Of a DNA stretch of 64,000 nucleotides, positions 1 to 64,000 are shown piece by piece. The notes below the pieces were generated by a model. It was not told the DNA's origin and did no database searches. It saw nothing but the letters and a program-made list of their open reading frames with translations. The stretch comes from Clostridia bacterium (GTDB lineage: Bacteria; Bacillota; Clostridia; Lachnospirales; Lachnospiraceae), in NCBI GenBank assembly GCA_910574255.1, contig CAJTAK010000007.1, forward strand, positions 1 to 64,000. Direction: 5' to 3'. Both the position numbers and the translations under genes were made by a program. The stretch's first letter is position 1, and each line of letters opens with the position of its first letter.

Positions 1-79
<79 letters not shown>

Positions 80-390
80 GAGTCTTTGACTTGGCGAGAT
101 GGTTTCGAGCTTAGTCAAAACCGACATCACGGCACTTGGTGAGGTCCTCTCGAACCTAGTGTCGGGATGTTTCCGCTTTGCCTGATCTTTGTTCAGAACA
201 ACTACTAGCTATTCTTCCCGTTCTTACTGTTTTTAGGTCGCTTATCTCTAAGCTTGTTCTTGAATGATAATCGCTTGATTCTTTTTACAAAGTCAAACCA
301 TTATCCATGATTCTCTTTTAGAATTTTCAAGGTTTTTACACTGTTTAGTTATCAAGGTTCGTTTGTGTTGTCTCCTGCGACAGCTTTTAT
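80..390 (-). other. rRNA operon leader
   Basis: This 311-base stretch has no plausible gene. It lies between the rRNA promoter and the 16S 5' end on the minus strand, so it is the transcribed leader. A CCTTGATAACTAAACAG-like segment around 335-357 resembles the boxA/antitermination region of clostridial rRNA leaders. The rest should carry the 5' half of the 16S processing stem, whose partner lies outside the window. Confidence 0.7.
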
Positions 391-419
391 ATATTACCAC
401 GCCGTTTTTTGGTTGTCAA
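391..419 (-). promoter_or_regulatory. rRNA operon promoter
   Basis: On the minus strand a perfect -35 TTGACA (414-419) is separated by 17 bases from a -10 TAATAT (391-396). The 30 bases upstream (about 421-450) are almost pure A/T, like an UP element. Transcription would start near 384 and enter the 16S leader. Confidence 0.85.
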
Positions 420-481
420 CACCTTTTTTTATTTTTTTTGACAATTTTTTTATAGTCTTTATATTTTATTAACAGTTTATT

Positions 482-865
482 TTAAGGAAACTCTGTCACG
501 GATTCCTTCGTAGTCTCCATCGCCCGTTTTGCCAGCTCCGCCGCTGTCCCGCTGCTGTCCATGGACAGTTCCATATAAGCCATCTGATTCAGCCCTGCAA
601 CGGTACGGTACTTCTCTGCATTGGCAGCCGTACGGAGCGCAGCTGCTTGGAAGGGTGTTGCACCGGGAAGATCACAGCAGAACAATACCTCTTTTTCTCC
701 CAGTCTCCCAAGCAGCTCATCCATATGAGCCTCCAGCTCCGCCCGATCCTGTTCCTTTGTAAAATTCAGAAAATGCATATTTTCCGGAACCCCTGTAACC
801 ATTTCCAGATTGGTGCGCACACCCTCGCCATAGCCTCCATGTCCAATCACAATAATCTCTGTCAT
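482..865 (-). CDS. PTS mannose/fructose/sorbose family IIA subunit
   Basis: A 127-residue cytoplasmic phosphocarrier of the mannose-type PTS. It takes phosphate from HPr on a histidine and passes it to IIB. The IGHGGYGEG segment near the N-terminus carries the expected His9, and a DLPGATPFQAAA segment matches the second conserved loop (usually DLxGGSP). The length is typical for a stand-alone IIA. A GTG lies at 868, but the ATG at 865 is preferred because AAAGG sits seven bases upstream of it. It is the last gene of the GNAT-PIGL-murQ-PTS operon. Only 62 bases separate its stop from the rRNA -35 box, and no terminator hairpin is visible there. Confidence 0.92.
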   Translation of the reverse strand: MTEIIVIGHGGYGEGVRTNLEMVTGVPENMHFLNFTKEQDRAELEAHMDELLGRLGEKEVLFCCDLPGATPFQAAALRTAANAEKYRTVAGLNQMAYMELSMDSSGTAAELAKRAMETTKESVTEFP

Positions 866-923
866 CACTTATCCTTTCCAAAAGGGGCGCTGCTGAGCAT
901 TTGCAGCAGCCCCTGTAATATTT

Positions 924-1790
924 TTATGCATATACGCCGCAGGCGAATCCAATGGCTGTAAGTATCGCCGCCAGCACCAGAATCAATCCCATCAGTTTCA
1001 TGGGAGACCATTTTTTCTTTGCATACAGATAGTATACAAACAAGGTCAGCCCAAGGGGCAGGATGTTCGGGAAAACGGAATTGAGCATACTGTCTGCATT
1101 GAACAACACCTGTGCCTCCAGAACAGTATCTGTGGTTACATCATACACATCCTTCACAATCTGAATCGGCAAAGACATGCTCACAAAGGAGGCTGTCAGA
1201 GCGCCTACTACAATAAGTCCCATAATGGTCATGGTGTCTGTCAACATATCCAGTTTTCCGTTAGCCATGAACTTCTGCATCCCCTCAAGTCCGGTATGAT
1301 AGCCGAATTTGTACAGCTTCCAGCTGATAATGCAAGTGCATATTGGATAAATCACCATATACAGCACCGGTCCGGCCCATGCCACAGAAGCATTTGCCTG
1401 GGAAATAGAAAGGCAGATCGTCAGTAAAATCGGAATGATGGTTGCCACCCACAGGGAATCACCGATGGCCGAAGTCGGACCAATCAATGCAGTCTTTACA
1501 CTGCCGATGATCTCCGGTGTACACTCGCCGTTAGCGTTGGCCTCCTCCATACCACAGACAATGCCGTTGCAGATGGAGCCAACCTGTGCCTCTGTATTAA
1601 AGAGGGTCACATGACGCTTCAATGCCTCTGCCTTTTCTTCCTTTGTATCATACAGCTCATCCACCACCGGAGCCATAGCCTGTCCGAATGCCATGCCAAG
1701 CATACTCTCCGCCTGCTGAGAGCAGCCGTTCCAGAAGAACCAATTCCAAAAGGATTTCTTTAAGGTCTTTTCACTAATTTTCTTTGCCAT
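924..1790 (-). CDS. PTS mannose/fructose/sorbose family IID subunit
   Basis: About 288 residues. The start KKISEKTLKKSFWNWFFWN and the internal GPTSAIGDSLWVATIIPI are characteristic of the IID membrane component, which forms the sugar channel together with IIC. Several hydrophobic segments lie in the C-terminal half (about residues 115-165, 185-210, 240-287). ATG codons exist at 1796 (overlapping the IIC stop as ATGA) and 1790. GGAGG stands about eight bases before 1790 but only two before 1796, so 1790 is preferred, though coupled starting at 1796 is possible. It is followed by IIA after a 58-base gap. Confidence 0.93.
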   Translation of the reverse strand: MAKKISEKTLKKSFWNWFFWNGCSQQAESMLGMAFGQAMAPVVDELYDTKEEKAEALKRHVTLFNTEAQVGSICNGIVCGMEEANANGECTPEIIGSVKTALIGPTSAIGDSLWVATIIPILLTICLSISQANASVAWAGPVLYMVIYPICTCIISWKLYKFGYHTGLEGMQKFMANGKLDMLTDTMTIMGLIVVGALTASFVSMSLPIQIVKDVYDVTTDTVLEAQVLFNADSMLNSVFPNILPLGLTLFVYYLYAKKKWSPMKLMGLILVLAAILTAIGFACGVYA

Positions 1791-1792
1791 AA

Positions 1793-2575
1793 TCATTCCC
1801 TCCCTGCCAATTTGTCAATGACTGTAAAATAGAGAATCGCCGTTATCACTGCCACAACTGCCACACCCATCATGCTCAGTCCAAAATATGTCACCAAAAT
1901 AAAACCAACCAGGAAAACAGCAAAATGATACTGCTTTTTCAACAGGAAGGACAGAATAATTCCCATTCCAAGAGCCGCCATCATGCCGCCGAATACGCCA
2001 AGAAGCGTAGTCACCCATCCGGGAATCATGCTTGCGAAATCTCCCTGGCCGGAAGCCGCTGTCATGGAGCTTAACACGATTACTGCAGGTATAAAGCGGC
2101 AGGCAAAGCCAATGAGCTGTCCGAATACTACGTTTGGTATGTACATTTTCTTTGTCTCGCCGGCTTCTGCATACTTATTGGCAACACGATTTAAAGGAAG
2201 ATTAAGTGCATAGGATACATTCCACATCACGCCGCCCACCAGACCGCCGATTCCTGCAAACAGCACTGCCAGACCGATAACCTCCGTGGTTCCCATACCT
2301 TTCCCGAATACCAATGCTCCTGCTGTGCCGATATAGGTTGCATAGGATAAATCCCAGGCAACAGCGCCTCCAGGAGTTACATTTCCCATATACATAATCT
2401 GTAAAGGAACACCCACAAGCATGGCGGTGGACACGTCACCCATAATAACCCCTACTACAAAAGAAGCAACAAGGGGTCTTCCCAGTGTGTACCATCCAAT
2501 GGTGTTGCCTACAATGGAGCCAATTGCTCCCAGATATACAAATAGTGCTATTAAAATAATCTGAACCATATTCAT
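1793..2575 (-). CDS. PTS mannose/fructose/sorbose family IIC subunit
   Basis: A 260-residue polytopic membrane protein of the man-type PTS, forming the translocation pore with IID. Family landmarks are the GxxVGxxxG-like first helix (GAIGSIVGNTIGWYTLGRPL), the VPLQIMYMGNVTPGGAVAWD segment and alternating hydrophobic stretches through the protein. The start is set by AGGAG eight bases upstream. The stop overlaps the IID start region. The repeated CGGAACTGGAAT motif lies directly upstream of its ribosome site. Confidence 0.93.
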   Translation of the reverse strand: MNMVQIILIALFVYLGAIGSIVGNTIGWYTLGRPLVASFVVGVIMGDVSTAMLVGVPLQIMYMGNVTPGGAVAWDLSYATYIGTAGALVFGKGMGTTEVIGLAVLFAGIGGLVGGVMWNVSYALNLPLNRVANKYAEAGETKKMYIPNVVFGQLIGFACRFIPAVIVLSSMTAASGQGDFASMIPGWVTTLLGVFGGMMAALGMGIILSFLLKKQYHFAVFLVGFILVTYFGLSMMGVAVVAVITAILYFTVIDKLAGRE

Positions 2576-2588
2576 ATCTCATTCTCCT

Positions 2589-2600
2589 ATTCCAGTTCCG
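2589..2600 (-). repeat. 12-base start-proximal motif, copy 1 (before PTS IIC)
   Basis: The minus strand reads CGGAACTGGAAT, then AGGAG, then the IIC start codon. This is an exact copy of a motif also found before IIB, coaE and mreD. Confidence 0.7.
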
Positions 2601-2625
2601 TAATATTCTTCCAGGTCACCTTTAT

Positions 2626-3114
2626 CTAAATAGTTTCTTTGAATGCCTTCCAGGTCACCTTGGAGGCATTGGGCAGCTGATGGAACACAATGTCCATTCC
2701 CTTATCCGCAAGTTCATCCAAAAGCTTTACGTCTGCCTCGCTCAGATAGAAAATGCCTGTGGCTCCGCTTACTTTGTGAACCGTATCCGGCCGTTTTGCC
2801 ATATTTCCCAGAATCAGTTGTTCGCAATCCCGGATGTTTTCTCCCAGCTCCCCGAGTTTTTCCGGCACTTTCACAATGACCAGCCGGTTCTTGTTGCTCT
2901 TTTCCTTCAGAAGGTCATTTGCCTCTGCTGTAGTGACAATGTTTGTCACATAATTCTTCGGGACTCCCATGGTTAAAATAGATTTCAGCATAGGATTCTG
3001 CGCACTGACATCATCCACTGCAATAATTTCCTCAATTTTGAGTGTCGGGCACCATGCCACAATGGTCTGGCCATGAATCAGCCTGTCGTCCACCCGTACA
3101 TATAATTTTCCCAT
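2626..3114 (-). CDS. PTS mannose/fructose/sorbose family IIB subunit
   Basis: A 162-residue cytoplasmic IIB that phosphorylates the incoming sugar. The N-terminus MGKLYVRVDDRLIHGQ contains the phosphorylated histidine (His14 in RLIHGQT), diagnostic for this family. Later VSGATGIFYLSEADVKLL also fits. The ORF is open 13 codons further up, but AAAGGAG sits at the right distance only for the ATG at 3114. Just past its stop, 15 bases of its own 3' end (2647-2661) recur in frame at 2608-2622, as though the last 13 codons had been duplicated. Confidence 0.93.
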   Translation of the reverse strand: MGKLYVRVDDRLIHGQTIVAWCPTLKIEEIIAVDDVSAQNPMLKSILTMGVPKNYVTNIVTTAEANDLLKEKSNKNRLVIVKVPEKLGELGENIRDCEQLILGNMAKRPDTVHKVSGATGIFYLSEADVKLLDELADKGMDIVFHQLPNASKVTWKAFKETI

Positions 3115-3129
3115 CACCATTCTCCTTTT

Positions 3130-3141
3130 ATTCCAGTTCCG
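3130..3141 (-). repeat. 12-base start-proximal motif, copy 2 (before PTS IIB)
   Basis: Exact CGGAACTGGAAT on the minus strand, followed by AAAAGGAG and the IIB start. It lies just outside the right end (in transcript order) of the palindromic element at 3147-3309. Confidence 0.7.
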
Positions 3142-3146
3142 TTTCC

Positions 3147-3309
3147 AGTACAACGAAAATTAAGTTTTGGATAGTTTGACGCAGAATATTCTTCTGAGAG
3201 TGCTGCTTTACAAACGCAGTCGCAGCAGTGGCTGCGGCGAGGCTTGATGAGTAGTGCTATCAGGAAAATAGGCAAGTCAAACTGCCAATAACTTAATATT
3301 CGTTGTACT
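3147..3309 (-). repeat. Palindromic intergenic element between murQ and PTS IIB
   Basis: Two inverted arms of about 34 bases (3147-3180 and 3276-3309) match at roughly 85 percent. The first starts AGTACAACGAAAATTAAGTT and the complement of the second starts AGTACAACGAATATTAAGTT. Between them lies a 95-base centre with its own small hairpin (CGCAGC/GCTGCG near 3220-3237). One end overlaps the murQ stop codon. It may be a MITE-like non-autonomous element or an RNA hairpin that separates murQ from the PTS genes in the mRNA. No clear target-site duplication was seen. Confidence 0.6.
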
Positions 3310-4222
3310 AGGGTATACATTTCCGCACAAACCCCCTATTCTTCTTCAGCAGCCCCACAGCCGTCTCCCGGTCTGTTCCAGTGAGAATCATAACAATGGC
3401 TTCCTTAGTAGAATATCCCGTTTCCTCTAAAATCTGCTCAGCCTTCTCATAATCACAGCCTGTGCTCTGCATCACGATTCCTTTTGCCCGTTCTACAAGT
3501 TTCTGATTGGTCGCCTTCATATCTACCATCAGATTGCCGTACACCTTCCCAATCCCAACCATAGAAGCAGTGGAAATCATATTGCAGATAAGCTTCTGGC
3601 AGGTTCCGGCCTTCAGCCTGGTGGAACCGGTGAGAATCTCCGGCCCTGCATTTACCTCAATGGCTATCCGGGCAAGCCCGGAAATGGCCGCTCCCGGATT
3701 GCAGCTTATGCTGATGGTTCCGGCTTCCACTAAAGCTCCGTACTTTAAGGCCCCCATACAATAAGGTGTCCTTCCGGATGCTGCAATAGCACATACCACA
3801 TCCTCTTTTTTAAGCCCAAGCTTTTTCAAATCCTCCACAGCCAGGCTTTCCGAATCCTCGGCTCCTTCCACAGCCTTAATAAAAGCTCCGCTTCCACCGG
3901 CAATTACGGCCTGGACCTCATCTGTCGTGGAAAAGGTAGGCGTGCACTCCACCGCATCCATAATGCCGATCCTTCCGCTGGTTCCGGCTCCCACATAGAT
4001 GAGCCGGCCGCCCTCATTCAATGCCTGCACCACACGCGTAACTGCTTTTTCAATCTGAGGCAGCGCTTTTTCTACCGCATCCACCGCCCGTCTGTCTTCC
4101 TCATTCATAATGCGTAAGATTTCTCCCGGGGACAGAAGATCCAGCTCCATAGTTCTGGGATTTCTGGTCTCCGTATTCAGATGGCTGATTTTTACCTTTT
4201 GTCCGCTCATAGCCCTTACCAC
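3308..4222 (-). CDS. murQ: N-acetylmuramic acid 6-phosphate etherase MurQ
   Basis: A 304-residue SIS-fold lyase that cleaves the D-lactyl ether of MurNAc 6-phosphate to give GlcNAc 6-phosphate and lactate. The sugar-phosphate loop YVGAGTSGRIGIMDAVE is at residues 76-92, followed by CTPTF and the KAVEGAEDS segment, which hold the expected acidic catalytic residues. The length matches the family. The GTG at 4222 overlaps the upstream PIG-L stop. An ATG at 4210 is an alternative start. Its place beside a full PTS suggests that the transported sugar arrives as MurNAc 6-phosphate or a related muropeptide sugar. Confidence 0.95.
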   Translation of the reverse strand: MVRAMSGQKVKISHLNTETRNPRTMELDLLSPGEILRIMNEEDRRAVDAVEKALPQIEKAVTRVVQALNEGGRLIYVGAGTSGRIGIMDAVECTPTFSTTDEVQAVIAGGSGAFIKAVEGAEDSESLAVEDLKKLGLKKEDVVCAIAASGRTPYCMGALKYGALVEAGTISISCNPGAAISGLARIAIEVNAGPEILTGSTRLKAGTCQKLICNMISTASMVGIGKVYGNLMVDMKATNQKLVERAKGIVMQSTGCDYEKAEQILEETGYSTKEAIVMILTGTDRETAVGLLKKNRGFVRKCIP

Positions 4223-4896
4223 AGCTCATTCTCAATGAGACTGGCATACATATAGTTCACTGTGAAACCGCTGCTGCCGCACTCAATCTGACGCACCTTT
4301 CCATTGGTTGTATAATATGGAATATATGGAAAATCATTGATTTCCCCGTTAAATACCTGGTATTCCTTAAGCCCTGAGAACCATTGCTCTTTCTCTTCCT
4401 CGTTCAGAACGAAATATGCCTGCGGCAGGAAGCCTACCAGATCCTCGAAGGTCTCTCCGTACACAAGACGGATGGGATTTCCCTTTCTTCTTAAAGCTTT
4501 CACAGCAGTTGTAACAGCATCATGGGTATTGATATGTCTTGGATGCATGGAGCCTCGCCAGTGGGTGATTACCAGTTCCACCTGTTCCTCTTCAAAATAC
4601 TTCTCAAGCCTTGCCGCAAACTCCTCCGTAGACGGCATACTGCTGGAAACATAGCCCAGCCAGATGGTATCTCCTCCCAGTGCTTTTGCCGCTCTCTGGT
4701 TCTGATCAAGCAGAGACTTAAGATATGCATCCTTTTCCTCCTGTGTGGCATCCGGGTCCTCCAGTCTTCCCTGGGTCACATGGATAAAGGTGCAGTGTGC
4801 GCCCTCCTTTGCATATTTCAGCATCAGGGGGCCTCCCATAAGCTCTGCGTCAAGGGAATGGGCCCCGATGCTGACAATGCGTTTCATTGCTGCCAT
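4216..4896 (-). CDS. PIG-L/LmbE-family protein, catalytic Asp replaced
   Basis: A 226-residue member of the PIG-L (LmbE) zinc deacetylase fold, which usually removes acetyl from GlcNAc-type sugars. The N-terminal motif reads IGAHSLDAELMGG where the family has AHPDDxE. His13 and Asp16 (zinc ligands in MshB-like enzymes) are present, but the preceding Asp, the general base, is Leu15. The distal zinc motif MHPRHINTHDAV is intact. AAAGGAGG lies 11 bases before the ATG at 4896. It overlaps murQ by seven bases. The operon suggests it acts on a muramyl or glucosaminyl sugar. With Leu15 it may be a binding protein or use another base. Confidence 0.85.
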   Translation of the reverse strand: MAAMKRIVSIGAHSLDAELMGGPLMLKYAKEGAHCTFIHVTQGRLEDPDATQEEKDAYLKSLLDQNQRAAKALGGDTIWLGYVSSSMPSTEEFAARLEKYFEEEQVELVITHWRGSMHPRHINTHDAVTTAVKALRRKGNPIRLVYGETFEDLVGFLPQAYFVLNEEEKEQWFSGLKEYQVFNGEINDFPYIPYYTTNGKVRQIECGSSGFTVNYMYASLIENELW

Positions 4897-4916
4897 AAAT
4901 TAAACTACCTCCTTTC

Positions 4917-5855
4917 CTACAAATCCTTTTTGTAGGATGTAAAGCTCCGGAACACATGAATTCCATGCCGCTCATAGTAGCGCCGCCCCGGTTCATCTGT
5001 AGAAACAAAATACATATGGTAAACTCCTCTTTTTGCCATCTCAAGCTGTGCAAAGTCAAGAAGAATACTTCCAAGCCCCTCATTTCTCATAGCCTTATCA
5101 ATTCCAATGGGGCCAAATCTCATGGGATTGCCGTCAATCATCCGCATACAGAAGCCGCAGATCTTTCCTTCGGGACTTAACACCAGCAGAATCAAATCCT
5201 CTGCCGTCCCATTCTGCATGGCTATAAGCGCATTGCGCTTCCAGCCTCCCCCAAACTGATTCTTATTAAATTCCAGAAGCTCCAGTGCATACTCATAGGT
5301 AAAATTAATAAAACAATAGCCTTTTTTCTTAGCCGCCTCCATTCTTTCCCTGGCCTCCGGGCTCATCTGATAGCCATGAAGATCCTTGCACATGGAGTAA
5401 TCCTTTTTTCCGGGAGCATACCCAAGCTTTTTAAAAAACGCCGCAGCTGCCGGATAATTTACCTCATCCACACCCGGAAAAAAGTAGCTGGGACTGTAAG
5501 CGCTTAAGGTAATATTCTTCGCACCGGCACGTTTCATGTCTTCCTCTGCCCGGTTCACAAGAGCGGTTCCAATCCCTTTTCTCTGAAATTCCTCTGCCAC
5601 AAACATGACCACAATCCATCCCCGGTCCGGCTCCAGGCCCCGTTCCATATAGGGAAATTTCCTGCGCATCCCCAGGCAGAAGCCCACAGGCTTTTCATTC
5701 TCCAGGGCAATATAGCAGAGAGAAGGATCAAAGTTTTCGTCAAATAATGCCTGTTTCCTGAACTTTTTTACAGTAAGCGGATCAAAATGGAGCGTCCGAT
5801 TCCATAAATCCACGACTGCTTTTTCATGCTTCTGTGTATAAGTTACAATTTTCAT
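4917..5855 (-). CDS. Tandem GNAT-domain N-acetyltransferase
   Basis: 312 residues with two GNAT folds. The first (about 1-160) has the acetyl-CoA loop region EEFQRKGIGTALVNRAEEDM. The second (about 170-310) has MRNEGLGSILLDFAQLEM. Such two-domain proteins often keep one active and one structural domain, and the substrate is unknown. It is the first gene of the murQ-PTS operon, with an AAGGAGG ribosome site and a 20-base gap to the PIG-L gene. An acetyltransferase next to a deacetylase-fold protein and an etherase points to amino-sugar N-acetyl handling, but this is inference from position only. Confidence 0.85.
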   Translation of the reverse strand: MKIVTYTQKHEKAVVDLWNRTLHFDPLTVKKFRKQALFDENFDPSLCYIALENEKPVGFCLGMRRKFPYMERGLEPDRGWIVVMFVAEEFQRKGIGTALVNRAEEDMKRAGAKNITLSAYSPSYFFPGVDEVNYPAAAAFFKKLGYAPGKKDYSMCKDLHGYQMSPEARERMEAAKKKGYCFINFTYEYALELLEFNKNQFGGGWKRNALIAMQNGTAEDLILLVLSPEGKICGFCMRMIDGNPMRFGPIGIDKAMRNEGLGSILLDFAQLEMAKRGVYHMYFVSTDEPGRRYYERHGIHVFRSFTSYKKDL

Positions 5856-5937
5856 TTCTGCCTCCTTATGTTACAAATGAAACTGTATTTCTTTGAAACG
5901 TCATTATTAGATTTTTCCAAATGTTTTGACGCCTTAC

Positions 5938-5952
5938 TTAATATATTAACAT
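5938..5952. promoter_or_regulatory. Candidate GntR operator upstream of the PTS operon
   Basis: TTAATATATTAACAT contains a 12-base palindrome (TTAATATATTAA). It matches 13 of 15 bases of TTAATATGCTAACAT at 6892-6906 in front of gntR. It lies about 20 bases downstream of the predicted -10 box of the operon, where bound repressor would block transcription. Confidence 0.55.
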
Positions 5953-5970
5953 GTTGTTTTATATGAATAA

Positions 5971-5999
5971 ATAATATATTAAGTTTTAAAAAATTGCAA
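5971..5999 (-). promoter_or_regulatory. Promoter of GNAT-PIGL-murQ-PTS operon
   Basis: On the minus strand TTGCAA (5994-5999), 17 bases, then TATTAT (5971-5976). It precedes the GNAT start by about 115 bases, with the candidate operator between. Confidence 0.5.
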
Positions 6000-6009
6000 T
6001 AGGCAAATT

Positions 6010-6044
6010 GAAAAAAAGCAAAACCACCAAATCGGAGGCTCTGC
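6010..6044 (-). terminator. Rho-independent terminator after gntR
   Basis: Minus-strand stem GCAGAGCCTCC / GGTGGTTTTGC (6034-6044 with 6018-6028, one mismatch, two G-U pairs) with a five-base loop, followed by seven T residues (6011-6017). It separates gntR from the operon promoter just downstream. The remaining bases of the 297-base gap hold the promoter and operator listed separately. Confidence 0.75.
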
Positions 6045-6152
6045 CTTTGTATACTTTGCCCTAAATTCAAGCAAATTCTTATTATCTGTGCCGAGACAGA
6101 CAGCTCTGCCAGCATGTCCATCTGAATCACTGTTCACAAAAATGAAATCATT

Positions 6153-6866
6153 TTAAATCTTGATCGTCACATTTACAGAATACCAGTCTTTATGAAAATA
6201 GGTTTCCGAATATTCCACCACCTTGTCCTCGTCATTGTAGGCCGTCCGCTTGATGAAAAATGCAGAATTGCCCTTGGGTATTCCCATAAGCTCCGTGATA
6301 TGTGCATCCGTCACATCCCGGACCGAGTAATTCTCCACCGCCCATGTAGGCTTCCTTCCAATAGAGTCCAGAGTTTTATAGAAAGACTTACGTTCATAAA
6401 TCTCCTGGGCCTGCTTAAGGCTCAAAATCCGGCTGTCTATATAGGAAATATGGTATGCTACCGGATCTTCATTTGCCATGCGGACACGCTTTACCCGAAT
6501 CACAGACTGCTCCGGTGCAATATCCAGAGCCTCTGAAATCCGCTTATCAATAATCTCCTCTATGGCGTCCACATAGAGATCAATTACATACTTCTGCTCC
6601 AGCAGCTCTTCGCTGAAGCTTATGGAGGTCAAGGCTCTTATCATCTGCTTTTTCGCCACAAAGGTTCCCACACCCTGGACTCCGTTTAAATATCCCTGGC
6701 TAATCAAATCGGAAAATGCTCTCCGCACAGTGATTGTGGATACGCCGTATCGCTGCTTTAAAACAGATTCACTGTCAATCCGATCCCCCGGACGCAGACG
6801 TCCCTCTTTGATGGCTTCTATGATATCTTCCTCAATCTTGCGGTACTTCACGTCTTTTGCACACAT
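6153..6866 (-). CDS. GntR-family (HutC/UTRA) transcriptional regulator
   Basis: 237 residues: an N-terminal winged helix (about 5-72, with SVLKQRYGVSTITVRRAFSD as the recognition helix region and a GVGTFVAKK wing) and a C-terminal UTRA ligand-sensing domain (about 90-235, ending FSETYFHKDW-like YSETYFHKDWYSVNV). UTRA regulators usually sense sugar phosphates or amino-sugar phosphates. It is transcribed just ahead of, and in the same direction as, the murQ-PTS operon. Similar operator-like sites in front of both suggest repression and autoregulation. GGAGG precedes the ATG. Confidence 0.93.
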   Translation of the reverse strand: MCAKDVKYRKIEEDIIEAIKEGRLRPGDRIDSESVLKQRYGVSTITVRRAFSDLISQGYLNGVQGVGTFVAKKQMIRALTSISFSEELLEQKYVIDLYVDAIEEIIDKRISEALDIAPEQSVIRVKRVRMANEDPVAYHISYIDSRILSLKQAQEIYERKSFYKTLDSIGRKPTWAVENYSVRDVTDAHITELMGIPKGNSAFFIKRTAYNDEDKVVEYSETYFHKDWYSVNVTIKI

Positions 6867-6891
6867 ATAAACCTCCGGATTTTCCCTTTTA

Positions 6892-6906
6892 TTAATATGC
6901 TAACAT
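6892..6906. promoter_or_regulatory. Candidate GntR operator upstream of gntR
   Basis: TTAATATGCTAACAT, near-identical to the site at 5938-5952. It overlaps the place where the -10 of the gntR promoter should lie, downstream of a perfect -35 TTGACA at 6919-6924 (minus strand). Confidence 0.55.
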
Positions 6907-6918
6907 AGGATTCACGTT

Positions 6919-6924
6919 TGTCAA
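6919..6924 (-). promoter_or_regulatory. -35 element of gntR promoter
   Basis: Perfect TTGACA on the minus strand. No perfect -10 exists at 17 bases. CATATT at 19 bases or TAGCAT at 16 bases would lie inside the operator-like sequence. Confidence 0.5.
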
Positions 6925-6982
6925 GAGAAAAATCTGTCATCCATTAATTTATCCGTTTGCTTGCCGCAGGCCTTCTAAACCG

Positions 6983-7891
6983 TTACGATCCTTTCTCATA
7001 CTCTCCCGCCAACAATGCCACTACCAGAAATCGATTCTTTGGCGCATCTCCTATGCAGGTAGACAAGGTCAGAAGGCGGCTCCCAAATGGCACCTCCATG
7101 TTTTCCCTTATAAGTCCGGGAGAATTTCGCAAATCCTCAATAAAGCTCATGAAGGCTTCCTCTTCCTCAAAATCGTAAAACCCCGGAAGGTATGCGTCGG
7201 AAAACTGTACTGCAGCAAATATCTGATACAGCAGCGTCCGATCCGGCAGATGAATATATACATAGGGCTGCTCCTCAAAAAATGCGGAATTTTCATAATC
7301 ATGAAGACTTCCGAACATGGTGTCATTTTTCATATTATGGCCGTAAAGGATTGTCTGATGAGCGGAAAAGTCCTTTGGATGTATGGGCTCTGAATAAATG
7401 CTTCCCGGCAGGCCGGACACATGATCTATGGTATGGTTCAGATAATACTCATCCTGAACAGGATGCTGCAGGACCGGGTAATCCACTTTTGTTCCCGGAA
7501 TGAAAATCCAGGCATAGACATCGCGGTTCTGTTCCTTTAATGCCGTAAAATCCACTGTGTTTTCTATGCGAAGGGAGGGGGCTACCTCTCTGGATATTTC
7601 CTTCAATGCCCTTTCTTCCTCCTCGGCCCGTGCAGCTGCTTTAGCCTTTGCCTTCTGTACTTTTGCTGTCATTGCCGCCTGGAATCCTGCTCCTTCCTGG
7701 AGACTTCTGCCCTTTTCCCCTAAAAGTGCCTCAAACAAAGCTTCCGTCCGGCCGCTTTTCACCCAGAAGCAGGCCGCAAAAATCAGAGAGACTGTAAGCA
7801 TAGTCCCCAAAAGTATGAAAATCCTGTTTCTGACTTGTTTTCTTTTCTGTCTGATTCGTTCGTTCATGGCAATCTCACAGTTGCTATCCAT
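6983..7891 (-). CDS. Class B-like sortase
   Basis: 302 residues. An N-terminal cytoplasmic patch rich in Lys/Arg is followed by one membrane segment (about 24-43). Then comes an Ala/Lys/Glu-rich linker (70-100) that looks coiled-coil, and a sortase domain. The catalytic residues are His185 (YGHNMKNDTMFGSL), Cys279 (TLSTC) and Arg287. The TLSTC site and spacing match class B sortases, which join sorted proteins to peptidoglycan. A second Met at residue 9 (7867) could be the true start. No sorting-signal substrate gene is adjacent. It lies upstream of gntR on the same strand with no terminator recognised between. Confidence 0.9.
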   Translation of the reverse strand: MDSNCEIAMNERIRQKRKQVRNRIFILLGTMLTVSLIFAACFWVKSGRTEALFEALLGEKGRSLQEGAGFQAAMTAKVQKAKAKAAARAEEEERALKEISREVAPSLRIENTVDFTALKEQNRDVYAWIFIPGTKVDYPVLQHPVQDEYYLNHTIDHVSGLPGSIYSEPIHPKDFSAHQTILYGHNMKNDTMFGSLHDYENSAFFEEQPYVYIHLPDRTLLYQIFAAVQFSDAYLPGFYDFEEEEAFMSFIEDLRNSPGLIRENMEVPFGSRLLTLSTCIGDAPKNRFLVVALLAGEYEKGS

Positions 7892-7915
7892 TCAGCAATC
7901 ATAGGTTTCTTCTAT

Positions 7916-7944
7916 ATTATATGGTCAATCAAAAAAGTTTTCAA
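7916..7944 (-). promoter_or_regulatory. Sortase promoter
   Basis: TTGAAA (7939-7944), 17 bases, TATAAT (7916-7921) on the minus strand, 25-30 bases ahead of the sortase start. Confidence 0.7.
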
Positions 7945-8090
7945 CAGTAAACCCCTGCGGCAACCAAAAATTGCGCAATAGTTGGTGGATGTAACAAAGT
8001 ATTTGGGGTAAAATGAAGTCTAGAAATCCATCCGGGAAACCGAATACCCTTTGGAAAGTGCAAAACTGAAATAGGAAGGAGTAGAAATTT

Positions 8091-8444
8091 ATGTACATTA
8101 TGACAACTTTTATGATTCTAGCTTTGATATTTTGGCTTGCTGTTACTGCAGCGTTAATTTACCTGTTTATACTGCTTGTCAAGGCACTCAAAAAGTACAT
8201 CGCTTCAAAAGAAGTAAGAGCGGAAAAAAGTATCGTCCGTAAATCTCTTGGTGAATTTCTGAAAGAAAACCGGCTCCGCTGCAGGATGACCCAGGAATTT
8301 GTGGCAGAATCCTTGGGCGTCAGCAGACAGGCTGTTTCCAAGTGGGAAGGCGGAATCTCGGACCCAAGCACCTCAAACCTTCTGGCCCTGGCCAAACTTT
8401 ATGGAGTGCCAGCGGAAGAATTGCTGCGGAATATAGGAATATAA
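8091..8444 (+). CDS. Membrane-anchored Cro/CI-type HTH protein
   Basis: 117 residues. One strongly hydrophobic segment (about residues 5-31) is followed by a basic linker and an XRE-type helix-turn-helix (about 54-110, with TQEFVAESLGVSRQAVSKWE as the core). The order is reversed from the more common small XRE membrane proteins, where HTH comes first and membrane helices follow. GGAAGGAG lies nine bases before the ATG. It is divergent from the sortase gene. The target is unknown. The HTH could be held at the membrane to sense envelope state, by analogy only. Confidence 0.8.
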   Translation: MYIMTTFMILALIFWLAVTAALIYLFILLVKALKKYIASKEVRAEKSIVRKSLGEFLKENRLRCRMTQEFVAESLGVSRQAVSKWEGGISDPSTSNLLALAKLYGVPAEELLRNIGI

Positions 8445-8640
8445 GTCTATTCCTTTACCCATTACGCTCTGACACGATCCTCCGGAAATGTTTTTTAAAA
8501 CAGCAGAGAAAGTACTTTTACTCTATCATATGTATTTTCTTGGCTGTCCGTTATCATCTTGGAGAAAAGATCCGCATGAAACATTAAAGCTTATACCCAC
8601 CGGGTAATAGACGAACTGCACCAAGAAATACAGAAAATTA
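8445..8640. other. Intergenic region without recognisable gene
   Basis: No credible coding sequence follows the HTH gene. A reading frame crossing its end (to 8587) has no ribosome site and overlaps the HTH gene in another frame. Between 8686 and 8716 three near-repeats of TGTTAGTTA are present. I see no other structure apart from the terminator at 8641-8684. Confidence 0.5.
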
Positions 8641-8684
8641 CAGAATAAAAATAAGGGGCATGCTATACAAGCGTGTCCCTTATT
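8641..8684 (-). terminator. Terminator of the GGGtGRT/NifU-like unit
   Basis: A 14-base-pair stem (8650-8663 with 8671-8684, two G-U pairs, loop of seven) followed on the minus strand by TTTTTATT. It can also work in the plus direction for the HTH gene, although no T-run follows on that side. Confidence 0.8.
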
Positions 8685-8782
8685 TGTTAGTTACCTGTTA
8701 GTTATGTGTTAGTTACCATGTCTTTTTGATACTTTTTCACTCTTCCGCACAAGTCTAACCAGGCTGCATAAATACGCTATTC

Positions 8783-9793
8783 TTAGAACTTCCCGGCCTT
8801 CGCCGCTTCCTCGATGGAAACAGCCACAGCCACAGTCATACCAACCATGGGGTTATTGCCTGCGCCAATAAGACCCATCATCTCTACGTGAGCCGGTACG
8901 GAAGAGGAACCTGCAAACTGAGCGTCAGAGTGCATACGTCCCAGCGTATCGGTCATACCATAGGAAGCCGGTCCTGCTGCCATGTTGTCCGGATGAAGAG
9001 TACGTCCCGTACCACCGCCGGATGCAACGGAGAAGTATTTCTTTCCTGCTTCCAGTCTCTCCTTTTTGTAGGTACCTGCTACCGGATGCTGGAAACGTGT
9101 AGGATTGGTGGAGTTGCCGGTGATGGATACGTCTACGTTCTCCTTCCACATGATAGCAACGCCTTCGGGAACGCTGTTAGCGCCATAGCAATTAACCTTT
9201 GCACGAAGTCCCTCTGAGTAAGCTTTTCTGAACACTTCCTTTACCTCATTGGTGTAAGGATCGTACTCGGTCTCTACATATGTAAATCCATTGATTCTTG
9301 CGATAATCTGAGCAGCGTCCTTTCCAAGACCGTTCAGGATAACACGCAACGGTTTCTGACGAACCTTGTTGGCCTTCTCAGCGATACCGATAGCGCCCTC
9401 TGCGGCCGCAAAGGATTCATGACCTGCCAGGAATGCGAAGCACTCGGTCTCCTCCTCCAGAAGCATCTTGCCAAGGTTTCCATGTCCCAAGCCTACCTTA
9501 CGGGTATCTGCTACGGAGCCGGGGATACAGAAGGACTGAAGTCCCTCACCGATTGCTGCTGCTGCGTCTGCGGCCTTGCGGCAGCCCTTTTTGATTGCGA
9601 TCGCAGCGCCTACGGTGTAGGCCCAGCATGCGTTCTCAAAACAGATAGGCTGAATGCCCTTAATCTGATTGTATACGTCAAGGCCCGCATCCTTTGTAAT
9701 CTTCTCTGCCTCTTCCAGGGAAGCGATGCCGTAGCTGCCTAATACCTCATTGATTTTATCAATTCGTCTTTCATATGATTCAAATAATGCCAT
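8783..9793 (-). CDS. GGGtGRT family protein
   Basis: 336 residues belonging to the GGGtGRT family, named after the motif seen here as SGGGTGRTLHPDNM (259-270). The function is unknown. The protein is soluble, with no signal peptide, and has Gly/Ala-rich segments and several cysteines (51, 56, 71, 89, 118, 202). Other conserved-looking stretches are GSVADTRKVGLGHGNLG (92-108) and AGHESFAAAEGAIGIAEKA (123-141). It starts 18 bases after the NifU-like gene ends, with AGGAGG upstream, so the two are co-transcribed and probably work together on an iron-sulfur related task (inference). Confidence 0.88.
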   Translation of the reverse strand: MALFESYERRIDKINEVLGSYGIASLEEAEKITKDAGLDVYNQIKGIQPICFENACWAYTVGAAIAIKKGCRKAADAAAAIGEGLQSFCIPGSVADTRKVGLGHGNLGKMLLEEETECFAFLAGHESFAAAEGAIGIAEKANKVRQKPLRVILNGLGKDAAQIIARINGFTYVETEYDPYTNEVKEVFRKAYSEGLRAKVNCYGANSVPEGVAIMWKENVDVSITGNSTNPTRFQHPVAGTYKKERLEAGKKYFSVASGGGTGRTLHPDNMAAGPASYGMTDTLGRMHSDAQFAGSSSVPAHVEMMGLIGAGNNPMVGMTVAVAVSIEEAAKAGKF

Positions 9794-9811
9794 CTTTGTC
9801 TACCTCCTCGC

Positions 9812-10504
9812 TTATTCCTGTCTCGGGTCGATGATCTTCACTGCGTCATCTACGCGTCCATACTGTCCCTGTGCCTTCTCCCAGGCTGTGTTGGCATCGT
9901 CGCCCTTCTTGATGAAATCGGTCATCTTGCCAAGATTTACAAACTTGTAGCCAATGATCTGATCCTCTGCGTCCAGAGCGATTCCGGTTACATAGCCCTC
10001 TGCCATCTCCAGGTAACGAGGTCCCTTTTTCAGAGTTCCATACATGGTTCCCACCTGGCTTCTAAGACCCTTTCCAAGGTCCTCAAGACCAGCTCCGATA
10101 GGAAGTCCGTCCTCAGAAAATGCGGACTGTGTTCTTCCGTATACGATCTGCAGGAACAGCTCTCTCATAGCTGTATTGATTGCATCACAGACAAGGTCAG
10201 TGTTCAGTGCCTCAAGGAGAGTTCTTCCAGGAAGAATCTCAGATGCCATGGCTGCGGAATGGGTCATTCCGGAACATCCCAGAGTCTCTACCAGCGCTTC
10301 CTGAATGATGCCCTCTTTTACGTTCAGGGTCAGCTTGCAGGCTCCCTGCTGAGGTGCACACCAGCCTACACCATGTGTCAAGCCGGAAATATCTTTGATC
10401 TCTTTTGCCTGTACCCACTTTGCTTCTTCCGGAATCGGAGCAGCGCCATGATTTACGCCCTGTGCTACCGGACACATCTTCTCAACTTCGTGTGAATAAA
10501 TCAT
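9812..10504 (-). CDS. NifU/IscU-like iron-sulfur scaffold protein
   Basis: 230 residues with an IscU/NifU N-terminal-type fold. The cysteines sit in the expected contexts: VGWCAPQQGACKLTL (Cys49, Cys56), ETLGCSGMTHSAAMA (Cys77) and DLVCDAI (Cys106), with a further Cys11. The last ~100 residues are an extension not found in short IscU proteins. It is first gene of a two-gene unit with the GGGtGRT gene. No cysteine desulfurase is nearby, so it is probably not the housekeeping scaffold. AAAGGAG lies seven bases before the ATG. Confidence 0.85.
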   Translation of the reverse strand: MIYSHEVEKMCPVAQGVNHGAAPIPEEAKWVQAKEIKDISGLTHGVGWCAPQQGACKLTLNVKEGIIQEALVETLGCSGMTHSAAMASEILPGRTLLEALNTDLVCDAINTAMRELFLQIVYGRTQSAFSEDGLPIGAGLEDLGKGLRSQVGTMYGTLKKGPRYLEMAEGYVTGIALDAEDQIIGYKFVNLGKMTDFIKKGDDANTAWEKAQGQYGRVDDAVKIIDPRQE

Positions 10505-10529
10505 TTTAAAACTCCTTTCAAGTTAAGTT

Positions 10530-10582
10530 AAAATCTTAAGCGACCGCCGTAGGGTTTCTAGGGCTTGTCGCATTTGATTATA
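10530..10582 (-). promoter_or_regulatory. Promoter and 5' leader of the NifU-like/GGGtGRT unit
   Basis: A good -10 TATAAT lies at 10577-10582 on the minus strand, but no strong -35 is visible at 16-18 bases. The leader then contains a GCGAC...GTCGC inverted pair (about 10540-10571) enclosing AAGCCCTAGAAACCCTACGG, which could form a small hairpin. It matches no riboswitch class that I recognise. Confidence 0.45.
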
Positions 10583-10647
10583 TTTTCTCATAATTTCTGG
10601 AAATAGTCTAGTGGTTTTTTGAATTTTTCGGTAATGGAATAACGGAC

Positions 10648-10733
10648 GCCGCCGTGAAGAATTTTTCCTTCCTGCCCTGCTCCGCCCAGAGGGCTAACAC
10701 GCCTGGCAGGAAGGAAAAATTCTTCACGACGGC
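10648..10733. repeat. Long perfect hairpin in intergenic region
   Basis: Arms 10648-10676 and 10705-10733 are 29 bases each and pair at all but one position, including a perfect 23-bp core from GTGAAGAATTTTTCC to its complement. The 28-base loop holds a nested GCCC-AGA-GGGC hairpin. It lies between the NifU-like promoter and the 3' end of the FAD gene. No T-run follows on either strand, so it is not a standard terminator. It may be a mobile-repeat relic or an mRNA 3' end protector. Confidence 0.75.
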
Positions 10734-10826
10734 TGTTCGTGGGGGTGTATGGGTGGCTGCTGCCAGGATGTATAGCCTGTGGAGTTATTGCCAGCGGTTG
10801 TTCGTGGGAGTGTATGGGATGGCTGC
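10734..10826 (+). repeat. Pair of 27-28 base direct repeats
   Basis: TGTTCGTGGGGGTGTATGGG followed by TGGCTGC (10734-10760) recurs as TGTTCGTGGGAGTGTATGGG plus ATGGCTGC (10799-10826), 65 bases apart. They abut the long hairpin at 10648-10733, so hairpin and repeats may be one composite element. Confidence 0.65.
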
Positions 10827-10843
10827 AGGGAAATTTGGGGATG

Positions 10844-12244
10844 TTATATGAGCCTTCGGCCCATGAGGACGCCCATCATGGAAGCCATCATCAGGCCCCT
10901 TGTCCAGCCGCTGGAATCGCCCAGGCAATAGAGGCCCTTTACATTCGTTGTAAAGTCCGGCGTCATCTGGATTCGGTTGCTGTAGAACTTAAGCTCCGGC
11001 GAATAAAGGAGCGTCTCATTGGCTGCAAAGCCGGGAACTACGTGATCTACGGACTGGATAAAGTTTATGATGTTTATCATGGCACGGTAAGGCATCGCTG
11101 CCGTTATGTCGCCTGCTACCGCATCCGGCAGGGAGGGACGCACGTTAGACTGAGCCAGCTCTTTTTGCCAGGTTCTCTTTCCGCCCAGAATGTCCCCGTA
11201 GCGCTGTACCAGAATCTTGCCGTCGCCCAGCATGTTTGTAAGCTCTCCCACTTTCTTTGCATAGGCAATGGGCTGATTGAAAGGATGGGTAAAATTGTGG
11301 GAGCAGAGGATGGCAAGGTTGGTGTTGCTGGATTTCAAATCCTTGTAGGAATGGCCGTTTACTACTGCCAGATCGTTGTCGTAGTTTTCCTGGCTCACAA
11401 AGCCTCCCGGGTTTTGGCAGAAGGTGCGGACCTTGTTTTTAAAGGGCAGGGGGTAGCCGATGAGCTTGGATTCGTAGAGTATGTTATTGACATCCTCCAT
11501 GATTTCATTGCGCACCTCTACACGGACGCCGATGTCTACGGTGCCCGGCTCATGGGCAATTTTGTGCTGCTCACAGAGCTTTTCCAGCCAGTCCGCACCC
11601 TTGCGGCCGGTGGCAACTACTACATGCTCTGCGTGAATGGTTTCTTCCTCTGCACGGGTTCCCGCCTTTTCGATAACGACGCCCCTGCAGGTGTCCTGCT
11701 CTACGATCAGGTCTCTGCACTGATAGCCAAATATGATTTCTACGCCGTGGTTTATTAAATACTGTTCAATTTCGTAGTAGATTTCCTGGGCCTTTTCGGT
11801 TCCCAGATGACGGATGGGACAGTCTACCAGCTTTAAGCCTGCCTGGATAGCCCGCTTGCGCACATCCTTGACGCCCTGTTCGTCGCTGACGCCCTCTACT
11901 TTTGTGTCTGCGCCGAATTCCAGATAGATTTTATCTGTGTAGTTTATCATTTCCTGGGCAAAATCCTCTCCGATGAGCCTCGGCAGATCGCCGCCTACCT
12001 CATAGCTTAGGGAGAGCTTTCCGTCGGAAAATGCACCGGCTCCGGAAAATCCGGTGGTGATGTTGCAGTAAGGCTTGCAGTTTACGCACTCCTTTGTCTT
12101 GGATTTGGGGCAGGTCCGCTTTTCCACCGGTTTGCCCTTCTCCACAAGAATTATTTTCTTTTTGCTTCCCTGCTTCAGCATCTCAAGTGCCGTGAAAATT
12201 CCGGCCGGCCCTGCTCCAATGATACAAATGTCTGTGTTCCTCAT
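10844..12244 (-). CDS. FAD-dependent dehydrogenase, COG2509 type, with four-Cys cluster
   Basis: 466 residues. The Rossmann FAD motif IIGAGPAGIFTALEM is at residues 8-22. A GFSGAGAFSDGKLSLS block (65-80) and a C-terminal FAD-binding GLYCLGDSSGWTRGLMMASM follow, as in uncharacterised COG2509 dehydrogenases. Cys45, Cys53, Cys56 and Cys60 (C-x7-C-x2-C-x3-C) precede the SGAGAFSDGK block and could bind an Fe-S cluster. The paralogue at 56250-57872 lacks them. GGAGG six bases before the ATG at 12244 fixes the start, although the frame is open to 12316. The upstream leader carries a purine-type aptamer and a terminator. Substrate unknown. Confidence 0.88.
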   Translation of the reverse strand: MRNTDICIIGAGPAGIFTALEMLKQGSKKKIILVEKGKPVEKRTCPKSKTKECVNCKPYCNITTGFSGAGAFSDGKLSLSYEVGGDLPRLIGEDFAQEMINYTDKIYLEFGADTKVEGVSDEQGVKDVRKRAIQAGLKLVDCPIRHLGTEKAQEIYYEIEQYLINHGVEIIFGYQCRDLIVEQDTCRGVVIEKAGTRAEEETIHAEHVVVATGRKGADWLEKLCEQHKIAHEPGTVDIGVRVEVRNEIMEDVNNILYESKLIGYPLPFKNKVRTFCQNPGGFVSQENYDNDLAVVNGHSYKDLKSSNTNLAILCSHNFTHPFNQPIAYAKKVGELTNMLGDGKILVQRYGDILGGKRTWQKELAQSNVRPSLPDAVAGDITAAMPYRAMINIINFIQSVDHVVPGFAANETLLYSPELKFYSNRIQMTPDFTTNVKGLYCLGDSSGWTRGLMMASMMGVLMGRRLI

Positions 12245-12255
12245 AATCTTCCTCC

Positions 12256-12267
12256 ATTCCAGTTCTG
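12256..12267 (-). repeat. 12-base start-proximal motif, copy 3 (before FAD gene)
   Basis: CAGAACTGGAAT on the minus strand, 11 of 12 bases identical to the motif, followed by GGAGG and the FAD gene start. A more degenerate version (CGGAATTGGAGT) lies at 12371-12382. Confidence 0.6.
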
Positions 12268-12474
12268 CAAGCTTCCGTTCAGCATGCAATAAACACAGAT
12301 GTATTTCCGCCCCCAAAAGCCTATGTCCGTAAATCTATCCAGGTACTGAGCGGATGATTTCTGTTTTTACTCCAATTCCGAAATATTTATAGCTTTTTCT
12401 TCTTTTCTTACTCTTCCCCCGTTTTTCCGGCCCATACCTTTGCATTACACTTCACAAAACCTATAATTTCCTGT

Positions 12475-12539
12475 AAAAAAATACCGCAATGATGATACAG
12501 CCTCTCCTTGGGGGAGACCTATAGTCAACTATTACGGTA
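12475..12539 (-). terminator. Riboswitch-controlled terminator
   Basis: The nine bases ATTGCGGTA (12482-12490, minus strand) stand directly before seven T residues (12475-12481). They can pair with TACCGTAAT (12531-12539) inside the P3 helix of the upstream aptamer, with one G-U. A small hairpin TCTCC/GGAGA (about 12503-12517) lies in between. Pairing would need the aptamer to open, so ligand binding would be expected to prevent termination and switch the FAD gene on. This logic is inferred. Confidence 0.6.
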
Positions 12540-12581
12540 GTTGGTAGAAACATTCAACCTATTATGAATTTATATAAGTCC
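12515..12581 (-). promoter_or_regulatory. Purine-riboswitch-like aptamer (guanine type, compact)
   Basis: The minus strand shows the purine aptamer parts in order: P1 (GGACTTATA with TATAGGTCT, nine pairs), J1/2 TAA-type junction, P2 ATTCA/TGAAT, L2 with GG, J2/3 GTTTCTACC (exact consensus), P3 AACTA/TAGTT, L3 CCGTAA (CC able to pair with GG of L2) and J3/1 GACTAT. The base equivalent to C74 of the xpt aptamer is C, which predicts guanine-type rather than adenine recognition. P2/L2 is three bases and P3/L3 one base shorter than in the xpt aptamer. Its position ahead of a flavoprotein is unusual. Confidence 0.8.
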
Positions 12582-12592
12582 AAGTCACTATC

Positions 12593-12621
12593 AGTGTACA
12601 AAAAATTCCTGTTTTTGTCAA
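12593..12621 (-). promoter_or_regulatory. Promoter of riboswitch-FAD unit
   Basis: Perfect TTGACA (12616-12621), 17 bases, TACACT (12593-12598) on the minus strand. Transcription would begin near 12586, a few bases before P1 of the aptamer, so the aptamer heads this transcript. Confidence 0.8.
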
Positions 12622-12670
12622 GGTAGTGAAAATCTTCCCTTCACTCTTTCAAGAACTGATAGAACTGCTT

Positions 12671-12702
12671 GTTAAAATCCGGAGCCGCCGCATCTTGGCT
12701 CC
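12671..12702 (-). terminator. Terminator after traX
   Basis: GGAGCC/GGCTCC stem (12697-12702 with 12681-12686), ten-base loop, then GGATTTT on the minus strand. The T-run is short, so it is moderately convincing. It separates traX from the riboswitch promoter. Confidence 0.5.
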
Positions 12703-12713
12703 CCCGTCCGTCC

Positions 12714-13451
12714 TCACACAAAATTCACCAGCAAAAACCGCCCAACCGCCCAAAGCATCAGCAAATGCCCCGGATAAAACCCATAGAAAAAGTACTTCGG
12801 CTGCCTTCCCCTCTCCCCATTGTAAAGGGCAATCAGCAAAAAGGAAAAAGCCGTCGGCCACTCCAAAGAATTAAACGCCACAAGAACAAACACACAGACA
12901 ACGGCCCGAAGCCATGGCCGTTCCCGCAATAGATACATAAGCACAATCACCAGAACCCCCACGGCCCCATAATCCGTCAGCAAAAGCTGCGCCGCAAAAG
13001 CCGGCAGCAAAAGCCCCAGGGGAAGCCGCCAAACCTGCTGTCTCCATCCCTTCAAAATCCACACGGCAAAAAGCCCCATAGCAAGGGTCAGAAATACATT
13101 CTGTCCCCCCGTAAAAAAGAGCATATTGTGAAAAGCCAGATCAAAAGGCACCTCGGACAAAAGGGCAAACAATGTCAGACGAAGCATATATTTTCCCATA
13201 TCCCGGGTATGGACGGCCCCTTCCACCAGCAAAAAGCAAAAGATAGGAAAGGAAACTCTTCCAATGAGACGCAGATAGATGTCAAAATCATACCATGCCA
13301 TAATCTGCTCTCCGGTAAGCCGCCCGGCCAGAGGAGACGTGCCATGAGCATTCATTACAAACACCTCAATAAGGCATGCTCCCACATGATCAATCAGCAT
13401 GGTAAGAATGGCAATCCATTTGAGTGCACTTCCGGTTAACGGCTTTTTCAT
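12714..13451 (-). CDS. TraX family membrane protein
   Basis: About 245 residues with eight or so hydrophobic segments. The start LKWIAILTMLIDHVG, the RVSFPIFCFLLVEG segment and MLRLTLFALLSEVPFDLAF match TraX family proteins. These are integral membrane acyltransferase-like proteins, first known from F-pilin acetylation and common in Firmicutes without pili. A GTG at 13463 is open, but AGGTGA is placed properly only for the ATG at 13451. It follows the beta-helix gene by eight bases and so shares its mRNA. The natural substrate here is unknown. Confidence 0.85.
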   Translation of the reverse strand: MKKPLTGSALKWIAILTMLIDHVGACLIEVFVMNAHGTSPLAGRLTGEQIMAWYDFDIYLRLIGRVSFPIFCFLLVEGAVHTRDMGKYMLRLTLFALLSEVPFDLAFHNMLFFTGGQNVFLTLAMGLFAVWILKGWRQQVWRLPLGLLLPAFAAQLLLTDYGAVGVLVIVLMYLLRERPWLRAVVCVFVLVAFNSLEWPTAFSFLLIALYNGERGRQPKYFFYGFYPGHLLMLWAVGRFLLVNFV

Positions 13452-13459
13452 GGGTATAC

Positions 13460-14125
13460 TCACCTCTTCTCTGCTACCTCTCCCTGCTTTTTATAGATAG
13501 AATTAGCCGGAACAACGCCCCGCACGGAGGACAGGGGATAAATATTGCTGTTTCTTCCAATCACAGTTCCCGGATTCATGACTGTTCCGCAGCCAACCTC
13601 CACCTCATCGCCGATCATGGCTCCGAATTTCTTGATTCCCGTCTCAATATCTCCTTCCGGTGTATGAACCTTTACCAGAAGCTTATCGGACTTTACATTA
13701 GAGGTAATGGAGCCGGCTCCCATATGAGCCTTATATCCTAAAATAGAATCGCCCACATAATTGTAGTGAGGCACCTGCACCTTGTTAAAGAGAATCACAT
13801 TTTTAAGCTCCGTTGAGTTCCCTACTACAGCCCCCTCTCCTACCAGAGCATTGCCACGGATAAAGGCGCAGTGACGTACCTCCGCATTCTTTCCGATAAT
13901 GGCAGGCCCGGTAATCGATGCTGTGGGTGCCACCTTTGCGGAACGGGCAATCCAGATATTTTCTCCTTGTTTCTCATACTCTTCCTCGCTTAAGGTTGCT
14001 CCAAGCTCCAGAATAAAGGCACTAATCTTCGGCAATGCCTCCCATGGATAAGTCACCTCTGACAGCAGCGGTGCAGCCAATGTCTCGGTCAATGTGTACA
14101 TGCTTTTTACTTCCAATTCTTTCAT
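13460..14125 (-). CDS. Left-handed beta-helix (hexapeptide) nucleotidyl/acyltransferase-like protein
   Basis: 221 residues built largely of hexapeptide repeats from about residue 60 to 210 (for example APTASITGPAIIGKNAEV and VVGNSTELKNVILF), giving a left-handed beta-helix as in the C-terminal half of GlmU. The N-terminal pyrophosphorylase domain of GlmU is absent. A short helical N-terminus replaces it. Similar proteins are often annotated as UDP-GlcNAc pyrophosphorylase-related. The real activity is uncertain. It sits between topB and traX with AAGGAG before its ATG. Confidence 0.82.
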   Translation of the reverse strand: MKELEVKSMYTLTETLAAPLLSEVTYPWEALPKISAFILELGATLSEEEYEKQGENIWIARSAKVAPTASITGPAIIGKNAEVRHCAFIRGNALVGEGAVVGNSTELKNVILFNKVQVPHYNYVGDSILGYKAHMGAGSITSNVKSDKLLVKVHTPEGDIETGIKKFGAMIGDEVEVGCGTVMNPGTVIGRNSNIYPLSSVRGVVPANSIYKKQGEVAEKR

Positions 14126-14194
14126 AATCTTTCTACTCCTTCTTCTTTTCTATCTTCTCTCCTATAAAAATACATTTTTTTCACAAAAGCATTT

Positions 14195-16282
14195 TTATTT
14201 TCTATCAACGCCGGAGCTTGTAGTATTCCTCTGCTCCTTTTCTTTCCCCTGCTGCCCGGAAGCCTTATCCCCGGATTTTTTCTTCCCAGCCTTGTAAAAC
14301 CCCGAAGCCGCATCAAAGCAGGGCTTAAGGGCTCTCCGGTAATCGGCTCCCAGCACCGCCTGGGTCTTATCGGTAATAAACTTCTCCAGCTTCTGCATAT
14401 AAAACTCTTCCGTGATACTGCCCTCCGCCATCTGGGTCAGACCCTTTTCCCAGCTTGCCGTAAGCTCCGGATTCAAGAGACTGTAAATGGAAGCCCTGAC
14501 CACATCATAGATCATTTCTCCCAACAGGGTCGGCGTAATGATCTGGGTCTTTGCATTTAAGGCTATGTATTTATTATTCACAAGCTTTTTCAGAATCTCC
14601 GCCCGGGTAGCGCTGGTTCCAATGCCGCTTCCCTTGATCTGTGCCCGAAGCTCCTCATCCTCAATAAGCTGTCCGGCATTTTCCATGGCAAGAATCATAG
14701 AGCCGGAATTGTACCGCTTGGGAGGCGATGTCTCCCCTTCCTTAATAACAAAGTCTCGGACCTCCACCATGTCGCCCTTTTTAAGCCCCTTTAAAATCTC
14801 CAGAAATTCCGTATCACAGCGGACATCCTCTGTCTCCTCGCCCTTTTTCTTACTGCTGTCCCCGGAGCTTCCCGGCATCACCTTCAGATACCCTTCCGAC
14901 AGCAAAATCTTAAAGCTGGAAAAAAACTTCTCCCCTCGAACTGCTGTCACAAGCTGCACCTTCTGGTACTCCGCAGCCGGATAAAAGATTGCCAGGAACC
15001 GCCGGGCAATCAGCTCATAGATCTGCTCCGACAGCTTTGACAGGCTTTTAAGGACCCCATAGCCCTGGCCCGTGGGAACAATGGCATAGTGATCCGTAAT
15101 CTGCTTATCGTTCACATACCTGGTCTTTGCAAGGTTTTTCCAGGAGGTCCCCGCCAGAACCTCCCCTGCAAAGGTGGACAGCTTCTGGTAATTTCGAAGC
15201 CCTCCGATATTTCTCCCAATCTCCTTGGCCGCCGCTGTGGACAGCACACGGGCGTCTGTTCTGGGATAGGTCACAAGCTTTTTCTCATACAGCTCCTGGA
15301 CCACCCGAAGGGTCTCGTCGGGACTGATTTTAAAGAGACGGGAGCACTCGTTTTGAAGCTCCGCCAGATTGAATAATAGTGGCGGATTCTTTTTCTCCTT
15401 TTTTCGTTCCAAGGAAAAAACAGTGGCCTTGACCGGCTGTTCCTCTTTTAAAAAGCAAATCAGTTCCTCCGCATCTTCCTTTTTCTTAAAGCCATTTTCC
15501 TTATAAAGCTTGGGGGACTGAAAATAGGCGGAACCCTCTAAAGCACGCCACTCACCTCTGGCCTCCCTGCCCTTTAGGGAGAATTCCTCCTCCACCCGGT
15601 AAAAGGGCGTCTTCACAAACTCCCGTATCTCACGTTCACGCTTTACCACCATCCCCAGAACGCAGGTCATAACCCGCCCCACGGAGATCACCGTCCGGTT
15701 TACCTTCAGATAATTGGAAATGGCATCGCCGTATTTTAAGGTCAGCAGACGGGAAAAGTTGATTCCCATCAAATAATCTTCTTTTGCCCGAAGATAGGCG
15801 GCGCTGGAAAGATTGTCATACTCCGAAAGATCCTTTGCCTCCCGGATTCCCCGCAGGATCTCTTCCTCCGTCTGGGAATCAATCCACACCCGGCGGCGCT
15901 TTTTCCCCTTCACGCCGGACATCTGCTCCACCAGACGGTAGATGTACTCTCCCTCCCGTCCGGAATCGGTGCAGACGTAGATAGTCTCCACATCCGGCCG
16001 GTTTAAGAGACCCTTTACGATCTCAAACTGCTTGCTCACGGAAGGGATGATTTCATATTTGAATTCTTCCGGAAGAAACGGCAGGGTGGCAAGGCTCCAC
16101 CGCTTAAACTTGGGGTCATAGACCTCCGGATAGCTCATGGTCACCAGATGGCCTACGCACCAGGTTACGATGCTGTCCTCTCCCTCCAGATAGCCGTCCC
16201 GCCGGGAGGTGCTAAGTTTAAGTACCTTGGCAAATTCCTGGGCCACACTGGGCTTTTCCGCAATATAGAGTGATTTTCCCAT
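14195..16282 (-). CDS. topB: DNA topoisomerase III
   Basis: A 695-residue type IA topoisomerase. The Toprim domain (1-140) shows IAEKPSVAQEF and CTDSGREGE (Asp106, Glu110). ISVGRVMTCVLGMVV is at 199-213, and the catalytic tyrosine is Tyr339 in TYPRTDARVL. The C-terminus ends in a Lys/Gly/Ser-rich tail with no zinc-finger cysteines, as in TopB rather than TopA. It decatenates DNA and resolves recombination intermediates. A TATAAT box at 16417-16422 is a likely promoter element. Downstream genes (beta-helix, traX) follow without a visible terminator. Confidence 0.95.
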   Translation of the reverse strand: MGKSLYIAEKPSVAQEFAKVLKLSTSRRDGYLEGEDSIVTWCVGHLVTMSYPEVYDPKFKRWSLATLPFLPEEFKYEIIPSVSKQFEIVKGLLNRPDVETIYVCTDSGREGEYIYRLVEQMSGVKGKKRRRVWIDSQTEEEILRGIREAKDLSEYDNLSSAAYLRAKEDYLMGINFSRLLTLKYGDAISNYLKVNRTVISVGRVMTCVLGMVVKREREIREFVKTPFYRVEEEFSLKGREARGEWRALEGSAYFQSPKLYKENGFKKKEDAEELICFLKEEQPVKATVFSLERKKEKKNPPLLFNLAELQNECSRLFKISPDETLRVVQELYEKKLVTYPRTDARVLSTAAAKEIGRNIGGLRNYQKLSTFAGEVLAGTSWKNLAKTRYVNDKQITDHYAIVPTGQGYGVLKSLSKLSEQIYELIARRFLAIFYPAAEYQKVQLVTAVRGEKFFSSFKILLSEGYLKVMPGSSGDSSKKKGEETEDVRCDTEFLEILKGLKKGDMVEVRDFVIKEGETSPPKRYNSGSMILAMENAGQLIEDEELRAQIKGSGIGTSATRAEILKKLVNNKYIALNAKTQIITPTLLGEMIYDVVRASIYSLLNPELTASWEKGLTQMAEGSITEEFYMQKLEKFITDKTQAVLGADYRRALKPCFDAASGFYKAGKKKSGDKASGQQGKEKEQRNTTSSGVDRK

Positions 16283-16416
16283 AGTTCCTCTTTTGCTGTG
16301 CTTTATGCCGCCTGGCTTTCAGACATATCTTGAAGCTATCCGATTCGCCCTCCCAGGCTGTGTATCCCGGCACACTTGCAGGGTGTGTGCATGAGGATTC
16401 CAAAGCACAGTTTTCT

Positions 16417-16422
16417 ATTATA
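16417..16422 (-). promoter_or_regulatory. -10 element ahead of topB
   Basis: TATAAT in the context GTATATAATAG on the minus strand, about 135 bases before the topB start. No good -35 was found at 16-18 bases. The rest of the 254-base gap holds the rluA-type terminator and nothing else recognised. Confidence 0.45.
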
Positions 16423-16500
16423 TACTTACTTTCTGTTATCTCTGTCCTATAACCACAGACTTTTTTATTTTAACACAAAAAAGTGATGGATGGCAATGAG

Positions 16501-16552
16501 AAATAAAAAGGGCTCACCTTATCATAAAGTTAGCTATCATAAAGTTATGCCC
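16501..16552 (-). terminator. Terminator overlapping the 3' end of the RluA-type gene
   Basis: Stem GGGC...GCCC extended by ACTTTAT/ATAAGGT, followed on the minus strand by TTTTTATTT (16501-16509). The loop side contains a 13-base direct repeat (16520-16532 and 16535-16547, TATCATAAAGTTA). The first arm lies inside the last codons of the gene. Confidence 0.65.
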
Positions 16553-17526
16553 GAAAAGCTTGTAAAAGCCTCAGGCAGGAACTGCTTCATATCCTCCGGA
16601 ACAGGTGCCTCCACCTGCAGCTCTTCCCCTGTAAAGGGCTGAAAAAAATGAAGTTGCCGGGCATGCAGAGCCGTCCGTCCCATCCCTGGAAGCTTCCCGT
16701 TTCCATACAGAGGATCTCCCAGAAGCGGACAGCCGATAGACGCCATATGCACACGAATCTGATGGGTTCTGCCCGTCTCCAGGCGAAGGCCGACCAGCGC
16801 ACAGCTCTTTTTTATTTCCCCACACCCACATCCGGCAAATGCGCTGTTATCATCCTTACCCTTATATAACTCCATATTCCCCATTAAGGTATAAAAGGTA
16901 ACTGCCCTCTTTCCCTCCGGGTCCACACACATGCGGTTTCTCACGCCGGGAACAGGTCCCAGAGGTTTGTCAATCCTCCCTTCCCCCGGCTTTGGCACGC
17001 CCTCCACAATGGCAAGATAGCTCTTAAAAAGCCGCCCCTGCTCCCTCTGGCGCTCCAGCCGGACAGCCGCTCCCCGGTTCTTCACTGCCAGAACCACCCC
17101 GGAAGTATCTTTGTCCAGGCGGCCAAAGATCCGAATGACCGAATCCTCACCTTTTCCTCTCAGATAAGCTGCCAGGCGGCCTGCAAGGGTATCCAGATCC
17201 GTCCTCCCCACCGGATGCACCGTCAGTCCTGAAGGCTTGTCTGCCACCAGCACATCCTGGTCCTCATAAAGCACCAAAAGCCCTCCGTCAAAGGCTTCCA
17301 CACTCTTAGAAACCTCCTCCCCCGTCTCAAGCAGCACCTCCACAAAATCCCCTGTCTTAAGAAGCGTATTCACCTTCCTGCGCTCTCCATTTACACAGAT
17401 CCCATCACGGCGAAACTTCGCACGGCTGATCTCATTTTTAGTCAGCCCCATTCTCCCTCTCAAAAAATGCTCCAGCCGAATCCCTTCATCCTCTTTTTCC
17501 ACTACACCGTTCACTCTCTTCTCCAC
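16537..17526 (-). CDS. RluA-family pseudouridine synthase
   Basis: About 329 residues. An S4 RNA-binding domain (about 10-65, RLEHFLRGRMGLTKNEISRA) is followed by the catalytic domain with IFGRLDKDTSGVVLAVKN, whose Asp is the nucleophile, and the GRTHQIRVHMASIG motif. It isomerises uridines in rRNA or tRNA; the exact site is not predictable here. The frame is open to 17610, but AAGGAGG lies seven bases before the GTG at 17526, so that start is chosen. A ~20-residue insertion containing GCGCGE lies in the catalytic domain. It is distinct from the RluD-like gene at 39371. Confidence 0.88.
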   Translation of the reverse strand: MEKRVNGVVEKEDEGIRLEHFLRGRMGLTKNEISRAKFRRDGICVNGERRKVNTLLKTGDFVEVLLETGEEVSKSVEAFDGGLLVLYEDQDVLVADKPSGLTVHPVGRTDLDTLAGRLAAYLRGKGEDSVIRIFGRLDKDTSGVVLAVKNRGAAVRLERQREQGRLFKSYLAIVEGVPKPGEGRIDKPLGPVPGVRNRMCVDPEGKRAVTFYTLMGNMELYKGKDDNSAFAGCGCGEIKKSCALVGLRLETGRTHQIRVHMASIGCPLLGDPLYGNGKLPGMGRTALHARQLHFFQPFTGEELQVEAPVPEDMKQFLPEAFTSFSGITL

Positions 17527-17570
17527 GCTCTCACCTCCTTCCGGTTTTGCAGATACTGTTGCAATTTTTA

Positions 17571-17606
17571 AGAAAAAGCACGAAGAATCTCTTTTCCCCG
17601 TGCTTT
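17571..17606 (-). terminator. Terminator upstream of the RluA-type gene
   Basis: Minus-strand stem AAAGCACG/CGTGCTTT extended by five further pairs (two G-U), loop AAGAGA, followed by TTTTTC. It stands just after the decayed ORF at 17619-17790 and before the RluA-type start, so it probably ended the transcript of the lost gene. Confidence 0.65.
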
Positions 17607-17618
17607 CCATGTAAGCTT

Positions 17619-17790
17619 TTAAGCCCGCTGCTTTTCCAGCTCCGCAATCCGGCGCAAAGCCGCTTCAAGTAATACCTTTATTTTGCTGTGTTTCCTTAAA
17701 AATGTCAATAGGGATGAATACATATTTCTGCAGAAGCTCTATCTCGATTCCCGTATCCGACTTCTGCTCAAATCGGTGTATGTAAGTTGT
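17619..17790 (-). pseudogene. Decayed 3' fragment of an unknown gene
   Basis: On the minus strand one frame reads TYIHRFEQKSDTGIEIELLQ...IPIDIFKETQQ with coding-like composition. It then shifts frame to KIKVLLEAALRRIAELEKQR and ends at a TAA (17619-17621). There is no start codon or ribosome site upstream, and the sequence before it is inverted repeats. It looks like the C-terminal end of a lost gene with a frameshift. I do not recognise the family. Confidence 0.45.
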
Positions 17791-17848
17791 AAAACATTCT
17801 CAGCCCCTTTACTCCCCACCTCAACCATGCTAAAATACCCCCATACCA

Positions 17849-17916
17849 GTCAAATACCCCGTAGCAAGCTGACGAGGCACCAAGCTTGTAGCGCAGCAAG
17901 CTGCGGGGTATTTGAC
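17849..17916. repeat. Inverted repeat upstream of tmcAL (outer)
   Basis: Arms 17849-17865 (GTCAAATACCCCGTAGC) and 17900-17916 pair with one mismatch around a 34-base centre that itself contains AAGCT/AGCTT segments. It resembles intergenic palindromes scattered in clostridial genomes. Confidence 0.65.
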
Positions 17917-17930
17917 CCTTGCGGCAGTCG

Positions 17931-17960
17931 CCAAACGGACATGCCAGCATGTCCGCTTGG
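17931..17960. repeat. Inverted repeat upstream of tmcAL (inner hairpin)
   Basis: CCAAACGGACATGC, two-base loop, GCATGTCCGCTTGG: 14-base arms with one mismatch, extended weakly on both sides. It ends 59 bases before the tmcAL start, so it would sit in its 5' leader if transcription starts further upstream. Confidence 0.65.
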
Positions 17961-18019
17961 CTCGTTGCCCGCAGAAATAAAAAACCACCAAGCAAATATC
18001 TGCAGAAAGGCACATCCTC

Positions 18020-19297
18020 ATGAAAACCCTAGGAATCATCGCCGAATACAACCCTTTCCACAAAGGCCACGCCTATCACTTACAAAAAGCAAAGGAACTA
18101 TCCGGTGCGGACTATACTGTTGTTGTTATGAGCGGCTCCTTCACCCAAAGGGGACTTCCTGCCCTTACCGATAAATACACCCGTGCCAAAACCGCTCTTT
18201 TAAACGGCGCTGATCTGGTTTTGGAGCTGCCAACCCCCTATGCCACCGGAAGTGCCGAGGCCTTTGCCCATGGAGCTGTCTCCCTTTTGGATTCTTTAGG
18301 CTGTATCGATACCCTCTGCTTTGGCAGCGAATCCGGAGATTTAGGCTCCATACTCTCCTATGCCCGGCTTTTCCAGGAAGAGCCAAAGGATTATCGGGAG
18401 CTTCTTAAATTCCACCTAAAGCAGGGACTTTCTTTTCCTGCTGCCAGAAGTAAGGCGGCTGAGGAATATCTATATTATACGGAGCATGTATGTGTATGCT
18501 CCCGGGAAGATGCGGACTGCCGCCAGGAATCAGAGCTTTTACAGCATCCCAACAACATTCTGGGGATTGAATACTGCAGGGCTCTCCTTGGCCGTCACAG
18601 TCAAATCCGTCCCATAACTCTTCCCCGGGCTTCCTCCGGATATCATGATCTGTCTATGAATACCGATTTTGCCTCCGCCTCCGCTATCCGAAAAGCTATT
18701 AGCAGGGAAGGTCTGTCCGAATCCGTACAGGCTCAGATCCCCTCCACTGCCTTCACTGTCTTAAAAAAGGCTTTGGAAAGCTGCCCTCCCATTGCCTTTG
18801 ACGATTTTTCTTCCATCCTGTTCTACCGGCTGCTGAACCTAACCCGTAAGGAGCTGGCTGCTTTCCAGGATATTTCTTCAGATTTGGCTGCCCGCATGGA
18901 AAATTGCAAATATAAATTTTCTCGTATTTCTGCCTATGCCGATCTTTTAAAAACAAAGGAACTGACCCACAGCCGCATTACCCGTGCTCTCTGTCATATT
19001 CTTCTTGATCTCTGTCAAAAGGATCTGGAGCTGTTAAAGAAAGAAAACTGGCCCGCCTACCTTAAGCCCCTGGGCTTTCGTAAAAGCGCAGGCCCTCTTT
19101 TAGCTGCTGTTAAAGAAAAAAGCGCCTCACCCCTTCTTGTAAAAGCGGCGGACGCTTCTTCTTTGCTCACTCCGATTCAGTATGCTCTTTTTGAAAAGGA
19201 TGTACAAGCTTCCCATATTTATGAATCCGCAAAAGTCTGCCAGCATGGTACCCGCTTTGTCCATGAATATACGAGGACTCCTGTCATCCTTCCATAA
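18020..19297 (+). CDS. tmcAL: tRNA(Met) cytidine acetate ligase TmcAL
   Basis: A 425-residue nucleotidyltransferase-fold enzyme (formerly YlbM) that uses ATP and acetate to make N4-acetylcytidine at the wobble base of elongator tRNA-Met. The N-terminus has IIAEYNPFHKGHAYHL, with the HxGH nucleotide motif. MSGSFTQRGLPALTDKYTRA and a FGSESGDL segment are also family landmarks. Length is normal. A ribosome site (GAAAGG) lies ten bases before the ATG. It is one of few plus-strand genes and ends convergently with the UPF0210 gene; no clear terminator was seen between them. Confidence 0.93.
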   Translation: MKTLGIIAEYNPFHKGHAYHLQKAKELSGADYTVVVMSGSFTQRGLPALTDKYTRAKTALLNGADLVLELPTPYATGSAEAFAHGAVSLLDSLGCIDTLCFGSESGDLGSILSYARLFQEEPKDYRELLKFHLKQGLSFPAARSKAAEEYLYYTEHVCVCSREDADCRQESELLQHPNNILGIEYCRALLGRHSQIRPITLPRASSGYHDLSMNTDFASASAIRKAISREGLSESVQAQIPSTAFTVLKKALESCPPIAFDDFSSILFYRLLNLTRKELAAFQDISSDLAARMENCKYKFSRISAYADLLKTKELTHSRITRALCHILLDLCQKDLELLKKENWPAYLKPLGFRKSAGPLLAAVKEKSASPLLVKAADASSLLTPIQYALFEKDVQASHIYESAKVCQHGTRFVHEYTRTPVILP

Positions 19298-19355
19298 GCG
19301 CCTCTTTTCATCCTCGTTCACAGGAATCCCTGCCAAAAAACAAATCATCTCTCTC

Positions 19356-20720
19356 CTAATTCTTAAATGAATGAATCGGTGCCGGTATCCGTCCCCTGCG
19401 GCCTACAAAAGCATCGCAGGAAAAACGATTTACAGGCATAATCGGCGCATATCCCAGCAGCCCGCCAAACTCCACCATTTCCCCTACATCCTTCCCGATT
19501 ACGGGAATCAGCCGCACGGCCGTAGTCTTCTGATTCACCATGCCAATAGCCATTTCATCCGCAATAATTCCGGAAATAGTGGTGGCTTTTGTATCTCCCG
19601 GAATGGCGATCATATCCAAACCTACTGAGCAGACACAGGTCATGGCTTCCAGCTTTTCCAGAGTCAAAGCCCCCGCCTGCACAGCGTCAATCATTCCCTG
19701 ATCCTCACTGACCGGAATAAATGCTCCGCTCAATCCCCCCACATAGGAGGATGCCATGACACCGCCCTTTTTCACCTGATCATTGAGAAGGGCCAAAGCT
19801 GCCGTAGTTCCCGGTGCACCACACCGTTCCAGGCCAATTTCCTCCAGAATCTCTGCCACACTGTCGCCAATTGCCGGTGTCGGCGCTAAAGACAAATCCA
19901 AAATGCCAAAAGGAATCCCCAATCTTGCGGATGCTTCCTGAGCCACAAGCTGTCCTACCCGTGTGACCTTAAAGGCTGTTTTCTTAATGGTTTCACAGAG
20001 AACCTCAAAGTTCTCACCACGAACCTTCTCAAGAGCGTGCTTCACCACGCCGGGACCGCTGACACCTACATTGATGATTGCATCAGCCTCCGTAACTCCA
20101 TGGAAAGCCCCCGCCATAAAGGGGTTGTCATCCGGCGCATTGCAGAATACTACCAGCTTAGCGCACCCAAGGGAGTCCTGCTCTTTCGTGTTTTCTGCCG
20201 TCTTAAGAATCATTTCTCCCATCAGGCGCACTGCGTCCATATTGATTCCGCATTTGGTAGAGCCCACATTGACAGAGCTGCAGACCCGATCTGTCCTGGA
20301 TAAAGCCTCCGGTATGGAACGGATGAGATTTTCTTCTCCCTTAGTCATTCCCTTAGATACCAGAGCGGAATATCCTCCGATAAAGTTAACGCCCACCTGC
20401 TTTGCCGCCCGATCCAGAGTCTCGGCTATGGTCACGTAATCCTCCGGACAATGGCAGGCTGCCTCCCCGATAAGGGCAATGGGTGTCACTGAGATCCGCT
20501 TATTTACAATAGGAATCCCGAAATCCCGCTCAATGGCTTTTCCCGTTGCTGCCAAATCCTTTGCTGCCGTGGTTATTTTTTCATATATCTTCTGATTGAG
20601 CTTTTTAAGATCCGCATCAATGCAGTCCAGAAGGCTGATACCTAAGGTAATGGTACGCACGTCCAGGTTGTCCTGCTCAATCATCTGATTGGTTTCTCTT
20701 ACCTCATATAAATTAATCAT
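19356..20720 (-). CDS. UPF0210 (PFL-like, DUF711) family protein
   Basis: 454 residues, full length for the UPF0210 family. Family stretches include [17 protein letters not shown] near the N-terminus, [17 protein letters not shown], and a C-terminal end [14 protein letters not shown]. The function is not established; the fold is related to glycyl-radical PFL-like proteins but I see no glycyl-radical motif. It follows the ACT-domain gene by 23 bases. This ACT + UPF0210 pair is conserved across Firmicutes, which points to regulation of one by the other. Confidence 0.92.
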
Positions 20721-20743
20721 AAATGCATTTCCCCCTAGACAGT

Positions 20744-21013
20744 TTAGATCCGGTGCATCCGGTCAAAAATTTCCTCATGCTGGCACTTAATCACCACGCC
20801 AATCTCTTCGCCAATCTGCTCAAGCTCAGATGAAAGATTTTCAAAGGACTTTACTTTTCCCGTATCTACCACCATCATCATATTGAAAAAGCCCTGAACG
20901 ATCGTCTGAGAAATGTCCAGAATGTTTACGCCGTTTCCGGCTAGATAAGTACATACCTTTGCAATGATTCCTACGGTATCCTTTCCCACTACGGTAATAA
21001 TTGTTCTTTTCAT
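20744..21013 (-). CDS. ACT domain protein (UPF0237)
   Basis: An 89-residue stand-alone ACT domain: [20 protein letters not shown] is the first strand and ligand loop, then [21 protein letters not shown]. Such GcvR-like small ACT proteins bind amino acids or similar ligands and act as regulators. It is first in a two-gene unit with the UPF0210 gene. GAGGAG precedes its ATG. The 142 bases upstream to the WalJ gene hold no recognisable element. Confidence 0.92.
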
Positions 21014-21155
21014 AATATATTGCTCCTCCTATTCACAAGATAATGCCCCTCACAGCGCCCTTTATGTTAGAAGGATTTTCAGCCGCTAAAACCTACTTCT
21101 GCAATTCTCTTTGGCACTGTATGAGGTACTACTTTTTTATTTCATTATGTATTCC

Positions 21156-21953
21156 TTATATCCGGATACATGGAGAGATCTCGTCCCGGCTTGCCACACT
21201 GATGGGAAAATCTCCCGGCTCATAAGGCGTATCCCCAAGCTGAACCTCCAGCTTCACCGTCTCCCTTGCCAGCTCCGCATAATTATTCTCCTTACTCAAA
21301 TGACCCAGAAGCACTGCCTTCATATTGTCATGAAGCACCTGGCAGAGAAGCTTTCCTGCGGATTCATTGGACAGATGCCCTCGCTCTCCGGCAATCCGGC
21401 GTTTCAGATAATAGGGATATCCCCCTACCTCCAGCATATGAATGTCATGATTCGCCTCCAGCAATAATACATCCAGCTCTTTCAGGCACTCCACCGTGTA
21501 ATCCGAATAAACACCCAAATCCGTAGCCACGGCTGCCGATCTGTTGCCGCATGTTATGCGATAAGCCACCGGCTCTGCCGCATCATGAGAAATAGAAAAA
21601 GGCGAGATCTTCAGATCTCCAATATCAAAAGGCATATCTGCCTGTATCTCCACAAACAGCTCCTCATTTATCTTTCCAAGCCCGTCCATACCTCGAATAG
21701 CCGCCGCTGTTCCCGGTGTAGTATAAATAGGAATCTCATACTTACGTGCCAGTACGCCAAGCCCTTTGATGTGATCGGAATGCTCATGGGTAATCAGGAT
21801 TCCATTCACATCATTTCCCTTAAGATCAAGCTCCTTTAACCCCGCCTCCACACGCTTACCGCTGATTCCGGCGTCAATCAGTATATGATTATTCTCGGAA
21901 CCGATATAGATACAGTTGCCGCTGCTTCCGCTGGCGATACTGCACATTCTCAT
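21156..21953 (-). CDS. MBL-fold hydrolase, WalJ/YycJ type
   Basis: A 265-residue metallo-beta-lactamase-fold protein. The metal motif THEHSDHIKGL gives His56, His58, Asp60 and His61. Other ligands lie in SISHDAAEPVAY, ATDLGVYSD and GHLSKENNYAE. It begins RMCSIASGSSGNCIYIG, typical of WalJ (YycJ), which in other Firmicutes sits by the walKR system and is linked to cell-wall and DNA-repair functions. Here no walKR genes are nearby. It is a cytosolic, probably nuclease-like or phosphodiesterase-like enzyme. Confidence 0.9.
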   Translation of the reverse strand: MRMCSIASGSSGNCIYIGSENNHILIDAGISGKRVEAGLKELDLKGNDVNGILITHEHSDHIKGLGVLARKYEIPIYTTPGTAAAIRGMDGLGKINEELFVEIQADMPFDIGDLKISPFSISHDAAEPVAYRITCGNRSAAVATDLGVYSDYTVECLKELDVLLLEANHDIHMLEVGGYPYYLKRRIAGERGHLSNESAGKLLCQVLHDNMKAVLLGHLSKENNYAELARETVKLEVQLGDTPYEPGDFPISVASRDEISPCIRI

Positions 21954-22032
21954 CTCTTTTGTTCTCCTTTTCCGAAATATCCTTTTTCCCGGCCTTCAGC
22001 GGATATTTGCCAAGATATCAGCCATGCCTTTC

Positions 22033-22596
22033 TTAGTTTATGACCAGTTCCCAATCCGTTCCGTCATCAATGCTGATACTGCTCACAGTCTCCGAACCCT
22101 CGTCAAACTGGAACGTATACTCAAATTTCCCATCTTCAAAGTCCAGATATGTTTCATGATCCAGCGTCATCTTGGCTCCGCTCATGGCTTCTTTGATCTG
22201 ATCTCTTGTATATCCTTCATAATTTACGCCATTGATCAGAATCTCCCCGGTGTCGTAATCGGGATCCTCATAATCAATCACTACCCGAAATACTTTTCCC
22301 TCTTCAAAATCAATTTCCTTGGAACTCTTATTGGCAGCATACATGGTTCCGTAAGTAACATCACCTTTCATGGCATAAAAATTCTCCCATGAATTGCTGT
22401 CAATCCGTGATTTGGCACTGTAAGAGTACTGATCCGTAAATCCCTCTTCCATGGCGGCTCCTACCTTTGTTTTTCCCAGTTCCAGTTCGAAAGTACCGTC
22501 ATAGGTCAGCACAGTCTTTTTTCCGAAAGAACAGCCGGTTAAAAGAAACAGTCCTGTTAACAGAATACTTACATACAATTTTTTTCTGATGTGCAT
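22033..22596 (-). CDS. Predicted lipoprotein of unknown function
   Basis: 187 residues with a lipoprotein signal (KKLYVSILLTGLFLLTGC; lipobox Cys22). The mature part is acidic and mostly beta-like, with no family I recognise. Repeated pattern elements such as FELELGKT, FDEGSE and YLDFEDGKFEYTF suggest a compact beta domain exposed outside the membrane. GGGAGGG lies ten bases before the ATG and its own promoter is visible upstream. It stands 79 bases before the WalJ start without an evident terminator between them. Confidence 0.82.
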   Translation of the reverse strand: MHIRKKLYVSILLTGLFLLTGCSFGKKTVLTYDGTFELELGKTKVGAAMEEGFTDQYSYSAKSRIDSNSWENFYAMKGDVTYGTMYAANKSSKEIDFEEGKVFRVVIDYEDPDYDTGEILINGVNYEGYTRDQIKEAMSGAKMTLDHETYLDFEDGKFEYTFQFDEGSETVSSISIDDGTDWELVIN

Positions 22597-22625
22597 TTGT
22601 CTTTCCCTCCCCGTTTTTCCTTCTA

Positions 22626-22654
22626 AAGATACGTCATTTTGCCTTTCTTGTCAA
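22626..22654 (-). promoter_or_regulatory. Promoter of the lipoprotein gene
   Basis: Perfect TTGACA (22649-22654), 17 bases, TATCTT (22626-22631) on the minus strand, 30 bases before the lipoprotein ATG. Confidence 0.7.
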
Positions 22655-22756
22655 TCTTCCATAAGCAAGCCGTCTTCTCAATGGTATTATTAGAAATTGT
22701 CGTATTGTTTTTCCTCTCATTTTTGTCTCCATCTTCTTATTGTATTATTACACAAT

Positions 22757-23083
22757 TCATTTCTTAGAATTGTGATTTTCTGTCAACTTCGGCAGATTAT
22801 TCAAGCTTACGGCCACCAACGTCTGTATCTGCTGTACTGCTAATTGGCGAAGCAATTCCATTCGTTCTTTTTGATTCTTTCTCTGACTAATCAAAACAGC
22901 ATTATAACTTTCTAAATTCGCAAGTACTAATAATTGGTTCAATGTTGCCGCATCTCTCATGTCCCCCTCGAATTCGAGGGGGTTAAAATCTGGATTATGC
23001 AGTCCTTCCCAGGAAAATAGCTTCAGCAGGAAAAACTCCGCTTTTACGTTGATTACGCTGTCAGGTTTTTTGTGGGAAAGCAT
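22757..23083 (-). CDS. Short KilA-N-family-like remnant, phage-derived
   Basis: 108 residues. The first ~40 (ending WEGLHNPDFNPLEFEG) resemble the conserved N-terminal part of phage KilA-N domain proteins. The remainder (GDMRDAATLNQLLVLANLES, then QKERMELLRQLAVQQIQTL) resembles their C-terminal end, so the ~100-150 residues normally between seem deleted. The frame is open upstream through coaE in another phase, but GAGGAG nine bases before the ATG at 23083 sets the start, 13 bases after the coaE stop. Probably a relic, possibly still translated with coaE. Confidence 0.6.
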   Translation of the reverse strand: MLSHKKPDSVINVKAEFFLLKLFSWEGLHNPDFNPLEFEGDMRDAATLNQLLVLANLESYNAVLISQRKNQKERMELLRQLAVQQIQTLVAVSLNNLPKLTENHNSKK

Positions 23084-23096
23084 TACAACCGTCTCC

Positions 23097-23693
23097 TCAT
23101 ATTTTCTTTTGCAAAAGAACCCGTATCTGCTCGCAAGCTGCTTCAATCGTTCCACTGTTGTCAATGACCACCTGACAGTGTTTCCGAAATTCCTCATCTG
23201 CAAGCTGGCTTTCAAACACTGCCGTAGTCTTTTCATCCGTGTAGCTGCGGGAGACCCGAAGGCGCTCTCGTCGAACTGCCTCGTCCGCATACACATACCA
23301 CAGTTCATCGCAGATTTCCTCATAATGATCTTCTATCAGCAATGCCGCTTCTATAATAAACAACCGGATTCCGCCCTCACTGCGGGCCTTTGCAATTTCC
23401 TTTCGGGCCAGCGCCTTTACCGCCGGGTGGATGATCCCGTTAAGATATTTTCGCTTTTTTTCATCAGAAAAGACCTGGGCTCCCAGCGCCTGTCGGTCAA
23501 TCCGTCCGTCCACGGCGAGAATTCCTTTTCCAAAATATTCTACAATCAGTCCGTAGGCATCCGTCCCCGGCTCCATCACCTGATGGCCTGCCTGATCCGC
23601 CTGAAACACTTGAGCCTTATAAGCTTCTTCCAAGAAGGACAGCAGCCGGCTTTTCCCTGCGCCGACGCCTCCTGTAATCCCTATTACCCGCAT
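23097..23693 (-). CDS. coaE: Dephospho-CoA kinase
   Basis: A 198-residue P-loop kinase for the last step of coenzyme A synthesis. The Walker A GGVGAGKS is at residues 8-15, followed by DQAGHQVMEPGT and the IIHPAV segment. Length is normal. No classical AGGAGG lies before the ATG. Instead the recurring CGGAACTGGAAT motif stands eight to nineteen bases ahead, its GGAA acting as the only Shine-Dalgarno candidate. It follows polA by 30 bases, a common polA-coaE order in Firmicutes. Confidence 0.94.
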   Translation of the reverse strand: MRVIGITGGVGAGKSRLLSFLEEAYKAQVFQADQAGHQVMEPGTDAYGLIVEYFGKGILAVDGRIDRQALGAQVFSDEKKRKYLNGIIHPAVKALARKEIAKARSEGGIRLFIIEAALLIEDHYEEICDELWYVYADEAVRRERLRVSRSYTDEKTTAVFESQLADEEFRKHCQVVIDNSGTIEAACEQIRVLLQKKI

Positions 23694-23698
23694 ATTCT

Positions 23699-23710
23699 AT
23701 TCCAGTTCCG
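23699..23710 (-). repeat. 12-base start-proximal motif, copy 4 (before coaE)
   Basis: Exact CGGAACTGGAAT between polA and coaE, preceded by GGAACTG as a partial second copy. Read in the polA frame past its TAG stop it encodes AELE and a second TAG. Confidence 0.7.
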
Positions 23711-23723
23711 CAGTTCCATATTT

Positions 23724-26363
23724 CTAATGAGCCTCGTACCAGTTTCCTCCCTGCTTCATATCAATCTCTAAAGGAACCGAAAGCCTGGCCGCCCCATGCA
23801 TTTCCTCCGAGAGAATCCTTTTCACCTGCTCGATTTCATCCAAATGAGTCTCCACCAGAAGCTCATCATGCACCTGGAGAAGCAGACGGGAACGCAGCCC
23901 CTCTTCTTTTAATTTTCGATCCACACGAACCATGGCAATCTTAATAATATCCGCTGCCGTTCCCTGAATAGGGGCATTCATGGCAACCCGCTCCCCAAAG
24001 GAGCGCTGCATAAAATTGGAGGATTTAAGTTCCGGCACCTGCCGCCTGCGTCCAAACATAGTGGTCACATAGCCTTTTTCCTTTGCATCCTTTACGCAGC
24101 CGTCCAAAAACTCTTTAATCTTTGGATATGTCTCAAAATATTTCTGAATATATTCCTGGGCTTCCTTTCGGGTAATGCTCAGATCCTGAGACAAGCCAAA
24201 GGAGCTGATCCCATACACAATTCCAAAGTTCACAGCCTTGGCATTCCGCCGCTGGAGATCCGTCACCTCATCAAAGGGAATATGAAATACCTGGGAAGCC
24301 GTCAAGCGGTGAATATCCTGAGCCTCCCGATACGCCTGAATCAGATTCTCATCCCCGGACATATGGGCCAACACCCGAAGCTCAATCTGAGAATAGTCCG
24401 CATCCAACAGCGTATATCCTTTCGCCGGAACAAATACCTTGCGAATCATCCGGCCCAATTCCATTCGGATGGGAATATTCTGCAAGTTAGGCTCCACGCT
24501 GCTCAGACGCCCGGTTGCCGTGATAGTCTGCTGAAAGGTGGTATGAATCCTCTGATCCCCTCCAATATAGACTGCCAGTCCGTCCGCATAGGTGGATTTA
24601 AGCTTCGTCAATTGACGGTATTCCAGAATATGAGACACAATCGGGTATTCCGGCTCCAGCTTTTCCAGAACATCCGCCGAGGTGGAATAGCCTGTCTTTG
24701 TCTTTTTTCCACCCTTCATTCCCATTTTTTCAAATAAAATCACACCAAGCTGCTTGGGAGAATTGATATTAAATTCCTCCCCTGCCTCCTGGTAGATCTC
24801 TTTTTCCAACTCCCCTATTCGAACAGCCAATGCATCGCCGTAGGTCTTAAGCTCCTTAGCCTCCACCTGTACGCCTGCACGCTCCATGGAAAAGAGGGTA
24901 AACACCAACGGCATCTCCATGTTCTCATAAAGCTCTTCCATACCCTCTTCCCTGATTCGTGCCCGTATGGGAGACAAGACCTCATAAAGTACATAGCTCA
25001 AATAACCTGCATAAATCCGAAATTCCTCCGGCTTTTCCTCCAGAACTTCAGAAAGCTTCTGTTTCCCAAAAAGCTCTGCTCTTGAAGGCACCGAAAGTCC
25101 CAGATATTCCCCAGCCAGCTCTTCACTGGAATAGCTGTCTTTCAGGGGATTCAGAAGATAAGCTCCAATCTCCACATCCCAAAAAGCCGGGGATGTCTTT
25201 ACATCCAAAAACTTAAGCTGTTCTTTTAAGCCTAAGCATACAATTTCTTTCACGCCTGCCAAAGCCCTGGACAGCCGTTCCGTAAGAAAGCCTTCTGTTA
25301 GAAAGCCCTGAACCGGGAAAATATATACCTCCTGTGCTGACAAAGCCAGAGAAAGCGCAAGTACCTCCTTGCCCTCCCGGATCAATTCAAAGGCCAGACG
25401 CTCCTGCTTTTCTGCCTTCTCAAACAGATTTTCCGCCTCTCCCAGATCCGTAACTGTCCGAAAGCTCTTTTCGACAGCCTCATTAGCGAGAGCCTCCACA
25501 GAGAAACGGGACAGCATATTTTTAAACTCCAGTTCCTTAATGATCTCATAGGCTTCTTTTGTGTAAATGTCTCCAAGGCGTGCCGCTTCCCAGTCATAAT
25601 CGTAGTCACAGTCAATGTTGATGGTTGCTAGAGCCTTGCTCATCTGAGCCATATCGTAATGGTTCCTCAATGCCTCTTTTGCCCGGTTGGGAGTAATCTC
25701 ATCCACATGGGCATATGCATTCTCAATACTTCCATACTTTACAATGAGATTGGTGGCCGTCTTCTCCCCAATGCCCGGAACACCGGGGATATTGTCAGAA
25801 GAATCGCCCATAAGCGCTTTCAATTCGATAATCTGCAAAGGCGTTATCTGATAACGGTCAATTACGTCCTGGGTATTGTAATTTTCAATCTCCGTCACGC
25901 CGCCCTTTGTCTTAGGCATGCGGATTCGAATATGCTCCGTGGCAAGCTGAAGCAAATCCCGATCGCCGGAAAGCACAATCACGTTAAGGCCTTTCTTCTC
26001 ACTGCGCTTTGCGGCTGTTCCCAGAAGATCGTCCGCCTCCAGGCCCGCCTTTTCCATGGTAAGAATCCCCATGGCATGCAGCAGCTTCTTTAACACCGGA
26101 ACCTGCTCATGGAGTTCTTCCGGCATAGGCTTTCTTGTTCCCTTATATTCCGCATACATCTCATGGCGAAAAGTAGGTGCCTTTACGTCAAAGGCCACTG
26201 TCACATAATCCGGCTTTTCCTCCTCCAGAACTTTAAACAGCGTATTCATAAACCCAAAAACAGCATTCGTATGAAGCCCCCGGGAGTTGGTCAGATTTGT
26301 CACTCCGTAAAAGGCCCGATTAATTATGCTGTGTCCGTCAACAAGTAAGATTTTTTCACTCAT
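23724..26363 (-). CDS. polA: DNA polymerase I
   Basis: An 879-residue family A polymerase for Okazaki-fragment processing and repair. The N-terminal 5' nuclease (about 1-290) includes LLVDGHSIINRAFYG and MGDSSDNIPGVPGIGEKTA. The middle 3'-5' exonuclease-like domain (about 300-480) lacks the DxE motif, so it has probably lost proofreading, as in Bacillus PolA. Polymerase motif A is DYSQIELRVLAHMSGDE, motif B RRNAKAVNFGIVYGIS, motif C LLQVHDELLVE. It overlaps the anti-sigma-like gene by four bases (ATGA), so the two are coupled. Confidence 0.96.
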   Translation of the reverse strand: MSEKILLVDGHSIINRAFYGVTNLTNSRGLHTNAVFGFMNTLFKVLEEEKPDYVTVAFDVKAPTFRHEMYAEYKGTRKPMPEELHEQVPVLKKLLHAMGILTMEKAGLEADDLLGTAAKRSEKKGLNVIVLSGDRDLLQLATEHIRIRMPKTKGGVTEIENYNTQDVIDRYQITPLQIIELKALMGDSSDNIPGVPGIGEKTATNLIVKYGSIENAYAHVDEITPNRAKEALRNHYDMAQMSKALATINIDCDYDYDWEAARLGDIYTKEAYEIIKELEFKNMLSRFSVEALANEAVEKSFRTVTDLGEAENLFEKAEKQERLAFELIREGKEVLALSLALSAQEVYIFPVQGFLTEGFLTERLSRALAGVKEIVCLGLKEQLKFLDVKTSPAFWDVEIGAYLLNPLKDSYSSEELAGEYLGLSVPSRAELFGKQKLSEVLEEKPEEFRIYAGYLSYVLYEVLSPIRARIREEGMEELYENMEMPLVFTLFSMERAGVQVEAKELKTYGDALAVRIGELEKEIYQEAGEEFNINSPKQLGVILFEKMGMKGGKKTKTGYSTSADVLEKLEPEYPIVSHILEYRQLTKLKSTYADGLAVYIGGDQRIHTTFQQTITATGRLSSVEPNLQNIPIRMELGRMIRKVFVPAKGYTLLDADYSQIELRVLAHMSGDENLIQAYREAQDIHRLTASQVFHIPFDEVTDLQRRNAKAVNFGIVYGISSFGLSQDLSITRKEAQEYIQKYFETYPKIKEFLDGCVKDAKEKGYVTTMFGRRRQVPELKSSNFMQRSFGERVAMNAPIQGTAADIIKIAMVRVDRKLKEEGLRSRLLLQVHDELLVETHLDEIEQVKRILSEEMHGAARLSVPLEIDMKQGGNWYEAH

Positions 26364-26689
26364 ATTTTTAACATCTCCATTATCATAATTCCGGTCAATG
26401 CCGCCATAGCAAGCACCTGGGACAGCACATAGTACACATCAAAGATTTTTTTCCCCCGAATACGCATCTCAGAAGCCCAAAGGGACTCTTCCAAAAGCTT
26501 ATGCATATTCTGATCCTCTCCGCCCTCCTCAAGCTGCGCAAGGCCTGTGTAGATAGTATAATAGATCTCCAGCTCTTCATAGCAGTCCTGACATGTATGG
26601 ACATGGGCCAGAAAAGCGCTCAATTCCTTGTCCGTCAGCTCCTTATTGATATATGGCATTACCATCTGCTCCGCTTCTTTACAAGTCAT
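26360..26689 (-). CDS. Zinc-finger anti-sigma-like membrane protein
   Basis: 109 residues. The N-terminal half has a ZAS-type motif His29-x3-Cys33-x2-Cys36 (HVHTCQDC) plus Cys3, as in anti-sigma factors. The C-terminus has one hydrophobic segment (about 86-107) for membrane insertion. No sigma factor gene is adjacent; instead it overlaps the start of polA. It may be an orphan anti-sigma factor or a zinc-finger membrane protein of another role. The 200 bases upstream hold the rhamnose operon terminator. Confidence 0.75.
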   Translation of the reverse strand: MTCKEAEQMVMPYINKELTDKELSAFLAHVHTCQDCYEELEIYYTIYTGLAQLEEGGEDQNMHKLLEESLWASEMRIRGKKIFDVYYVLSQVLAMAALTGIMIMEMLKI

Positions 26690-26794
26690 AGTCTGGCTCC
26701 TTTCCTTGCATTTCAGGCAAATTCACCTTGCCCGCCGGGTGTTTCTTCAAACATTCTACCATTCCCATCTTTAAATTACAACCTTACTTTTCCC

Positions 26795-26861
26795 ATAAAC
26801 AGAAACAGAGATACGCCTTGAGCATATCTCTGTCCAATAAGTTTGGAACCTGCTTCCAAAC
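26795..26861 (-). terminator. Double-hairpin terminator after the rhamnose operon
   Basis: First hairpin GTTTGGAA/TTCCAAAC (26841-26861), then a 12-pair stem ACAGAGATATGC/GCGTATCTCTGT (26805-26816 with 26822-26833, one G-U), followed on the minus strand by TTCTGTTT. It ends the transcript just after the class II aldolase gene. Confidence 0.75.
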
Positions 26862-26889
26862 CTGTTGTTCATGATTCAGTACAAATCTT

Positions 26890-27957
26890 TTATGCCTGCT
26901 TCTTCCGGTAAGATTCCGCCTCCCAATGGGTGATAAAGTAAGTCAGCTCATCCGTCATAGGAAGAATTCCGCCGAATTTCTCCGCATAATAAGCCACCTT
27001 CATAGCATCCGTAAGAAGAAGCTCCGCATTCTTAATCTCCTTCTCGCTCTGGCAGAGGGCAAAGGCCCCCACATTCTGCATAAGGACAATCTTCGGATAA
27101 TCCCCTTCCTTCTCCTTAAATGCGTTCAGCGCCGTCTCCAAATCCTCATCCTGTCCCACAAACAATGGAAATGCACCGCAGTATACAATGTGATCCGGTG
27201 TAAACGGCTTTAAAAGCGCCTGTGCCTTCTCTTTGCTGCTGACGAAATGAACGGCTTCCCGTATAGGCAGGAACTCCGCTGCCCGGCCGGTAACGGCATG
27301 AAGCTTCGCTGTCAGCTCATCCTTCCCCTCTGTCCGAACGTAAGCCTCCAGCTTATCAATCACATCTGCCAGAATCCGGTCAATCTCTTCCACAGTCTCC
27401 GCAGCAATAAAGATACCATGGTTCTGCAGAAGCACAACCTGTACCTCCTGGCCATGTTCCTTCCTGTAAACCTTCATAGCCTCATTGCACAGCTTGCCAA
27501 GCGTATATCCCGGACGGCAGATGGGTATCCAGATCATCTGAGAGCCCAGAATCTCCTTTGCCAGCTCTTCGGCACCCTTGGAGCAGGTCAGGCCATTAAT
27601 AAGCGCCGGATGAATGTGAAGCACAAAGGTCTGCGGGAACAGGCTGTGAAGCAGTGCCTCCACGCTCGGCCGTTTGCTCAGGTCCTCGTCACAGCGGGCA
27701 TCCATCACATCCTTAAGGAATGCCGCCTCCCTTGCCGCATCCTCAGCCGGATAGTCCTTCTCCATCAGAGCCGTAAGCTTGGCAATATCCATAGCCACAA
27801 AGCCCTCTGCCGTAATGGTTCCCAGGCTGGTTCCTGAGCATTTTACATAGAGTACCCCGCCCTTCTTATAGGAAGTATTGCCGCCGCCTGCCAGCACCAG
27901 ATCCGGATTCTTCCCATGCTTATTTGACATTTCAACTAATTTCGTTAAATCTACCAT
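26890..27957 (-). CDS. Class II aldolase, probable rhamnulose-1-phosphate aldolase
   Basis: 355 residues. It has the class II aldolase/adducin fold, with GGGNTSYKKGG for phosphate binding and zinc histidines in VLHIHPALINGLTC and LLQNHGIFIAAET. It resembles the aldolase half of the long RhaD/RhaEW-type enzymes rather than the short E. coli RhaD, and the dehydrogenase half is absent. Expected to split L-rhamnulose 1-phosphate into DHAP and lactaldehyde. AGGAG seven bases before the ATG at 27957 overrides the longer frame to 28044. Last gene of the rhamnose operon. No rhamnose isomerase is in the window. Confidence 0.82.
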   Translation of the reverse strand: MVDLTKLVEMSNKHGKNPDLVLAGGGNTSYKKGGVLYVKCSGTSLGTITAEGFVAMDIAKLTALMEKDYPAEDAAREAAFLKDVMDARCDEDLSKRPSVEALLHSLFPQTFVLHIHPALINGLTCSKGAEELAKEILGSQMIWIPICRPGYTLGKLCNEAMKVYRKEHGQEVQVVLLQNHGIFIAAETVEEIDRILADVIDKLEAYVRTEGKDELTAKLHAVTGRAAEFLPIREAVHFVSSKEKAQALLKPFTPDHIVYCGAFPLFVGQDEDLETALNAFKEKEGDYPKIVLMQNVGAFALCQSEKEIKNAELLLTDAMKVAYYAEKFGGILPMTDELTYFITHWEAESYRKKQA

Positions 27958-28111
27958 GATTTTTCTCCTATTTTCATTCCGCACAACCCCTATAACACAT
28001 AAGATACGGAACCATTTCCAGCCGCTAAACATATACATTTCCACATATTCTTAAACGGCTCCATGCATTATTTGAATTCTGCTGATTTGTACAGATAAAG
28101 CCATTTCCGCT

Positions 28112-29518
28112 CTACGCCCGGAAGGAACGTACTTCAAAAGAATTCCGAATGCACACCCTGGCATCCCAAATGTCCCGAAGCTCCCCTGCCGCAATCATCT
28201 GGGCTGCCAGATTGCCCAGAGCTGTAGCCTCACCAGGTCCTGCCACAACTTCCTTCCCGGTATAACGGGCCGTCAGTTCATTGAGATAATCCGCATTGGA
28301 ACCCCCGCCCACTACATGAATCTTCTCATAATGCTTTCCTGTCAGTTCTTCAATCTCCCGAACCGTCTCCCCATAGCTGCGGGCCAAATTCTGATAAATC
28401 ACCGTGGCAAGCTCTCCCGGAGTCTCAGGCACCCTCTGGCCATGCTGCCGACAATATTCCCGAATCGCCTCAATCATGCTGTCCGGTGCCAGAAAGCTTC
28501 CGTCATTCACATCTATCACCGCCGGAAAATCCGAAACCTTCTCCGCCATCTCACAAAGCTCCCCATAGCTGTATTTCTTCGGCAGTTCCTTTCGCACAGA
28601 CTGAATCATCCAAAGCCCCATAATATTCTTCAAAAACCGGAAGCGATAATTTACACCGCCCTCATTGGTAAAGTTTGCCCTGCGGCTATCTTCCCTGCAG
28701 TCTGCTTCTTTCAGTTCCGTTCCCATCAGCGACCAGGTACCTGAGCTGATATAGATCACATCCTCCTCCGTAGAGGGAACGGCCAGAACCGCCGAAGCCG
28801 TATCGTGGGTGGCCGGCTGCATCACCGTACAGGAGAAGCCAACCTCTTCCTCCACCTCTTTTTTTAAGGGTCCTACCACCGTACCCGGAAGGCTGATAGG
28901 CCCGAAGATTTCCTTTTTATAACCCAAACGTTCAATTAATTCAAAGTCCCAGTCCTTAGTCACAGGACTTACAAGCTGTCCGGATGTGGCATTGGTATAC
29001 TCCGTCTTCGCCACTCCCGTCAGCAGATAATGAAAATAATCCGGAAGCATCAAAAGCTGCTCCGCTTTATCCATCAGTTCCGGCTGCTGTTCCTTTACTG
29101 CCATCAACTGGTAAATCGTATTAAAAATCTGCTTTTGAATTCCTGTTCTTGCATACAGCTCTTCGGGGGAAATGATCTCATAGACCTTATCATCCATGCC
29201 CTCTGTCCGCTTATCCCGATAACCTACCGCATCCCCCAGACGTTCCCCGTTTTTGTCCAGAAGAACATAGTCTACCGCCCAGGTATCCACACCCATACTC
29301 ACCGGAATCTTGCCAAGCTCCTTACAGCGCTTCATTCCGGCCTTAATTTCTCCAAATAAACCATCCGCATCCCAGCACAAATGGCCATTTTTCGGCTTCA
29401 TCCCATTGTCAAAGCGGTAGATCTCCTCCAGAACCATCTTTCCATCCTCAAGATGTCCCAGAATATGACGTCCGCTGGAAGCGCCGATATCGACTGCCAG
29501 ATAATAGGTGTTGCTCAT
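28112..29518 (-). CDS. rhaB: Rhamnulokinase
   Basis: A 468-residue FGGY-family sugar kinase. Landmarks are YYLAVDIGASSGRHILGHL (ATP loop), MGVDTWAVDYVLLDKNGERL, the YRDKRTEGM segment, LPDYFHYLLTG and the VVGGGSNADYLNELTA nucleotide-binding end. These match RhaB. It phosphorylates L-rhamnulose at C1. The start is ATG 29518 (AAAGGAG upstream); the frame is open to 29572. It is separated from the binding-protein gene by a strong hairpin that may lower its expression relative to the transporter. Confidence 0.92.
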   Translation of the reverse strand: MSNTYYLAVDIGASSGRHILGHLEDGKMVLEEIYRFDNGMKPKNGHLCWDADGLFGEIKAGMKRCKELGKIPVSMGVDTWAVDYVLLDKNGERLGDAVGYRDKRTEGMDDKVYEIISPEELYARTGIQKQIFNTIYQLMAVKEQQPELMDKAEQLLMLPDYFHYLLTGVAKTEYTNATSGQLVSPVTKDWDFELIERLGYKKEIFGPISLPGTVVGPLKKEVEEEVGFSCTVMQPATHDTASAVLAVPSTEEDVIYISSGTWSLMGTELKEADCREDSRRANFTNEGGVNYRFRFLKNIMGLWMIQSVRKELPKKYSYGELCEMAEKVSDFPAVIDVNDGSFLAPDSMIEAIREYCRQHGQRVPETPGELATVIYQNLARSYGETVREIEELTGKHYEKIHVVGGGSNADYLNELTARYTGKEVVAGPGEATALGNLAAQMIAAGELRDIWDARVCIRNSFEVRSFRA

Positions 29519-29534
29519 ACTTTTCTCCTTTTTT

Positions 29535-29569
29535 AAAACAGGGGACTGCAGGCGCAGTCCCCCAGTTTT
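29535..29569 (-). terminator. Intercistronic hairpin between binding-protein gene and rhaB
   Basis: GGGGACTGC/GCAGTCCCC (29541-29549 with 29554-29562) with flanking AAAAC/GTTTT pairs and a four-base loop, then TGTTTTAAA on the minus strand. It could act as a leaky terminator or as a 3' stabiliser of the upstream mRNA. Confidence 0.55.
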
Positions 29570-29587
29570 CATATGTCTAACAAAATC

Positions 29588-30787
29588 TTACAGCTTGTCA
29601 ATCCACTCAGCCATGTTGCCCTTGTAGAAGATGTACGGTGTACCAGCCAGAACAAAGGTTCCGTCGCCCTGTGTATAAACGCTGTAATCCTCTTCCGCAT
29701 AGTCACGGAATGCAGCCATAGTAAAGGTCTCACCGTCTGTTCCTGCCCAGCCATTGGTCAGAGCAGCGTCAATTGCAGCACCTGCTACAGCGCCAAGATG
29801 AATAACATCCCACAGCATCATGTAGGGGCATACATAAGTGAAAGCATCCTCGTCCGCACTGTTGGGCATGAAGGACTGCATCTCGGAAGGAAGTCCAAGA
29901 CCTGTCAGCTTAATTTCGCTGTTCGCCTGCTTCAGAACCTGGCCTGCTGCTGCGATACCAACTGTTGTCGGAGAAATGATACAGTCAACCTTATTCTCTG
30001 CTACGAAAGCATTTGCCTGAGTCGTAGACTCTGTCGGGTCATCATTTCCATACTTCTTGTCAAGCTCGGGGCTGACCTTGCCTGCGTACATATCCTTTGC
30101 AAGCTCTACTTCCATAGCCGCGATCCAGCTGTTCTGTACAGGAGTATCAACACCTGCGGAAAGAACACCAAGAACGATCTCGTCGCCTGAGTAGCTGCCA
30201 AGCTGCTCTGCTACTACTTCTTCCATAGTCTTATCTTCCGGATAATCTACACCAAGAGTAATCAGAACGGCTGCCTGTACCAGATAAGATCCGATATCCT
30301 GAACCTCTGCCTGGTTGATGTGTGCCAGACGATAGTTTACGCTTGCCTCAGAGTCGATGGAAACGATGGGGATTCCGGCATCCTTTGCCTTCTGGAATAC
30401 TTCATCATATCCGGTATCACCGTTGGTGGAAATAACGATAGAGGCAACACCCTGTGTAATCAGCTCATCCAGCATCTGAACCTGAGCTGCTACCGTAGTC
30501 TCAGCCGGGCTGGTGTACTCAGTCTCATAACCAAGTGCACTCATGTACTCGCTGTAGCCCTCATACATCAGATCACCAAAGCTGTTACCGGTAGACTTGA
30601 ACATAAAGATGTGTTTTCCGGAGCCATCAGCTGCCGGTGCAGGAGCCTCTGCATCATCTCCGCCCTCAGCCGGAGCCTCTGCTGCCGGCGCATCAGTTGC
30701 CGGTGCTTCTGTTTCTTTGGAACCGCAGGCAGCAAGTCCTGCAATCATGCTCACACTGAGCATCAGAGCTAAGAATTTCTTCATCAT
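29588..30787 (-). CDS. Rhamnose-type ABC transporter substrate-binding lipoprotein
   Basis: 399 residues. Signal peptide with lipobox ending at Cys21 (SMIAGLAAC), a ~35-residue Ala/Pro/Glu linker, then a periplasmic-binding fold of the sugar type I class (HIFMFKSTGNSFGDLMYEGY, IVISTNGDTGYDEVF, IPIVSIDSEASVNYR). It captures the sugar outside the membrane for the importer encoded upstream. AGGAGG lies ten bases before the ATG. The gene lies after the two permeases and before rhaB. Rhamnose is inferred from rhaB and the AraC regulator; related transporters carry ribose or autoinducer-2. Confidence 0.88.
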   Translation of the reverse strand: MMKKFLALMLSVSMIAGLAACGSKETEAPATDAPAAEAPAEGGDDAEAPAPAADGSGKHIFMFKSTGNSFGDLMYEGYSEYMSALGYETEYTSPAETTVAAQVQMLDELITQGVASIVISTNGDTGYDEVFQKAKDAGIPIVSIDSEASVNYRLAHINQAEVQDIGSYLVQAAVLITLGVDYPEDKTMEEVVAEQLGSYSGDEIVLGVLSAGVDTPVQNSWIAAMEVELAKDMYAGKVSPELDKKYGNDDPTESTTQANAFVAENKVDCIISPTTVGIAAAGQVLKQANSEIKLTGLGLPSEMQSFMPNSADEDAFTYVCPYMMLWDVIHLGAVAGAAIDAALTNGWAGTDGETFTMAAFRDYAEEDYSVYTQGDGTFVLAGTPYIFYKGNMAEWIDKL

Positions 30788-30821
30788 AATTAAGTATCCT
30801 CCTTTTAATTTTGACTTTCTA

Positions 30822-30852
30822 TATATACGGAGCGCTCTAAACTCCGGATATA
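30822..30852 (-). other. Hairpin between permease and binding-protein genes
   Basis: TATATCCGGAG/CTCCGTATATA arms (30842-30852 with 30822-30832, one mismatch), nine-base loop, no T-run. It lies in the leader of the binding-protein gene. Such hairpins often stabilise or separately process the abundant binding-protein mRNA. Confidence 0.5.
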
Positions 30853-30908
30853 CCTTGATTTACCCACCCTGAAAGGGTATGTGTTGCGGGATGCCCTTGG
30901 GATATACC

Positions 30909-32150
30909 TTATGAAAAACGTTCCTTGTTCCTGCGGGCATCCTCTGCAAGCTCCGCTTTCATCTGTGCGGTTTTCTCCTTGCAGGTAGTCCGGAGAGTTG
31001 TAATTTTCTCCTCCAGCTTACGGATCTTTCCGTCCGTATCCCCGTCTTTCTTAAGCTTTGCAATCTCTGCCCGAAGCTCTTTTACCTCTGCGGCAGTCTT
31101 CACATTCAAAGCTTCAATATTCTTATTGTTCTTATACAGAACCTTTAACTTAACATCTGCAATCAACTGCCGATTCACACTTGGAATGAGTACCGCAATC
31201 AGCAGAACGATACCCGTTACAATCTTACGGGTATTGGCATCCACGCCAATGAGACCCAGCGTATACAGCAGGAATGCCATAATAAAGGTAGAGATAAAGG
31301 GACCATAGACCTTGCCCTTTCCGCCATTGGTAGACACACCGCCCAATACACAGATTGCAATCGTATCCATCTCATATCCCGTACCCATGGAGGAGGAAAG
31401 TCCGCCGCCCATACGTCCTACAAAGAAAATGGAACCAATACCTGCCATCACTCCCATGAGAATGAAGACAACCAGCTTTACACGCTCCACACGAATGCCG
31501 GAATAAGCCGCCGTAACAGGATTGTTTCCTACAATATACAGCTTCCGCCCAAAGGTGGATCGATGCAGAATAAAGTAGAAAATTATCGTAATAATAATAT
31601 ACAGCACCATACAAATAGGGAAGATTCCCCAGTTTCTCCAGCCAATGGCATTGTAGAAAGCCGGAAAGTTCTTCAGTGAATTTACATCCAAAATAATCTC
31701 TACAATTCCCCGGAAAAGCATGGAAGTGGAAATGGTTACAATAACCGCAGGCATCTTAATATATCCAACCAGAAAACCATTAAAGGCTCCGCAGACCGCT
31801 CCCGTAAGAACACCTGCCAGTACTGCTACAATCGCCGGCGCTCCGTTCTGGTACAGAAGTCCCGTAGTCATTCCTGAGAGAACCATATTAGACGCAATGG
31901 ATACATCAATATCTCCCAGCATCAGCACAAACACCATACCCATTACCATGGGAGAGAGATCCAGCCCCGACTGAATAATAGACTGAATGGTGCCGATGTT
32001 AAAATACAGTGCCGGTCTTGCTGCTGCCAGAATCAGGTTAATGAGAATCAGTATGTAAATCAGAATCATTTCCCATTTTACCAGGAACTTACTCAGTTGA
32101 AAACCCTCTTTTACAGTCAGATCCCTAACTGTTGCTTTATTCTCAGCCAT
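30909..32150 (-). CDS. Sugar ABC transporter permease with coiled-coil tail
   Basis: 413 residues. Residues about 25-330 form the multi-span permease of the ribose/rhamnose (BPD_transp_2) class, with GDIDVSIASNMVLSGM and AICVLGGVSTNGGKG. The last ~80 residues are charged and predicted coiled-coil (VKTAAEVKELRAEIAKLKK and KIRKLEEKITTLRTTCKEK), an extension absent from usual permeases of ~320-330 residues. Start ATG shares one base with the stop of the preceding permease. It pairs with that permease and the twin-domain ATPase. Confidence 0.88.
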   Translation of the reverse strand: MAENKATVRDLTVKEGFQLSKFLVKWEMILIYILILINLILAAARPALYFNIGTIQSIIQSGLDLSPMVMGMVFVLMLGDIDVSIASNMVLSGMTTGLLYQNGAPAIVAVLAGVLTGAVCGAFNGFLVGYIKMPAVIVTISTSMLFRGIVEIILDVNSLKNFPAFYNAIGWRNWGIFPICMVLYIIITIIFYFILHRSTFGRKLYIVGNNPVTAAYSGIRVERVKLVVFILMGVMAGIGSIFFVGRMGGGLSSSMGTGYEMDTIAICVLGGVSTNGGKGKVYGPFISTFIMAFLLYTLGLIGVDANTRKIVTGIVLLIAVLIPSVNRQLIADVKLKVLYKNNKNIEALNVKTAAEVKELRAEIAKLKKDGDTDGKIRKLEEKITTLRTTCKEKTAQMKAELAEDARRNKERFS

Positions 32151-33130
32151 CAGAGCAGTGCCCCCCTTTCTTTCATGACACGCTTCTCAGCAGAACGTGT
32201 CATGGCAATATTCAGGAATACGGCTGCTATAATGATAGCTCCCTGCAATGCTTTCTGCCATACGGACAGACCCGGAAGCAGACTGATAAACTGGGTAATC
32301 ACACTCATCATCAGCCAGCCAATGAGAACACCGTCCACTGTTCCACGGCCGCCCGTAATGCTGACACCGCCCAGGATGCAGATGGCAATCGCCTGCAGCT
32401 CATAGCCGTCGCCGTTACTGTATGTACACATGGCATAGTTTGCCGTGTAAAGCATTCCGGAAAGGCCTGCCAGCGCACCGCAGATAACAAATGCCAGAAA
32501 GCGTATCCTTGCTTCCTTGATACCTGCAACCTTTGCGGATTCCACATTCGTACCGATTGCATAAATCCGGCGTCCGGTCGTCCGGTAGTTCAGATACCAG
32601 GCCGCCACAATAAAGACAAAAGCCGAAATCCAGAGAATCGCCGGCACTCCCGCAATACTCTTTGCCGCCCATGCCTGGTAAGACTCGGAAATCTGATGGG
32701 GGAACCACCAGTTGCCGCCACTGAGCAAAAAGGCAAAGCCTCTGTATATATACATAGTGCCAAGTGTCGCTATCATAGGAACCACTTTTAAGTAGCCCAC
32801 TATAAAACCGTTAAATGCCCCGCAGATAATTCCAATCACAAGGCTCAGCAGTACCCACACAACCGAAGGAATCTCCATGTGGCTGCTCATTAGGGAAGTA
32901 CATACCACGCCGGAAAGACCCAGAATGGAGCCCACAGACAGGTCAATGCCTCCCGTCACAAGCACAATCATCATTCCCACTGCCAGGAATACGTAAACCG
33001 CATTGTTCCTCAGCATGGAAATCAGTGCATTTACCGTTAACATGGACGGTGTAATAATTGCCGCCAGCACCAAAAGTCCGATCAGGCCGAATACAAGGCC
33101 GATATTTCGATATCCGAATAGCTTCTTCAT
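32150..33130 (-). CDS. Sugar ABC transporter permease
   Basis: A 326-residue multi-span permease of the ribose/rhamnose class, normal length. Landmarks are VTGGIDLSVGSILGLSGVV near the middle of the N-terminal half and AIAICILGGVSITGGRGTV, the cytoplasmic loop that contacts the ATPase. It overlaps the ATPase gene by four bases and the next permease by one, so all three are translationally coupled. Takes up the sugar delivered by the lipoprotein encoded at 29588-30787. Confidence 0.92.
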   Translation of the reverse strand: MKKLFGYRNIGLVFGLIGLLVLAAIITPSMLTVNALISMLRNNAVYVFLAVGMMIVLVTGGIDLSVGSILGLSGVVCTSLMSSHMEIPSVVWVLLSLVIGIICGAFNGFIVGYLKVVPMIATLGTMYIYRGFAFLLSGGNWWFPHQISESYQAWAAKSIAGVPAILWISAFVFIVAAWYLNYRTTGRRIYAIGTNVESAKVAGIKEARIRFLAFVICGALAGLSGMLYTANYAMCTYSNGDGYELQAIAICILGGVSITGGRGTVDGVLIGWLMMSVITQFISLLPGLSVWQKALQGAIIIAAVFLNIAMTRSAEKRVMKERGALL

Positions 33131-34641
33131 GCCCTGGCCTCCTTCCTCTGCTCACCTAACGATGCCGCCATAATCATTTCCTGAGATACCTCTTTATTAT
33201 CAAACTCACCGGTTACATGCCCGGACTTCATAACCACGATCCGATCCGCCATGCCCAGAACCTCCGGCATCTCCGAGGAAACCATAATGATTGCATAGCC
33301 GTTTGCCGCCAGCTCATTCATAATCTCATAGATCGAATACTTTGCGCCCACGTCAATACCCTTGGTAGGCTCGTCAAGAATCAGCACCTTTAAGGAGCAG
33401 TTCAGAAGCTTGGCAAATACAACCTTCTGCTGATTACCGCCTGACAGTGAAGAAGGCGGTGCACTGATGTCCTTCGCTTTCAGAGAAATCTTCTGGCAAA
33501 GCTCGATGGCTTTTTGAATCTCCGCTTTCTCATCCAGCATGCTTGCCTTGGCAAACTGCTTCATATCCGCTGAGGATACGTTCTGATAGATAGGAAGCTC
33601 ATTGATAAGTCCCTGGGTCTGCCGGTTCTCCGGAAGCAGCCCGATGCCATATTCAAAGGCCTCTACCGGAGTCTTTATTTTAACCTCTTTTCCCTCTAAA
33701 ACAATCCGTCCGCTGTCCGGATTCATAATTCCGAAGATGGTCTGGCATACCTCCGTACGCCCTGCGCCTACCAGCCCGGTAAGTGCAAGAATCTCTCCCT
33801 TTTTCACCTCAAAGGAAATATTCTTGAAGTAGCCTTCTTTGGAAATATTCTCTACCTTCAATACGGTCTCGCCGATCTTGGCCGTCTTTTCCGGATACAT
33901 CTGATCCAGCTCACGTCCTACCATGGCCCCTATGAGCTTCTGGTTGGAAATCTTATCCACATCCCAGCAGCCTATGTACTGCGCATCCCGGAACACGGTC
34001 ACCCGGGTAGCCAGCCGGTACATATCCTCAAAACGGTGAGAAATCAGAATAATGGAAACGCCCTCATTGCGCAACCGCTCCGCAATGGTATAAAGCTCCT
34101 CGCACTCATTTGCTGTCAGGGACGCCGTGGGCTCATCCATAATCAGGATTCTCGCATCTCTGGAGAGCGCTTTTGCAATCTCCACAAGCTGCTGAGCCGC
34201 AACACTTAAGGAACCCATGGGCTTTGTTACGTCGATCTCCTTGCTCAAAGGCTCAATCAGTTCCTTTGCCCGCTGGTTCATCTGACGCCAGTCATACATG
34301 CCCAGCTTGTTCTTAATCTCCTGCCCCATGAAAATATTTTCAGTCACAGACAGATCCGGGAATGCCGTTACGTGCTGATAAATAGCTGCGATACCCAGCT
34401 TTGCCGAATCCATGGTGTTCCGGGGTGTAATCCGTTCTCCCTCTAACAGCATGATTCCGCTGTCCGGCTGATGAACGCCTGTGATAACTTTGATGAAGGT
34501 GGATTTTCCTGCGCCGTTCTCACCCATCAGTGCATGAATTTCACCTTTCTTCAGTTGAAACTGCACGCCTGCCAGGGCGGTGACGCCACCAAAGGTCTTG
34601 ACCACATCCTTCAGTTCGAGAATGTAATTTTGCTCGTTCAC
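33127..34641 (-). CDS. Sugar ABC transporter ATP-binding protein (two ABC domains)
   Basis: 504 residues with two nucleotide-binding domains, as in RbsA/RhaT. Domain 1 has Walker A GENGAGKSTFIKV and Walker B RILIMDEPTASL, with LSVAAQQLVEIAKAL as signature. Domain 2 has a divergent Walker A (GLVGAGRTEV), the intact signature LSGGNQQKVVFAK and ILDEPTKGIDVGA. GTG start at 34641, set by AAGGAG eight bases upstream. First gene of the rhamnose operon, divergent from the AraC regulator. Confidence 0.93.
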   Translation of the reverse strand: MNEQNYILELKDVVKTFGGVTALAGVQFQLKKGEIHALMGENGAGKSTFIKVITGVHQPDSGIMLLEGERITPRNTMDSAKLGIAAIYQHVTAFPDLSVTENIFMGQEIKNKLGMYDWRQMNQRAKELIEPLSKEIDVTKPMGSLSVAAQQLVEIAKALSRDARILIMDEPTASLTANECEELYTIAERLRNEGVSIILISHRFEDMYRLATRVTVFRDAQYIGCWDVDKISNQKLIGAMVGRELDQMYPEKTAKIGETVLKVENISKEGYFKNISFEVKKGEILALTGLVGAGRTEVCQTIFGIMNPDSGRIVLEGKEVKIKTPVEAFEYGIGLLPENRQTQGLINELPIYQNVSSADMKQFAKASMLDEKAEIQKAIELCQKISLKAKDISAPPSSLSGGNQQKVVFAKLLNCSLKVLILDEPTKGIDVGAKYSIYEIMNELAANGYAIIMVSSEMPEVLGMADRIVVMKSGHVTGEFDNKEVSQEMIMAASLGEQRKEARA

Positions 34642-34707
34642 CCTATCTTCTCCTTCCTTGCTTGGTCTTCATATTACTAGCTAACCCTAAAATACGCTAA
34701 TATTCAA

Positions 34708-34740
34708 TATCAAATATTGTTTTTTAGGTATCACATATTG
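34708..34740. promoter_or_regulatory. Phased AraC-type half-sites in the divergent rha intergenic region
   Basis: TATCAAATATTG (34708-34719) and TATCACATATTG (34729-34740) are direct repeats with one mismatch, spaced 21 bases (two helical turns). This is the arrangement bound by AraC/RhaS dimers. They lie upstream of the transporter operon, and the second overlaps the -35 of the regulator promoter. Confidence 0.65.
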
Positions 34741-34766
34741 CTTTTCTGGCATTTTTGTGCTATATT
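34738..34766 (+). promoter_or_regulatory. Promoter of the AraC regulator
   Basis: TTGCTT (34738-34743), 17 bases, TATATT (34761-34766), about 65 bases before the regulator ATG. The -35 overlaps the second half-site, which suggests autoregulation. Confidence 0.7.
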
Positions 34767-34831
34767 AGAGAAAAATTCGTTAATTATTTGTCATTTCAAA
34801 CAATCGTCCCCAAAAAAGAAAGGAAATTCGT

Positions 34832-35680
34832 ATGAAATTACCACAAAAGGAATATCCTCCCAAATATATCCACAAGTCAAATCTTCTACCGGATAAATCC
34901 GTAAGCCTCCCCTTTCAAGTATTAAAGTGCGGTTTTTCCAACGAAAGGGATCTGAGCTGTGATGCCAACTATGCCGAGTTCATTATTTTTTACGTTTTAG
35001 AAGGCGTTGCCCAGTATACCAAATACAAAGAGATCCAGTATGTCCATCCGGAGCATATTATCATCTCCAACTGCAACACAAGGCTGCGCTTCTCCAAAGC
35101 CACGCCGGAATGGAAATACTTCTATGTACTTTTTTCCGGGAGTCATGCCAAGCTCTACTATAACATGATACGGGGGAAAAAGGGGGTTATTCCCATTACG
35201 CCCCTCCACAATATCTGCTCCCATTTTACCACCCTGTGTTCCTATAACTATACAAAGGATCTTTATGTCCAAATGGAAGCCTGCTATCTGCTGCACCAGA
35301 TTATTCATGAGCTTCTGATTGTAACCCATGAGATAGAGGAAGCAAGGCTTTTGACCCCTGTGCAGCAGACCATTGTGAATACTGCCCTTAAATATATTGA
35401 CGATCACTACAAAGATGAGCTGTCCGTAGATATTATCTGTCAGAAGGTGAACTTTTCCAAGTTCTATTTTTGTAAGATTTTTAAGGCGCATACGGGAAAA
35501 ACCCTGTATCAGTACTTGACTGAATACAGGGTTAACAAATCCAAAGAGTATCTTACCTATTCTAAGCTGTCTATTCATGCAATTGCAATAGAGGTCGGCT
35601 TCAAAAATACACTTGCCTACAGCCGTTCCTTTAAAAAATTCACGGATATGACGCCTAGTGAGTTTCGGGAAGCCTTTTAG
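34832..35680 (+). CDS. AraC-family transcriptional regulator of the rhamnose locus
   Basis: 282 residues. N-terminal cupin-like sensing domain (about 35-150, with YAEFIIFYVLEGVAQYTKYK) and C-terminal double helix-turn-helix (about 185-282, with VDIICQKVNFSKFYFCKIFK and the closing KKFTDMTPSEFRE signature). It is divergent from the ABC-rhaB-aldolase operon and most likely activates it in response to rhamnose. GAAAGGAA stands nine bases before the ATG. Phased half-sites lie between it and the operon. Confidence 0.9.
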   Translation: MKLPQKEYPPKYIHKSNLLPDKSVSLPFQVLKCGFSNERDLSCDANYAEFIIFYVLEGVAQYTKYKEIQYVHPEHIIISNCNTRLRFSKATPEWKYFYVLFSGSHAKLYYNMIRGKKGVIPITPLHNICSHFTTLCSYNYTKDLYVQMEACYLLHQIIHELLIVTHEIEEARLLTPVQQTIVNTALKYIDDHYKDELSVDIICQKVNFSKFYFCKIFKAHTGKTLYQYLTEYRVNKSKEYLTYSKLSIHAIAIEVGFKNTLAYSRSFKKFTDMTPSEFREAF

Positions 35681-35716
35681 GGCTTATAGGGAATTCCCAA
35701 CTGTGTAAATTCTACA

Positions 35717-35968
35717 TTACGAGGCTGCCAGTTCCTCTTCTCTTGGAGCCTGATTCTGCAGACTGGCAATTACATCCTCTGCGGAAAGTTCATTTTCCTG
35801 CATGTACGCATAAAGTTCCTGCATTTCCTCGTCCCGTTTTGCTTTCAGAAGATCTTCTCTCTCCTTTTGAAGCAAGGAAACAGCCTCCGTATGCTTTTTC
35901 AGCTTCTCCGCATTTTCAGTCAGCAATTCTTCATAGGTTTTTCTAGCTCTTGTTCTTGGCCTTGCCAT
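35717..35968 (-). CDS. Small charged coiled-coil protein (DUF4315-like)
   Basis: 83 residues. A basic start MARPRTRARKTYEELL is followed by a long helical, charged stretch (ENAEKLKKHTEAVSLLQKER, then KAKRDEEMQELYAYMQENEL) predicted as coiled coil, and an acidic end. It recalls DUF4315-type small proteins found in mobile elements of Firmicutes, but similarity is only by pattern. The frame opens at 35992, yet GGAGG falls inside that extension eight bases before the ATG at 35968, so the shorter form is chosen. Confidence 0.65.
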   Translation of the reverse strand: MARPRTRARKTYEELLTENAEKLKKHTEAVSLLQKEREDLLKAKRDEEMQELYAYMQENELSAEDVIASLQNQAPREEELAAS

Positions 35969-36164
35969 ATGTTTGTCCTCCTGCTTTTTCATATTACTAG
36001 TAGTATATGTTAAACATGGATAAAATATGCAGATAAATAAAAATAGCTACATGAACATATTGATATAAAGTCTCGTAAATGTGCTTGTGTAATTTTTTTT
36101 ACAATTAAAAATGAGGACATGCAAGATCTCCTTTCTTAAGTTTAGGGAATCAAGGGCAATCAGA

Positions 36165-36220
36165 TTAATAAAATAAAAAATTGCCGAAAACACTCGTAAA
36201 ATCAAGCATTTCAGCAATTT
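36165..36220 (-). terminator. Terminator after tRNA-Leu
   Basis: AAATTGCTGAAA pairs with TTTCGGCAATTT (36209-36220 with 36178-36189, one G-U) around a 19-base loop, followed on the minus strand by a T-rich run (TTTTTATTTTATT). Bases 35969-36164 between this and the small protein gene hold no recognised gene; a CTAGTAATATGA block near 35990 recurs at 34669-34680. Confidence 0.75.
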
Positions 36221-36227
36221 TCTTTCC

Positions 36228-36310
36228 TGCCGGCAGCGGGACTTGAACCCGCACGTGGTTGCCCACAACAGATTTTGAGTCTGCCTCGTCTGCCATTCCG
36301 ACACGCCGGC
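36228..36310 (-). tRNA. tRNA-Leu (anticodon CAA)
   Basis: An 83-base class II tRNA on the minus strand. The acceptor stem GCCGGCG/TGCCGGC closes with A73, and CCA is not encoded. The anticodon loop CTCAAAA gives CAA, reading UUG codons. A long variable arm (GTTGTGGGCAACCAC region) and the T-loop GGTTCAAGTCC are present. The long variable arm plus A73 supports leucine. Confidence 0.95.
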
Positions 36311-36339
36311 TTTTTTGTATAAGCTCTGCAACGAAAATT

Positions 36340-36368
36340 ATTGTATCACATGTTTCTAAAAATAGCAA
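36340..36368 (-). promoter_or_regulatory. tRNA-Leu promoter
   Basis: TTGCTA (36363-36368), 17 bases, TACAAT (36340-36345) on the minus strand, 30 bases ahead of the tRNA 5' end. Confidence 0.7.
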
Positions 36369-36380
36369 GCAAAAAGTTAA

Positions 36381-36409
36381 TAGACTTTTCCTTTTTCATC
36401 CTATATAAT
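36381..36409 (+). promoter_or_regulatory. Promoter of the YfhO gene
   Basis: TAGACT (36381-36386), 17 bases, TATAAT (36404-36409), about 80 bases before the YfhO start. Confidence 0.55.
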
Positions 36410-36489
36410 AATACCATAAATGCTCAAGCATATGATGCGCTTTCTTTCATATGTAACACGCAATCTAAAAAATGCTGAAAGGAACTGTT

Positions 36490-39303
36490 ATGAAGCCTTT
36501 ATTCTCCCGATTGAATACCGCCGGCAGGTGTTTTTATTTTCTTTGCTACACCTTACTGTTTCTTCTATTATCTGCTGTCGTATTTTTACCTTTTGTGCAA
36601 AACGGAAAGTCTCTCATCTGGAAGCCGGATGGACTGACTCAGCACTTTAATTCCCTGATCTATTTCCGCAGCTGGATACTTTCCATTCTGCGCACACTTA
36701 TTGCGGAACATCGGCTTTCCATTCCCCTATGGGATTCTGCCATTGGCTATGGGTCTGATATTTTAACAACTCTGCACTATTATGTCATCGGCGATCCTCT
36801 AAATCTTCTGGCCCTGCTGGCACCTGTCCGTTTTTTGGAGGGTATGTATGGGTTTCTGGCTGTGCTGCGCCTGTATCTTGCCGGCATTGCTTTTTCCTGC
36901 TACTGTTTTCGAATGAAGCGGGAGGGTATGGCCGCTCTTGCCGGAAGTCTGATTTATGTGTTTTCTGGTTATGGGATTGTTCTTTCCCCTATACATCCCT
37001 ATTTTATCAATCCCATGATCTATCTTCCTCTGCTTCTTATAGGAGTGGAACGAGTACTTCATAAGGAAAAAGGACATCTGCTCATTGCAATGGCAGCCCT
37101 CTCCTCTCTGAGTAATTTTTATTTCTTTTATATGCTGGTGATTTTAACCGTTATTTACTTTATTATCCGTTTTTGCACCATGAAACACTTAAACTGGAAA
37201 AAAGATCTCGGCAGCTGTCTGGGACGGACTTTATTCTTTTCCCTCACAGGAACTGCCATTTCTGCTGTTATTTTGCTGCCTGTTTTGCTGCAGTTTTTCT
37301 CTGACGCACGTTCCGATACAAGCCTTACTTACTCCCCCATTTATGGATGGGATTACTATGATCAGCTTTTTGACCAGTTCATTTCCCTCTCCTTTTCCTC
37401 TTATTGGACTTACCTGTGCTTCGCCGCACCTGCCCTGCTCTGCGTCTTCCTCCTATTTTTAAAGAGAAAACGCTTCCTCTCTCTAAAAATAGGCTTTCTG
37501 GTTTTGACTGCCCTTCTGCTGATCCCCGCCGCCGGTTCCTTCCTGAATGGTTTCTCCTATGCTGCCAATCGTTGGGATTTTGGCTATTCTTTTCTGATTG
37601 CCTTTATTACTGCCTTTCTCTGGCCGGAGCTCTTTTCCCTCAGCTCCAAAGAAAAATGCCTGCTGTTCCTGCTGTTTCTGTTATATGGAACCCTTCTGTT
37701 CCTGTTGCCCGTCTCCGGATCTGACCATGCATTTTTCTCTCTGTTCCTGGTGCTTTTGACCCTCTTTTTCCTGACGGATCTCCTTCCCCATGTGCGGAAG
37801 TATCCCCATGGAGCCCAGAGCTGTCTGCTTCTGCTGATTTCTATTAATATCTGTGCTAATTCCATTTTTTACTACCAGAATAATATGGAAAATCATCTGA
37901 GCCGGTTTGTAGACAAAGGGGACGGCATCTCTTCTCTGACCCACTCTGCCTCTGGTATGGTAAATCTCTTTCTTACTGACCCGGACGAGTTCTGCCGATA
38001 TGCGCAGGATGTGGTTCCCGTGCGAAATGATACCTTGATTGAAAAGGCTAACAGCATTCATTATTACTGGAGCCTTTCCAATGGAGCCATTACCCAGTTT
38101 TTCAATGAACTTGCCATGCCTTTTGAGGAACGTTCTTTTAAATATGACAATCTGGACAACCGGGCACAGCTTCATGCTTTGGCAGGTGTCCGCTGGTATG
38201 TTCAGTATGATCCCAACAAATACCTGCCCTACCCCTTTGAGGATCTCCGTCTCTTTGATTATCAGGAAGACCTTTACTATGTCTCCGAAACCAAAGACTA
38301 CCTGCCCTTTGGCTACACCACTGCAAATCTGATCTCCCTGGATACCTACAAAAACCTCTCCTATCTGCAGCGTCAGCAGGCGCTGCTTCAGGGCGTTGTA
38401 TGTGATTCCCTGCCGGCTGGTACTCCTGCCGCTCAATTAACCTTCGAAGAACAGAGTGCCCCGCTGGCGATCTCCTGCAGCTCCGATATTTGGGAACAGG
38501 ATGGCATCTACTATGCCATGACAGACGGCGCCGAACTGACCCTCACCTTTGAAAGCATTCCCGAAAGTGAAACCTATCTTCTTCTGAGTGGAATGGAAGC
38601 CCGTAGCTTAAGCGAATGGGAGATCTATACTCAGGAGCCCACTGCTCAGTTCTTTGAGGAAGAGCGCTCCGCCCTCAACACCTACGAGCAGCGCCAAAAA
38701 AAATCTGACCACTTCTATGCTCCAGACATTGCCCGATTTCCTGTTACCTGCACCTCCGAAGTGCTGAAAACCACCTTCTGCTATTACAACAGTCTGACAG
38801 AAAGCTCCTATGACCGTTCCGACTTTCTGCTCAACATGGGGTATTCGCAGGAAGGCCAGCATACCATCACCATAACCCTGCCCTACCGGGGAATCTACAC
38901 CTTTCAGGACATCTCTATTATCAGCCTCCCCCTGGAACACTTGTCCGATCAGATATCCGTTCTCAGTCAGGAGCACCTGGAAAATGTAACCTTTACCGAC
39001 AATCAAATCACCGGAACCATCACCGTATCCGACCCCAAATACCTCTGCCTGTCCATCCCCTACTCCAAAGGCTGGACTGCCCTCACAGACGGCCAGCCAG
39101 TCCCCGTCCATCAGGCCAACACCATGTACATGGCCATCCCGGTAGAAGCCGGATCCCATACCATAGAACTCCGCTACACCACTCCCGGCCTCATCCCCGG
39201 CCTTTTGGTCACTGTCCTTGGACTTGTTGTCTGGCTTCTATACTTCCTATTAAAAACAAAAAGCGCCCTCATGAAAGAGAAGCGCAACTCACCGCCCAAC
39301 TAA
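36490..39303 (+). CDS. YfhO-family membrane protein
   Basis: 937 residues. The first ~480 form a polytopic membrane region with many hydrophobic spans. Early motifs include IWKPDGLTQHFNSLIYF and PLWDSAIGYGSDILTTLHYY, typical of YfhO/GT-C-like proteins. A large extracytoplasmic domain follows and one final membrane span (about 905-930) with a short basic tail. YfhO proteins are linked to glycosylation of lipoteichoic or wall polymers by lipid-linked sugars. GAAAGGA six bases before the ATG at 36490 is preferred over 36472. Isolated on the plus strand. Confidence 0.9.
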   Translation: MKPLFSRLNTAGRCFYFLCYTLLFLLLSAVVFLPFVQNGKSLIWKPDGLTQHFNSLIYFRSWILSILRTLIAEHRLSIPLWDSAIGYGSDILTTLHYYVIGDPLNLLALLAPVRFLEGMYGFLAVLRLYLAGIAFSCYCFRMKREGMAALAGSLIYVFSGYGIVLSPIHPYFINPMIYLPLLLIGVERVLHKEKGHLLIAMAALSSLSNFYFFYMLVILTVIYFIIRFCTMKHLNWKKDLGSCLGRTLFFSLTGTAISAVILLPVLLQFFSDARSDTSLTYSPIYGWDYYDQLFDQFISLSFSSYWTYLCFAAPALLCVFLLFLKRKRFLSLKIGFLVLTALLLIPAAGSFLNGFSYAANRWDFGYSFLIAFITAFLWPELFSLSSKEKCLLFLLFLLYGTLLFLLPVSGSDHAFFSLFLVLLTLFFLTDLLPHVRKYPHGAQSCLLLLISINICANSIFYYQNNMENHLSRFVDKGDGISSLTHSASGMVNLFLTDPDEFCRYAQDVVPVRNDTLIEKANSIHYYWSLSNGAITQFFNELAMPFEERSFKYDNLDNRAQLHALAGVRWYVQYDPNKYLPYPFEDLRLFDYQEDLYYVSETKDYLPFGYTTANLISLDTYKNLSYLQRQQALLQGVVCDSLPAGTPAAQLTFEEQSAPLAISCSSDIWEQDGIYYAMTDGAELTLTFESIPESETYLLLSGMEARSLSEWEIYTQEPTAQFFEEERSALNTYEQRQKKSDHFYAPDIARFPVTCTSEVLKTTFCYYNSLTESSYDRSDFLLNMGYSQEGQHTITITLPYRGIYTFQDISIISLPLEHLSDQISVLSQEHLENVTFTDNQITGTITVSDPKYLCLSIPYSKGWTALTDGQPVPVHQANTMYMAIPVEAGSHTIELRYTTPGLIPGLLVTVLGLVVWLLYFLLKTKSALMKEKRNSPPN

Positions 39304-39336
39304 CTTCAAATGCCAAACTACCGCCCTCAAGCTCAG

Positions 39337-39361
39337 GGGCTGCCGCAAAATAAGACAGCCC
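39337..39361. terminator. Convergent hairpin between YfhO and rluD-like genes
   Basis: GGGCTG/CAGCCC stem with a 13-base loop (CCGCAAAATAAGA). It lacks a T-run on both sides. Similar GGGGCTG...CAGCCCC hairpins occur at 45596-45621 and as the outer arms at 61523-61756. Confidence 0.5.
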
Positions 39362-39370
39362 GTCCTCCTC

Positions 39371-40291
39371 TCAGCACCCCTTCCGCAGCTTCTCCAGCAC
39401 CTCCGCAAAATACCCCGGCAATGGCGCCTCCACCTCCAGATACTCCCCCGTAGAAGGATGAACAACCCCCAAAATCATAGCATGCAAAACCTGCCCCTGA
39501 AGTCTAAAAGAAGATTTCCCTCTCCCATAAACCTCATCCCCCAAAAGCGGATGTCCAATACTCGCCATATGCACCCGAATCTGGTGAGTCCGGCCAGTCT
39601 CCAGTTCACATTCCACATAGGTATACTCGCCAAACCGCTCCAGCACTCGGTAATGGGTAACAGCCCGTTTCCCGCCTCTGGAAACGACAGCCATCCGCTT
39701 CCGATCCACCGGATGCCTTCCAACCGGCGCATCCACCGAGCCCTCATCTGCCTTCAGATTTCCGCACACAACTGCCCGATACCGACGGGTAATAGAGTGC
39801 TCCTTCAGCTGCTCCGCAATTTGATTGTGAGCCAGATCATTCTTACACACAATCAAAACCCCCGTAGTATCCTTGTCGATTCGATGGACAATTCCCGGCC
39901 GCATAACCCCATTGATTCCCGAAAGCTCCCCCTTGCAATGATATAGAAGCCCATTCACCAAAGTCCCGGAAGTATGTCCTGCCGAAGGGTGTACCACCAT
40001 ATCCTTCGGCTTATTTACAAAAATCACATCTTTATCTTCATATAAAATATCCAAGGGAAGATTCTCTGGCTGTATCTCCGGCTCTACGGCAGGCGGCAGC
40101 ACAAGTTCAATCACATCCCCTGGATTCACTTTGTAATTAGCCTTTAAAGGCTTACCTGACAGAGACACGCCTCCGTCCTTTATGATCTTCTGTATATAAG
40201 ACCGTGAAAGCTCCGGCAGTTCCTCTGCCAGATATCGGTCAATGCGAAGTCCTGCCCTTTCTTCCACTTTATAGCTTCTCTTGTTCTCCAT
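39371..40291 (-). CDS. RluD-like pseudouridine synthase
   Basis: 306 residues: S4 domain (about 14-75, LRIDRYLAEELPELSRSYIQ) and catalytic domain with VHRIDKDTTGVLIVCKN (nucleophile Asp) and GRTHQIRVHMASIGHP. It overlaps the 3' end of lspA by 23 bases, the usual lspA-rluD pairing in Firmicutes. It probably modifies helix 69 of 23S rRNA, as RluD does in E. coli; the exact target is inferred. GAGG precedes the ATG inside the lspA reading frame. Confidence 0.92.
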   Translation of the reverse strand: MENKRSYKVEERAGLRIDRYLAEELPELSRSYIQKIIKDGGVSLSGKPLKANYKVNPGDVIELVLPPAVEPEIQPENLPLDILYEDKDVIFVNKPKDMVVHPSAGHTSGTLVNGLLYHCKGELSGINGVMRPGIVHRIDKDTTGVLIVCKNDLAHNQIAEQLKEHSITRRYRAVVCGNLKADEGSVDAPVGRHPVDRKRMAVVSRGGKRAVTHYRVLERFGEYTYVECELETGRTHQIRVHMASIGHPLLGDEVYGRGKSSFRLQGQVLHAMILGVVHPSTGEYLEVEAPLPGYFAEVLEKLRKGC

Positions 40292-40811
40292 CCCCTGCCT
40301 CTTTCTCCTTCTTTTTAATAGAGAAAAATTCCAGTTCCTCCTCTTTATAATAGAACAAAATCAACAGAGCCAGCAGCGCAGCCCCCACAGTCACATAACA
40401 GTCCGCCACGTTAAAGACAGGAAAATCGATGAGTTTAAAATATAAAAAATCGACTACATAAGAATTCACAGCCCGATCAATCATATTTCCAACAGCGCCG
40501 GCCGCTAATAAAATTCCTACCAGGCGTGTGGGCGCAAAGCGCCGCCCCTTTGGAAGCCGGCAGTAATAGAGGGCTACCAGCCCCAGAATCAAAACCGTGC
40601 ATATCAAAAATGCCGCCTTCTGTCCCTGAAAAATGCCAAAGGCCGCTCCCCGGTTTTCCAGATAATTCAGTTCAAATACACCCTCCCACAGCACGAAGGG
40701 CGCCTGCCCCTTTAAATGCAGGACTGCCAGACGCTTTGTCCACTGATCAATGGCCGTAAGCACCCCGACGGCTCCAATGCCTGCCAGATTATACTTCATT
40801 CCTTTTGTCAT
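40269..40811 (-). CDS. lspA: Lipoprotein signal peptidase II
   Basis: A 180-residue aspartyl peptidase with four membrane spans that removes signal peptides from prolipoproteins. Family blocks are NRGAAFGIFQGQ, GNMIDRAVNSYVVDFL and FPVFNVADCYVTVG; the Asp residues in the last two are catalytic. The C-terminal tail is Lys/Glu-rich (about 25 residues) and overlaps the rluD-like start. It begins one base after the aroB stop, so translation is coupled. Its substrates in this window include the lipoproteins at 22033 and 29588. Confidence 0.94.
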   Translation of the reverse strand: MTKGMKYNLAGIGAVGVLTAIDQWTKRLAVLHLKGQAPFVLWEGVFELNYLENRGAAFGIFQGQKAAFLICTVLILGLVALYYCRLPKGRRFAPTRLVGILLAAGAVGNMIDRAVNSYVVDFLYFKLIDFPVFNVADCYVTVGAALLALLILFYYKEEELEFFSIKKKEKEAGDGEQEKL

Positions 40812-40812
40812 C

Positions 40813-41919
40813 TCAACGATCCTCTAAAATCCACGAAACCGCATCCAAAAGCTCTTGCTCTGTAACTGTCCGATCTACGAACGCCTGGCCTATCCGGCTA
40901 AGAAGAACAAACTTGATGCTTCCCGCCTCCATTTTTTTATCCGAACGTGTGGTCTCAACCACCTTCCCGGCCTCAAGCCCCTCAGTGCTCACAGGAAGGG
41001 AAAATGTCCGAAGTCCTTTTGTAATCTCCTCCAGGTCTTCCAGCTCCAGTAATCCCCTCTGCCAGGAGATCCACCCTGCCGCAACAATCCCTACTGCTAC
41101 ACATTCTCCGTGAAGCAGCCGGAAGTCCTTCAGCTTTTCCACTGCATGGCCCACCGTATGTCCGAAGTTCAAAAGAGCACGTTCACCTTGTTCTGTAGGA
41201 TCTGCTTCTACCACAGCACGTTTAATCTTGCAGCTTTCCCCAATCATATAAAGCAGCGCTTCATATTCCCTGTTCCGGATTCTTGCCTGATTCTTAAGAA
41301 GCCACTTATAGTATACCTCATTTCGAATAAGCCCATGCTTCAAAATCTCCGCCATACCGGAAGCAAACTGCCGCTCAGACAGAGTCTTCAGGACAGAAAG
41401 GTTCATATACACCAGACTGGGCATATGAAAAGCGCCTACCATATTTTTATAGCTGTCAAAATCCACTCCTGTCTTGCCGCCAATACTGCTGTCCACCTGA
41501 GACAAAAGAGTGGTGGGAATTTGGACAAAACGAATCCCCCGCAGATATGTGGCCGCTGTAAACCCCGTCAGGTCTCCTACTACGCCGCCGCCTAAGGCTG
41601 CCAGCATATCCTTACGATCAAAGTGCTCCAGAATCAAGTGCTCATAAAGCCCTCTTACCGTATCCAGCGTCTTATATTCTTCCCCCGCTTCTATGGTATA
41701 GACCGTTACCTTTTTGCAAACTCCGGAAAGCTCCTGCCGTACCTGTTCACTGTAAAGCGGCCCTACCTGACTGTCCGTCACAATACAAATCTTACGTTCT
41801 GCAATCTCGAGCTTTTCCATCTCACCGGCAAGCTGTCCAAAATCTTCCTCCAAAATAATAGAATAGCAAAACCGGCCGTCTCTTTCCACTGGCAAAACTA
41901 CACTTTTCTTCTCATCCAT
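40813..41919 (-). CDS. aroB: 3-dehydroquinate synthase
   Basis: A 368-residue enzyme of the shikimate pathway that cyclises DAHP to 3-dehydroquinate using NAD and a metal ion. Blocks ALGGGVVGDLTGFTAATYLRG, TTLLSQVDSSIGGKTGVD and NFGHTVGHAVEKL carry the nucleotide and metal-binding residues. Length is normal. Its place between ylmH and lspA in the sepF cluster is a lineage-specific order. No other aromatic biosynthesis gene is nearby. Confidence 0.95.
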   Translation of the reverse strand: MDEKKSVVLPVERDGRFCYSIILEEDFGQLAGEMEKLEIAERKICIVTDSQVGPLYSEQVRQELSGVCKKVTVYTIEAGEEYKTLDTVRGLYEHLILEHFDRKDMLAALGGGVVGDLTGFTAATYLRGIRFVQIPTTLLSQVDSSIGGKTGVDFDSYKNMVGAFHMPSLVYMNLSVLKTLSERQFASGMAEILKHGLIRNEVYYKWLLKNQARIRNREYEALLYMIGESCKIKRAVVEADPTEQGERALLNFGHTVGHAVEKLKDFRLLHGECVAVGIVAAGWISWQRGLLELEDLEEITKGLRTFSLPVSTEGLEAGKVVETTRSDKKMEAGSIKFVLLSRIGQAFVDRTVTEQELLDAVSWILEDR

Positions 41920-41977
41920 TTTTGTACCTCGCCCGTCATGGCACCGGATCTCATCTCCTCTTCCCCTGTGCCAATCC

Positions 41978-42733
41978 TCAAATATATTTCAAAAGAGTTA
42001 CATAGCTTCTTCCCTTTTTTGAATGTCCTCCAACCCCTTGAAGGCGAAAACGCCCCATCCCCCGAACGGAAACCAAATCTCCTTCCTTTGGCTGATATCC
42101 GTTGGAGGTTGTAAGCCTTCCATTTACAAAGACCTTCCCGCCTTCAATCTGTCCGGTAAGACTGCTTCTGGAAGCTTTGAAAGCCAGTGACAGCAAGCTG
42201 TCCAGCCGAACAGAAGCTATTGTACCCATAATTTCCTGCACCTTGGGCTCATAGGAAAAGTCTTCTCTCCCCACTTGCTGCGCCATAACCGTCGTATGCC
42301 GAATACGGGTCAGATTCTCACAGATAAAATCCGCAAGCTTATCCTGACAAAATAAATATGCCTGTTCTTCCTCCACCAGAATATCTCCTGTCTTGGCACG
42401 ATCCAGTCCCAGATTCAAAAGAGAACCCAAATAGTCTCTGTGAGACAGTTTTTCTGCAAACTTCTTCTGCAGGGGCACAATTCTCACACAGGCAATGGGA
42501 TATTCTGAACAAAACAGGGGAGCATCAGGAACAAAGGCTGCTATCTGACGCTCCGCTGTTTCGTATCCGCCAAAACTCTCTGTTTTAAGATAGGATAATT
42601 TCGGCCGAATACTGTGAAAAATATTCTGTTCATTTAGATTCAGGAAATCGGAATAGGTCACTATTCCCCTCTGATAAGCCGTCTCTGCCAAATCCAGAAG
42701 GCGTTTTTCTAATTGCTGTTCTTCCTTTGTCAT
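41978..42733 (-). CDS. YlmH-type S4 RNA-binding protein
   Basis: 251 residues ending in an S4 domain (about 170-235, SVRLDSLLSLAFKASRSSLT and VFVNGRLTTSNGYQPKEGD). It matches YlmH, which sits in the sepF/division cluster of Firmicutes and binds ribosomes/RNA, reported in ribosome rescue. The ATG at 42733 follows the sepF stop by only a few bases and has no strong ribosome site, so coupling is likely; the frame is open into sepF to 42769. Confidence 0.88.
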   Translation of the reverse strand: MTKEEQQLEKRLLDLAETAYQRGIVTYSDFLNLNEQNIFHSIRPKLSYLKTESFGGYETAERQIAAFVPDAPLFCSEYPIACVRIVPLQKKFAEKLSHRDYLGSLLNLGLDRAKTGDILVEEEQAYLFCQDKLADFICENLTRIRHTTVMAQQVGREDFSYEPKVQEIMGTIASVRLDSLLSLAFKASRSSLTGQIEGGKVFVNGRLTTSNGYQPKEGDLVSVRGMGRFRLQGVGGHSKKGRSYVTLLKYI

Positions 42734-42737
42734 CGCT

Positions 42738-43262
42738 CTAGAACTTGCCGTACACAGAAGGGATGTCAATGGAGCCGCTGATAATATCCTGCAGGTCGCC
42801 GGAAATATCTACATTTCTGGGCGTTGCCAGAAAAATGCTTCCGGACACCTTCTGCAGGTTGCCGCCGATAGCAAAGCAGGCACCAGATGTAAAATCTATG
42901 ATCCGCTGGGCCACATCCACATCCAAACCTTCAAAATTCAATACCACTGTGCGGTTGCTGAGAAGTGTCTCGCCAATCTCCCGGCAATCATCAAAACTTG
43001 TGGGTTTAATTACGCATACTTCCATACCCTTCCCCTGCTTTCTCGGTGTCTGACGAATCGGTGTTACCTTGGTACGCTCTCTGGAAGACGGCTCATCCTC
43101 ATAATCATCGTAAACCTCTTCCTTCTTACGTCGAAATGGGCTCTTTCTTTCCGGCTTTTCTTCTTCGTAGTCATCATCGAAATCATCATAGTCGTCATAA
43201 TCATCGTAGTCGTCATCGCCGCCTAGCTTCATGACGTCCAGGAATTTATCGATTACACTCAT
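42738..43262 (-). CDS. sepF: Cell division protein SepF
   Basis: 174 residues. An N-terminal amphipathic membrane-binding helix (MSVIDKFLDVMKLG) is followed by an Asp/Tyr-rich linker made of repeated DDY units (about 16-33), a Lys/Arg-rich linker, and the C-terminal SepF domain (about 80-165, with VVLNFEGLDVDVAQRIIDF and GACFAIGGNLQKVSGSIFL). SepF anchors FtsZ to the membrane. The acidic DDY run is encoded by near-identical codons, so its length may vary between strains. Follows yggS in the usual order. Confidence 0.95.
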   Translation of the reverse strand: MSVIDKFLDVMKLGGDDDYDDYDDYDDFDDDYEEEKPERKSPFRRKKEEVYDDYEDEPSSRERTKVTPIRQTPRKQGKGMEVCVIKPTSFDDCREIGETLLSNRTVVLNFEGLDVDVAQRIIDFTSGACFAIGGNLQKVSGSIFLATPRNVDISGDLQDIISGSIDIPSVYGKF

Positions 43263-43277
43263 TCTGCATTCTCCAAT

Positions 43278-43967
43278 CTAACTATAATTGCGTTCTCCAA
43301 AAATCCCCGTTCCAACGCGGATCATGGTTGCGCCTTCTTCAATCGCAACTTCATAGTCTCCCGTCATACCCATAGACAAGACACTCATAGATACATTATC
43401 AATGTTTTTGTTTTTTATGTCAACACATAATTTCTTTAAATTGGTAAAATATGTACGATTTTCCTCCGGTTCTGCCACAAATGGGGCAATTGTCATCAAT
43501 CCCTGAATAGAAACAGCAGGAAGCTTGGCAATATTTTGGACAAGTGATTCTGTCTCTTCCGGTGATACGCCAAACTTGCTTTCTTCGCCTGCCACATTGA
43601 CTTCTATGAGAATAGGAACGGTAATCTGCCTCTTTACTCCCTCCTCACTGATAGCCTGCGCCAGCCTTAAGGAGTCTACGGAATGGATCAGGCAGGCTTT
43701 ATCTACTGCATATTTCACCTTATTCCTCTGCAGGTGTCCGATAAGATGCCAACGAATGTCCTTCGGAAGCTGTTCGTATTTCTCGCAAAGCTCCTGTACT
43801 TTATTTTCTCCAAAATCTCGGGTTCCACCCGGAAGAAGTTCTTCAATCATGGAAATGGGCTTTGTCTTGCTCACGGCAATCAGTGTTACCTCGTCTCTTC
43901 TGCGTCCTGCCCGTTCACAGGCGGCGCAGATCTTTTTTTCCACCTCCGCCAGATTTTCAACTACCAT
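43278..43967 (-). CDS. YggS-type PLP homeostasis protein
   Basis: A 229-residue single-domain PLP-binding barrel. EVTLIAVSKTKPI holds the PLP lysine, HLIGHLQRNKVKYA and SMGMTGDYEVAIEEGATMIRVGTGIFG complete the cofactor site. It balances PLP supply and amino-acid metabolism rather than catalysing a known reaction. It precedes sepF, a conserved arrangement. ATAGGAGGGA stands before the ATG. The 94 bases upstream to the HlyD-like gene show only a small GTTGC/GCAAC hairpin. Confidence 0.93.
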   Translation of the reverse strand: MVVENLAEVEKKICAACERAGRRRDEVTLIAVSKTKPISMIEELLPGGTRDFGENKVQELCEKYEQLPKDIRWHLIGHLQRNKVKYAVDKACLIHSVDSLRLAQAISEEGVKRQITVPILIEVNVAGEESKFGVSPEETESLVQNIAKLPAVSIQGLMTIAPFVAEPEENRTYFTNLKKLCVDIKNKNIDNVSMSVLSMGMTGDYEVAIEEGATMIRVGTGIFGERNYS

Positions 43968-44061
43968 TTTTGTCCCTCCTATCTTAAGTTGCTACGCAAC
44001 GGTACTAAAGGGTAAAGTCACTTCGGCACACCTGTAATGAGAGAAACTTTCATTATAATCT

Positions 44062-45528
44062 CTAATCATAGATTACTTCATCCTCATCTACCGTATCCGC
44101 ATTCAGCACAATATGATCGTAAACAGACAGCCCATAGCTGGTGCCCTCCTTTACGATACAGTATTCCTCATTCTCATAGAGCACCTGGATCTGCCGAAAT
44201 ACAGTATAGCCTTTATTTATATTGTAAACGCCCTTAAGCATGGCAGTCTGCCCCACCTGATAGAATTCTGCGGAATCTGTCCGAATCAGCAGATCTCCGT
44301 TCTGAAGCAGCTTCTCCGAAGTGCCGAAATTCTCTTCTTTCGGATCCACATAAGCGTATTCTTCATCCTGATAATAAATGGTACTGTTTACAAATTGCGC
44401 CTGACTGCTTCCATCCTCTCCAACGGTCTGCTTCATAAAACCCATATTGTTGTCCGAACCGGAGGTTGTAATGTAATTCTTATCAATTACAAAAAATTCC
44501 TTCTCTGTCACTGCCGTCTTGGGAATCTTAAGCCCTGATGTCTCATCCCTTAGTATCTCAAAAGTCAGGAACCGGTCATTGGCATAACGAATCATGGAAT
44601 TGATAAACTCCAGCACACCGTAAGCCTTACCCTCCCGATACTCTACTGTCACCGAGGGCCACAATTCCTGCTTGTCCTGATCCATTCGGATCTCAATATA
44701 GGTCGTATTTTGAATAATAGTGCCATCCTCTGTAGTCCGCTGGTTTTCCCGAATCTTGTCCAGAAGATATGTCTCCATCTCTTCATCCAGGGGGAACACA
44801 ATCCTCCATGCTTCCTCTGTAACCAGCTTATACACGGGCTCTCCCTGCCCTACCAGCTCCTCTGTGCGGAGGTTGGTTCTCTCATACGCCTCTTCATCAA
44901 ACCACTCGCTGCTCAGGGATTCCAGAGAAGCGTTCTCAAAGCCGTCCACATAATACTCCACTACTCCGGAGGCTGCCGCATTATAGCTGGCAAAGGTATT
45001 CCCTCCGCTCTCAGCAGCGCTGTCAAGCTGGGCAATCATATTTTGATTCATCAAATCCAGAATACTTGCGTCAATGCTTGTTTTAAAATCGTAGACTTCC
45101 GAAAAGTTCATGTCCGAGATATTACTCATATAAGCTGCTATCTCACTTCGAAGCTGACTGTAATCCTCTTCACTTAAGCTCAGATCCTCGGCGCTGTCCT
45201 TCATAAGCTGAGCCATCCGGCCGCTCTCATCCACAGTATACACAGCAGAATTCACTGACACCTTTTCGCCCTCTCTGGCGTAGTAGCTGACATATCCCGG
45301 CTTTTCTGACTGGAAAACCTGCTCTGTCCGCAGGGCAATTCCCGTATAGTGATAGTCCGCCGCCAGATTGCCTGCTATCACCTCATAACCGGAAATATGA
45401 GTGGAATTAAAAAACATATATACGCAAATAATCAGATAAACTGCTATAAACCCAAAAAATACAACGCCGATGTTCATAGGGCGCCGGTATTTGATAATCT
45501 TTTTATTCTTTTTTCTGGAACCCGTCAC
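44062..45528 (-). CDS. HlyD-like membrane-anchored protein
   Basis: 488 residues. A basic N-terminus and one membrane span (about 20-40) are followed by an extracytoplasmic region with adaptor-like features: a start GYEVIAGNLAADYHYTG, a central helical part (about 110-180) and beta-rich barrel segments near the end (LKIPKTAVTEKEFFVID, ENEEYCIVKEGTSYGLSVYD). It resembles HlyD-type periplasmic adaptors but has no export ATPase or pump beside it. Its place upstream of yggS-sepF suggests an envelope or division role (inference). GTG start with AAGGGG eight bases upstream. Confidence 0.75.
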   Translation of the reverse strand: MTGSRKKNKKIIKYRRPMNIGVVFFGFIAVYLIICVYMFFNSTHISGYEVIAGNLAADYHYTGIALRTEQVFQSEKPGYVSYYAREGEKVSVNSAVYTVDESGRMAQLMKDSAEDLSLSEEDYSQLRSEIAAYMSNISDMNFSEVYDFKTSIDASILDLMNQNMIAQLDSAAESGGNTFASYNAAASGVVEYYVDGFENASLESLSSEWFDEEAYERTNLRTEELVGQGEPVYKLVTEEAWRIVFPLDEEMETYLLDKIRENQRTTEDGTIIQNTTYIEIRMDQDKQELWPSVTVEYREGKAYGVLEFINSMIRYANDRFLTFEILRDETSGLKIPKTAVTEKEFFVIDKNYITTSGSDNNMGFMKQTVGEDGSSQAQFVNSTIYYQDEEYAYVDPKEENFGTSEKLLQNGDLLIRTDSAEFYQVGQTAMLKGVYNINKGYTVFRQIQVLYENEEYCIVKEGTSYGLSVYDHIVLNADTVDEDEVIYD

Positions 45529-45579
45529 GAATATAACCCCTTCTAACCCTGCTGCGGCGCTGTTGATGAATCTTTTCCC

Positions 45580-45608
45580 ATTATATAGTAAATGTGGGGC
45601 TGCCGCAA
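45580..45608 (-). promoter_or_regulatory. Promoter of the HlyD-yggS-sepF cluster
   Basis: TTGCGG (45603-45608), 17 bases, TATAAT (45580-45585) on the minus strand. The -35 lies inside the hairpin at 45596-45621. Confidence 0.7.
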
Positions 45609-45621
45609 GTCAGACAGCCCC
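45596..45621 (-). terminator. Hairpin after the P-loop protein gene
   Basis: GGGGCTG/CAGCCCC stem with a 12-base loop, directly downstream of the gene at 45641-46060. No strong T-run follows, and it overlaps the next promoter, so terminator function is uncertain. Confidence 0.5.
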
Positions 45622-45640
45622 CTCTCTTATGTATCGTATC

Positions 45641-46060
45641 TTAACAGGAAATAAGAACCTGCTCTTTTGCAAAATCCGGTAAATCCTTTTCCTCTACGGA
45701 GATGCTGATGCAGAAATCTACCTTAAACTGCTCGCTGATCTGGTTGAGCTGTGTCAGTGCATCGGTCAAATCCTTGTGCTCCAGATATGCAATCTTCAAA
45801 AAACTATCCAGATATACCTGTTCCAAATCATAGTCCTGAGAAATGATTCCGCAGATAAACCCGATAAACTCGTCACTGTTCTTTAAAGGATAATCCTTTA
45901 CGTTGATCAGGCGAACCTTATTGTTAAGCTCATGCATATGCTTAGTGCTCTTGTCCAAATATACGATATTTCCCGATGCTGTCTTGATCTGACTGTTCAC
46001 TCTATCCAGTAAATGCTTTGTCTTTCCATCTCCCTTATTTCCGATGATTAACTGTACCAT
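45641..46060 (-). CDS. Small P-loop protein of unknown function
   Basis: 139 residues with an N-terminal Walker A loop (MVQLIIGNKGDGKTKHLLD, GNKGDGKT at 7-14) and a possible Walker B-like strand (YDLEQVYLDSFLKIAYLE). No second domain. Similar small proteins are sometimes labelled PilT-like, but the HxH and aspartate-box motifs of PilT are not seen. It has its own promoter and an AAGGAGG ribosome site, and is followed by a hairpin. It lies between mgsA and the HlyD-sepF cluster. Function unknown; nucleotide binding is the only prediction made. Confidence 0.7.
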   Translation of the reverse strand: MVQLIIGNKGDGKTKHLLDRVNSQIKTASGNIVYLDKSTKHMHELNNKVRLINVKDYPLKNSDEFIGFICGIISQDYDLEQVYLDSFLKIAYLEHKDLTDALTQLNQISEQFKVDFCISISVEEKDLPDFAKEQVLISC

Positions 46061-46117
46061 AGCCTTGTCCTCCTTGGGTTTCTATTATATTTAAATATCT
46101 CATTTTTATATGGTAAT

Positions 46118-46146
46118 ATTATAGTCTATTCATGCAGAAAAGACAA
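46118..46146 (-). promoter_or_regulatory. Promoter of the P-loop protein gene
   Basis: TTGTCT (46141-46146), 17 bases, TATAAT (46118-46123) on the minus strand. A second TATAAT at 46084-46089 lacks a -35. Confidence 0.7.
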
Positions 46147-46161
46147 CCTATTTCTGTGGGC

Positions 46162-46557
46162 CTATACATAGAGCTCTCTCCACTCCATATCACCCCGATC
46201 CAGGGCCTTGATTAACAATTCCGCTGTGGCCAGATTCGTAGCCATAGGAATATTGTAGGTATCACAAAGTCGTATGACATTATTCACATCCGGCTCATGC
46301 TTCTTTGGCTCAGAAGGATCCCGAAGGAAAATCAGCAAATCAATCTGATTGTGCTCAATCTGTGCCGCAAGCTGTTGTTCTCCCCCAAGATGACCAGCGA
46401 GATACTTGTGCACACTTAAATTTGTCACTTCTACAATTAATCTTCCGGTAGTTCCGGTGGCGTACAGACTGTGTTTACATAAAATCCCCCTGTACGCAAT
46501 ACAGAAATTCTGCATCAATTTCTTTTTTGCATCATGTGCAATTAATCCAATGTTCAT
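46162..46557 (-). CDS. mgsA: Methylglyoxal synthase
   Basis: A 131-residue enzyme converting dihydroxyacetone phosphate to methylglyoxal, a bypass of lower glycolysis. IGLIAHDAKKKLMQNF at the N-terminus, HLGGEQQLAAQIE and LLIFLRDPSEPKKHEPDV (with the catalytic Asp) are diagnostic. It follows rodA by 15 bases, the common clostridial rodA-mgsA order. It would also draw on DHAP made by the rhamnulose phosphate aldolase, though no direct link is shown. Confidence 0.95.
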   Translation of the reverse strand: MNIGLIAHDAKKKLMQNFCIAYRGILCKHSLYATGTTGRLIVEVTNLSVHKYLAGHLGGEQQLAAQIEHNQIDLLIFLRDPSEPKKHEPDVNNVIRLCDTYNIPMATNLATAELLIKALDRGDMEWRELYV

Positions 46558-46572
46558 GCGAACACCCCCAAT

Positions 46573-47697
46573 TTAATATTTTTTCGGCTGCAAGCCGACA
46601 TTTAAAACAAAACCTATTGCCATAAATAACGTGACCAGAGACGTAAGTCCGTAACTGACGAAAGGCAGAGGAATCCCCGTGTTGGGCATAATCCCTGTCG
46701 CCACACAGATATTTACAAAGCTCTGGAATCCGATATACCCTGCCACCCCACAGCAGATAAGGGTTCCGGAAAACTCTCTGGAACGTTTGCCAATCCATAT
46801 ACATTCTATCACAATTAAAGCCAATAGTAAAATAATTGTTGCACAGCCAATAAATCCAAGTTCTTCCCCTGTCACAGCAAAGATAAAATCCGTCTGGGGC
46901 TCTGCAATAAAGCTTCCGTTCTTTACGGAAGATACAGAGTTGTTATTCAGCCCTTTTCCCACCAACTGTCCGGATCCAATGGCTATGATGGAATTTTGCT
47001 GCTGATAGGCATCATCCGCATATCTGGCAGGATCCAGCCATGCCATAATACGACGGAATGCATAATCATCCAAAATCTCCTGATCCGGCTGAAGAATCAG
47101 GCTGATAAAAACAAGCACAGCGGGAACTCCTACTGCAATAGCTGCACCAATAATCTTATAGCTCAAGCCTCCGATAAACAAAAGGATCAGGAAGATCACA
47201 GTAATTGAAATCGTTGTTGACAAATCTGGCTGCTTCACAATAAAAACCGCCGGAATTCCGAACAGTGCTGCCGTGATAATCAGAATCTTCCAGGTATTCA
47301 GATGCTCCTTATATTTCTCAAAAAATCTTGAAAAAAACAGGATCAGCAACAGCTTGGAAAGCTCTGAGGGCTGAAACTGAAATCCGACGATATTCAGCCA
47401 TCTGGTAGCTCCGTTGACCTCTTTTCCAAAAGGTTCAATGCCCACAAAAGGAATCTTAACCATAGCAAGCAAAGCAATATTAAACACATAGATCAGCCAG
47501 TAAAATTTCAAAATCCAAATATAGTCAAGTACAGAAATCACAAGCATTGCAACTGTCCCCAGAGCCAGACCTAAGATCTGCTGGCTCTGTACAGACTTCC
47601 GGGCGCTTCCGATTACCATAATGCCGATGATGCTGATTGCATACACATAAAGTATAAGTCTGAATCTGTAATCTCTAAGCCGATACTGTTTAAACAT
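46573..47697 (-). CDS. rodA: Rod-shape peptidoglycan polymerase RodA (SEDS)
   Basis: A 374-residue SEDS-family glycosyltransferase with about ten membrane spans. Motifs include LNIVGFQFQPSELSKLLLIL, the loop with VKQPDLSTTISI and the C-terminal GIPLPFVSYGLTSLVTLFMAIG. It polymerises lipid II for side-wall synthesis with the PBP2 encoded at 49538-52429. It lies 13 bases after minE. FtsW is the paralogue, but the mre/min neighbourhood supports RodA. Confidence 0.93.
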   Translation of the reverse strand: MFKQYRLRDYRFRLILYVYAISIIGIMVIGSARKSVQSQQILGLALGTVAMLVISVLDYIWILKFYWLIYVFNIALLAMVKIPFVGIEPFGKEVNGATRWLNIVGFQFQPSELSKLLLILFFSRFFEKYKEHLNTWKILIITAALFGIPAVFIVKQPDLSTTISITVIFLILLFIGGLSYKIIGAAIAVGVPAVLVFISLILQPDQEILDDYAFRRIMAWLDPARYADDAYQQQNSIIAIGSGQLVGKGLNNNSVSSVKNGSFIAEPQTDFIFAVTGEELGFIGCATIILLLALIVIECIWIGKRSREFSGTLICCGVAGYIGFQSFVNICVATGIMPNTGIPLPFVSYGLTSLVTLFMAIGFVLNVGLQPKKY

Positions 47698-47710
47698 AAT
47701 ACTCCTCTAA

Positions 47711-47992
47711 CTATCGCTGCTCCAAGCCGTGCTTCATATCCTTAATCGGAATGTTGGCGCACAGAGCCGGCACATGACCGTTCTGTCCGTCTGACTCCGT
47801 CTGTGTTATCTGAATATCCAATCCGTCACAGTCAATCTCCATGTATTTGGAAATCACCTTAATAATATCATTCTTGATGAGTTCCATAATCTCAGGGGAA
47901 CAGTTTGCCCGATCTGAAATCAATAGCAGCTTCAGACGGTCTTTTGCCACATCACCCGAGCTTTTTTTCCGGAAAAAATCCATTAAAGCCAT
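47711..47992 (-). CDS. minE: Cell division topological specificity factor MinE
   Basis: 93 residues. The N-terminal MinD-interacting region (LMDFFRKKSSGDVAKDRLKLLLISDR) and the C-terminal dimer domain (KYMEIDCDGLDIQITQTE) are present at normal length. MinE drives MinD off the membrane and sets MinCD position. It follows minD by 18 bases. Its presence together with minCD indicates an oscillating-type Min system rather than one relying only on DivIVA. Confidence 0.94.
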   Translation of the reverse strand: MALMDFFRKKSSGDVAKDRLKLLLISDRANCSPEIMELIKNDIIKVISKYMEIDCDGLDIQITQTESDGQNGHVPALCANIPIKDMKHGLEQR

Positions 47993-48010
47993 TCTACTTT
48001 CCCCCTTTGA

Positions 48011-48796
48011 TTATTTAAACAGTTTTGCAACTTTAGCAAAGAACCCACTATTGACCTCCAGATTCATCAGGGGAACCTCCTCACCCAGAACACGCTTGCA
48101 GATATTCATATAAGCAGTTCCTGCCATAGAAGAATCGCCGGCCAGCGGCTCTCCCTGGTTGGTGGCAATAACAATGCTCTCATCATCCGGAACTGCACCG
48201 ATCAAATCAATGGCCAGAATATCAATCACATCCTCAATGGACATCATGTCGCCCCGTTTCACCATATCCATCCGGAGCCTGTTTACAATCAAGTCAATCT
48301 TATGGATCTCATTGGCTTCCAGAAGTCCGATGATGCGGTCTGCGTCACGAATAGCGGAAACCTCCGGAGTAGTTACAATAATGGCCCTGTCTGCAGCAGC
48401 TATGGCATTCTTAAAGCCCTGCTCAATTCCTGCCGGACAATCCAGCAGTATGTACTCAAATTCTGTCCGCAGTTCGTCAATCAGCTTCACCATCTGCTCC
48501 GGGTTCACCGCCGTCTTGTCTCTGGTCTGAGCTGACGGAAGAAGTGCTAAGTTGGGATAACGCTTGTCCTTGATAAGCGCCTGCTTAATGCGGCAGTTTC
48601 CTTCTACTACATCCACCAGATTGTATACAATCCGGTTCTCCAGACCCATGACTACATCCAGATTCCGAAGGCCGATATCCGTATCAATCATCACAACATT
48701 CTTTCCCAGCTTTGCAAGCCCTGTACCAATATTCGCCGTAGAAGTGGTTTTTCCCACGCCGCCTTTTCCGGATGTAATTACAATTACCTCACTCAT
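48011..48796 (-). CDS. minD: Septum site-determining ATPase MinD
   Basis: A 261-residue ParA/MinD ATPase. The deviant Walker A GKGGVGKTT is at residues 10-18, with VVMIDTDIGLRNLDVVMGLE and YILLDCPAGIEQGF following. The C-terminus ends in an amphipathic helix (GFFAKVAKLFK) that binds membrane. It carries MinC to the membrane to block FtsZ assembly near poles. Between minC and minE in the conserved order. Confidence 0.96.
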   Translation of the reverse strand: MSEVIVITSGKGGVGKTTSTANIGTGLAKLGKNVVMIDTDIGLRNLDVVMGLENRIVYNLVDVVEGNCRIKQALIKDKRYPNLALLPSAQTRDKTAVNPEQMVKLIDELRTEFEYILLDCPAGIEQGFKNAIAAADRAIIVTTPEVSAIRDADRIIGLLEANEIHKIDLIVNRLRMDMVKRGDMMSIEDVIDILAIDLIGAVPDDESIVIATNQGEPLAGDSSMAGTAYMNICKRVLGEEVPLMNLEVNSGFFAKVAKLFK

Positions 48797-48833
48797 ACAA
48801 ATTCTTCCTCCAACTCATAAATTATTGTTTCCA

Positions 48834-49535
48834 TTACAAATCTATCTCATTTAAAACCTCTTTGGTGATAGGCTCAATATAGATATTCCCGTCCTCCACA
48901 TAGGCAATCTTCGGCGTATCCGCCGTTTTCTTCCTTTTCTTTGCCGCAGTGCCGTCGGAGCAGCGGGCAATCACATCCCCGATACGGATCTGCATGGGAT
49001 CCATGGACAGAGCCGCCACAAAAGCCGCCTCATTACCTGCGGCTCCTACAAACACATTACCTTTTAAGCTGCCTAACACAATCACATTGCCCTTTGATAT
49101 GACCCGGGCTCCCGGATTCACGTCTCCCAGAATAATCACACTGGTCTCGGACTCCAATACCTGACCGGAGCGCAGGGTTCCTTTATAGAAGCGTCCGTCC
49201 TGCAGATTCATCAGATCTCCCGCTTCTTCTTCCTTCTGTTCCAGAGCCTTCTGCATTTTCTCCTCCAGATCCTTATTTTCATCAATAATGCTGACTATCT
49301 GTATCCGGCAGCTGTTTGATATAGTCTCCGCCAGCGTCATCTCCTCATCCAGGGTCAAATCCCGCCCCTGAAAGCAGACTGCCATCTGGGCCTCTCCGAA
49401 AAATTTGGCAGAGGAATGGAACTTGTCCGCCACCTCCCTTGTTAAATCTTCAAAGGAAAGCTTTGCATCCAAAATCACAATCAATCCGTATTTATTACTT
49501 TTTATAATAACCGATTGGTTTGCCATCGTATTCAC
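48834..49535 (-). CDS. minC: Septum site-determining protein MinC
   Basis: 233 residues. The N-terminal FtsZ-inhibiting domain (about 1-100, ending in the helix LEEKMQKALEQKEEE) and the C-terminal beta-helix MinD-binding domain (RSGQVLESETSVIILGDVNP, ARVISKGNVIVLGSLKG) are both present. A 30-residue basic extension (KKRKKTADTPK) precedes the C-terminal end, longer than average. It starts two bases after the PBP2 stop. Confidence 0.93.
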   Translation of the reverse strand: MNTMANQSVIIKSNKYGLIVILDAKLSFEDLTREVADKFHSSAKFFGEAQMAVCFQGRDLTLDEEMTLAETISNSCRIQIVSIIDENKDLEEKMQKALEQKEEEAGDLMNLQDGRFYKGTLRSGQVLESETSVIILGDVNPGARVISKGNVIVLGSLKGNVFVGAAGNEAAFVAALSMDPMQIRIGDVIARCSDGTAAKKRKKTADTPKIAYVEDGNIYIEPITKEVLNEIDL

Positions 49536-49537
49536 TC

Positions 49538-52429
49538 CTAATCTGCAATATTTTGTCCGGTTCCCTCACTGGCGGTTCCGCTTATAAGCTCTTCTTCATC
49601 TGTTAGATTAAAATAATATTTCAAAATATCTGCTCCCAGTTCCGCCGCATTTCCGGAAGTATATCCGTTGGCAATCCGGACGGCCATAGCAATCTCCGGC
49701 TGCTCAAAAGGCGCATAACTTACAAATAATGCATGGTTGGGATGACTCTTGCTCTGCTGAGCCGTACCTGTCTTGCCGGCCAGCGTAATCCCCAGGCCGT
49801 TCAAAGAAGCGGTGTTTTCCGCTACCATGCGCATGCCGCTCTGTACTGCATCCCAGGTACTGTCGGAAATCTCCACCCTGTTCAAAAGCTCCGGCTTATA
49901 GTCTTCAACCAAATTTCCATCCGTAGTCTCCATGCGGTCTAGGAGGGTCAGGTTGTAGCAATTACCCCGATTGGCAACTGTAGCCACATAGCGGGCTATA
50001 TGGGACACGGAAAAGCTGTTGGTGCCCTGTCCGATGGAGGAACGCACCGGGTCAATATCCGAGATCTGCGGATCATACTCCGGAATCTCCAGCCCTGACT
50101 TATCCCCCAGCCCAAACATCCTTGCATACTTTGCCAATGTGGAAAGCCCCTTATCTGTGGAGTAAGTGTTGGTGGTTCTCCCTCCGGCCAGCCGGTAGCC
50201 TACCTCATAAAAATAATAGTTGCAGGAATCCCGAATGGCTGTACTCACATTCTCATCTCCATGATGACCGCCATACTGATTGTAAATCCAGCAGGTAGGC
50301 GGCTGATCCGTAATATCTGTAAAAATACCTCTTCCGTAGATATTCTCGCTTACAGTGATAGCTCCTTCCTCCAACCCTGCAACAGCTACTACAGGTTTAA
50401 AGGTCGAACCCGGAGCCAGATTCTCCTGGGTGGCCCGGTTTACAAAGGGGGATGACAAATCCTGCTGAAGACTGCCAAAATAAGCAGAATCCATCACATT
50501 CGTCAGACGGTTATTGTCATAACTTGGATAAGTAACACAGGCAAGCGTATCCCCTGTATTCACATCCACCACAACCACGCCGGCGCTGCATGGCTCAAGT
50601 GCCAGCTGGGCAGGGGTAATCTCCAGATTTCGAATCTTCTCTATCATAAAGTTGTAAGCCGTCATTTGGTTAGAATTCAATTTGGAAATTGTTTCCTGAT
50701 CATATTCTAACACACCTTGCTCATATAATAAAAGAGAAATTTCCTTTCCGGTAACAAGATCTTCCAAAATCATATATTTATAGAGCATTCTTAAGAAGGT
50801 ATCATCCTCTGCCAGATATTCTTCCATATAGTCCAAAACAGATTGATAGATCTCCTGAGAATCCAGATAGGGATTTTCTCCGGAAATCTTTGTTACGTCA
50901 ATCCAGTTCATGGAAATGGCATACTTTAAGTACTCCTGAAGACTGATGGTCTCATCTGTTGTCCATGCAATATAAGTGGGATCCGATGTATCCACTGCAC
51001 TGCTCATCAGCACCTGGTTCTCTCCCATAAGCACATCTGACACCAGATAACTCATATAATTCATCATTTCCTTGGAGAGATCCTGATAGGCTGTGGGACT
51101 CTCCGTATTCAATTCAGCCAGAAGCGCCCCTATCGCCCTCTCCCTCTTCCCCAGGAAACGCTCATAGATACTGCGCTCCAGCTCCGTTGCATCCTCTCCT
51201 GAAAATCTTCCAATATCAATAATATGGTTTTCGATTAATGTATAATATACATCATAGATTGGAATCCGGATTCTTTCTGCACTGGCATTTGGCCCTGGTA
51301 TATACTCTTTTATATTATCAATCTTACTAATAAGAATACCTGCCAGCTTCTGCTCAATCAGATTGTAAATGGCAATCTGCAGTTCTCTGTCAATGGTAAG
51401 ATAAATGTTGTTGCCCGGAACCGGGTCCTTGCTCTCCACCACCTTCAGCACCCGTCCCACGCTGTCCACATACATCCTTTCATAGCCCTTGGAGCCTTGG
51501 AGCGATGTCTCCATATACTGCTCAATGCCGGCCTTTCCCACAATGTCATTCAGCTCATAGTCCGGATTCTCTGCCTGCAGAGCATCCAGCTCCTCCTGAG
51601 AAGCCTTCCCAATGTAGCCGATAATTGGGGAAAAATACTCACTATCCAGATAAATCCGGCGGCTGCTTTGTTCAATGTCCGCCCCCTGGAGACTGTCCTG
51701 ATTCTCTAACACAGCTGCCACAGTTTCCTCCGACACGTTGACAGCCACGGTAGTAGCCACATAGCGCTTATAGCTGTTGGAAGCCATGGAATACCGGATA
51801 GTGGCAATCTTAAGCTGCTCCTCCGGCGTATAACCCGTGATAGCCAGCCCATAATCCTCCTGCTCCTTTTCCGTGTAGGATGCTTTGATTCCATAGCGCT
51901 CCTCGCAGAGATATTCCATTACCTGCCCGGCGTCCGCAAGCTCCTGCTTTGCCTCCAAATCACTAATCTTATTCTTCCCATAAACATCCGCTTTAAATCG
52001 AAGCAGGGCATTTCCCTCCAGGGTAAAGTTAAACCTTCCATTTTCATAGACCACTCCCAGATCGCTTATCACCTGATCGCCGTTCTTCTCAATCAATCTG
52101 ATTAGTCGGTAGATCGTCTGATTCAACTGAGCATTTTTTGTCTTGTTATTGGGGTAGGTACCATTATCCTGAATTGTTACGGAATAAGAAATCTCACTGT
52201 AGGCCAGCACATTTCCATTTCGATCATAAATGTCGCCTCGGGTGCTGGCCAAAGAAACCTCTCGCTCCGTCATCAGAGAAAACGTATCCTGATAGTCCTC
52301 TCCCTTTACAATCTGCAGATAAAACACCCTCTGAAGCAGAATGGCAAACATAACGATAAACACAACCATCAGCAGAAAAATTCTGGATTTTATAATATTC
52401 CACAAAGCTTCTTTGAAATCTCTTAACAA
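49538..52429 (-). CDS. mrdA: Penicillin-binding protein 2 (elongation transpeptidase), enlarged
   Basis: 963 residues, far above the ~600-700 usual for PBP2. A membrane span (17-36), a pedestal (about 55-345) and a transpeptidase domain (about 615-930) are seen, with the active motifs APGSTFKPVV (Ser of SxxK), SCN in IRDSCNYYFYEVGYR, and KTG in AGKTGTAQQS. Between LTIDRELQIAIYNLIEQKL and EPCSAGVVVVDVNTG lies an extra ~240-residue, mostly helical and acidic segment. It works with RodA and MreBCD in side-wall synthesis. Three bases separate its start from the mreD stop. Confidence 0.92.
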   Translation of the reverse strand: MLRDFKEALWNIIKSRIFLLMVVFIVMFAILLQRVFYLQIVKGEDYQDTFSLMTEREVSLASTRGDIYDRNGNVLAYSEISYSVTIQDNGTYPNNKTKNAQLNQTIYRLIRLIEKNGDQVISDLGVVYENGRFNFTLEGNALLRFKADVYGKNKISDLEAKQELADAGQVMEYLCEERYGIKASYTEKEQEDYGLAITGYTPEEQLKIATIRYSMASNSYKRYVATTVAVNVSEETVAAVLENQDSLQGADIEQSSRRIYLDSEYFSPIIGYIGKASQEELDALQAENPDYELNDIVGKAGIEQYMETSLQGSKGYERMYVDSVGRVLKVVESKDPVPGNNIYLTIDRELQIAIYNLIEQKLAGILISKIDNIKEYIPGPNASAERIRIPIYDVYYTLIENHIIDIGRFSGEDATELERSIYERFLGKRERAIGALLAELNTESPTAYQDLSKEMMNYMSYLVSDVLMGENQVLMSSAVDTSDPTYIAWTTDETISLQEYLKYAISMNWIDVTKISGENPYLDSQEIYQSVLDYMEEYLAEDDTFLRMLYKYMILEDLVTGKEISLLLYEQGVLEYDQETISKLNSNQMTAYNFMIEKIRNLEITPAQLALEPCSAGVVVVDVNTGDTLACVTYPSYDNNRLTNVMDSAYFGSLQQDLSSPFVNRATQENLAPGSTFKPVVAVAGLEEGAITVSENIYGRGIFTDITDQPPTCWIYNQYGGHHGDENVSTAIRDSCNYYFYEVGYRLAGGRTTNTYSTDKGLSTLAKYARMFGLGDKSGLEIPEYDPQISDIDPVRSSIGQGTNSFSVSHIARYVATVANRGNCYNLTLLDRMETTDGNLVEDYKPELLNRVEISDSTWDAVQSGMRMVAENTASLNGLGITLAGKTGTAQQSKSHPNHALFVSYAPFEQPEIAMAVRIANGYTSGNAAELGADILKYYFNLTDEEELISGTASEGTGQNIAD

Positions 52430-52431
52430 TC

Positions 52432-52998
52432 TTAAGGCTCCTCTATCTTATTATCTGTCTGTCCCACCGTTCCTGATGATGAATAGTAATCCCGAATCGT
52501 ATCTCCCCCCAAACGATCCAGCAGAGCATTGAACTTCTGAATAGGCTGATACAGCAAAATAGTCAATGCCACCGTATAAATCAGCTCCGGCAGTATAATG
52601 TGGATAAAAAAGTAACCAAACTCAAATTTACTGCGCATCAGGAACATAAAAAAGTAAACGCTCAAGCCATAGACCAGCTCGCTCAAAGCAATCCAGACCA
52701 TGGGGAGCTTAATATCCTCATCATAAAAGACCATATGGAACAAGCCGCTTCCATACCCCAGAAACATATACAACAGAGCGTAAAAACCAAGCAGGCTCCC
52801 AAAAAATATATCCAGCAAAAGGCCGCAGAAAAATCCAATCAAAAGCCCTTCCCGTTCTCCCCTCATAAAACCCAGTGAGGAAGTCACAATCAAAAGAAGA
52901 TTGGGAGAAATAGATGCCAATGCCAGACCTTTAAATACCGTACACTGAAGAATAAAGCATACTACAATCAAAAGTGCCGTTACAAGTTTCTGTTTCAT
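52432..52998 (-). CDS. mreD: Rod shape-determining protein MreD
   Basis: A 188-residue integral membrane protein with about five spans, matching MreD by size, hydropathy and place between mreC and PBP2. Early segments are KLVTALLIVVCFILQCTVF and SSLGFMRGEREGLLIGFFCG. The frame is open to 53031, but the ATG at 52998 gives the normal N-terminus. No strong ribosome site is present. The recurring CGGAACTGGAAT motif ends four bases before the ATG and is the only purine-rich candidate. Confidence 0.9.
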   Translation of the reverse strand: MKQKLVTALLIVVCFILQCTVFKGLALASISPNLLLIVTSSLGFMRGEREGLLIGFFCGLLLDIFFGSLLGFYALLYMFLGYGSGLFHMVFYDEDIKLPMVWIALSELVYGLSVYFFMFLMRSKFEFGYFFIHIILPELIYTVALTILLYQPIQKFNALLDRLGGDTIRDYYSSSGTVGQTDNKIEEP

Positions 52999-53002
52999 AT
53001 TA

Positions 53003-53014
53003 ATTCCAGTTCCG
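53003..53014 (-). repeat. 12-base start-proximal motif, copy 5 (before mreD)
   Basis: Exact CGGAACTGGAAT on the minus strand, followed by TAAT and the mreD ATG. It shares one more base (GCGGAACTGGAAT) with the coaE copy. Confidence 0.7.
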
Positions 53015-53098
53015 CATTCCCATGCCCGCATAGAATGTCAGGCAGTCCGGATGCTTTTCCAATTTCAAAGGCAATGAGCCGCTTAATGCTTCGTCATA

Positions 53099-53950
53099 TT
53101 ACTCTGCCACCTGCTTTAAATTTGTGATAACCAGAACCGTGTGCAGGTGTTCAAAATCCACTGCAGGCGTTAAAGTGCCTGATTTTGTCAGATTGTTGGA
53201 GTCCTGAACCAGTTCATTTACATAACCAATCAGGATTCCCTCATGGTAGCGATCACTTACGTGGGAGGTTACAATCTTCTCTCCTATGGCAATCTTATCC
53301 TCCGGATCCTTCAGCTCTTCAAGGCGGATAAAGCCCTCATTCATAAGCTGCAGATCCCCCTTCACAAAGCACAAATCCGAGGTAGAGAGAGTCTTGGCGC
53401 TTATATTGCTTAAATCATCAATAATAGAACGGACCTGTGCCCAGTTATCTCCGACCTTGGTGACAATTCCCACAAGACCGCTTCCTGCAATCACATTCAT
53501 ACCTGCGTCTACGCCGTCCCCTTTTCCCTTATCAATGACAAAGGTATTAAACCAATTCCCCCCGTCTGTAGCAATGATGTTGGCTGCCACCTTATCAAAA
53601 TCTCCATAGGTCTGATCCAGCTCATACAGCTCTTCCAACTGCTCCAGACGATATTGGTTCTGAGTCAGACGGCTGTTTTCCATAGTCAGCTCGTCCACCT
53701 GCGCCTGCAATTCCTCATTCCTGGCCTGGACAGCCGCCAGATCCTCCAGCGTGTCCTTCTTCTCCCGAAGCCAGCTTCCCACTCCGCTAAGTCCTCGCTC
53801 AAAAGGCACAAAGACATAACCGGCCGCAGTACCAAGGGCAGTACCGCCCAGCCCCGTGCTGTAAGACAGGAACATCAAACATATGCACAGAACCGCAAGG
53901 ACCGCAAATACATATTTTGTCGGTATTAAGAAATGATTTCGTTTTTTCAT
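53099..53950 (-). CDS. mreC: Rod shape-determining protein MreC
   Basis: 283 residues. A single N-terminal membrane span (about 9-28), a coiled-coil region (about 60-105, LEDLAAVQARNEELQAQVDE) and the extracellular beta-barrel domain with GSGLVGIVTKVGDNWAQVRS. MreC bridges the cytoplasmic MreB filaments with PBP2. It starts 12 bases after mreB. The 100 bases between its stop and mreD are not coding in a recognisable way but stay open in the mreC frame after the stop. Confidence 0.93.
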   Translation of the reverse strand: MKKRNHFLIPTKYVFAVLAVLCICLMFLSYSTGLGGTALGTAAGYVFVPFERGLSGVGSWLREKKDTLEDLAAVQARNEELQAQVDELTMENSRLTQNQYRLEQLEELYELDQTYGDFDKVAANIIATDGGNWFNTFVIDKGKGDGVDAGMNVIAGSGLVGIVTKVGDNWAQVRSIIDDLSNISAKTLSTSDLCFVKGDLQLMNEGFIRLEELKDPEDKIAIGEKIVTSHVSDRYHEGILIGYVNELVQDSNNLTKSGTLTPAVDFEHLHTVLVITNLKQVAE

Positions 53951-53962
53951 AGTACACCCGAA

Positions 53963-54970
53963 TCAGTTGAAAACCTGTTCCTTCGTGTCAAAGGTCAGAC
54001 TACGGAACTCCTTCTCCTTGATAACTCTCTCAAGACCCCTTGCCACACATTCCTCCGGACGGTCTACCATATTTACCCGGATATTGGTGGCCGTGGAGAT
54101 CTGTTCATCCAATCCCTTTAAATTGGCCACGCCGCCGGTAAGGTAGATCCCGTTGCGGATAATATCCACTCCAAGTTCCGGCGGAGTGCGCTCTAAAATC
54201 ATTTTGATGGCGTCCACAATAGCCTTCAGCTGCTCGGAAATAGCCTTTGCCACAAAGTCCGCCGTAATTTCCAAAAGAGCAGGAAGTCCAAGGGCCATAT
54301 TGCGGCCGCAAATCTCACGCTTTGCTTCTGTATTGCCAGGCATATAACCAAGCTCATTTTTCAGAATCTCCGCCGTCTTATTTCCGATAAAGTATCCGTA
54401 TTCCCGGCGGATAGCACTGGATATAGCCTCATCAATCTTGTTGCCGCCCGTCTTAATAAGCTTGCTGGTTACAGTCCCTCCCAGAGAGAGGATGGAAATC
54501 TCCGTGGTGTCTGCTCCCACATCCACCACCATCACGCCCTGTGCCTGAGTCACATCAAGACCAAGGCCAAGACCGGCTGCAACCGGCTTGTCAATAAGCT
54601 GAATATTCTTGGACTTTAATCCTGTCCCGTGAACCAGCGTGGTAAACACACGGTCCTGAACATCTGTAGGCAGAGCCACCAAAAACTCTGCACCCTTCAG
54701 GCTGCCTTTGGTATGGGACTCCAGAAAAGCCCTCAGGAAATCCTGCATATAGGTGATGCTTGCCACGGTGCCGAAAGACATGGGATAGAGCACCTCAATA
54801 TTGGCCGGCGCCTTCTCATGCATATCAAAGGCTTCATCCCCATAGGCGATCATCCCTTTCTTTTCCTCGATAGCTACCATATTCTTTTCACAGTATATGG
54901 TATCTGTCTCCTTGCTGTAGATTTTAATACTGCTCGTTCCAAAGTCACATCCAAAACTCTGTGCAGGCAT
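53963..54970 (-). CDS. mreB: Rod shape-determining actin homologue MreB
   Basis: A 335-residue actin-like ATPase. Phosphate loops FGCDFGTSSIKIYSK-type DFGTSSIKIY near residues 9-18 and MVVDVGADTTEISILSLGG, and the nucleotide-binding GIYLTGGVANLKGLDEQI, are seen. It polymerises under the membrane and directs side-wall synthesis. First of the mreBCD-PBP2-minCDE-rodA-mgsA series; 24 bases after radC. Confidence 0.94.
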   Translation of the reverse strand: MPAQSFGCDFGTSSIKIYSKETDTIYCEKNMVAIEEKKGMIAYGDEAFDMHEKAPANIEVLYPMSFGTVASITYMQDFLRAFLESHTKGSLKGAEFLVALPTDVQDRVFTTLVHGTGLKSKNIQLIDKPVAAGLGLGLDVTQAQGVMVVDVGADTTEISILSLGGTVTSKLIKTGGNKIDEAISSAIRREYGYFIGNKTAEILKNELGYMPGNTEAKREICGRNMALGLPALLEITADFVAKAISEQLKAIVDAIKMILERTPPELGVDIIRNGIYLTGGVANLKGLDEQISTATNIRVNMVDRPEECVARGLERVIKEKEFRSLTFDTKEQVFN

Positions 54971-54994
54971 TTCGTCTTCCTCTCCTTCTTCTGT

Positions 54995-55732
54995 TCATCC
55001 TTTTGCCATACAGACTGATTTGTCTCCTGACATCTCCGGCAGGATCTTCTTCTCCTTAAAGCTGCAATAGCAGCCGTCTCCAATAATCACATGATCCAAA
55101 AGCCGAATCCCCAGAAGATCTCCTCCATAGCAAATCCGTTCTGTGATTCGGATATCATCATCACTTGGGGCTGGATCCCCGCTGGGATGATTATGAACCA
55201 GAACCACATGTACCGCATGCACCTCCAAAGCCTCCAGAAAAATCTCTCTGGGCGATGCCAGGGATGCGTTCACTGTCCCCTTAAACATCAGCTTTTCCTT
55301 CAAAAGCCTGCTTCGCGCATCCAGAAACAGGACAATAAGCTGCTCCTGTTCCTCATAGCGAAGCTCTTCCATAAAGTAATCTGCAACAGTCGCAGGGGTT
55401 CCAAAACACAGCCTCTCCCCCGCCGTGGCCTTTGCCATCCGGGAAGCCAGCTCTGCGGCGCACTTAAGCTGCACCGCCTTTACCTTTCCAACGCCCTTAA
55501 GCTTTAAAAGGCGTTCCAGAGGGATTCGGCCAAAGCCTGTCAGTCCCTGATATCCGGGCAGGCTTAAGATCCGTCCGGCCAGCTCACAGGCCGTCTCTCC
55601 TACGGTCCCTGTCCGCAGCAGCACTGCCAGCAGTTCCTTGTCCGAGAGGGCCCCGGCTCCGCAGGCCAGACACCTCTCATAAGGGCGTTCTCCCTCGTAT
55701 AACTCCTTCATGGTTGCCTTCATTCGATCCAT
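54995..55732 (-). CDS. radC: RadC-family JAB-domain protein
   Basis: 245 residues. A helix-hairpin-helix-like N-terminal part (about 1-85, GFGRIPLERLLKLKGVGKVK) and a C-terminal JAMM metalloprotease-like domain with the metal motif HNHPSGDPAPSDDDIRIT. The molecular role is unsettled; despite the name it is not proven to be a repair protein. Directly upstream of mreB, the conserved position in Firmicutes. Confidence 0.94.
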   Translation of the reverse strand: MDRMKATMKELYEGERPYERCLACGAGALSDKELLAVLLRTGTVGETACELAGRILSLPGYQGLTGFGRIPLERLLKLKGVGKVKAVQLKCAAELASRMAKATAGERLCFGTPATVADYFMEELRYEEQEQLIVLFLDARSRLLKEKLMFKGTVNASLASPREIFLEALEVHAVHVVLVHNHPSGDPAPSDDDIRITERICYGGDLLGIRLLDHVIIGDGCYCSFKEKKILPEMSGDKSVCMAKG

Positions 55733-55791
55733 CCTTTCTGCTCTCCAGACAGTTTAAATCTCTCGAATCCGGCAATAGCCGCAACCGCTCT

Positions 55792-56043
55792 TTACATAAT
55801 CCGATAAATAATGATTGCAAGTACAACACCGATGATACTGGCTATTGATATGTGGATTGTCAGGCCGAAGGTCAGCACCAGCAATCCCAAATCCAGAACA
55901 ACGGGACTTTCCAGCCCAAAGTTCTGGCCATAACTCAACCAGTGGAGCGCTGATATATTGGCTGTCAGCATTCCGATAAATCCTCCCAAAACAATCCCAG
56001 ACAGCAGCATAATCAGCAGCACCCAGCCATTTTTTGACTTCAT
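55792..56043 (-). CDS. DUF4321 membrane protein
   Basis: 83 residues with two or three hydrophobic spans (about 6-28, 48-82) and an internal loop ISALHWLSYGQNFGLESP, matching the DUF4321 family. The role is unknown; it occurs next to radC-mreB in clostridia, which suggests an envelope function. GGAGG five bases before the ATG at 56043 sets the start rather than the ATG at 56055. Confidence 0.88.
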   Translation of the reverse strand: MKSKNGWVLLIMLLSGIVLGGFIGMLTANISALHWLSYGQNFGLESPVVLDLGLLVLTFGLTIHISIASIIGVVLAIIIYRIM

Positions 56044-56153
56044 AACCCCCTCCATCTTCTTGTGTTACAATTTCCTATGAAAACCGTAACTCTTACGCAT
56101 CTTATCCGGTATTCCCGGTTTAATCTGCTTACATAATATTCCTTATCTGTAAA

Positions 56154-56181
56154 CTTATACCAATCCTCAGTATTAGGTCAA
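56154..56181 (-). promoter_or_regulatory. Promoter of DUF4321-radC-mre region
   Basis: TTGACC (56176-56181), 16 bases, TATAAG (56154-56159) on the minus strand, about 110 bases before the DUF4321 start. Confidence 0.45.
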
Positions 56182-56249
56182 CTTATATAATAGCATAAAC
56201 AAAAACACTTGTATAGAGAAGAAATCTTAAGTTTTTCTATCCTTTTTCG

Positions 56250-57872
56250 TCAGCCTTTGACACCATTTGGCAGGCAGTATCTGGAAATAACTGCTTCTGC
56301 CGCCTTTACGCCGTCCATGGCCGCAGAGGTGATTCCTCCTGCGTAGCCGGCTCCCTCACCGCAGGGATACAGACCTCCTATGGGACTCTCCATCTCCCGA
56401 TTTCTGGGAATCCGCACCGGGGATGAGGTTCGGCTTTCCACACCGCTTAAGACTGCGTCGCCTCTGGCAAATCCGGTCAGGATCTGTTCACAGCCCAAGA
56501 TTCCCTCTTCCAAAGCCTTTGCCAGCTCTGCCGGAAATATGCCCCGCACATCCCCGAAGGACCAGGTTCCTTTTATGGCGGGCTCTATCTCACCAAGGCT
56601 GCGGCTTACAACGCCTTTTCTGTAGTCGCAGAGAAGCTGCACGGGAACTGAACCTTCCCCTGCCCGGTATGCGGCTTCTTCAAGCCTTCGCTGAAATTCC
56701 ATTCCGGCAAGTACATCTGTGCTGCCGAAATCCTCGGGACCTACTGTAACCACCATGGCGCTGTTGGCATTGCGGCCGGCTCTGGACTGATAGCTCATGC
56801 CGTTTACTGCAAGCCTTCCATTTTCCGAGGATGCATTTACCACATAACCCCCGGGACACATACAGAAGGAATAGACACCCCGCCCGCCGGAAACCTTTCT
56901 GGTAAGCTTATAGGAAGCAGCTCCAAGTTCTAAGGGATAGTCTGTCCCATATTGGCTCAAATTAATCATATCCTGAGAGTGCTCCAAGCGAACGCCCACA
57001 GCAAATGATTTTGCTTCCATGGGAATCCCCCTTGCCTTTAACATCTGAAAAGTATCCCTCGCACTGTGGCCGGGTGCCAGAATCAGAACATTCGTTTCCA
57101 GTTCACAGGTTTCTTCACATTCCCCCTGCCCTCTCACTACCTGAATTCCCTGTACCCGGCCATTTTTCAGGGTAATATCCGTCATCTGGCTTTCAAACAG
57201 AATCCGGCCTCCCAGTTCCTCAATCCGGCTGCGTATCCTTTCCACAATTCCCATAAGAAGGTCTGTTCCCAGATGGGGTTTGTTCTGCCAGAGAATCTCC
57301 GGGGGAGCCCCTGCTTCTACAAAAGCCTCCAATACCAGACGGTTCCGGCCGGCCGAGTCTTTTACCAGGGTATTCAGCTTTCCGTCGGAAAAGGTTCCGG
57401 CCCCGCCTTCTCCAAACTGTACGTTGGACTTTAAATCCAATTGCCCTGTATTCCAAAAATGCTCCACAGCCCTTTTCCGCTCTGATACCGGTTTTCCCCT
57501 CTCCAGAATCACAGGGCAGTAGCCGGCTCTTGCCAGCATCAAACCGCAGAAAAGCCCGGCAGGGCCGCTTCCCACTACCACGGGAGCATGATTTAAGGGG
57601 TCCCTTCCCGGTTGCGGCAGATGATAGGCGTGAACCTCTGCCCTGGCTGCTTTGGAGTTTTTGGCTCTTTTTAGAACACGTTCTTCCTCTTTTGTCTGTA
57701 CATCTATGGTGTAAACGTATTGTATAGGCTTCTTTCTGGCATCGATAGACTGCTTGCGAATCTCATAGTGAATCAGGCTTCCCGGGGACAGCTTTAGCTC
57801 ATGGGACAGCTTTTGTTCCAGTTCTTCCTTTGTATGGCCTACAGCCAGCTTTAATTGTTGTATCCGAATCAT
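56250..57872 (-). CDS. FAD-dependent dehydrogenase, COG2509 type
   Basis: 540 residues. The first ~90 form a small N-terminal domain found in this family. The FAD motif APVVVGSGPAGLFCGLMLARAG follows at about 96-117, then VQFGEGGAGTFSDGKLNTLV, and near the end GGLYPCGEGAGYAGGITSAA. Related to the gene at 10844-12244, but longer at the N-terminus and without the four-Cys cluster. The substrate is unknown. It starts 18 bases after the HI0933-like gene, so both flavoproteins share one transcript. Confidence 0.9.
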   Translation of the reverse strand: MIRIQQLKLAVGHTKEELEQKLSHELKLSPGSLIHYEIRKQSIDARKKPIQYVYTIDVQTKEEERVLKRAKNSKAARAEVHAYHLPQPGRDPLNHAPVVVGSGPAGLFCGLMLARAGYCPVILERGKPVSERKRAVEHFWNTGQLDLKSNVQFGEGGAGTFSDGKLNTLVKDSAGRNRLVLEAFVEAGAPPEILWQNKPHLGTDLLMGIVERIRSRIEELGGRILFESQMTDITLKNGRVQGIQVVRGQGECEETCELETNVLILAPGHSARDTFQMLKARGIPMEAKSFAVGVRLEHSQDMINLSQYGTDYPLELGAASYKLTRKVSGGRGVYSFCMCPGGYVVNASSENGRLAVNGMSYQSRAGRNANSAMVVTVGPEDFGSTDVLAGMEFQRRLEEAAYRAGEGSVPVQLLCDYRKGVVSRSLGEIEPAIKGTWSFGDVRGIFPAELAKALEEGILGCEQILTGFARGDAVLSGVESRTSSPVRIPRNREMESPIGGLYPCGEGAGYAGGITSAAMDGVKAAEAVISRYCLPNGVKG

Positions 57873-57880
57873 AATTATTG

Positions 57881-57890
57881 TTCCAGTTCC
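57881..57890 (-). repeat. Core of start-proximal motif, copy 6 (before COG2509 gene)
   Basis: GGAACTGGAA (ten-base core) on the minus strand, between the HI0933-like stop and the COG2509 ATG. No other ribosome site is apparent. Confidence 0.5.
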
Positions 57891-59114
57891 TTATTTGTCA
57901 ACAGCACTGTAAAATCCGGCCAGATAGCCGCTTGTCCAGGCCCATTGCAGGTTATAGCCGCCGCAGGCTCCGTCCACATCCAGAAGCTCTCCCGCAAAAT
58001 AGAGCTTCGGAACCAGCATAGATTCCATAGTTTTCCCATTCACCTCTCTGGTATCCACTCCGCCGCAGCAGACCTGTGCACGTTCAAAGCCGTTGCTGGC
58101 TGACAGCTTCACTTCAAAAGAGGTGCAGGCCGAAAGCAGAGCCTTCCGTTCCTCTCTGGTCAAATCCCCTGCCGTCTTATTGCTCGGAATTTCCGCCCGC
58201 TTTAACAGGCAATCTGCCATATTTTTCGGAAACAGCCCCACCAAAAGCTGTCCGGCGCTCTTATAAGCTCCTGCATGGATGCGATCTTCCCAAAAAGAAG
58301 GCAGCTCTTCCTTTTTCATATGGGGCAGAAGGTCTAAAACTGCCCGAAGATTTTTTCCCTGTTCCAACGCCTTCACACCGTAACGGCTTACCTGAAACAC
58401 AGGGATTCCCGATAAACCGTATTCCGTGAACTGTACCTCGCCCGTATCCTCCGCCAGGGGCTCTTTTTCCGAAAAAAGTGTCACTTTAGCCTCCGTGCGA
58501 AGTCCTTTCAGCTTCGGAAATATGGGGTCCTTTGAACGGAGCTGTACCAGGGCCGGAAGTGGTTTTATAAGGGAATGGCCCATAGTCTCTGCAAAAACAT
58601 AGCCGCTTCCGTCCGATCCGGTCTGGGCCGCCGCACAAGATCCGGCGGCCAGAATCAAAGCATCGCCCTCATACGTCCAACCGAAAGTTTCCGCAAAAAA
58701 GCGGCCTTTTTCTTTACGAATCTTCTGCACTCTCGTATTTAAGGCGAGCTTAACTTTCTGATGCTCTGCCTCCATGCGCAGTGCATCCGCTACGGCGGAC
58801 GCCTGATCGCTGTAGGGATAGAGATAACCGTTTCGATCTCTGGTGACAATCCCCAGTCCTTGAAAAAATTCCAAGGTTTCCCATAGTCCGAAAGCCTTGA
58901 GCGCACTCTTAATAAAAGCTGGAGAGCTGCCCCGATAGTGAGATAACGCCTGATCCCGATTGGTCAGATTGCAGCGGCCATTGCCTGTGACAAGCAGCTT
59001 CTTCCCTACCTGTTTATTCTGCTCCAGCAGCGTTACCTTTGCTCCTGCTCTGGCTGCACTGATGGCAGCTGTCAAGCCGGATGCGCCTCCGCCTATTATC
59101 AACACTTGTCTCAC
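57891..59114 (-). CDS. HI0933-like NAD(P)/FAD-dependent oxidoreductase
   Basis: 407 residues of the HI0933/BaiN flavoprotein family. The N-terminal LIIGGGASGLTAAISAARAG binds FAD, then VTGNGRCNLTN, ALILAAGSCAAAQTGSDGSG and the closing ELLDVDGACGGYNLQWAWTSGYLAG are family blocks. These enzymes act on varied or unknown substrates; BaiN acts on bile acid intermediates in some gut clostridia, but no bai genes are present here and the family is widespread. It lies between the methionine-gamma-lyase-like gene and the COG2509 gene. Confidence 0.92.
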   Translation of the reverse strand: MRQVLIIGGGASGLTAAISAARAGAKVTLLEQNKQVGKKLLVTGNGRCNLTNRDQALSHYRGSSPAFIKSALKAFGLWETLEFFQGLGIVTRDRNGYLYPYSDQASAVADALRMEAEHQKVKLALNTRVQKIRKEKGRFFAETFGWTYEGDALILAAGSCAAAQTGSDGSGYVFAETMGHSLIKPLPALVQLRSKDPIFPKLKGLRTEAKVTLFSEKEPLAEDTGEVQFTEYGLSGIPVFQVSRYGVKALEQGKNLRAVLDLLPHMKKEELPSFWEDRIHAGAYKSAGQLLVGLFPKNMADCLLKRAEIPSNKTAGDLTREERKALLSACTSFEVKLSASNGFERAQVCCGGVDTREVNGKTMESMLVPKLYFAGELLDVDGACGGYNLQWAWTSGYLAGFYSAVDK

Positions 59115-59188
59115 GCTTTGCTCTCACCTCTCGTTCTTTTCTGCTCTGAGCAGCATTTCTTATTGCTGCTTCGCTGCTTTTTTGGCTT

Positions 59189-60472
59189 TTACAGATTTAC
59201 CAGCCCTGCTTCATAAAGCTTCTGCAAAGACATGAGAATTCCAAACTTGGCATGCTGCCAGGTAAGTCCTCCCTGAAAATACACTGCATAGGGGGGCTTG
59301 ATTGGGCCGTCCGCCGAAAGCTCAATGGAGGAACCCTGCACAAAGGCCCCTGCCGCCATAATCACGTCACTGTCATAGCCCGGCATAGCCCAGGGCTCCG
59401 GGGTTACATAACTATCTACCGGGGCTGCCGCCTGGATTCCCCTGCAGAATGCAATCACGCCTTCTGCTGTTCCAAAGGTTACTGCCTGAATAATATCATG
59501 ACGGCTTTCTGCCTTGTCAGGCACAACGGGAAATCCCAGGTTCTCATAAATATTGGCTGCAAAAACGGCTCCCTTCAAAGCGCCTCCCACCACGGTGGGA
59601 GCCAGGAAAAATCCCTGATAAAAGCTGGTCATAACTCCAAGAGATGCCCCCACCTCTTTTCCAAGGCCGGGAGAAGTCAGGCGGTAAGCTGACCGTTCTA
59701 CATATTCCTCTTTTCCTGCAATATAGCCGCCAATGGGCGCAAGGCCGCCGCCGGGATTCTTGATAAGGGAACCCACACAGAGATCCGCCCCCACGTCCGT
59801 AGGCTCTATCCGCTCCACAAATTCCCCGTAGCAGTTGTCCACCATGCAGATCACATCCGGCTTCCGCTCTTTGATAAAAGCAATAAGCTCCCCGATCCGT
59901 TTTACGGAAAGGGTTGGCCTGGTCTGATAGCCTTTGGAGCGCTGAATAGTCACCAGACGGGTGCGCTCATTCAGGGCCTTTTCAATATTGGGATAATCAA
60001 AGCTTCCGTCCTCCAGAAGATCCACCTGACGATAGGTAACTCCATATTCTGCCAGAGAACCTGTAGACGGACGGATCCCGATAACCTCTTCCAGGGTGTC
60101 GTAGGGCTTTCCCACTGGCGAGAACAGTTCATCCCCCGGCCTTAGATTGCCGGAAAGGGCTACTGCCAGAGCATGGGTACCGCAGGCGATCTGGGGGCGC
60201 ACCAAAGCTGCCTCTGTATGAAACACATCTGCATAGACAGCTTCCAGCTTGTCCCTGCCCAGATCATTGTAGCCGTAACCGCTGGTGGCGGCAAAGCAGG
60301 CCGCATCCACATGATTTTTCTGCATGGCATGAAGCACCTTCATCTGGTTGTACTCCACATTTTCTTCTATGGCATCAAAACGCTCCTTCAATTCCCTCTC
60401 CACTTGGATGCCATAGGCCAGCACCTTTTCGCTGATTCCCATCTCCCTGTAGAGAGCTGCTGTTTCTTTCAT
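59189..60472 (-). CDS. Methionine gamma-lyase-family PLP protein (YnbB-like)
   Basis: 427 residues of the YnbB/aluminium-resistance subgroup of PLP enzymes. VYADVFHTEAALVRPQIACGTHALAVALSG, VTIQRSKGYQTRPTLSVKRI (with the PLP lysine) and SLIKNPGGGLAPIGGYIAG are characteristic. The reaction is not firmly known. It follows miaA by 31 bases, a common order in Firmicutes. GGAG ten bases before the ATG at 60472 is used; the open frame reaches 60496. Confidence 0.9.
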   Translation of the reverse strand: MKETAALYREMGISEKVLAYGIQVERELKERFDAIEENVEYNQMKVLHAMQKNHVDAACFAATSGYGYNDLGRDKLEAVYADVFHTEAALVRPQIACGTHALAVALSGNLRPGDELFSPVGKPYDTLEEVIGIRPSTGSLAEYGVTYRQVDLLEDGSFDYPNIEKALNERTRLVTIQRSKGYQTRPTLSVKRIGELIAFIKERKPDVICMVDNCYGEFVERIEPTDVGADLCVGSLIKNPGGGLAPIGGYIAGKEEYVERSAYRLTSPGLGKEVGASLGVMTSFYQGFFLAPTVVGGALKGAVFAANIYENLGFPVVPDKAESRHDIIQAVTFGTAEGVIAFCRGIQAAAPVDSYVTPEPWAMPGYDSDVIMAAGAFVQGSSIELSADGPIKPPYAVYFQGGLTWQHAKFGILMSLQKLYEAGLVNL

Positions 60473-60503
60473 ATACTTTACTCTCCATTCCGTCAAACCT
60501 TTT

Positions 60504-61448
60504 TTACAGAATCCTTTTTTCTTTTAAAATATCTAACATTCTGCTTTGTATTCGCTCCTGATTATATTGGTAATCCTGCTGATTCAGCCAGATCACATCC
60601 CGTTCCCGTCGGAACCAGGTAAGCTGACGCTTGGCAAAATGCCGGGTATCCCGTTTCAGGATCCGAATCGCTTCCACAAGGCTTATCTCTCCTTCCAGAT
60701 GGGACAGCAGCTCTTTATAGCCAAGGCCCTGCATAGAAACCATTCCCCGGCTGCAGCCCATAGCCTGCAGCGTCTTTACCTCTTCAAGCAGCCCTTCTTC
60801 CAGCATAGCATCTACTCTGGCATCAATCCGAGCATAGAGCCGCTCTCTCTCATCATTTAACACAAAATATGCCCCATTGTAAGGGCTTTCTTTCTGCTGC
60901 TGGGCTTCATTGTGTTCGGAAATCCGCTTCCCCGTCAACTGGTAATACTCCAAGGCACGAATGACCCTCTTCACATTGTTGGCATGAACTTGCTCTGCCG
61001 CCCTGGGATCTGCTTTTTTCAGCAGCTCGTAAAGCGCTTCCGCCCCTTTTTCTGCGGCCAAAGCCTCCAATTTTTCCCGAACCTCCGGACGCTCCTGATT
61101 TTCTGTAAAATCAATGTCATAGAGCAGGGCCTGAATGTAGAATCCGGTTCCTCCCGTCACAATGGGAATCCGGTTTCTTCCGTAGATCTCTTTTAGGGCC
61201 CTCTTTGCCAGACTTTGGAAGCGGACAACATTGAAATCCTCTGCCGGGTCCAGAATATCAATGAGATGATGGGGAATCCCTTCCATCTCTTCCGGCCGGA
61301 CTTTTGCAGAACCGATATCCATATGACGGTAGACCTGCATGGAATCTGCCGATATGATTTCCCCGTCAATGGCTTTTGCCAAGGCAATGGAAAGCTTTGT
61401 TTTTCCTGCGGCCGTGGGGCCAGTGAGTATCACCAATGGCTGCTTCAT
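60504..61448 (-). CDS. miaA: tRNA dimethylallyltransferase MiaA
   Basis: A 314-residue enzyme that adds the isopentenyl group to A37 of tRNAs reading UNN codons, including the tRNA-Leu at 36228. Motifs: Walker A LTGPTAAGKTKLSIALA, IISADSMQVYRHMDIGSAK, the TGGTGFYIQALL segment and the tRNA-binding GYKELLSHLEGE. Normal length. A 234-bp nested palindrome lies 75 bases upstream of its start. In many Firmicutes mutS/mutL precede it, but here an MscS channel gene lies upstream. Confidence 0.95.
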   Translation of the reverse strand: MKQPLVILTGPTAAGKTKLSIALAKAIDGEIISADSMQVYRHMDIGSAKVRPEEMEGIPHHLIDILDPAEDFNVVRFQSLAKRALKEIYGRNRIPIVTGGTGFYIQALLYDIDFTENQERPEVREKLEALAAEKGAEALYELLKKADPRAAEQVHANNVKRVIRALEYYQLTGKRISEHNEAQQQKESPYNGAYFVLNDERERLYARIDARVDAMLEEGLLEEVKTLQAMGCSRGMVSMQGLGYKELLSHLEGEISLVEAIRILKRDTRHFAKRQLTWFRRERDVIWLNQQDYQYNQERIQSRMLDILKEKRIL

Positions 61449-61522
61449 CGTGGTCTCCTTTTTTACACCTGAAAGGGCGTCTGCTTTATTATAGTGAATG
61501 TGGAAGGGATTTGCAAGAGAAA

Positions 61523-61756
61523 CAAAGGGGCTGTCGGGAAATAAGACAGAAGACTTTTCTGATATCCAGTGTCCGGCTGTTTGTGTACAGACTGTCTGAT
61601 ATGTACGGATATTGCTTTTTAATGTCCGTACATATCAGACAGAATGTACACAAACCGTCCGAACGTTGTAATAAGGAGGGACCCACAAGGTGGGAGGATT
61701 CCTTATTGCTAAGGGTATAGAAATGGCTGATGTCTTATTTCCCGACAGCCCCTTTG
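61523..61756. repeat. 234-bp nested palindromic element
   Basis: The outer arms 61523-61548 and 61731-61756 are perfect 26-base complements (starting CAAAGGGGCTGTCGGGAAAT). Inside are two more hairpins. Hairpin A has 11-base (61579-61589 with 61645-61655) and 17-base (61593-61609 with 61625-61641) perfect arms, separated by a three-base mismatch, and a 15-base loop. Hairpin B is AATAAGGA/TCCTTATT around CCCAC-AAG-GTGGG (61670-61707). As RNA it would fold as a three-way junction. No coding gene lies in 61449-61844. Confidence 0.85.
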
Positions 61757-61844
61757 GCTAAAATCCGGCAATAAACCCACCTGTTCCCAACTCCCCAATA
61801 TTAAATATAAGAAGCAAGGGAGTATTCCTGCTGCAAATTCCGCA

Positions 61845-62717
61845 TTAATCTGATTCCGCACGGATATGCACATCAACTTGATTGAACGGAATTTCAATTC
61901 CATTTTCATCAAAGGCCAGCTTCACGGCCTCTGTCATATCCCACTTTGTACTCCAATAATCCTCCGGCGTCACCCAGAACCGCAGCTTTAATACTACGGC
62001 GCTGTCCGCCAGCTCGGATACGACTGCCTGACGCTCTTCATCTTTCAGGATCCGTTCTTCCTGCTCCAAAAGCTTCGCAGCCACCTCTTTTGCCCGTTTC
62101 AGATCAGCGGTGTAAGAGATTCCCACATCAATATCCAGACGGCGCTTTTCCTGAGCCGTCACATTAATAAGACTGTTATCCGCCAGCTTGCCGTTCGGAA
62201 TCACCACCTTCCGATTGTCCGGAGTTAACAGATAGGTGTAGATCATCTGAATCTCGGATACCGTTCCCTCCAAGTCTCCCTGGATAATGTAATCTCCCAC
62301 CTTAAAGGGCTTCACCATAAGAAGCAGGACGCCGCCTGCGAAGTTGGCCAGGCTTCCCTGCAGCGCTAAGCCTGCCGCCAGACCCGCGGAACCTACCAGC
62401 GCCACCACTGAGGTGGTGTCCACTCCGAAGCCAGAGGCTATGAGCATCACCAATACAAAGTACAAAAATGCCTTTAATAAGGAATCTATAAACTGTATCA
62501 CGCCCATGTCCGCTCCCGCACGCTCCATGGATCGGCGCACGATGCGGCGCAAAAGCTTAATGAGCCGGGTGCCCACAAAAAATACGACAAGAGCCATCAG
62601 CACCCGCAGGCCAAAGGCTGCGACTCCTGGCAGATATTCATCAATATATCGTTGAAACCGGTCAATTTCCTCTGTAATTGCTTCTATTTCCTGTGGCGTA
62701 TCCGTGTTCTCCAGCAT
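61845..62717 (-). CDS. MscS-family mechanosensitive channel
   Basis: 290 residues. Three membrane spans in the first ~130 residues are followed by the pore helix region SAGLAAGLALQGSLANFAGGVLLLM and the MscS beta domain KPFKVGDYIIQGDLEGTVSEI, then the alpha/beta C-terminal domain ending in IPFNQVDVHIRAESD. It opens under membrane tension to release solutes during hypo-osmotic shock. It stands between glgB and the nested palindrome. ATG start; 31 bases separate it from the glgB stop. Confidence 0.93.
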   Translation of the reverse strand: MLENTDTPQEIEAITEEIDRFQRYIDEYLPGVAAFGLRVLMALVVFFVGTRLIKLLRRIVRRSMERAGADMGVIQFIDSLLKAFLYFVLVMLIASGFGVDTTSVVALVGSAGLAAGLALQGSLANFAGGVLLLMVKPFKVGDYIIQGDLEGTVSEIQMIYTYLLTPDNRKVVIPNGKLADNSLINVTAQEKRRLDIDVGISYTADLKRAKEVAAKLLEQEERILKDEERQAVVSELADSAVVLKLRFWVTPEDYWSTKWDMTEAVKLAFDENGIEIPFNQVDVHIRAESD

Positions 62718-62748
62718 GGCTTTTCCTCTACTTTATTCTGAGATATAC

Positions 62749-64000
62749 TTATTTATTCTTGGAAGCTGTCTTTTTTGTTTCCGGCTTTTTTGTCTTTACT
62801 TCCTCAGTTGCTTCTGCTTTCACAGCCTTAGAAGCCTTTTCTTCTGCCTTTGGGGCTTTTTCCTTTTTCCCAGAAGCCCTTTCCGATGTACAGGAGAATA
62901 TGGCAATTCCCATGGGCGGAACGGTAATCTCAATGGAATATTTCCGTCCGTCGCACTCGGACTTTCTGGATCGCTTTGCACGCTTATTGCGCACATCACT
63001 TCCGCCGAACATCTCACTGTCACTGTTGAAGATCTCCTTATAGCGCCCCTCAAAAGGCACGCCGATCTTATGCTTCTCATAGACAAGGGGAGAGAAGTTG
63101 CAGACTACCAGCAAGGTCTCTTTGGCCTTCTTTGCTTTCCTTAAGAACACCAGCATATTCTCGTTAGCAGAAATGTTATTGATCCACTCAAAGCCATCCG
63201 GATCATGATCCTGCTCATAGAGGGCCGGATGCTCTTTTAAAAACTCATTCAGGGCCTTCACATAATTCTTCATATTGCCGTGATCCTGGTACTGGAGCAG
63301 CTCCCAGTCCAGACCCACATTTTCATTCCACTCCTCAAAGGGGGCAAACTCCTGTCCCATAAAGAGCAGCTTCTTACCCGGATGGGTCATCATGTAGCCA
63401 TAGGCAGCCCGAAGGTTATTAAGCTGGGAATCCCTGTCTCCCGGCATTTTGCCTACCATGGACGCCTTGCCATGGACTACCTCGTCATGGGAAAGGCTTA
63501 GAATAAAGTTCTCACTGTAAGCATAAATCATGCTGAAGGTCAGCTCCCCATGGTGATATGCCCGGAACACCGGATCGTAATGCATATAACCGATAAAGTC
63601 ATTCATCCAGCCCATGTTCCATTTAAAATCAAATCCCAGGCCGTCCTTTTCCACAGCTTCCGTAACCTTGGGCCATGCAGTGGATTCCTCTGCAATGAGA
63701 AGCGCTCCGTCTTTTCTTTTCTTGAAAATGGAATTCAGATGCTTTAAGAACTCTACGGCTTCCAGATTTTCCTTTCCGCCATAGATATTCGCTACCCACT
63801 CTCCGTCATTTTTTCCGTAATCCAGATACAGCATGGAAGCTACTGCATCCATACGGATTCCGTCTGCATGATACATCTCCACCCAGAACAGGGCATTGGC
63901 AATCAGGAAATTCTTTACCTGGGGACGGCCGTAGTTATAGATCAGCGTTCCCCAATGAGGATGGGAACCCTGTCTGGGATCCCAATGCTCATAGAGACAA
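62749..64000 (-). CDS. glgB: 1,4-alpha-glucan branching enzyme (partial, N-terminus outside window)
   Basis: The last ~415 residues of a GH13 branching enzyme; the frame runs past the right edge through residues that read [19 protein letters not shown]-like. Catalytic Asp is in [17 protein letters not shown], the acid/base Glu in [14 protein letters not shown], and the third carboxylate in [20 protein letters not shown]. The C-terminal beta domain ends around [10 protein letters not shown]. After it comes a ~45-residue tail rich in Lys, Ala and Glu (for example [20 protein letters not shown]), which is not usual for GlgB. Glycogen synthesis; neighbouring glg genes, if any, lie outside the window. 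Confidence 0.93.

Follow-up and report, generated by a model that had tools for sequence, protein, structure and literature searches.

The xpt riboswitch of B. subtilis is an OFF switch, and the pbuE-type adenine riboswitch is an ON switch whose terminator shares the 3' half of the aptamer, with the result that bound ligand blocks termination. According to PMC9295807, guanine-I riboswitches normally reduce the expression of genes for synthesis, salvage or uptake, and PMC11477304 reports the four guanine riboswitches of C. difficile as OFF switches. ON logic has been predicted for Paenibacillus guanine-II, xanthine-II and 2'-dG-III (PMC9295807). Our search of the open-access PMC literature found no link for Clostridia between a guanine riboswitch and either the flavoprotein family studied here or guanine deaminase.

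Our analysis of a 64,000-nucleotide stretch of a Lachnospiraceae genome (hereafter the window) makes it highly probable that a compact-loop riboswitch of guanine-I type acts there as a transcriptional ON switch of the gene for an uncharacterised FAD protein of 466 amino acids (10844..12244, minus strand; PF07992, PF00890, PF21688). The element shares with the guanine-I class (RF00167; B. subtilis xpt type) the three-way junction, J2/3, the GG/CC loop letters and the U22/U51/C74 pocket, and differs from it in having shorter loops, in being predicted ON, not OFF, and in having a flavoprotein as its target. It follows the same terminator logic as the pbuE-type adenine ON switch, but carries C74, not U74, and its outer terminator arm pairs with L3/P3'. 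With guanine-II and xanthine-II, as set out in PMC9295807, it has the predicted ON logic in common, and many of its Clostridiaceae relatives also have an extended J3/1, whereas the window element itself has no insertion in J2/3 or J3/1 and a normal pocket.

A purine riboswitch at this site had been proposed in an earlier note, and a search of the window with the Rfam purine model RF00167 returned a significant minus-strand match at 12502-12597. It scores 50.9 bits, where the gathering score is 37, with E = 1.1e-5 in the window search and 2.1e-7 in the whole-genome search. No second RF00167 match was found in the 5.04 Mb source genome, even at E<=10. The guanine-type aptamer itself (12515..12581, minus strand) is defined by this match, by an aptamer-enforced fold of the leader and by the pocket positions over 99 rows. 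In the enforced fold, P1 (12573-12581/12515-12523) has nine pairs, as had been claimed, P2 (12565-12569/12552-12556, with L2 at 12557-12564) has five and P3 (12538-12543/12526-12531, with L3 at 12532-12537) has six, while J2/3 spans 12544-12551 and J3/1 consists of 12524-12525 (A73, C74), all on the minus strand. The J2/3 GTTTCTAC(C), the L3 letters CCGTAA and the A-C of J3/1 are present just as the note gave them. It had also described P2/L2 as three bases and P3/L3 as one base shorter than in xpt; relative to the Rfam consensus the first figure holds, but P3/L3 is likewise three positions shorter. GG in L2 and CC in L3 predict an L2-L3 contact, and G24 and C47 do not vary among 31 aligned family aptamers, in which C46 is kept in at least 90% and G25 in less than 90%. 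The window leader is more stable than its dinucleotide shuffles (z -2.84; 2 of 200 shuffles equally good).

The window element has the pocket letters U22, U51 and C74, and by the Rfam alignment as well as by the fold with the aptamer enforced, neither its J2/3 nor its J3/1 carries an insertion. Across 33 flavoprotein-linked rows (18 family leaders and 15 orthologues, a few near-identical pairs included), U22, U47, U49, C50, U51, A52 and U75 are unchanged, C74 is kept in 32, the exception being L047, and A73 differs in four. A single nucleotide separates P3' from C74 in 27/30 flavoprotein, 28/29 guanine deaminase and 17/18 transport/salvage leaders. Because the contact positions are unchanged and the P3'-C74 spacing is the normal one, the letters of the pocket make guanine the likely ligand in the window. 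A different purine as ligand, for example 2'-deoxyguanosine, hypoxanthine or xanthine, is unlikely: known variants of the fold do sense 2'-dG, xanthine and others (PMC9295807), the target gene is unusual and J3/1 is extended in many Clostridiaceae versions, yet the window keeps U22, U51 and C74, the contact positions given in PMC9295807, its J2/3 and J3/1 are of normal length, and the same subtype stands before guanine deaminase-like genes. The earlier idea that the compact loops could alter ligand choice is not borne out, since the pocket positions are kept and the guanine deaminase-like leaders have compact loops too; we therefore rejected the view that such loops signal a new ligand.

The promoter TTGACA-17-TACACT named in the earlier note was found at 12621-12593 (12593..12621, minus strand), and TTGACA-like boxes stand at roughly matching positions in several, not all, orthologue leaders; transcription probably starts near 12586. 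On the far side of the aptamer, ATTGCGGTA, the outer 3' arm of the terminator (12482-12490), and a U-tract of seven T (12475..12481) together occupy 12475-12490 on the minus strand, and the arm pairs with L3/P3' (TACCGTAAT, nine pairs), which agrees with the pairing to P3 that had been proposed. The minimum free energy fold of the leader is the terminator hairpin (12482..12539, minus strand; -29.2 kcal/mol), whose 5' arm consists of L3, P3', J3/1 and P1' of the aptamer; the best fold that retains the aptamer reaches -22.2 kcal/mol, and the two folds are mutually exclusive. A simple terminator scan of the window, limited to hairpins with an uninterrupted stem and a loop of 3-8 bases, returned nothing, and it missed the hairpin at 12482-12539 because that hairpin does not have such a loop and stem. 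With the two folds incompatible and no stand-alone terminator in the scan, bound ligand is expected to promote read-through. In the mechanism that we propose, RNA polymerase would start near 12586 and transcribe the aptamer before the rest of the leader; once guanine binds, L3, P3', J3/1 and P1' would be kept in the three-way junction and transcription would read through, and with no guanine these same segments would pair with the sequence before the U-tract (12482-12539) and transcription would stop. We infer both the identity of the ligand, guanine, and the ON direction in the cell.

The opposite logic would be that of B. subtilis xpt, an OFF switch in which guanine favours termination and the gene is repressed. 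The usual lowering of expression by guanine-I riboswitches (PMC9295807 and, for C. difficile, PMC11477304) speaks for it, as do the BMP leaders of the same family, which sort as stand-alone terminators. For the window it is nevertheless very unlikely and was rejected, because the scan gave no stand-alone terminator; moreover, the hairpin that precedes the U-tract is built from the aptamer's 3' half, and its arm shows co-variation with P3/L3. This co-variation was measured in a permutation test that set the bases before the first U-tract against the P3-5'/L3 of the same or of other leaders, with one leader per distinct P3/L3 and with 12 of 94 leaders dropped because no U-tract lay within reach (3 flavoprotein, 5 guanine deaminase and 1 each of BMP, NCS2, UraA and other). 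Among flavoprotein leaders (n=20) the own arm scored -12.1 and permuted arms -9.4 (z -5.3; 0/5000 permutations as good), and guanine deaminase leaders (n=13) gave z -4.1 (0/5000), while BMP/xpt/NCS2/UraA leaders (n=16) had no co-variation (z -0.3; 1813/5000). The signal of the arm against P3'-J3/1-P1' was weaker (flavoprotein z -2.7, 18/5000; guanine deaminase z -2.6, 26/5000; transport/salvage z -1.5, 325/5000). Matched changes can be seen in single leaders, with CCAACTGCCG accompanied by CGGCAGTTGG in L038 and CCAGCTGCCG by CGGCAGCTGG in L042.

Leaders were also sorted automatically by their best U-tract, with the duplex of lowest energy accepted even when weak, which leaves single assignments uncertain. 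In this sorting, the terminator arm is part of the aptamer in 14 of the 18 family flavoprotein leaders, with 3 stand-alone and 1 (G223) lacking a U-tract, and in 9 of 12 further orthologue leaders, with 3 stand-alone; these 12 come from 15 orthologues, L034, L039 and L060 having been excluded from leader comparisons as near-duplicates. Aptamer-arm terminators likewise make up 20 of 29 guanine deaminase leaders (7 stand-alone, 2 without a U-tract), 4/5 XdhA leaders (1/5 stand-alone) and 3/3 MATE leaders. NCS2 leaders (8) are divided into 1 aptamer-arm, 6 stand-alone and 1 without a U-tract, BMP leaders are stand-alone in 7/7 cases, and xpt leaders are aptamer-arm in 2/3 (weakly) and stand-alone in 1/3, though xpt is usually an OFF gene.

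The pairing of this riboswitch with the flavoprotein recurs in the same genome family, where 82 purine riboswitches are present in 65 of 299 genomes, the source genome counted among them. Their first sizeable downstream frames are guanine deaminase-like (29), flavoprotein (18), NCS2 permease (8), BMP lipoprotein (7), XdhA-like (5), MATE (3), xpt (3), uracil/xanthine permease (2) and single others (5), with none readable in 2; the frames were classed by all-against-all BLAST, the flavoproteins were recognised by BLAST against the window protein, and the names of classes other than guanine deaminase and flavoprotein were assigned by eye from the sequences. The name of the 29-member class rests on three scanned members, whose best match is TIGR02967 with 340.8-373.8 bits, all below the cut-off of 375.4; SsnA was rejected as its identity because the best NCBIfam match of the three is guanine deaminase. 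The leaders of this class (29/82 riboswitches) mostly have ON-type terminators. The 18 riboswitched flavoproteins fall into three divergent subclades, which are 76-100% (5), about 50% (4) and 35-39% (9) identical to the window protein, and the flavoprotein family occurs in 177/299 genomes, nearly always as a single copy. By a rough estimate that assumes about 3000 genes per genome, chance would yield well under one such pairing, far below the 18 found. When purine-gene queries were matched to the surroundings of the flavoprotein, xpt (L127) and BMP (L051, L158 with its copy L060, and L159) were found, and all of these matches fall at riboswitched loci. Among the best 30 class-wide riboswitch loci of a longer list, none is followed by this flavoprotein within the fetched stretch; the core anchor of this control is misplaced in at least L170, L174, L175, L186, L188 and L192, and its pairing statistics are void.

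A covariance model built from the 31 family aptamers was then applied to 80 orthologue loci from a separate genome collection. Conservation of the aptamer upstream of orthologues, on which the earlier note had placed weight, is partial: the aptamer is present at 15 of the 80 loci but was not found at the other 65, including L032 and L035, whose proteins are 95% and 91% identical to that of the window. On 13 of the 15 positive loci the Rfam model was run as well, and 12 pass its threshold while L055 fails. Two of these aptamers (L055:4831-4936 and L058:4827-4917) have an additional hairpin within P2/L2, and in three (L051, L056, L060) L3 is only about four bases. On the tree, 17 changes of the riboswitch label are needed, at least 11 of them forced by well supported branches; two divergent subclades consist of chosen riboswitched rows only, and gain rates there are not readable. 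Recurrence in several subclades and the co-variation of the arm with P3/L3 lend support to the note's central claim that a guanine-type element, probably an ON switch, controls a FAD protein that is uncharacterised.

A further set of flavoprotein-linked aptamers lies in a family of 206 genomes, which we took as Clostridiaceae because the Sarcina ventriculi copy (G863) is among its members. The flavoprotein is present in 132 of these genomes, and among the 130 of 135 listed matches that were examined, 41 have an aptamer upstream on the same strand (23/30 best loci and 18/100 further upstream regions); the L215 match, which sits behind the flavoprotein gene, is not counted. All 41 belong to a single orthologue group, 64-100% identical to the S. 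ventriculi protein, in which they account for 41 of 51 members, and the 79 more distant Clostridiaceae flavoprotein genes have no aptamer (one has only 83 bases upstream). The purine aptamer of S. ventriculi itself (L047:4825-4900 and its copy L200) has a J3/1 read as AUU and no C74.

By automatic fold, 31 of the 41 Clostridiaceae leaders have 2-6 nt between P3' and C74, and 23 have at least 3 nt before C74, and additional residues in J2/3 are frequent; where the J3/1 counts are longest, P3 has only 3-5 pairs, and 7 of the other 10 rows were parsed doubtfully. Leaders in which an extended J3/1 goes with weak P3 bases include L204, L206, L211, L214 and L224. The Rfam model matches 12/15 scanned Clostridiaceae loci with 51-84 bits, 7 of these matches being 1-2 bases longer than the model and 5 equal or shorter; L205 and L208 appear in its alignment with a mismatch at the base of P3, not an insertion. 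Many of the Clostridiaceae leaders lead into a ribosome-binding site and have no U-tract. The leaders with extended J3/1 are a possible variant riboswitch class. Insertions in J3/1 and J2/3 are described for xanthine-II/guanine-II variants of Paenibacillus and a few other Firmicutes (PMC9295807), and on this likeness the group may be guanine-II-like, or it may sense something else.

The flavoprotein gene starts with ATG at 12244, preceded by a GGAGG ribosome-binding site, and its product may belong to COG2509, the label it had been given in the earlier reading of the sequence. Its AlphaFold model has a mean pLDDT of 84, and the closest solved structure by both sequence and fold is VP0956 (PDB 3NLC; E 6.3e-34, TM 0.74 by query length), an uncharacterised protein apart from which the fold search gave no functional hint. 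Near the N-terminus, C45, C53, C56 and C60 are invariant in 27/27 aligned sequences and are absent from 3NLC in its alignment to the window protein; as a guess from the sequence, the four cysteines may hold an iron-sulphur cluster. Downstream of the flavoprotein gene, after a gap of about 340 bases, lie genes for a NifU-like and a GGGtGRT (PF14057) protein (8783..10504, minus strand), the latter following the former and unassigned in function; the two also occur together at some other loci. The start of a 16S rRNA gene lies at the edge of the window (1-79, minus strand). The three genes in a row on one strand invite the reading that the switch serves mainly the NifU-like/GGGtGRT pair, with the flavoprotein as a passenger. 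Homologues of the pair are found in only 7 and 8 of 98 fetched stretches (some of them short), 3 of these riboswitched, and together with the gap this makes such a target most improbable; the pair was rejected as the main target on these counts and is probably outside the conserved unit. Because its homologues are rare near the flavoprotein, the recurring unit is the riboswitch with the flavoprotein.

The recurrence of this unit in other Clostridia points to an unrecognised enzyme step in purine handling, and by analogy with guanine deaminase, which stands under a switch of this type too, the flavoprotein would help to break down or detoxify guanine or purines. For the source genome the argument from a shared pathway is indirect, since no match to guanine deaminase was found in it. 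Anaerobes that degrade uric acid by the reductive pathway employ different flavoproteins, YgfK or UacX (PMC12507026). It is tempting to speculate, though we regard this as doubtful, that purine-sensing RNAs have repeatedly been recruited to the flavoprotein across Clostridia, that it performs a redox reaction by which purines are broken down or detoxified anaerobically, and that the Clostridiaceae aptamer is a distinct extended-J3/1 class with a non-guanine ligand, perhaps the substrate or product of the enzyme.

With predicted induction by guanine, alongside guanine deaminase-like and XdhA-like enzymes, a widespread family of uncharacterised flavoproteins gains a metabolic setting that can be tested. 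ON logic is predicted for many guanine-I aptamers of the family to which the source genome belongs, and our analysis reveals a group of Clostridiaceae aptamers with altered J3/1 whose ligand is directly testable.
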